Below, piece by piece: positions 1-21,340 of a stretch of DNA of 21,340 bases (positions are counted from its first letter, which is position 1; each line of letters opens with the position of its first letter). Under the pieces are notes generated by a model, which was given only the letters and a program-made list of their open reading frames with translations, had not been told where the DNA came from and did not search any database. Origin of the DNA: a virus; IMG/VR virus record IMGVR_UViG_3300022752_000453, positions 1 through 21,340 of that record; one strand, given 5' to 3'. The position numbers and the translations under genes are program-made.

Positions 1-51
1 GTAGTAAGACTTGTCGTCTTTGACGTGGTCAATAATGATAATTTGTGACAT
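1..51 (-). CDS. Partial gene at left edge, unknown replication-module protein
   Basis: An ATG lies two bases after the TAA of the DnaA-like gene on the same strand, and the frame stays open for 17 codons to the window edge. The visible N-terminus reads MSQIIIIDHVKDDKSYY. Tight coupling to the replication genes implies co-transcription and perhaps a DNA-metabolism role, but too little is visible to name a family. Confidence 0.6.
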   Translation of the reverse strand, partial: MSQIIIIDHVKDDKSYY

Positions 52-53
52 AA

Positions 54-605
54 TTATATAATTTTAATGTTTTCGTGCCAGTAGCCATCAGCGTCTTGAT
101 AGCGTTTGTATTCTCTTATCTCTTTTCTTCCTTTTGGTAAGTAAACAACCTTGATGTTTTTCTTTATGTCGTGATCTCGCATTAGGTCTTGTCTTATGTT
201 TGAAACCAAAGACTCGTCAACACAAAGAAGTACAGCGTCAAAAAACTTTCTTATTCGCTTATTAAATCTGTATCCGCTTTGAACTTTTCTTATCCCGTTT
301 AACACCGTTGCGTGGTCTTTACCAAACTGGTTGCCAAGTTCCGCGAGTGTGCTTGGCGTTGAACTTCGCATACAGAACCAGTATATTTGTCTAGCAAGGT
401 TGTAATGATATATCCTTGTTGGGTTGATGTAAAAGTCGCTTGACTCTATACCAAAAACATTGTATATCCCGTCGATTATTTGCTCCATTATGGTTGACTG
501 CTCGTCTTTGTTGAAATATATCTGAGCAAATATCCTCCTATTACCTTTTGGGACAAGTTCTATCAACTTGCTGAACTTTGTTTCTTTTATTATGCTCTTG
601 TCCAT
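54..605 (-). CDS. DnaA domain IV-like DNA-binding protein (no AAA+ domain)
   Basis: This 183-residue protein carries the DNA-binding domain of the bacterial initiator DnaA but has no Walker ATPase. Residues 69-108 match the domain IV helix-turn-helix: a helix with LARQIYWFCMR, then LAELGNQFGKDHATVLNGIRKV at about 87-108. The GKDHATV stretch (95-101) corresponds to the DnaA signature (R/K)DHTTV, whose D, H and T contact the DnaA box in the family. Residues 109-183 are basic and unassigned. The start codon overlaps the stop of the SSB gene (TAATG), so the two are translationally coupled. Inferred role: binding DnaA boxes, either to mark a phage origin or to interfere with or recruit host initiation. 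Without an ATPase it cannot melt DNA as DnaA does. The domain assignment is strong; the biological role is not established from sequence. Confidence 0.85.
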   Translation of the reverse strand: MDKSIIKETKFSKLIELVPKGNRRIFAQIYFNKDEQSTIMEQIIDGIYNVFGIESSDFYINPTRIYHYNLARQIYWFCMRSSTPSTLAELGNQFGKDHATVLNGIRKVQSGYRFNKRIRKFFDAVLLCVDESLVSNIRQDLMRDHDIKKNIKVVYLPKGRKEIREYKRYQDADGYWHENIKII

Positions 606-1216
606 TAGAAAGGCAAATCATCATCGTTCGACATTGCATCAGCTACCGGCGTGGGGCTTCCGAGCTTTTTATTAAAGGTTTCGTTAAGGTAATTCTCAAA
701 GTAATCTTGTCTTTCTGAATCATCCCAAACGTCAACACCCTTAACTCTAATCTTCTTCATGTCCGGAAGGCCTTGTGGATTTTCTTTTGTCCAATACCAA
801 GCAATGTTGTCCTTGTCCCCGTCGTGACGTAAGTAAAGCATGGTCTTTTTCTTGCCGTCTATTTCTTTCATCCAAGGCGTAAATTCAATTTCTTTTGTTA
901 CGTCGATGTTTGGCATAGCAAGAAAGAATCCGCTTGAATAACGAGAAGACCAGGGCATTTCTAAATTAAAACTGTCTGGCCCGTCTTTTACCTCAATGAC
1001 AAGTCTTGAGCCAAACCCCATATTAGAGTCGCTCTTGTAAACGTTTGTGATTTTACCTGAAACCGAGCGGTATCTGTGTTCCCACCAAGTTTTAGAGCCG
1101 TCTTTTGAGGTGCATTTTACCGCGCCTGGCTCTTCGGTTTTTACTTTCTTTGCTATCTTCCCATCGCTGATGGAGAGATAAGTTTTTGAGGACGAACCTC
1201 CTTGATTTAATCCCAT
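605..1216 (-). CDS. Single-stranded DNA-binding protein with SSB-type acidic tail
   Basis: A 203-residue protein whose last residues are NDDDLPF, closely matching the bacterial SSB C-terminal tip (DDDIPF) that recruits replication and repair enzymes. The body is rich in alternating beta-type segments (for example GKITNVYKSD, GSRLVIEVKD, NLEMPWSSRYSSGFFLAMPNI and IEFTPWMKEIDGKKKTMLYL), as expected for an OB-fold, with several Trp/Tyr/Phe residues that could stack on bases. It is not a close relative of E. coli SSB in its core, so the call rests on the tail, size and position between a primase-helicase and a DnaA-like gene. It would coat single-stranded DNA at the phage fork and recruit partners by its tail. 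It has its own candidate promoter directly upstream. Confidence 0.75.
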   Translation of the reverse strand: MGLNQGGSSSKTYLSISDGKIAKKVKTEEPGAVKCTSKDGSKTWWEHRYRSVSGKITNVYKSDSNMGFGSRLVIEVKDGPDSFNLEMPWSSRYSSGFFLAMPNIDVTKEIEFTPWMKEIDGKKKTMLYLRHDGDKDNIAWYWTKENPQGLPDMKKIRVKGVDVWDDSERQDYFENYLNETFNKKLGSPTPVADAMSNDDDLPF

Positions 1217-1248
1217 GTGTTATAAAATTTAGTTAATTATAATTTTAG

Positions 1249-1281
1249 CAAATATACTACTTATATGGTGGTATTTAGCAA
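1249..1281 (-). promoter_or_regulatory. Bacteroidota-type promoter for the SSB / DnaA-like genes
   Basis: On the minus strand the 76-bp gap between the primase and SSB genes contains TATATTTG (1256-1249), an exact TAnnTTTG -7 box. A TTG lies at 1281-1279, 22 bp upstream; the usual spacing is 19-21, so the -33 is only fair. Predicted initiation near 1243 leaves a leader of about 27 nt before the ATG at 1216. The box shares TAT(A/T)TTTGC with the two rightward promoters. Confidence 0.55.
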
Positions 1282-1292
1282 GTTAACAAAAG

Positions 1293-3269
1293 TTAAAATG
1301 GACATTCTTTTGTGGGGGCGACACCTCCGTAAGAGAATTTATCAATGGTCTCTTGGTCCCACGGAGTAACCGGCTCTATTTTAAATCCCTTATCTTCAAG
1401 GAACTTTAAGTTTGGGTACACGTCACTTGGTTTCTTTGGCTTTTTATCCTCCTCGAATTTCATTTCGGACTGAACAAACTTGTCGTCAATGTACTTCTGC
1501 ATGTAGTCCGTGCCTCCAAACGTGTATCTCCTGGTTGATCTGTTAAGTTCAAAGTCAAAACTACCCTTGACCCCGACTATTTTCTGCCTTCTGATTTTCT
1601 TTGAATGAAACTCACACGCAGGGTTGTCTGGGGTGGTCTGTGCAAATGGTCTGTGGTAGATCAAGATATTGTCAGCCTTGTTGTTCCACATCGCCCCATC
1701 AGCGAGGTCAAACACATCAGGGCATGGGTAGTTCCCGTCATCGCCCTTCTTCATCTTGTGAGGGTGAACAACTATGTCAAAGTACACATTGTTCTTCTTT
1801 GCAAACCTTGAGCAATCAGACAGGAAGGTTTCAAGATACTTGTCGCTCCTACCTCCGCTCTTGCCGTAGTCGTTTGCCATTTGGTTGAAGGGGTCAATCA
1901 CAACCCGCTCAACCCCGTGCTTGACAACGAGACTGAGGAAAACTTCTTTTACATAATTCGGTGTTGGGCTTACGCTCTTTGGGTACACCATGAAGATATT
2001 TTCCCCAATCCAATCATACACCTTCATGTACGACTCGTGGTGCGGTCTCATAGGGTTTCTTGGCGTGCAATCCCTTCCGAAATAAATCTCAACAAGGTCG
2101 TGGTAGAACTGCTCTGCCGGTAATTCTTCGGGTGTGAATATGGCGACCTTTTCACCAAATCTTATGAGCCTGAAAAGCATCTCCCACTTCATGAAACTTG
2201 ACTTTCCGTAGTTACCTATACCGCTGATTACGGTTAGGTCTCCCTTTACCCTTTTGAAGTGTTTATCAAGTTCAGGCACACCAAGTTCTTTGGCTTGAAT
2301 GTATCCGTTGAGGTAAATTGATTCGGCAAATGATCTAACGTCGGAGGCGTAAATAACATCCTCCTTGCCCATGTCTTCGAGGTTCTCCTCGGTGAGAACA
2401 ACGTCAACCTTGGTCCCGTCTATTTTGGTTACCAGCACATCGTCTTTGAATTCGGCTGTGCCAAATTGAGCCATGCTTGACTTATACGCGCTCTTTACCG
2501 CGCTCTGACACTCAAGCCTTGTGAAACTTGAGTCAGCACTAACGTAACCAAGAATTAGGGTTTGAGCCTCGTTTTCGGGAATACCAAATCTGCAACACGC
2601 TGAAGCGAGTTTGAACACAAAGTGGTTTCTTTCCCCCTCTCTAAACGCGTCTCCTCGCGAGGTCATCCACTTAATCAGCTTCCCAAACACATCGTCTCCG
2701 CTTTGAATGACCATTGCAATCATCTCCCTCTTTTCCTTTGAGACGGTCTTATCGTACTCCTTAGCGTTTTTGTTTATGTAAATCTCTGGGTCATAAGACT
2801 CAAAACACAGTCTCGATAGGTTTCTTCCCGTCCTGTCAACCCCCGGTATCTCCTCAAGCATAGACGCAAAGTGTTCGTTGTGCAAGTTCTTGTGTTTTAT
2901 TTTAACAAGAGCCTTCACGCCGTTTCCGCTCGGGGAAATCCAAGTTGCCGTTATGTAAGAAAGTTTTGAGAGTTGCTCCTTCTTCTTTTTTACGTCTTCA
3001 ACTGCATCAAAGTCAAGCACTATATACCCCGAATGCTCAATCAATTCGGAGTCCTTTCTTGACTTGAACGTTCCGCTGAAGCAAACGGCGGGCAAGGTTT
3101 TCTTTACATCGTCAGCTTCTTTTTTGGATAGGCCCTGCGCCTTTAAGACCGTGTCTTTCGACTTGCCTTGTGCGATTCTTTCAAGGGCCTTGTCAATGCT
3201 TATAACATGCCCCACTGTGTCGTTAAAGTTTCTGTAAATAGAAACGTTACCAAGTGTTCTGTCTGTCAT
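1293..3269 (-). CDS. Primase-helicase fusion (BT4734/VirE-type primase plus DnaB-like helicase)
   Basis: A 658-residue bifunctional replication enzyme. Residues about 55-170 form the primase-polymerase part: GYIVLDFDAV (81-90) supplies a DxD metal site, ISPSGNGVK (111-119) is the SPSGxGxK nucleotide-binding motif of this family, and DRTGRNLSRLCF (145-156) follows. Residues 190-265 look like the helical primase C-terminal region. From about 325 to 585 lies a RecA/DnaB-fold helicase: Walker A GIGNYGKS (350-357), Walker B RVVIDPFNQ (455-463), an HPHK motif at 502-505, and the KADNILIYHR segment (531-540) typical of DnaB/Twinkle-like helicases. It would unwind DNA and synthesise primers at the phage fork. 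Its start overlaps the end of the initiator gene by 23 bases. The primase half is a type frequent in Bacteroidota mobile elements. Confidence 0.88.
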   Translation of the reverse strand: MTDRTLGNVSIYRNFNDTVGHVISIDKALERIAQGKSKDTVLKAQGLSKKEADDVKKTLPAVCFSGTFKSRKDSELIEHSGYIVLDFDAVEDVKKKKEQLSKLSYITATWISPSGNGVKALVKIKHKNLHNEHFASMLEEIPGVDRTGRNLSRLCFESYDPEIYINKNAKEYDKTVSKEKREMIAMVIQSGDDVFGKLIKWMTSRGDAFREGERNHFVFKLASACCRFGIPENEAQTLILGYVSADSSFTRLECQSAVKSAYKSSMAQFGTAEFKDDVLVTKIDGTKVDVVLTEENLEDMGKEDVIYASDVRSFAESIYLNGYIQAKELGVPELDKHFKRVKGDLTVISGIGNYGKSSFMKWEMLFRLIRFGEKVAIFTPEELPAEQFYHDLVEIYFGRDCTPRNPMRPHHESYMKVYDWIGENIFMVYPKSVSPTPNYVKEVFLSLVVKHGVERVVIDPFNQMANDYGKSGGRSDKYLETFLSDCSRFAKKNNVYFDIVVHPHKMKKGDDGNYPCPDVFDLADGAMWNNKADNILIYHRPFAQTTPDNPACEFHSKKIRRQKIVGVKGSFDFELNRSTRRYTFGGTDYMQKYIDDKFVQSEMKFEEDKKPKKPSDVYPNLKFLEDKGFKIEPVTPWDQETIDKFSYGGVAPTKECPF

Positions 3270-3921
3270 ATTCCTGTGTTTTAGTTTGTTTTTGTTCTAA
3301 TGGCTCATCCTCCCACCTTCTGTCTCTGAGGTAGCGAATTGGGTCCTTCCAATACTTCCGCTCGCGGCCCAATTTGTGGTTGTTCATGCCTTCCACAGCC
3401 TTGATTTGATCATCATTAGACATTTTATTCCATACAGCCTCAGTCTGCTTCTTATCAACCTTCTTGTCGTATGAATTCCAAAAATCGCTGAATATATATT
3501 TATTATATTTTTCTTTGTTAGAATCTCTTTCTTTATATAGGGGCGGTTTAACCGACTCTTGGTTTTCACCGACATCGGGAAAACTCGAAGTCGGTTTTTT
3601 TACCACCTCATTCAACTGAGGCGAATCGTAAACAATATGGTTCCAACCCATCATTTTGCCCGACGAAACGTCAATATTGCGGCAACTTAAAACATAACCC
3701 TTGTCTTGTAATGACTTAAACACCCTGTCTACTGCGTGTTTGCTGTCAGGAACTTGGTCGTATAGGTTTTTCTTGTACAAAACCCAATTATCTGGAAGCG
3801 ACAATAAAAAACACAGCATACCCTTTTCTTCAAAGTTTAACTGCATGGATTGTGAGATTTCATTTGGTATTATAGCAAAGTCATGTTTGCGCCTACCTTT
3901 TACAATTTGTCCTGTATTCAT
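3247..3921 (-). CDS. Phage replication initiator / helicase-loader-like protein
   Basis: A 224-residue protein in two parts. Residues 10-80 resemble the winged-helix N-terminus of RepA/O-type initiators (NFEEKGMLCFLLSLPDNW, then KHAVDRVFKSLQDKGYV as the probable recognition region). Residues about 145-205 contain FWNSYDKKVDKK ... W...YWKDPIRYLRDRRWEDE, a C-terminal module recurrent in phage replisome organisers and DnaT-like proteins. Between them (about 100-143) is a polar low-complexity linker encoded by AT-rich DNA. It is the first gene of the leftward operon, directly ahead of the primase-helicase, which fits a role in recognising the origin and loading the helicase. Both the domain assignment and the loader role rest on recalled patterns; a transcription factor with a similar winged helix is the alternative. 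Confidence 0.65.
   Translation of the reverse strand: MNTGQIVKGRRKHDFAIIPNEISQSMQLNFEEKGMLCFLLSLPDNWVLYKKNLYDQVPDSKHAVDRVFKSLQDKGYVLSCRNIDVSSGKMMGWNHIVYDSPQLNEVVKKPTSSFPDVGENQESVKPPLYKERDSNKEKYNKYIFSDFWNSYDKKVDKKQTEAVWNKMSNDDQIKAVEGMNNHKLGRERKYWKDPIRYLRDRRWEDEPLEQKQTKTQEYDRQNTW
3486..3620. other. Candidate replication origin inside the initiator gene
   Basis: A strongly AT-rich tract (about 3486-3540, including TATATATTTATTATATTTTT) lies next to three copies of the hexamer ACCGAC: direct at 3551-3556 and 3568-3573 and inverted at 3590-3595. A short perfect inverted repeat CCTCA-TTCAAC-TGAGG follows at about 3606-3621. All of this sits in the part of the gene that encodes the flexible linker between the two protein domains, which is where the lambda origin lies in gene O. 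The pattern is seen directly; origin function is inference. Confidence 0.35.
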
Positions 3922-3926
3922 AATTT

Positions 3927-3961
3927 GAAAAATAAAGCCCGCGAGAGCAACTTCACGGGCT
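3927..3961 (-). terminator. Intrinsic terminator-like hairpin upstream of the initiator gene
   Basis: The minus strand reads AGCCCGTGA, an 8-base loop AGTTGCTC, then TCGCGGGCT (3961-3936), a 9-bp stem with one G-T pair, followed at once by TTTATTTTT (3936-3928). The plus strand has no matching U-tract downstream, so the element is oriented leftwards. It ends only 6 bases before the ATG at 3921, which suits an attenuator as well as an RNA 3' end. Confidence 0.7.
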
Positions 3962-4032
3962 AAATTAGGGTAAGTTAGTTTACCTATCCAACCCTCGTTT
4001 ACTGTTGCTCTGAAGCAAACGACGGCTGAACG
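3927..4032 (-). ncRNA. Structured leader RNA or small ncRNA ending in a terminator
   Basis: On the minus strand, transcription from the TAAATTTG box would start near 4032 and reach a terminator at 3961-3927, giving about 105 nt. The segment can fold into a hairpin TTGCT-TCAG-AGCAA (4018-4005) with flanking CGTTT/AAACG, a second hairpin GGTAA-ACTAAC-TTACC (about 3985-3970), and the terminator hairpin. No ORF with coding character lies in it. Because the terminator stands just before the initiator start codon, this is either an independent small RNA or a 5' attenuator that gates the replication operon. It matches no riboswitch class I can recognise. Confidence 0.5.
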
Positions 4033-4036
4033 GCGA

Positions 4037-4044
4037 CAAATTTA
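4037..4044 (-). promoter_or_regulatory. Leftward -7 box (TAAATTTG) of the divergent region
   Basis: An exact TAnnTTTG match on the minus strand. No clear TTG lies 19-21 bp upstream; a T-rich run is nearby. It would drive the structured RNA and, by read-through, the replication operon. Confidence 0.5.
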
Positions 4045-4081
4045 CAACAACAAGACTGCTCGTAATGAAAAAAATTGCTAA

Positions 4082-4090
4082 TTTTCCACA
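4082..4090 (+). promoter_or_regulatory. DnaA-box-like 9-mer TTTTCCACA
   Basis: TTTTCCACA fits the relaxed DnaA-box consensus TTWTNCACA and lies between the divergent promoters of a phage that encodes a DnaA domain IV protein. I saw no second box nearby, so an autoregulatory site is as likely as an origin component. Confidence 0.4.
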
Positions 4091-4104
4091 CGAGTTGACT
4101 TGTG
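4089..4104. promoter_or_regulatory. Imperfect palindrome over the rightward -33 element (possible operator)
   Basis: CACGAGT-TG-ACTTGTG is a two-fold symmetric site with six of seven half-site positions matching. It covers the TTG at 4095-4097 of the rightward promoter, so a bound protein would block polymerase. No bound regulator is identified. Confidence 0.35.
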
Positions 4105-4125
4105 CTTGTATCTTTCATATTTTTG
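4095..4125 (+). promoter_or_regulatory. Near-consensus Bacteroidota promoter for the rightward (virion) module
   Basis: TTG (4095-4097), exactly 20 bp of spacer, then TATTTTTG (4118-4125), an exact TAnnTTTG -7 box. Initiation is expected about 4-7 bases later, near 4129-4132, which coincides with the ATG at 4130. Confidence 0.75.
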
Positions 4126-4129
4126 CCAA

Positions 4130-4363
4130 ATGATTACTTTAAGACCCCCCGATGAGTGCGCTTTTGTTAAGGTGCTTTCGTTGAATAAAAGCCACATTGA
4201 CGCTATTGTTGAGTCGGTGGGGCCAGAGTGTGACCTTGAGGTCGGGCAAAAAATAGCGACCACAAAGAAAATATTCAAGGTGCAAGTTCAAGACATTGAC
4301 GTTTACTCTGTGAATATGAGGGATGTACTTTTTATTTACGAAAATGGACAAGAGAGCGAATAA
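4130..4363 (+). CDS. Small GroES/Cpn10-like domain protein, probably leaderless
   Basis: 77 residues. The second half follows the Cpn10 pattern: IVESVG (26-31, cf. GroES VLAVG), DLEVGQKI (35-42, cf. DVKVGDIV), a central strand, then VQDIDVYSVNMRDVLFIYE (53-71, cf. the GroES stretch with IDNEEVLIM..SDILAIVE). The GroES mobile loop with its GGIVL triad is absent: residues 16-25 form only a short turn. It therefore may not dock on a chaperonin alone, and could instead be an accessory subunit or a fold relative with another job. An in-frame TTG at 4100 would add ten residues but overlaps the promoter, so I take the ATG at 4130. It overlaps the next gene by 20 bases. The family call comes from motif order only. 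Confidence 0.5.
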   Translation: MITLRPPDECAFVKVLSLNKSHIDAIVESVGPECDLEVGQKIATTKKIFKVQVQDIDVYSVNMRDVLFIYENGQESE

Positions 4364-4643
4364 ATGGAAACGGGCCATTGAGATTTCAAAGAGGCTCATT
4401 GAGGAGGAGGTTGAGATTTACGAGGTAATGAGAATATTTACCCCGATGGCCTCTAGTGCGAGAAAAAGATTCTTGCTGTGCGACATTAACATTACTGACG
4501 ACGATCTTGACCAGGTTGAGCGGGCGATAAATGGCTACAACAAAACCCTTGAAGAAATAAGCAGCACCAGAATAGAAAAGCGCGTCAAGAGGAGTATGTT
4601 TTTCCAAACACTAAAAGAGCACTATGATAAGAACAAAGTCTAA
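4344..4643 (+). CDS. Small basic helical protein, unknown function
   Basis: 99 residues from the ATG at 4344; an in-frame ATG at 4323 would add MYFLFTK but lies deeper in the upstream gene. The protein is largely charged and alpha-helical in character, with an acidic-rich helix (ISKRLIEEEVEIYEVM) and a Lys/Arg-rich C-terminus. I recognise no family. Its place between the two Cpn10-like genes and its overlaps with both neighbours (20 bases each) suggest co-translation with them. Confidence 0.6.
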   Translation: MDKRANKWKRAIEISKRLIEEEVEIYEVMRIFTPMASSARKRFLLCDINITDDDLDQVERAINGYNKTLEEISSTRIEKRVKRSMFFQTLKEHYDKNKV

Positions 4644-4893
4644 AGAAAACTACGCCAAGATTATTGAGGTTTTCTCTTACTACTTGGAAAGGGATGACCT
4701 CGGTTGTCATGACGCGGAATTTCTCATGCAAGATGAGGATGCCAATGAGCTTTTTAATTACTCTTACCACACGCTTCGCAGGGCTGTAATAAAGCTCAGA
4801 GACAAAAAGAACATAGGCAAGAAAAACTTTGACAAGCAAAAGGAGATATTAAAAATCTACAAGAACAAAAGAAGTGAGTTACCAAGAGGTTGA
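4624..4893 (+). CDS. Small charged protein, unknown function
   Basis: 89 residues, with an acidic middle (AEFLMQDEDANELFNY) and a strongly basic C-terminal helix ending in KNKRSELPRG. It shows no membrane segment, no Cys pairs and no recognised motif. It overlaps the preceding gene by 20 bases and the following double-Cpn10 gene by 20 bases, so it belongs to the same translation-coupled block. DNA binding by the basic tail is possible but unsupported. Confidence 0.55.
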   Translation: MIRTKSKENYAKIIEVFSYYLERDDLGCHDAEFLMQDEDANELFNYSYHTLRRAVIKLRDKKNIGKKNFDKQKEILKIYKNKRSELPRG

Positions 4894-5677
4894 TATAGAA
4901 AAACTCCGAATCATAAACGGGGAATGTTTGATTGAGATACACTCTCTTGTTGAGAATGAGATTAACTTCAATGGAACAAAGTTGCAGATTGTAACAAGCG
5001 TAAAGGGTTCGAATGACTTCGCGCACGAGAACGATGTTATGGACCTTGTAAAGCGAATGAAAAAATTTCATTACAAGGACAAGGAGGCGGCGATGGAGTA
5101 CACAAAAATGGTTGCCTCTTTGAACAAAGAATACGACAAGGAAAAGGAAGACCACCAGGGCAAGCAGGCGGTAAGACACGGTAAACTTGTGAAAGTGTCA
5201 GAGAAGAACGTTGACTACGGGGGGTGGGATTATGCTTGTGAATTTGATGCCCAAATTGGAGACGAGGTTTGGTTTGACGCAACCTTTACGAGAGACCAAC
5301 TCGACATGTCTGAAAAGGTGTTTGAAAACAACGGTAAGACCTATATGCTTATCCCTCAAAAGTCAATCCATGCCGCGATGAGAAACGGGGAAATGATTAG
5401 TGTAAACGGCTACATACTTGGCAAGGTGTTAAGCAACGAAAGAAAGTCGGGCGGCATTTTCCTTCCCGATAGCAAAACGGCAAGGGTAGAGGTAGTTGTT
5501 CCCAACCCAAGAGCTCCAAAATACGTTGCGGACATTTGGAACAATACCACAGTAAAGAAGGGCGATGTGGTTTGCATGAATAAGATTTTCGCTATTAAAC
5601 TTGACTCAACATTAGCAGAGACAACGGACTTAGTAAGATTCCAACCGAGGGTTATAGTTGCGGTAGAGAATGATTAA
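4874..5677 (+). CDS. Double-domain Cpn10 (GroES)-like co-chaperonin
   Basis: 267 residues that read as two fused Cpn10-type domains. In domain 1, GECLIEI (16-22) is followed by a charged helical insertion at about 45-98, then RHGKLVKVSE (101-110, cf. RGEVLAVG), AQIGDEVWFDAT (126-137, cf. VKVGDIVIFND) and NNGKTYMLIPQKSIHAAM (152-169, cf. DNEEVLIMSESDILAIV). In domain 2, GYILGKVLSNERKSGGIFLP (179-198) contains GGIFLP, matching the GroES mobile-loop GGIVL triad that docks on GroEL, then VKKGDVVCMN (227-236) and VRFQPRVIVAVEN (254-266). GroES is about 97 residues with one domain; the tandem form recalls chloroplast Cpn20. By analogy with T4 gp31 it would work with host GroEL to fold phage proteins such as the capsid protein. 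The start is a GTG at 4874, the only suitable start near the previous stop. No other co-chaperonin candidate of normal size is present. Confidence 0.65.
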   Translation: MSYQEVDIEKLRIINGECLIEIHSLVENEINFNGTKLQIVTSVKGSNDFAHENDVMDLVKRMKKFHYKDKEAAMEYTKMVASLNKEYDKEKEDHQGKQAVRHGKLVKVSEKNVDYGGWDYACEFDAQIGDEVWFDATFTRDQLDMSEKVFENNGKTYMLIPQKSIHAAMRNGEMISVNGYILGKVLSNERKSGGIFLPDSKTARVEVVVPNPRAPKYVADIWNNTTVKKGDVVCMNKIFAIKLDSTLAETTDLVRFQPRVIVAVEND

Positions 5678-6323
5678 ATTAGATTTCAGCAAAATAGCGT
5701 ACAACATAGAGGGTGTGCCTGATGGCGAGTCGGTGATTTATAAATTCAGCGATTTAGCCAGTCAGTCGCATATCTTTGATAGAAGCGACGACCTACCCTC
5801 AGATGTAAGTGCCGATAAGGTAATGCGTTATTTAATCTACATGTTCTCACCCGGCACACCCGTTAGAGAGGCGTATCCCGACATCAACCAGCGTAAGCGG
5901 TATACACTAAATAAGTTGAACATCATTGTCGATGAAACCGACGATGAAAGTGGCTTCGTACAACTGTGTTTGATGAATGCGGATTGGGCGGTAGATAGGT
6001 ACATCGCCTTTACACGCCTCCAATGCTCGGAAGATTACTCCATCATGAGTACGGCAGACATAAGAATTTCTGCGTTACAGAGGGCGCTTTTAACTCAGCC
6101 TGTAGATAGGTCAAATGACGACAAGAACTTCCAAGAGGGTCTTGAAAGGTGGAGGCAAAGCCTTGTTGATGCGAGGAGAAGGATTATGAACGACGAGACA
6201 AGTATAACCTTGCAAAAGGCCATAACGTTCTCGGTTCGCGCGGAAAATTTAGGAATACAACCAGAACATTATACAAGGATTTGGAGAGAGAAGAAAGAAA
6301 TATTCCCAGAAATAATCCCCTGA
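5670..6323 (+). CDS. Unknown protein immediately upstream of TerL (possible small-terminase position)
   Basis: 217 residues, acidic N-terminus, then mainly helical segments including RYLIYMFSPGTPVREAYPDI and a charged helix EGLERWRQSLVDARRRIMN near 153-171. Its start overlaps the stop of the co-chaperonin gene, and its end overlaps the TerL ORF by 43 bases. The location is where a small terminase often lies, and the helical nature would allow it, but I see no helix-turn-helix I would stake the call on. Treat as hypothetical. Confidence 0.6.
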   Translation: MIKLDFSKIAYNIEGVPDGESVIYKFSDLASQSHIFDRSDDLPSDVSADKVMRYLIYMFSPGTPVREAYPDINQRKRYTLNKLNIIVDETDDESGFVQLCLMNADWAVDRYIAFTRLQCSEDYSIMSTADIRISALQRALLTQPVDRSNDDKNFQEGLERWRQSLVDARRRIMNDETSITLQKAITFSVRAENLGIQPEHYTRIWREKKEIFPEIIP

Positions 6324-8773
6324 ACTATGTCAGAGAGGACTATGAGGTTGTTTTCCACGAGGACGATCCAGACCTTGATACCATAAGAATTAAACTACCA
6401 AGACTAGAGGAGTGGTATAGCAAGCATCTCGGAAGAGAGGTGTCTTGGGAAGAAGCCATAACTCTTGTGGACGGGTATGGGATTGAGCCTAAAGAGCAAA
6501 AGTTCAGACACATTGAAACTCCCGAAAAAATACGACTTATTTACGAGGTTGTGTTTAACAAGAAACATGCAATAAACAAAACGAAGTACAAAGAGATAAC
6601 GGACGTAAAACTTGAGGACATTTACGAGGAGATTGAAAACAATCAAAAGTATTACGCCCCTGAAATTGAATGGATTAAACTGCAAATAAAACGGAGATAC
6701 GTTGGTTATTGGTGCTTCATCAAAGGCAAGCCCGTGTATCTCAATGGGGCAAATTATTTCTTTTTGAACTTTTGGACGGTAAAGAATTTCGGCAAGAACA
6801 ACAACAAGCCCGACTACAGAGATTACCAAAGGAAGATGTTCCACCTATTCATGTATGCCTACATGACACATGACGCGTTTTACAAGCATAAAATAATTTA
6901 CAGGGAGAACGGAGAGGTAAAAACAAAATACTCAAATGGAGACGTTAAAAACGTGGTCGAGGAAATGAAAGAACTTGGCGTTGAGTATTATGTCGAGCCA
7001 AACACAAACGTAACCATATCGCTTGGCAGAAGAACGGTTCACGGGATAAACTTTGTTTCGGGAAGACGTATTGCAAAGACGGCCATATCTTGTTGCTTTT
7101 GTACTTGGGGAACACTCAATATGCCTGACCAAACCTTTATCATTCAGGCGATGAATGAGGATCAGGCGGTAAACAAAATATTTGTAAAGCAGATTCAGAC
7201 ACCAGTTGGTAAGTTGCCTTTCTTTTTTAGACCGTTTTACAGAGGAAGGCTTGAGGCAAAGGAGGGATTGAGGTTTCAGTATGAAGGCTCTATGGCAAGT
7301 CTCGCCCGCGCGGGAGTAGTGCCGGAGCAGATGGAATGTTTCATAACCCCGCTCCCCTCAACAGAAAAGGCGGCGGACGGGGAGGCTGAGATTGCTTTTG
7401 TTTATAGGGACGAGCCTGCAAAGAAAACGGACGCCAAGGCGGCAGACCAAAACATACCGACTTGGTGGTACAACACAATGAAGCCCGCCATCGAGCGCGG
7501 GGAAAACATCAGGGGATTTTGCATCATGCCCTCAACTGTGGGGGATATGGACTCAGGGGGTGGAGCGCAGTTTTTTGACATAGCAAACGACTCACACTTT
7601 TCCGATAGAAACGACAACGGAACAACTCCATCTGGGCTTATAAACTTTTTCCTCCCAGGTTATTACGCGGTAGAAGGCTACATAGACGAGTATGGGGAAA
7701 GCATAATAGACGACCCCAAGGAGCCTGTAATTTCAGTTGAGGGAAAGTTGATAACAAAGGGCGCAAAGTCCTATCTATTAAACCAAGCGGAATATTTTGA
7801 GAAGAAAAGGCAATGGGAAAAGTTGATTAAACTTCAACAAAACTTCCCAATGACTTGGAAGCAAGCCTTCGCTGTGATACCCAAGGATATGGGTATGCCA
7901 ATTGAGAAAATGAGGGATAGGGTCTCCGAACTCAAATTCCTACGAACCCCTATAACCACAAACATCAACTTTGTTTGGAACGGGGGCAAGTTCGGGGGAG
8001 ACGTAATGGCGGAGAATGACCCCAAGGGTGCTTGGACTATGGCCTATCTCCCGCCGCTTGAAATGAGGAATAAAAGAACTATTGTTACGGCGGAAGAAGG
8101 TTACATACCACCACCGAGCAGAGGCCCGATATACGCCCCCGATACATCGGTAATGAATAAGTTCTTCCTTTGTTGTGACCCCGTAAAATTCCACAAGAGA
8201 AATACAATAGGCAAAAAGAAGTCCAACGCCGCCGCGGCAGTATTCTACAAAAGGGACAGTCAAGTAGACCCCGACACAAAGGACAGAAGGGATTGGGTTA
8301 GCAACGATTGGATTTTGATATACAACAGAAAAACGGAAGATAAAAACGAATACCACGAAGAATGGCTCAAGGCGGCTATCTTTCTTGGGGCTTACGTTTA
8401 CCCTGAGTGGCCCGACGGGGAGGCACTTGTCGAATATTTTAGGGAAAAGGGTTTTGACGGATACCTACTAAAAGACGTTGCAACGGACGGAAAGCAAGAC
8501 ACAAGACCTGGTGTTTGGGCAGGGGAATCCGAAAAGAACGAGATGGCGGGGGATATAATGACCTACTTTAACAACAACGCGAAGTACGTTAAAATATGGC
8601 AAATCATTGAAGAGTGGACACAGATGAGGGGTATAGACGACTTGACAAACCACGACTTATGCGCGGCAACGGGATGGTGTTTGAGGGCTATAAAAAGCCG
8701 AATGCCAGAACTTTACAAGGAGGCTTACCAACCTATTGAAGTAGGCGGAGGGTTTATGACCTTTGACGCATAA
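6281..8773 (+). CDS. terL: Terminase large subunit (packaging ATPase and nuclease)
   Basis: Motor that cuts concatemeric DNA and pumps it through the portal. Counting from TTG 6281 (830 residues): Walker A variant SGRRIAKTA (260-268), adenine/strand region FIIQAMNEDQA (286-296), Walker B IAFVYRDEP (371-379) with catalytic Glu378, and coupling motif IMPSTVG (415-421). The RNase H-fold nuclease follows, with probable metal ligands Asp633 (FFLCCDPVK), an Asp in LLKDVATDGK (729-738) and Asp792 in NHDLCAATG. The first 250 residues form a long N-terminal extension before the ATPase, which makes it larger than most TerL (roughly 450-700). The start is uncertain: there is no in-frame ATG until far inside the protein. 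TTG 6281 (43-base overlap with the previous gene) and CTG 6320 are the candidates. Confidence 0.93.
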   Translation: MEREERNIPRNNPLNYVREDYEVVFHEDDPDLDTIRIKLPRLEEWYSKHLGREVSWEEAITLVDGYGIEPKEQKFRHIETPEKIRLIYEVVFNKKHAINKTKYKEITDVKLEDIYEEIENNQKYYAPEIEWIKLQIKRRYVGYWCFIKGKPVYLNGANYFFLNFWTVKNFGKNNNKPDYRDYQRKMFHLFMYAYMTHDAFYKHKIIYRENGEVKTKYSNGDVKNVVEEMKELGVEYYVEPNTNVTISLGRRTVHGINFVSGRRIAKTAISCCFCTWGTLNMPDQTFIIQAMNEDQAVNKIFVKQIQTPVGKLPFFFRPFYRGRLEAKEGLRFQYEGSMASLARAGVVPEQMECFITPLPSTEKAADGEAEIAFVYRDEPAKKTDAKAADQNIPTWWYNTMKPAIERGENIRGFCIMPSTVGDMDSGGGAQFFDIANDSHFSDRNDNGTTPSGLINFFLPGYYAVEGYIDEYGESIIDDPKEPVISVEGKLITKGAKSYLLNQAEYFEKKRQWEKLIKLQQNFPMTWKQAFAVIPKDMGMPIEKMRDRVSELKFLRTPITTNINFVWNGGKFGGDVMAENDPKGAWTMAYLPPLEMRNKRTIVTAEEGYIPPPSRGPIYAPDTSVMNKFFLCCDPVKFHKRNTIGKKKSNAAAAVFYKRDSQVDPDTKDRRDWVSNDWILIYNRKTEDKNEYHEEWLKAAIFLGAYVYPEWPDGEALVEYFREKGFDGYLLKDVATDGKQDTRPGVWAGESEKNEMAGDIMTYFNNNAKYVKIWQIIEEWTQMRGIDDLTNHDLCAATGWCLRAIKSRMPELYKEAYQPIEVGGGFMTFDA

Positions 8774-8782
8774 TATTAAAAA

Positions 8783-8813
8783 TTAGTATTTTATGCAAAA
8801 TTTTGTATTTTTG
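8783..8813 (+). promoter_or_regulatory. Promoter for portal-scaffold-capsid genes
   Basis: The 66-bp gap after TerL holds TATTTTTG (8806-8813), an exact TAnnTTTG box identical to the one at 4118. Only TTA (8783-8785) stands at the -33 position, with a 20-bp spacer. The expected leader is about 20 nt and A/T-rich. This would uncouple capsid expression from packaging-gene expression. Confidence 0.6.
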
Positions 8814-8839
8814 CTTTTGATAATAAAAATTTTTGGGTT

Positions 8840-11233
8840 ATGATATTACCCCAATTGGCTGGAGGAGTGTTGTTTCCGGACGATAACATTCCAGAGCAAG
8901 ATAAATTAAAACCGGACTTTGGACTACGATGCGGAAGAGCGTTGTGGTCAAGATATTGCGCCGGTGGTGCTTATTTTTCTTACAGCCAACTCCCTGAGAT
9001 GCAAGAGACAAGAAACTACGGCGCAGGGATGCAAAGCAATGAAAAGTACAAGAATTGGTTTACCAACGGATCACCCGTAGGGCCAAACGCTCCCAAGAGC
9101 GGTCCTGAAACGGCTCAAAGAGGCCTTAAAAGAACGCAAAGAAAGGCTATGGCAAATGTCAGTTACGACATTTTCTCACCAATGAGAAAGCTCGTAACAG
9201 TTCTTTTATCCGTTCTTTCTGACAACGACTACAGGCTTGAGTGCGTGTCCCTTGACAAGAACATAATCAAAAAGAAGAAGGACAAGAAGTTAGATATTTA
9301 TGTGAAGAGCAATTTCACAAACCCACTTGCAAAAGAGCTTGGTCTTCCTGAGTTCAAGTTGCCCTTTGTTGTGAAGGACATGAACATGCTCAACATGGCT
9401 GAAAGACTTGGGTTCTTCAAGGCGCGTCAAGAGGCTGCGCTAGAGAAACTTGCGGAGGCGGGTTTTAGAGCGTCTAATTGGCCTAAACAAAGAATGGACT
9501 ACAACAGAGACGCGATAGACTTCCACTTCCGTTGCGCCAAACTTTATAACGACCCAATAACAGGGCAAGTAAAGTTCAAGTATGTAGACCCCGCCAGAAC
9601 AGTAATGCTTTGGAACGAGGACAACGAGGACGACCCAGTAGCAATTGGTCACATAGAGGTAGAGACCATTCAGTCCATATACCCTAAATTAAAAGAGGCG
9701 GGATTCAGCGACGAGAAGATTCAGTCGATGGCAAAGTCCTATGTTCCTTATCAAACTGACGTTTCATCAATACCCCAATGGGCTTTTGAGAGAAAGGACA
9801 TGACCACAAACAGATGGACGTGGATGGACTTCAAGGTGTATGTACTCAAATTTGAATACCTTTCAACTGACTACAAACAATACATCGAAAGAGAAAACAA
9901 ACAGGGCTACGTCACATACTTACGCAACTCAAGTCCAGTAGAAGAAAACAAAAAGAATCCCAAAGACACTTACGATGACGTAATGTGTAATTATTGGTAC
10001 GAGGGTTCTTACATCATAAGCGGAACGGGCCAAGACATGATATACGAGTGGAAAAAGAAACCTAATCAAATGCAGAAGGGTCTTTCTCCAATGAGTTCGT
10101 ATGTTGTCCATAGAATTAAAGGCCAATCCCCAACAAGAAGTGTTCGTGGTCTTTTGGACGACCTTATGTTTGCCGTTCTGAAACTAAGAGCCGCCGTATG
10201 GGCTTCTGCTCCAAAGGGTTACACTATTGACATTGGCGAGGGGGCGAACATTAAAATCGGTGGTGTAGAGTACGACTTATTTGACCTCATGCACGTTCAT
10301 CGTCAAAACGGTATTCGTGTAATAGCAACCAAGTTTAACGCCGCTACAGGAAAGTACATATCCAAGCCACTTGAAGAAAACGACAACGGACTTGGCCCAC
10401 AAGGACAAGAATGGCTTGCCCAAATAGCCAATATCCAAAACATGATTAAGGATATTATGGGTATCCCAGACGCCATGGCGGCAAGCCCCGACCAAAGTGC
10501 CGAAAGGCTTGTTGGTGTTATGGAGGCTGACTACGTTGCGGGAAATCATGCGAATTGGGATTTAAGAGAGTCAGAAAGAGAATTTAAGAGAAAGATAGGA
10601 GAAAGAATCATACACCAGTCTCGAATAGACATAGAGTATGATGAAAAAATAAGAGAGTTTTACGAGAGCGTAATTGGAAAAGATATGCTCTCTGAAATTG
10701 ACGACATCTCAGGGCTTTCCCTTGATGCTCTTGCTATATCAACCCGCGTTCTTCCTAACGAAAAGGAAAAGTCAGCCATCTTACAAAGGGCAATGGCAAT
10801 GAGCCAAATACCCACAAAAGACGGCTCGGTACTTCTCCGCCCTTCAAGTGTAGAGCGCGTGGCACAACTTCTCAAAAACGGGGATGTTGACGAGGCGTTG
10901 TGGTTTATGGCAGTTGAAGAAATGGAGGCGAGGGAGCGTGAAGAGAAGTTCTCAATGATGATGGTTCAACAGAACGCCCAGGCTCAACAGCAATCAGCAA
11001 TGGTGGCTGAGGAAGCCAAGAGACAGACGGCAATGCAACTCGCTCAAATCGAGATAATGAAAGAGCGCGAAAAAGCAAACGTCGAGATGGCGAAAGCAAT
11101 GGAACTACAAAGACTTAAAAACGACGCAAACTATCAAATACAGCAACTCAAGGGCAAGCAGGCAATGGAAGAAATATCCTTGGAGGCCCAACTTGAAGCG
11201 CAATTCGGAAATGAAATAACAGGCAGAATATGA
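8840..11233 (+). CDS. Portal protein
   Basis: 797 residues, first gene after TerL and followed by scaffold and capsid genes, the usual place for a portal. It has a mixed alpha/beta body and a long helical region around residues 510-640 (QEWLAQIANIQNMIKDIMGI, then SAERLVGVMEADYVAG), as in the stem/clip region of large podovirus portals. The C-terminal 110 residues are Gln/Glu/Ala-rich coiled coil (for example MAEEAKRQTAMQLAQIEIMK style segments), typical of portals with an extended barrel. A dodecamer at one capsid vertex would be the DNA channel and the docking site for TerL and later the ring proteins. The stop overlaps the next start (ATGA). The call rests on length, position and coiled-coil C-terminus more than a unique motif. 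Confidence 0.85.
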   Translation: MILPQLAGGVLFPDDNIPEQDKLKPDFGLRCGRALWSRYCAGGAYFSYSQLPEMQETRNYGAGMQSNEKYKNWFTNGSPVGPNAPKSGPETAQRGLKRTQRKAMANVSYDIFSPMRKLVTVLLSVLSDNDYRLECVSLDKNIIKKKKDKKLDIYVKSNFTNPLAKELGLPEFKLPFVVKDMNMLNMAERLGFFKARQEAALEKLAEAGFRASNWPKQRMDYNRDAIDFHFRCAKLYNDPITGQVKFKYVDPARTVMLWNEDNEDDPVAIGHIEVETIQSIYPKLKEAGFSDEKIQSMAKSYVPYQTDVSSIPQWAFERKDMTTNRWTWMDFKVYVLKFEYLSTDYKQYIERENKQGYVTYLRNSSPVEENKKNPKDTYDDVMCNYWYEGSYIISGTGQDMIYEWKKKPNQMQKGLSPMSSYVVHRIKGQSPTRSVRGLLDDLMFAVLKLRAAVWASAPKGYTIDIGEGANIKIGGVEYDLFDLMHVHRQNGIRVIATKFNAATGKYISKPLEENDNGLGPQGQEWLAQIANIQNMIKDIMGIPDAMAASPDQSAERLVGVMEADYVAGNHANWDLRESEREFKRKIGERIIHQSRIDIEYDEKIREFYESVIGKDMLSEIDDISGLSLDALAISTRVLPNEKEKSAILQRAMAMSQIPTKDGSVLLRPSSVERVAQLLKNGDVDEALWFMAVEEMEAREREEKFSMMMVQQNAQAQQQSAMVAEEAKRQTAMQLAQIEIMKEREKANVEMAKAMELQRLKNDANYQIQQLKGKQAMEEISLEAQLEAQFGNEITGRI

Positions 11234-12282
11234 GCGAAGAATTAGAAAACGTTGACACCAACGAAAACTTACAGCCCGAAGATATCGCGGCTCAAGAAGA
11301 ACAAAACGAGGTAGAACAACCTTGGTACGCAACCTACGGGTTTGAGAACGAAGACCACCTAAAGGGAGGGCTTGAAGAACTCATGGGGCTGAAAAGCAGA
11401 GCCAGCGAGATTGAGGAAAAGGAAAGGGTAATCCAAGAGGGCATTGCGCTTTTACAAGAGGCGGAGGACCCATACGCGGGCATGGACGAGGTAAAAACTC
11501 TCGTTGCATTTGGCCGCAAGGGAGTCCCTGCAAATCTTGCCAATCAAATTGTTTCGGCAACACCCGAATCATTGATGCAAGACCCACTCCAAGCCCTTAT
11601 CATAGCAGAGGCGGTAAAGAACCCAAATAAATACAAGCAACTCGGTCACGACGTTGTGGAGGAAGCTCTCAGAGAGAAGTACAACCTTGGTTCGGGGGAA
11701 TACTATCCAACCGCTTTGATGAAATCGGATGCTATTGACGCAATCGAGAGTATTCAAAACTTAAAAAAAGATGTTGAAAACGTTAAAAACCCTTATATCT
11801 TTGCGAAGGAACTAAAAAGCCAAAACGAAAAAACGTTTGCGGAAAGACAGACATTGGCACTTGGTGAAGCACAGACTTACGCCAAGACGATCAAAGAAGT
11901 CCCGTACAAGTTTGGCGACACAAGTATATCGTTGAAAGTTTCGAACGATGAAGTGGACGCAGTCTTGAACTCGCAATACGCAGGCTATTTAGGCCGGGCA
12001 TTTGACCCAACCACTAAGGAAGGCAAGCAAGCCATCCGGGATTGGATCTCTAACCAGATACTGACTCATAAGCTTCAGAGCGGTGATTTGGGAACGCAGA
12101 TAGTCAATTCTATTTCTGGTCAGGCTCAAAAGAAGGCAATCCGCGAGGTGTACAACGGCCAACCTAAAACCGTTGACCGCACCGGGAAAGTAAACGTTGA
12201 CAGCAAGAACTTGACCCCCGCACAAAGAGATTTGTTAGAAAGAGGTCTTCCCTTGCCGTCACAACAATTAAAAAATGTTTAA
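11230..12282 (+). CDS. Probable capsid scaffolding protein
   Basis: 350 residues between portal and major capsid protein. The N-terminus is very acidic and Gln/Glu-rich (residues 1-30), the middle is helical with heptad-like stretches (IEEKERVIQEGIALLQEAED near 60-80; AIESIQNLKKDVENVK near 170-190), and the C-terminus is more basic (RTGKVNVDSKNLTPAQRDLL). This profile fits a scaffold that templates procapsid assembly and leaves or is degraded before DNA packaging. No protease motif is visible in it, and no separate protease gene lies nearby. Translation is coupled to the portal by the ATGA overlap. Confidence 0.7.
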   Translation: MSEELENVDTNENLQPEDIAAQEEQNEVEQPWYATYGFENEDHLKGGLEELMGLKSRASEIEEKERVIQEGIALLQEAEDPYAGMDEVKTLVAFGRKGVPANLANQIVSATPESLMQDPLQALIIAEAVKNPNKYKQLGHDVVEEALREKYNLGSGEYYPTALMKSDAIDAIESIQNLKKDVENVKNPYIFAKELKSQNEKTFAERQTLALGEAQTYAKTIKEVPYKFGDTSISLKVSNDEVDAVLNSQYAGYLGRAFDPTTKEGKQAIRDWISNQILTHKLQSGDLGTQIVNSISGQAQKKAIREVYNGQPKTVDRTGKVNVDSKNLTPAQRDLLERGLPLPSQQLKNV

Positions 12283-12302
12283 CGACTTAAAAACTTAAAG
12301 AA

Positions 12303-13733
12303 ATGTCAAACATAGGACAATTATCCATCAACCCGGCAACAACGGGTATGCAATATGGAAGCATCCAGAATAACTGGGATGCCCTTAAAGACGATTTTGA
12401 CGCAGTAGCATACCTTCCATTCGGTGACGAATATTGGGATGCTATGAATCAAATCATGAACGCTATTGGTAATCGCGAGATTGCTAAACAACCCATCGTA
12501 AAGTGGTTTGAGTTGACTCGAATGGAGGTTCCGTTTACCGTTGATGCAAACGCTACTCTACCAACCACCGCCAACACAGCCACAACATTAACTTTGTCAG
12601 CGAGTGATGAAATTATTGTAGGATCGTCGAGTTATTTGTGGGTTGCTCCAAAAGAGATTTGGAGACACGCGGTATCAGGAACGCTAGTTCAAGTTGTATC
12701 GACAACTCCCGCAACCCCTTCAATCAGTGTAACTCCATTGTTACAGCCTACGGCAGCGATTACTATTACAGCGGGTGATAAGTTCTTCTACGTTGGCGTA
12801 TCTGTTCCAGAACAATCAGACCGCCAACAGGCTAAATACATCTTTGATACATTGTATGAAAGCCCTATTCAAACAATGCGTCACGATTCATTGTCAAGCT
12901 CAGAGGCTCTTTACAACCAACTTTGGTACTCACAGCTTGAGAACGGAGTTCAAACTCCATACTCAAATTCACGCGACATCATCTACTTGCAGCGTGAACA
13001 CCAAGTTGCTATCGTAAACACTTTCCTCGCTGGTCAAGCCACATCTGATTATACGGCCGCAAATAACGCAAACACTACTTCAGCTAATTCTTTCCAAACT
13101 ACAGAAGGGTTAATTTCAGCCATTCAAGATAGAGGTCAAGAACACTCTTGCGGTGGGCAATTTGCAATTGATGACATGTATGTTTTGGAGTCTTTGTTGA
13201 CTGGTCAAGATGCTTCTGTTAAAAACTACATGGTTTGGACAACAGCGAGCAGTTCGGCTGCCATGGAACAGGCTCTTCTCGATTACAACAAGAATGCTAA
13301 CATCACCCTTAACAAAACTCAGATGGAAAAAACTTTCTGGGGAGAGGGCGCTTACGCTGACCTGATGAAATCTACTTACTCTTTCAACAACGTTGTGTTC
13401 AACAACAAGAACTTCGGACTTGTTCGTATGGGTATCTTTGACAATCCTCAAACGTTTAATGTAGCGGGCTCAACTTGGTCTGAATACGCAACGTTCCTTC
13501 CACTTGCTCAAGGTGGAATAGACGATGGTCTTGGAAACATGGGTAAGTACATCCGTTTGTGCCATAAGCCAGGTGCGTTTATGAACATGTGGCAGACCGG
13601 CGGTCGCGCCGCAGCTAACAGAACCTCAAAGTGGGAACTTGGCATTCACATTGTTTCAGAGATTGGCTTCAAGTTTGTTAATGCAAACAAATATGGATTG
13701 CTGACTCAAACAGGAGGTTACAACGCAGGATAA
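12303..13733 (+). CDS. Major capsid protein, HK97-fold type
   Basis: 476 residues after the scaffold gene and before a strong terminator, the classic position and size for a crAss-like or related major capsid protein. The N-terminal arm (about 1-45) is followed by a region with helix DEYWDAMNQIMNAIG and a Thr/Ser/Ala-rich beta stretch (about 80-170) suited to an inserted or peripheral domain. A long helix-forming region (RDIIYLQREHQVAIVNTFLAG) and a C-terminal beta-rich part follow. Translation starts after an A-rich leader with no Shine-Dalgarno motif (CTTAAAGAA just before ATG), as usual in Bacteroidota. Asn, Thr, Ser and Ala are abundant, as in exposed shell proteins. The specific fold is inferred from context rather than a motif. 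Confidence 0.85.
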   Translation: MSNIGQLSINPATTGMQYGSIQNNWDALKDDFDAVAYLPFGDEYWDAMNQIMNAIGNREIAKQPIVKWFELTRMEVPFTVDANATLPTTANTATTLTLSASDEIIVGSSSYLWVAPKEIWRHAVSGTLVQVVSTTPATPSISVTPLLQPTAAITITAGDKFFYVGVSVPEQSDRQQAKYIFDTLYESPIQTMRHDSLSSSEALYNQLWYSQLENGVQTPYSNSRDIIYLQREHQVAIVNTFLAGQATSDYTAANNANTTSANSFQTTEGLISAIQDRGQEHSCGGQFAIDDMYVLESLLTGQDASVKNYMVWTTASSSAAMEQALLDYNKNANITLNKTQMEKTFWGEGAYADLMKSTYSFNNVVFNNKNFGLVRMGIFDNPQTFNVAGSTWSEYATFLPLAQGGIDDGLGNMGKYIRLCHKPGAFMNMWQTGGRAAANRTSKWELGIHIVSEIGFKFVNANKYGLLTQTGGYNAG

Positions 13734-13751
13734 AGTTTAAAATCAAACAAG

Positions 13752-13780
13752 AAAATGGAGGGGGAAACCCCTCCTATTTT
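13752..13780 (+). terminator. Intrinsic terminator after the major capsid gene
   Basis: GGAGGGG, a GAAA tetraloop, CCCCTCC (13757-13774), then TATTTT. The 7-bp G/C stem closed by a GNRA loop is very stable, and the upstream AAAA can extend it. It begins 18 bases after the capsid stop and separates capsid from tail genes. With no clear new promoter behind it, downstream genes probably depend on read-through. Confidence 0.85.
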
Positions 13781-13798
13781 CATAAACCCAAATACGTT

Positions 13799-14734
13799 AT
13801 GCTATACGATATGAGCAACGGCGCTCCCATGCCGATTCCAAGTTGGGCGGAGGAAATAATGATGAATGATTTCCCGGAGTTTTACAAAGGAAAACCAGTA
13901 AGAATAAAGGTTTTGCCGCAATACATGAAGAGGGTTCGGCTAGTGTCTTCTAGTGATCATAATTCTGCGGTAAGAATTAAAATGGAACCCCCAAAATCCA
14001 ACAGCAGAAAGGCTCGAGGCTCTTTTTTTGACGAAGAAATACAAGAATATGTTCACGTTCAATACTCCGCTTCGCCACCGACATCAACAAGAAACGGGCT
14101 TCCTGTTTTTTCCTATAAGTCGGCCGTGGTTGAAATTAAAGACGGGTTTATAATACAGCCCACCCAAAGAGATTTACTATTCTATGTTCATTTTCTTTGC
14201 CCAAATATTGCTGGCAATAAGTGTAATGTAAAGTCCGACAGACCTTTTTATGATTACGACCGACCAGAAGTTGCGGCGGCAGCCAAAATCAGCGACGCTA
14301 AAAAAGCCCGCGAACTTGAGAACCTCATATACTTCGATGTTCCTTACGATGTTATCTTAAAGGCGGTAGAAGGACTCGCAATGAATAAGCTTGATTCGGA
14401 AGAACAGAACAGGGTTGCCCTTCATGACGCAATCAAAAACGGTTCTGAGACATTCCGTCGCAATGCCTTTGAAATCATTGGTTCGTATGTAAAGCCAGAG
14501 GGTAAAAAAGAAGAAAAACCATCTGAGGATATTCACGAACTAATAAATCGTCTCGTGGAAGATAAAAGCATCAAAAACGACTCTGGAAAGTGGTATATTC
14601 GTGACCGCAGAGGAGACGGAGACAAGTTCCTAAAGAACGCCTTCTTCGAGTCTGATTCACCGGAGGGTGTGTTTGCTCTAATCGACCACTTAAAAGTGAA
14701 CAAAGAGTTGTTAGATAAATTAAGAAAACTGTAA
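13799..14734 (+). CDS. Unknown conserved-looking virion-region protein
   Basis: 311 residues. The N-terminal 125 residues look beta-rich (KPVRIKVLPQYMKRVRLV; NGLPVFSYKSAVVEIKDGFI). Residues 135-170 contain FLCPNIAGNKC and DRPFYDYDRPEVAAAAK, and the rest is helical and charged, ending in a segment resembling a small winged domain (SGKWYIRDRRGDGDKFLKNAFFES). Lying between capsid and fibre genes, it could be a minor capsid, head-completion or assembly factor. I recognise no family and see no catalytic motif or membrane segment. It ends in two adjacent TAA codons, four bases before the next gene. Confidence 0.7.
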   Translation: MLYDMSNGAPMPIPSWAEEIMMNDFPEFYKGKPVRIKVLPQYMKRVRLVSSSDHNSAVRIKMEPPKSNSRKARGSFFDEEIQEYVHVQYSASPPTSTRNGLPVFSYKSAVVEIKDGFIIQPTQRDLLFYVHFLCPNIAGNKCNVKSDRPFYDYDRPEVAAAAKISDAKKARELENLIYFDVPYDVILKAVEGLAMNKLDSEEQNRVALHDAIKNGSETFRRNAFEIIGSYVKPEGKKEEKPSEDIHELINRLVEDKSIKNDSGKWYIRDRRGDGDKFLKNAFFESDSPEGVFALIDHLKVNKELLDKLRKL

Positions 14735-14738
14735 TAAA

Positions 14739-17039
14739 ATGCAAATCGCGCTATCCTTAACCATTAACCTTACTACAAAAAAGGGGTTTTTTACCGACAT
14801 AACCGACTATGCGGGATCAAACGTAAACGTGGCTTTACTTAATGCTACGGGGAGCGTAGATTACAGCGAACAGGGTACACTACTTGGCACACTCCCAATC
14901 AACCTTGGGGGTGCGCCATCTACCCGCGTGTCCCCAGAATTTGATTTGGTTTTAGACGCAAACGGAGAGGTTGCGAATATTAGTTATTCCGCTGTTTATA
15001 CAGTTAGTTATAACTTCACAACCCTTACGGAAGGCGCGGCTCCAGACGAAATATTTATTGGTAATGGCACTTTCGGGTCTAGTTATCAAGGCTTCCCTGC
15101 GGGAACGACTATTGTGATTCCGTCAATATCCCCAAGCCCAGGAAAAATCGTAAGCACTTCGGTTGACGATAGTAATATTTTGTTATTGACAACCACTACG
15201 TCTGTATCGAATGTTAGTTTAGCTAGCAGAGCCGTTAACGCAACATTACCATCCTCGAATTTTGCATGGACTTACGCGGGGTGCAATTTGGTTGAATCAA
15301 AATCGTCTTTGGTTGCCGATTGCGACTACGGAGACTTTGGTACGTTTACCGTTTCAAATGAAACGAACGTAACAGGCGTAACTATAAATGACTTGACCGC
15401 TGAAATAAGTTATCCAGGATGGACTAATCAGCCGTTAATAACCGTAACATCTCTTCCTTACACCAACAACACTCTTGCCACGGGAACTTATTCTGTTACC
15501 CTGACTCAAGAGATTGAAAAGGACATGGGAGGGGATTTAATCGTTAATTACACGTCTGAATCCGTTCAAGAGTTCAAGGTCAGTTGCATAGGTTCTTTGT
15601 GTGGCATAAATGATTGTATTGAGAATTTAAGAAAAGCTCACGAACAAGAGCTTCTTGCTAACAAGATAAGCAAGTACCAAGTGTATGTGGACAATATACT
15701 TATGTATTACATGGAGGCTCAAAACTACAGAGCCTGCGGGGAAATGGATAAGTATCGTTTGGAAATAGACAAGATAGAACAGCAACTTGACGCATCAGGT
15801 TGTGACTGTGGATGTTGCGACGAGGACCAATATAAGTGGGTGCAAAACACAAGTGCCGACGCAATTAACATACTTGCGGCTATAACCCAACTACAAGAAG
15901 ATGTTGACGCGGTAGAAAATGATATAACAATTATACAAGGAGATGTTTCCGAGCTGCAAATTGATTTAAACACAGTAGAAACCACAGCGGTCTTTACGGC
16001 AAATAATGGCATAACGAAAAGTGGAACGAATGTAGAACTTGGTGGAACGTTAACTAAAAACACCACCATCAACACAAGTACATTCGACTTCATTGTGTCG
16101 TCTGCGCCTACGGGAGATTTCATCATTAACAAAACAGCGACAAGCGCCACGGCTCAAACAACGGTATTAACATTAAAAGAAACGTACTCCGCGCCATTTC
16201 AATCTGGCAGCGGAATCAACATTGATTTTGTTAGCGATGCCGGGGGCTTTAATTACGCTAAGATTTTCGCTAAATACCTTGACGCTGGCAATAACACAGC
16301 ATTTAGTTTTTGTGTAGCAAATGACGGAGACCCTGCGGACACTTCATTCCCCGCATTTGAGATATACACCGACCCTGTGGATCTTCTTTACAAAATAAAA
16401 GCGAACAACTACGGAGATGGAAACATTGTTGATAATACGGTTTCTTACTTATTAGGCGTAAAAACAGACGGAAACATTGTAGAGGTAGCAAAAAGCACCC
16501 TCGGAACAGTAACCGCTGCTAATAATGGTCTCACTCTATCTGGCACGACAGCTAAGTTGGGTGGCGCATTAAATCAAGCGACCACAATAACAGTAAGCAA
16601 CACCAATACACTTACGCTTTCTGGTATCTTGAGTGTTACGGGAACTTACAATAAAACACTCGTTGTTGACAGCGCGGGCAAAATTTTTGCTGCGACGCCC
16701 TCCCCGGAGGTAAGGGTAAACGCTTACATAGTTAGACAAACAGGGACTTCCGCTCCCACCATAGATGAAACTCTAAAAGAAGACGTCCCTTCTGTTACAT
16801 TTACATACGCAAACTTGGGGTATTACGGCATTCAATTGCCATCGTCAATACCATTTGGAAAAACTGTTGTAACCATAACAAGTTACGGAGACCCAAGCGG
16901 CAAGGCCGCAATCACACAAAGCGTAGAGTATCCGGCGAATTTGGCTACATCTTTAGGAAAGTTGTACACAGCGGATGTAAATGGTTTATTGGCTAACGGC
17001 CTATTAAATGCAATAATCAAATTTGAGTTCTACTCGTGA
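14739..17039 (+). CDS. Fibre/spike-like virion protein with Cys-rich hairpin and repeats
   Basis: 766 residues with modular layout. Residues 1-280 are Thr/Ser/Asn/Val-rich beta sandwich-like sequence. Residues 284-363 form a cysteine-rich helical segment (CGINDC, then RACGEMDK, then GCDCGCCDED). Residues about 381-414 are a coiled coil (LQEDVDAVENDITIIQGDVS) of the kind that trimerises fibres. After it come two related repeats of about 26 residues (NGITKSGTNVELGGTLTKNT and NGLTLSGTTAKLGGALNQAT) and a C-terminal domain from about 655 (beta-rich, ending IIKFEFYS) that could bind a receptor or seal the trimer. It is likely a head fibre or tail appendage used to contact the host. Which of the two cannot be decided from sequence. 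No enzyme motif is seen. Confidence 0.7.
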   Translation: MQIALSLTINLTTKKGFFTDITDYAGSNVNVALLNATGSVDYSEQGTLLGTLPINLGGAPSTRVSPEFDLVLDANGEVANISYSAVYTVSYNFTTLTEGAAPDEIFIGNGTFGSSYQGFPAGTTIVIPSISPSPGKIVSTSVDDSNILLLTTTTSVSNVSLASRAVNATLPSSNFAWTYAGCNLVESKSSLVADCDYGDFGTFTVSNETNVTGVTINDLTAEISYPGWTNQPLITVTSLPYTNNTLATGTYSVTLTQEIEKDMGGDLIVNYTSESVQEFKVSCIGSLCGINDCIENLRKAHEQELLANKISKYQVYVDNILMYYMEAQNYRACGEMDKYRLEIDKIEQQLDASGCDCGCCDEDQYKWVQNTSADAINILAAITQLQEDVDAVENDITIIQGDVSELQIDLNTVETTAVFTANNGITKSGTNVELGGTLTKNTTINTSTFDFIVSSAPTGDFIINKTATSATAQTTVLTLKETYSAPFQSGSGINIDFVSDAGGFNYAKIFAKYLDAGNNTAFSFCVANDGDPADTSFPAFEIYTDPVDLLYKIKANNYGDGNIVDNTVSYLLGVKTDGNIVEVAKSTLGTVTAANNGLTLSGTTAKLGGALNQATTITVSNTNTLTLSGILSVTGTYNKTLVVDSAGKIFAATPSPEVRVNAYIVRQTGTSAPTIDETLKEDVPSVTFTYANLGYYGIQLPSSIPFGKTVVTITSYGDPSGKAAITQSVEYPANLATSLGKLYTADVNGLLANGLLNAIIKFEFYS
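15996..16073 (+). repeat. Fibre repeat, copy 1
   Basis: Encodes a 26-residue unit with core NGITKSGTNVELGGTLT directly after the coiled coil. It matches copy 2 at about half its positions (ANNG, SGT, LGG and TTI shared). Confidence 0.65.
16515..16592 (+). repeat. Fibre repeat, copy 2
   Basis: Encodes a 26-residue unit with core NGLTLSGTTAKLGGALN, about 170 residues after copy 1. The two units frame a beta-rich block, which points to a duplicated shaft element. Confidence 0.65.
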
Positions 17040-17743
17040 CCACAACCTTAGAAGAAATATACAAGGACGTATTATTCCGCTCTGGTAAAGACCTCCGCGG
17101 CGGATACATAACCCCTGAGAACTTCAACCTTGCCATCAAGGTAGTGAACGAAAGGTTTATGAACCAACTTGTAGACAACTTCGAGACATCAAAGGAAGTA
17201 ACAAAGGACTTACAACCCTTCATCAAAACTCTTGGTAGTCCTCAATACCCTGCATTAGAGTTCACGCCCGTTTTCGCGGGAGATGACAAAAAGGGCGGAT
17301 ACGCGGACATCCCAGACGACATGTGGTACGAGGCAACGGCAAGTTACCTTTCGTTGTTAAACAACGGGTGTTCGGTTGACTCCGAGTACAGAACGGTAGA
17401 GTTTGTTTCTCAGCACGAGTTTGACGCAAAGATGCGTAGCTCGATAACAAGCCCCGTTGACAACCCAGAGGAGAACGACCCGATACTTGTTAATAGGAAC
17501 AATCTTTATTACATCTATCCATTCATAAGAAGGATTAGTTTTACTTACATCAAGACCCCGACTCAACCAGTGTACGCTTATACGATTTCTAACGGAATTC
17601 CTGTTTACGACCCCGCCACGAGCGTTCAGTTCGAGTACCCCGAAACTTGCGTGGACACTCTTACCGACATGATTAAAACATACATCGCGGTTGGAATTGA
17701 GAGCCAATGGAACATACAAACTCAAATGCCTAGTAAATTATGA
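17036..17743 (+). CDS. Ring/tail-tube-like structural protein (first of three)
   Basis: 235 residues. It has helical termini and a beta-rich middle, with RISFTYIKTPTQPVYAYTI (about 162-180) and VYDPATSVQFEYPETCVDTL (about 185-204), then a C-terminal helix TDMIKTYIAVGIES. This layout (N-terminal helices, beta domain, C-terminal helix) is that of the small ring or adaptor proteins stacked below the portal in crAss-like and related short-tailed phages. It starts with GTG inside the fibre stop (GTGA) and its stop overlaps the next ATG, so the ring genes are translated as a unit. The assignment is by layout and order. Confidence 0.6.
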   Translation: MTTTLEEIYKDVLFRSGKDLRGGYITPENFNLAIKVVNERFMNQLVDNFETSKEVTKDLQPFIKTLGSPQYPALEFTPVFAGDDKKGGYADIPDDMWYEATASYLSLLNNGCSVDSEYRTVEFVSQHEFDAKMRSSITSPVDNPEENDPILVNRNNLYYIYPFIRRISFTYIKTPTQPVYAYTISNGIPVYDPATSVQFEYPETCVDTLTDMIKTYIAVGIESQWNIQTQMPSKL

Positions 17744-18321
17744 TAACCAAAAGGCAGGCAATAGAGCTTATTCAGCACAGGCTTTCGGGAGGAGACACCC
17801 CCGAAGATTTGAGAAAACTTTACCCAAGGTCAATCATATCTCGTGTACTTAACCTTGCCCTTGCCGACGCGGTAACAAGGGATACATATTTGGCTAACGA
17901 GATGGCGATGAACTACACCTTCACGCCACAAATTGACACAAACGGAAGTTACATAACACTAAACCCAAGACCAATAAGCGGGACTCTTTCGATATACACT
18001 ATTGAGGACGAGTCAACCAATGATAATTCATACATCATCCAAACCAAGGCGGAGGCGCAAGCCCTGTCTGTTTTAAGGGGCGGAAACAAAAACGCGGCAA
18101 TCCTTTTCAACGACAAGATTCGTTTTAACAGAAAGCCCGTAGGAGACGTAACGGTAAGCATGATTCCGAACGTCTATCAAATGGGTGAGGACGATGCGCT
18201 TATAGTGCCGAACGCGGAAATGGCATTGTTTACCATGTGCCTGCAAGTTCTTTCTTCGCCTCAGTTCCAAGACGAGCTGAACAATAGTGTGCAAGACGCT
18301 CCTCAACAACCTAGACAATGA
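17740..18321 (+). CDS. Ring/tail-tube-like structural protein (second of three)
   Basis: 193 residues with the same helix-beta-helix build as its neighbours: an N-terminal helix (RQAIELIQHRLSG), a beta middle with NPRPISGTLSIYTIED, GGNKNAAILFNDKIRFNRKP and VGDVTVSMIPNVYQ, then a C-terminal helix (AEMALFTMCLQVLSS) and a Gln/Pro-rich tail. It overlaps the genes on both sides by 4 bases (ATGA). Probably another ring between portal and distal tail; no motif gives its exact level in the stack. Confidence 0.6.
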   Translation: MITKRQAIELIQHRLSGGDTPEDLRKLYPRSIISRVLNLALADAVTRDTYLANEMAMNYTFTPQIDTNGSYITLNPRPISGTLSIYTIEDESTNDNSYIIQTKAEAQALSVLRGGNKNAAILFNDKIRFNRKPVGDVTVSMIPNVYQMGEDDALIVPNAEMALFTMCLQVLSSPQFQDELNNSVQDAPQQPRQ

Positions 18322-19046
18322 CCATAAAGAATATAAAATACATAGCAACCTCCGCGTTGTATAGGCTTGGCAAGAACCCAACGGGGCGGGAATTAAATTG
18401 GATGATTCAAGTCGCTATTGATTATCTCTCTGAAAAAGCCCCAATGGACGGCAATGTTTCTTTGAAAACTATTACCGCCAAGATAGACACAGGGGCAAGG
18501 GTATTTACATTACCCCAGGATTGCATGAGGATAACCAAAATTGGACTCAAATCAGGCAGACGTGTTTGGACATTAACCCCCGACACGAGCCTCTCATTTC
18601 CCGACGTATTCACTTGTGAGACCGATACCGACGACCCTGTTGTTGCGGAGGGAATGTTTCCTTTTGGGTACTTTGGGTATTTTTACAATCAACCGGCATA
18701 CACCGTGGGCGGGGGAAGAAATGTTAATTATTATAGGATGGACGGAAGGAACGTGGTATTTGACCAAAACATCCCCGACGGGCAGTTGATTATAGAATAC
18801 TTCTCCAACGGATCAGACATTGATGAGAATACACTCATAGAAGTTGCTTACGCAGAGCCTTTTAGGCTATATTTGATGAGCGAATATTGTTTCCATCGAG
18901 GAGGTCCGAACGACATGTCAAAGTACAAAGAATTGCAACTTCAATACGAGGCAGCACAATGGAGTTCAAACATCCTAGTTAAGGCTCCGCGCCTGAGTGA
19001 AATGATAGACGCTCTTGCACAGAGTTCTGAATTTAACTTAGGATAA
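18318..19046 (+). CDS. Ring/adaptor protein, P22 gp4 / T7 gp11-like position (third of three)
   Basis: 242 residues. N-terminal helices (YIATSALYRLGKNPTGRELNWMIQVAIDYL) lead to a beta domain with FTLPQDCMRITKIGLKSGRR (about 55-74), then MDGRNVVFDQNIPDGQLIIEY (about 136-156), and a long C-terminal helix (PNDMSKYKELQLQYEAAQWS). A 'LP.D...I..I' strand and 'I.I.Y' strand flanked by terminal helices are what one sees in tail-tubular/head-to-tail adaptor proteins of podoviruses. Its stop shares a base with the start of the muzzle gene (TAATG), consistent with the adjoining parts of one tail machine. Confidence 0.65.
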   Translation: MTIKNIKYIATSALYRLGKNPTGRELNWMIQVAIDYLSEKAPMDGNVSLKTITAKIDTGARVFTLPQDCMRITKIGLKSGRRVWTLTPDTSLSFPDVFTCETDTDDPVVAEGMFPFGYFGYFYNQPAYTVGGGRNVNYYRMDGRNVVFDQNIPDGQLIIEYFSNGSDIDENTLIEVAYAEPFRLYLMSEYCFHRGGPNDMSKYKELQLQYEAAQWSSNILVKAPRLSEMIDALAQSSEFNLG

Positions 19047-21340
19047 TGAACTACGGAGAAGAAATTGTTTTTACAGGCGGTATAAACTCGGACGATGAAG
19101 CAAGGGTTGTTCCAAAAGGGGATTACCGCGACTTCCAATATTGCAGATTAGGCGAGGTTTCCGGAAAGGGTTTCTGCGTTGTTACATCGCAGGGAACAAA
19201 AGAGGTTTTTAATGAAACTCTAACAGAAAACTACAAGATACTTGGGGGCGCAACGTGGGAAAAACAAAACGCTATAATTTATTTTGTTTACAGAAACATC
19301 GGGGCAGACCAAATATGGATGTATGACATTGCGACGGAAAGCCACACTCTTATAATAGAGTCAACTATATTAGACCTCTCTCCAGACTATCCAATTTACC
19401 ACGCAAACATAATTGACGATATATTAAAATGGACGGACGGAAAGTGGAATGATTCTGTTTATATGTACTCCGACCTTACGGGTAACAGAGCCTTTAACCC
19501 TCCGTATCAGATAAACATTCAAAAGGCTTTGGATGGCTTTTACGCGGGAATAGAGAATGAACTCCGAACATTTGACGCAGTAAAGTGGCCATTTGACCCA
19601 CCCGCTTGCGCGTATGGAACTGACGCCGAAAGGGTTGATAATAAGCTCAGAAGAAAGCTGTTTAAGTTTATGGTTCAACCCATATACGAAAACGGAGAGA
19701 CGGGCGTTTGGTCAATGTATTCTAACCTTCCAATCCCAACCGTAAACGAGCTTGTAACGGGAACAAACTGGCTCGACCCAAAGACCGACAACGTCATTTA
19801 TGTAAGATTCAATACAGGCCCGAAAAACGTAAGAAAGATAAACGTAGCGGTACAACAATTTGACGAAACGTCTTACGGGGCAGAGCCTAATTTCGGTACA
19901 TTCTTACAGTTAAACAAGGATGTAGATAGCATTGCGGATAACGTAGAGTATGTAGTTAGTTTTTACGGCGACGCGGCATTAAGTCAAATCGCTGACTTAT
20001 TCAAGAACTACGATAGGCTTCCTATCGAGGCGAATTGCCAAGACTTTCTCCCGACCAATCAGCTAGCTTATGTAAACTTTAGGGAGGGCTTTGACAAGGA
20101 CGTTATAATTGACGCAAGCGCATCATATACCAAGACTTATATTGACTACTCCCCCACGGCAAGCGATATATTTATCGGGGTCAACCCAGCCTCAAACTCG
20201 GTTGAGTTGCCCGCTAAATTTCAAAAGATATACATAACCACGGAAACTTTTAGGACGGAGATAAACTCAACGTCTTTTTCGCCTGGAGACACTTATACCT
20301 CAACCCTTTTCGCTTGTGAATTAGACGGAACGACCTACGATCCTCCGTTAGAGTTTAATGTTCAATACACCATAACACAGGCCGATTACTCAAATGCATT
20401 AGCGGTAGGGAGTCAATGGGATGCGGAGAAATACCTTTTGGACAAAATAGTGAGCCAGTGGTGTCTTCAAATGGAAGAACAAGAGCCACTACCCTCTCTT
20501 GGTTTGACTGTGGATTATTCAGAGCAAACAATTACGCCCGCGCCCCCATATAGTTTACTTAGCGGTGGAAAATACTTTGAGGTTGAGATTAAAAACGGGG
20601 CAAGCAACGGGGGTGCGTTTTCGGAAAGAACCCTGTGTGGTCTTGGCACTGCGTATTTCAGCAATCTACCCGACCCCCTGATAGACGAGCCAATACCATA
20701 TAACAACCCACCAATAACAAGCCTAAGACCAAACGGAGTGGTAACATCCCTCAAGAAAGGGGCGAGGCATCAGTTTGGAATTGTTTACGGGGATAGGGCT
20801 TATAGAGATGGAACGGTCTATACTTCACAAGACATGGAGACCTTTGTAAAGTGGCCAAGTGACGAAGATAGAGACATGGACGCTCAAGGCAACGTAACTA
20901 ACGAAAGACCCTATTACGTCAAGCCTGTAATACAAATCAACCATCAGCCACCAGTTTGGGCAACGAAGTATTGGATTGTTGCCCGTCAAAACACTCAAAT
21001 AGGTGACTTCGGGCAATTCGCTTTAACTTATAACGAGGATGGCTCTTCGGCTATAACAACCGAGAGCGACGGAAAATACAGGGTTTATTTAGACAATTAC
21101 TACGAAAACAACAACTTAGGAGCCACCATAAACTATCAGATACAAAGAGGAGATGTTGTAAGATTTTTGTGGCAAACCCCAAAAGGCATTTACTACGGTA
21201 TGGATATGACCGACAATGTCGAGGGGGATATTTTATATTACACCGACTACATTGAACTTGAGGTGCTAGACTACGACCCCGGCGAGGCGGGCGGAAGACA
21301 GTCTATCTACGTTTCAAGAATGAATAAAAACTTAATAAGC
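19046..21340 (+). CDS. Muzzle / tail-stabilisation-like protein, truncated by the window edge
   Basis: An open frame from ATG 19046 runs 765 codons to the last base without a stop, so the gene continues past the window. The N-terminus has FTGGINSDDEARVVPKGDYR (9-28), the GG.N.D..ARVV..GDYR pattern of tail-hub proteins in crAss-like and related Bacteroidota phages. Residues about 200-231 contain LRRKLFKFMVQPIYENGETG and VWSMYSNLPIPT, corresponding to the 'FRYRY.Y..GE.S.WS..S..P' pattern of the same group. Several extended beta domains follow, as expected for the large protein at the distal end of a short tail that closes the channel and contacts cargo. No enzymatic motif was seen in the visible part. 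Real length is unknown. Confidence 0.75.
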   Translation, partial: MNYGEEIVFTGGINSDDEARVVPKGDYRDFQYCRLGEVSGKGFCVVTSQGTKEVFNETLTENYKILGGATWEKQNAIIYFVYRNIGADQIWMYDIATESHTLIIESTILDLSPDYPIYHANIIDDILKWTDGKWNDSVYMYSDLTGNRAFNPPYQINIQKALDGFYAGIENELRTFDAVKWPFDPPACAYGTDAERVDNKLRRKLFKFMVQPIYENGETGVWSMYSNLPIPTVNELVTGTNWLDPKTDNVIYVRFNTGPKNVRKINVAVQQFDETSYGAEPNFGTFLQLNKDVDSIADNVEYVVSFYGDAALSQIADLFKNYDRLPIEANCQDFLPTNQLAYVNFREGFDKDVIIDASASYTKTYIDYSPTASDIFIGVNPASNSVELPAKFQKIYITTETFRTEINSTSFSPGDTYTSTLFACELDGTTYDPPLEFNVQYTITQADYSNALAVGSQWDAEKYLLDKIVSQWCLQMEEQEPLPSLGLTVDYSEQTITPAPPYSLLSGGKYFEVEIKNGASNGGAFSERTLCGLGTAYFSNLPDPLIDEPIPYNNPPITSLRPNGVVTSLKKGARHQFGIVYGDRAYRDGTVYTSQDMETFVKWPSDEDRDMDAQGNVTNERPYYVKPVIQINHQPPVWATKYWIVARQNTQIGDFGQFALTYNEDGSSAITTESDGKYRVYLDNYYENNNLGATINYQIQRGDVVRFLWQTPKGIYYGMDMTDNVEGDILYYTDYIELEVLDYDPGEAGGRQSIYVSRMNKNLIS

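Follow-up and report, generated by a model that had tools for sequence, protein, structure and literature searches.

The window, by which we mean the whole stretch of DNA that was analysed, is a virus record of 21,340 bases with DnaA-like, primase/helicase and RepO-like genes on its left and terminase, portal and virion protein genes on its right. Its terminase is nearest to those of Flavobacterium and Cellulophaga phages and, judged by promoter type and relatives, the host probably belongs to the Bacteroidota; all of the RNA-bearing sequences are metagenomic virus contigs. A candidate RNA lies on the minus strand (4044–3928), just ahead of the DNA-replication genes (Table 1), its start being placed from the −7 box and its end from the U-tract. 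A first-pass annotation had described here a −7 box, hairpins and a 9-bp terminator with a U-tract ending 6 nt before an ATG, and both this description and its coordinates were confirmed on the minus strand, with folding returning the two hairpins ahead of the terminator. The box conforms to TAnnTTTG, which is present at the equivalent site in 41 of 42 distinct homologous leaders. In the terminator scan, the H3 stem has six GC pairs among its nine and is followed by a T-rich tail, as in an intrinsic (Rho-independent) terminator.

Table 1 Features of the RNA locus and the adjoining replication operon (window coordinates)
Feature	Position	Strand	Basis
−7 box TAAATTTG (Bacteroidota TAnnTTTG)	4037–4044	−	Sequence
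Predicted small RNA / repO leader, about 105 nt	3928–4033	−	Fold, covariation in 42 homologues, model match of 94 bits
Hairpin H1, 8 + 9 bp around a G-G mismatch; 10-nt loop at 4013–4004	3986–4031	−	Fold, covariation
H1 loop segment GAGCAAC, complement of 3951–3945	4004–4010	−	Pairing kept in all homologues
Hairpin H2 (GGTAA/TTACC)	3969–3984	−	Fold; present but variable in homologues
Terminator hairpin H3, 9 bp, 8-nt loop	3936–3961	−	Terminator scan, covariation
Terminator loop segment GTTGCTC, partner of the H1 loop	3945–3951	−	Pairing kept in homologues
U-tract (TTTATTTTT), predicted RNA 3′ end	3928–3936	−	Terminator scan; T-rich tract in every homologue
RepO-like replication initiation protein; ATG at 3921, 6 nt past the U-tract	3247–3921	−	phrog_270, 4.5e-15
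DNA primase/helicase, next gene of the repO operon	1293–3269	−	phrog_18375, 3.5e-54; BT4734-like_N, 1.2e-19

Elsewhere in the window, positions 54–605 encode a protein with a DnaA C-terminal helix-turn-helix (PF08299, 5e-12), likewise annotated in some Flavobacterium phages, and an open reading frame at 4874–5677 has a C-terminal co-chaperonin GroES (Cpn10) domain after about 180 residues without a match; GroEL/GroES are carried by related podoviruses. A replication origin was considered from the turn in GC skew at about 4000, but cannot be inferred because gene direction turns there as well.

The minus-strand RNA folds with −42.9 kcal/mol, compared with −25.2 ± 3.6 kcal/mol in 200 dinucleotide shuffles, none of which was as good (z −4.9); the opposite (plus) strand gives a weaker fold (z −3.1). 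Within the fold, the apical loop of H1 carries GAGCAAC, a perfect 7-bp complement of GTTGCTC in the terminator loop, which extends to 8 bp with the next pair. Neither this complementarity nor its diversification among phages, described below, had figured in the first-pass annotation.

Searches with the RepO-like and primase proteins collected 46 and 80 loci, respectively, from viral contigs, and 42 distinct leaders with an equal layout were found directly ahead of repO. In all of them the terminator directly precedes repO, with a T-rich tract in every homologue, and H2 with short linkers always separates H1 from H3, while the length of H1 stays similar. We scored the structure, including the loop pairing, on a MAFFT alignment of these leaders against 500 shuffles and slid partners. 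Overall, 92.2% of cells are paired and 17 pairs have changed on both sides, so that the covariation in homologous leaders on which the first-pass annotation had made its reading depend was indeed found; the covariation score is 0.293 compared with 0.171 after shuffling (reached in 0 of 500) and at most 0.102 with slid partners. The individual elements behave likewise: H1 is paired in 94.9% of cells, with both-side changes in 8 of 16 pairs, H3 in 99.4%, with such changes in 4 of 8 pairs, and the kissing helix in 98.6%, the misses coming from one leader (L031) that MAFFT misaligned and that by direct reading pairs GTAAGGC/GCCTTAC. All 42 distinct leaders thus keep the loop pairing, through differing sequences. 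This comparison shows that the predicted arrangement of three hairpins, a terminator and loop–loop complementarity has been maintained under sequence change.

Covariation cannot tell pairing within one RNA from pairing between two. The main rival to the self-specific feedback proposed below is a purely intramolecular contact, in which H1 kisses H3 of the same molecule, yielding a compact, nuclease-resistant three-hairpin RNA or tuning termination at H3, with the letters changing by compensatory drift and allele exchange and carrying no specificity. The constant placement of H2 and its short linkers between H1 and H3 speaks for such a contact, and the similar length of H1 also suits a fixed fold within one molecule; by a rough estimate, however, H1, the 7-bp contact and H3 would stack to about 90 ångström, near or beyond the reach of the linkers. 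On balance, we consider this purely intramolecular reading plausible but rather unlikely. A classical antiterminator, with the H1 loop invading the terminator stem, was disfavoured, as the two pairs flanking the 7-nt core fail in 13 of 42 and 9 of 42 leaders.

More distant relatives carry a different structured leader before the same operon (L105 3230–3343, L106 3160–3273 and L107 140–225), made up of a TATATTTG box, a long-range stem (GCGTATCCG...CGGATACGC in L105/L106 and CTACCAAGG...CCTTGGTAG in L107) and a shared TACATTGC; L130 possibly carries a leader of this type too. Many repO-leader promoters contain an inverted repeat, ACAACC-N6-GGTTGT, between the −33 and −7 regions, for example just upstream of L028:2882. 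This operator-like repeat reads ACAAAC-N6-GTTTGT, with both halves changed, in L003 (upstream of L003:2882) and is broken in some leaders. In most of L002–L047, a small open reading frame has its stop immediately ahead of the RNA promoter; its product ends like MCWDCEMWHIKNNEEN, with two cysteines as in a zinc ribbon. The window has other sequence at this place.

Across the 42 leaders and two distant relatives, L101 and L102 (primases only 48–49% identical), the H1 loops fall into five classes, GAGCAAC (class A, 19 leaders), GAACCAC (class B, 22 leaders), GTAAGGC, GTAGAGC and GGACTAGC, and the complement of each is present in H3. The two distant relatives have GTAGAGC/GCTCTAC and GGACTAGC/GCTAGTCC at the same place; they are about 95% identical to each other up to the −7 box and from the U-tract on, and the RNA in between has been replaced with its architecture kept. 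Classes A and B likewise occur in flanks up to 97% identical. In L044/L047 and L040/L042, with flanks 96–97% identical and H2 and the linkers nearly unchanged, both loops and the terminator stem differ together. On a tree built from the flanks, the H1 stem and H2, leaving out the loop and terminator columns, the class switched between A and B at least 7 times, with 5 switches forced by well supported branches, a count that is indicative only, as recombination blurs such a tree. Loop class is independent of RepO type, both types being found behind both A and B.

Diversified loops inside near-identical flanks hint at control of a copy-number or immunity type, and they speak against the purely intramolecular contact, which is in turn favoured by the nearly equal duplex energies of the loop pairs in classes A–D (−9.0 to −9.4 kcal/mol). 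Repeated class switching may also reflect recombination among a few alleles and does not necessarily imply selection for specificity.

The covariance model also matches a second site in several of the phages with the repO leader, and the layout there is that of the repO leader. The loop matches of this second RNA span 8–10 nt and fall into about eight classes (GTCTGACGG, GTCTGGTAG, GTCTGGTACG, GTTGGAGAG, GTTTGACGG, GTGTAGAGAG, GTCTGGCTGG and CTGGCACC), for each of which the terminator loop carries the complement. In nine sequences, the kissing helix is 100% paired, with six of nine pairs doubly changed, and in L279 an extra base in one loop is matched by an extra base in the partner. The kissing helix is more variable than the two stems (0.31 vs 0.16 and 0.04), a pattern that argues against the purely intramolecular contact. 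Among the genomes compared, the repO-leader RNA and the second RNA of one phage never share a loop.

A winged-helix protein gene begins directly after the U-tract of the second RNA in L225, L275, L276, L279, L280 and L285, and no evident open frame starts behind its terminator in L222, L223, L272 and others. Barring an unrecognised gene, these latter copies point to the RNA itself as a likely product, and such stand-alone copies show that its function cannot lie wholly in the control of a downstream gene. Near the second RNA, L225 has an Rfam tRNA match at 289–389 (36 bits, minus strand) that spans about 100 nt. In the 68,495-bp contig G014 one and the same RNA occurs at both ends (1964–2077 and 67556–67669), which makes a terminal repeat probable, in a circular or redundant genome.

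How specific this arrangement is was examined with a descriptor free of any sequence motif, which combines a hairpin and a terminator with loops complementary over at least 7 nt. Applied to 707 kb of phage DNA, the window included, it returned 14 matches, all at the two RNA loci, and none in shuffles; a relaxed version gave 22 matches, two of which look like chance, again with 0 in shuffles. Neither stretches from four annotated phages of Bacteroidota type nor the distant primase relatives yielded a descriptor match, and the covariance model, whose E-values are rough, gave 5 weak matches (34.9–36.5 bits) in a sample of 396 Bacteroidota genomes, none with complementary loops. Minus-strand model matches in the relatives were rejected as separate RNAs; they overlap the RNA and are mirror images of its palindromic hairpins. 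In isolate-phage DNA, the window leader gave short chance matches only, and the L028 leader and the second-type RNA of L272 gave none. Rfam returned no match at gathering in the window and nothing relevant up to E 10 in the RNA region. With covarying leaders, no Rfam match and a second copy that is often without an evident downstream gene, the suggestion of the first-pass annotation that this is a new phage small RNA is well supported.

The same annotation had offered an attenuator deciding whether the replication genes are expressed, which may hold, since the U-tract comes to its end only 6 nt ahead of the repO ATG, too close for a further promoter to fit in between. An attenuator of the replication operon that senses a ligand or protein, in the manner of a riboswitch, is a separate matter. 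The terminator directly ahead of repO in all leaders would suit it, whereas a conserved aptamer core is missing beyond a few letters, the sequence of all helices is exchangeable, whole RNA bodies have been replaced in L101/L102, second copies occur without an evident downstream gene and Rfam offers no match; we rejected the riboswitch assignment and regard such sensing as hardly credible.

Next to the two loops, no third recurring complementary site was seen among the matches listed in 11 phage genomes or contigs, only scattered 8–10-mers, and the full 9–10-mers of G002, G012 and G020 were found in the two loops only, again among the matches listed. Self-pairing is therefore the only conserved match seen, and the RNA seems, from these comparisons, to recognise only itself. 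This lack of a recurring third site also bears on a regulatory RNA of the c4 or P4 CI kind with other targets, whether host genes or other phage genes: the promoter and terminator are predicted to yield a free RNA, with loops exposed unless kissing, but the loops are also without the conservation expected of a target seed, and this explanation appears very improbable. Assignment to the c4/P4 CI antisense RNAs themselves was likewise rejected, with no recurring complementary site elsewhere among the matches listed in phage genomes and no Rfam match.

With a confidence that leans neither way, we propose that the window RNA belongs, as its repO-linked member, to a new family of terminated phage RNAs (about 105–115 nt) that recognise themselves by loop–loop pairing and feed repO through leaky termination. 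Most transcripts would stop at H3 and give the small RNA, and a minority would read through into the repO-primase mRNA, with the loop pairing allowing the RNA to recognise only itself. We hold it somewhat less assured, though a serious candidate, that the action of the short RNA is in trans, its target being these loops in the nascent or readthrough form of its own transcript, which would provide a self-specific feedback on the replication leader. Pairing between molecules is favoured by the unlike loop types in near-identical phages, by the two RNAs per phage without a shared loop and by the intermolecular nature of the covarying contacts in ROOL and GOLLD (PMC12286853). An RNA made in proportion to phage genome copies would then feed back on the replication operon, and unlike loop alleles would prevent cross-talk, both between related phages and between the two RNAs of one phage. 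More tentatively still, and rather unlikely in this full form, the exchangeable loop–loop code may constitute a self-recognition system of copy-number or superinfection-immunity alleles that act on the replication leader by way of its terminator loop, next to an orthogonal second RNA in the same genome.

A terminator loop that pairs with an upstream loop of the same RNA, and whose letters have repeatedly changed among near-identical phages, did not turn up in Rfam or in the literature searched. If the code works between molecules, it would amount to an RNA-based type of immunity or copy control in Bacteroidota phages; if it acts inside a single molecule, it would represent a new way of building a terminated phage RNA. 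Loop pairs that match or mismatch occur naturally in large number and provide ready experimental material, and the descriptor of hairpin, terminator and complementary loops can be applied to any genome set.

Among known systems, ColE1 RNAI/RNAII and similar plasmid copy-control RNAs use a 7-nt loop–loop pairing in replication control, with specificity that is changed by complementary loop changes. The partner RNAs of ColE1 type come from opposite strands, whereas here both complementary loops lie on the predicted minus-strand RNA. Type III toxin-antitoxin RNAs, which form tandem pseudoknot repeats before a ToxN-type nuclease, were rejected, the present RNA being a single three-hairpin unit with a replication initiator gene downstream. 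IsrK of Gifsy-1 is a short terminated RNA made from a prophage promoter that also gives a longer readthrough form, on which the short RNA acts in trans (PMC4825925). It shares the combination of a terminated short RNA and a readthrough isoform that is predicted here, and sets a precedent for the trans action proposed; host and downstream genes differ, and its abstract does not mention a match between H1 and terminator loops.

The prohead RNA (pRNA) of phi29 is also a small phage RNA with two different, mutually complementary hairpin loops, which pair over 4 bases and serve the packaging motor (PMC7357161), and covarying loops are found here too. By contrast, 7–10 bases pair in the present RNAs, one partner is the terminator loop and the downstream genes are for replication or a winged-helix protein; the prohead RNA family gave no Rfam match at gathering in the window and is absent from what the RNA region matched at E 10 or below. 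ROOL and GOLLD are likewise phage or prophage RNAs with covarying kissing loops, and their contacts were shown to be intermolecular (PMC12286853). They are large cage-forming RNAs, with many GOLLD members over 800 nt, in contrast to about 105 nt and no Rfam match for the present RNA. Both precedents, the prohead RNA with unlike complementary loops covarying between phages (PMC7357161) and the proven intermolecular kisses of ROOL and GOLLD (PMC12286853), would favour homo-oligomers built by kissing between H1 of each molecule and H3 of its neighbour, as in the phi29 ring, and serving packaging or replication as a structural element. That a phage has two such RNAs with differing loops, that they lie before replication or winged-helix genes and that a terminator hairpin is one of the partners nevertheless make this arrangement improbable. 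As not all of the tested defining features of any known family were found, we do not file the RNA under one of them; it is a genuine structured small RNA of phages, unlisted until now, whose self-pairing code is unusual and exchangeable.
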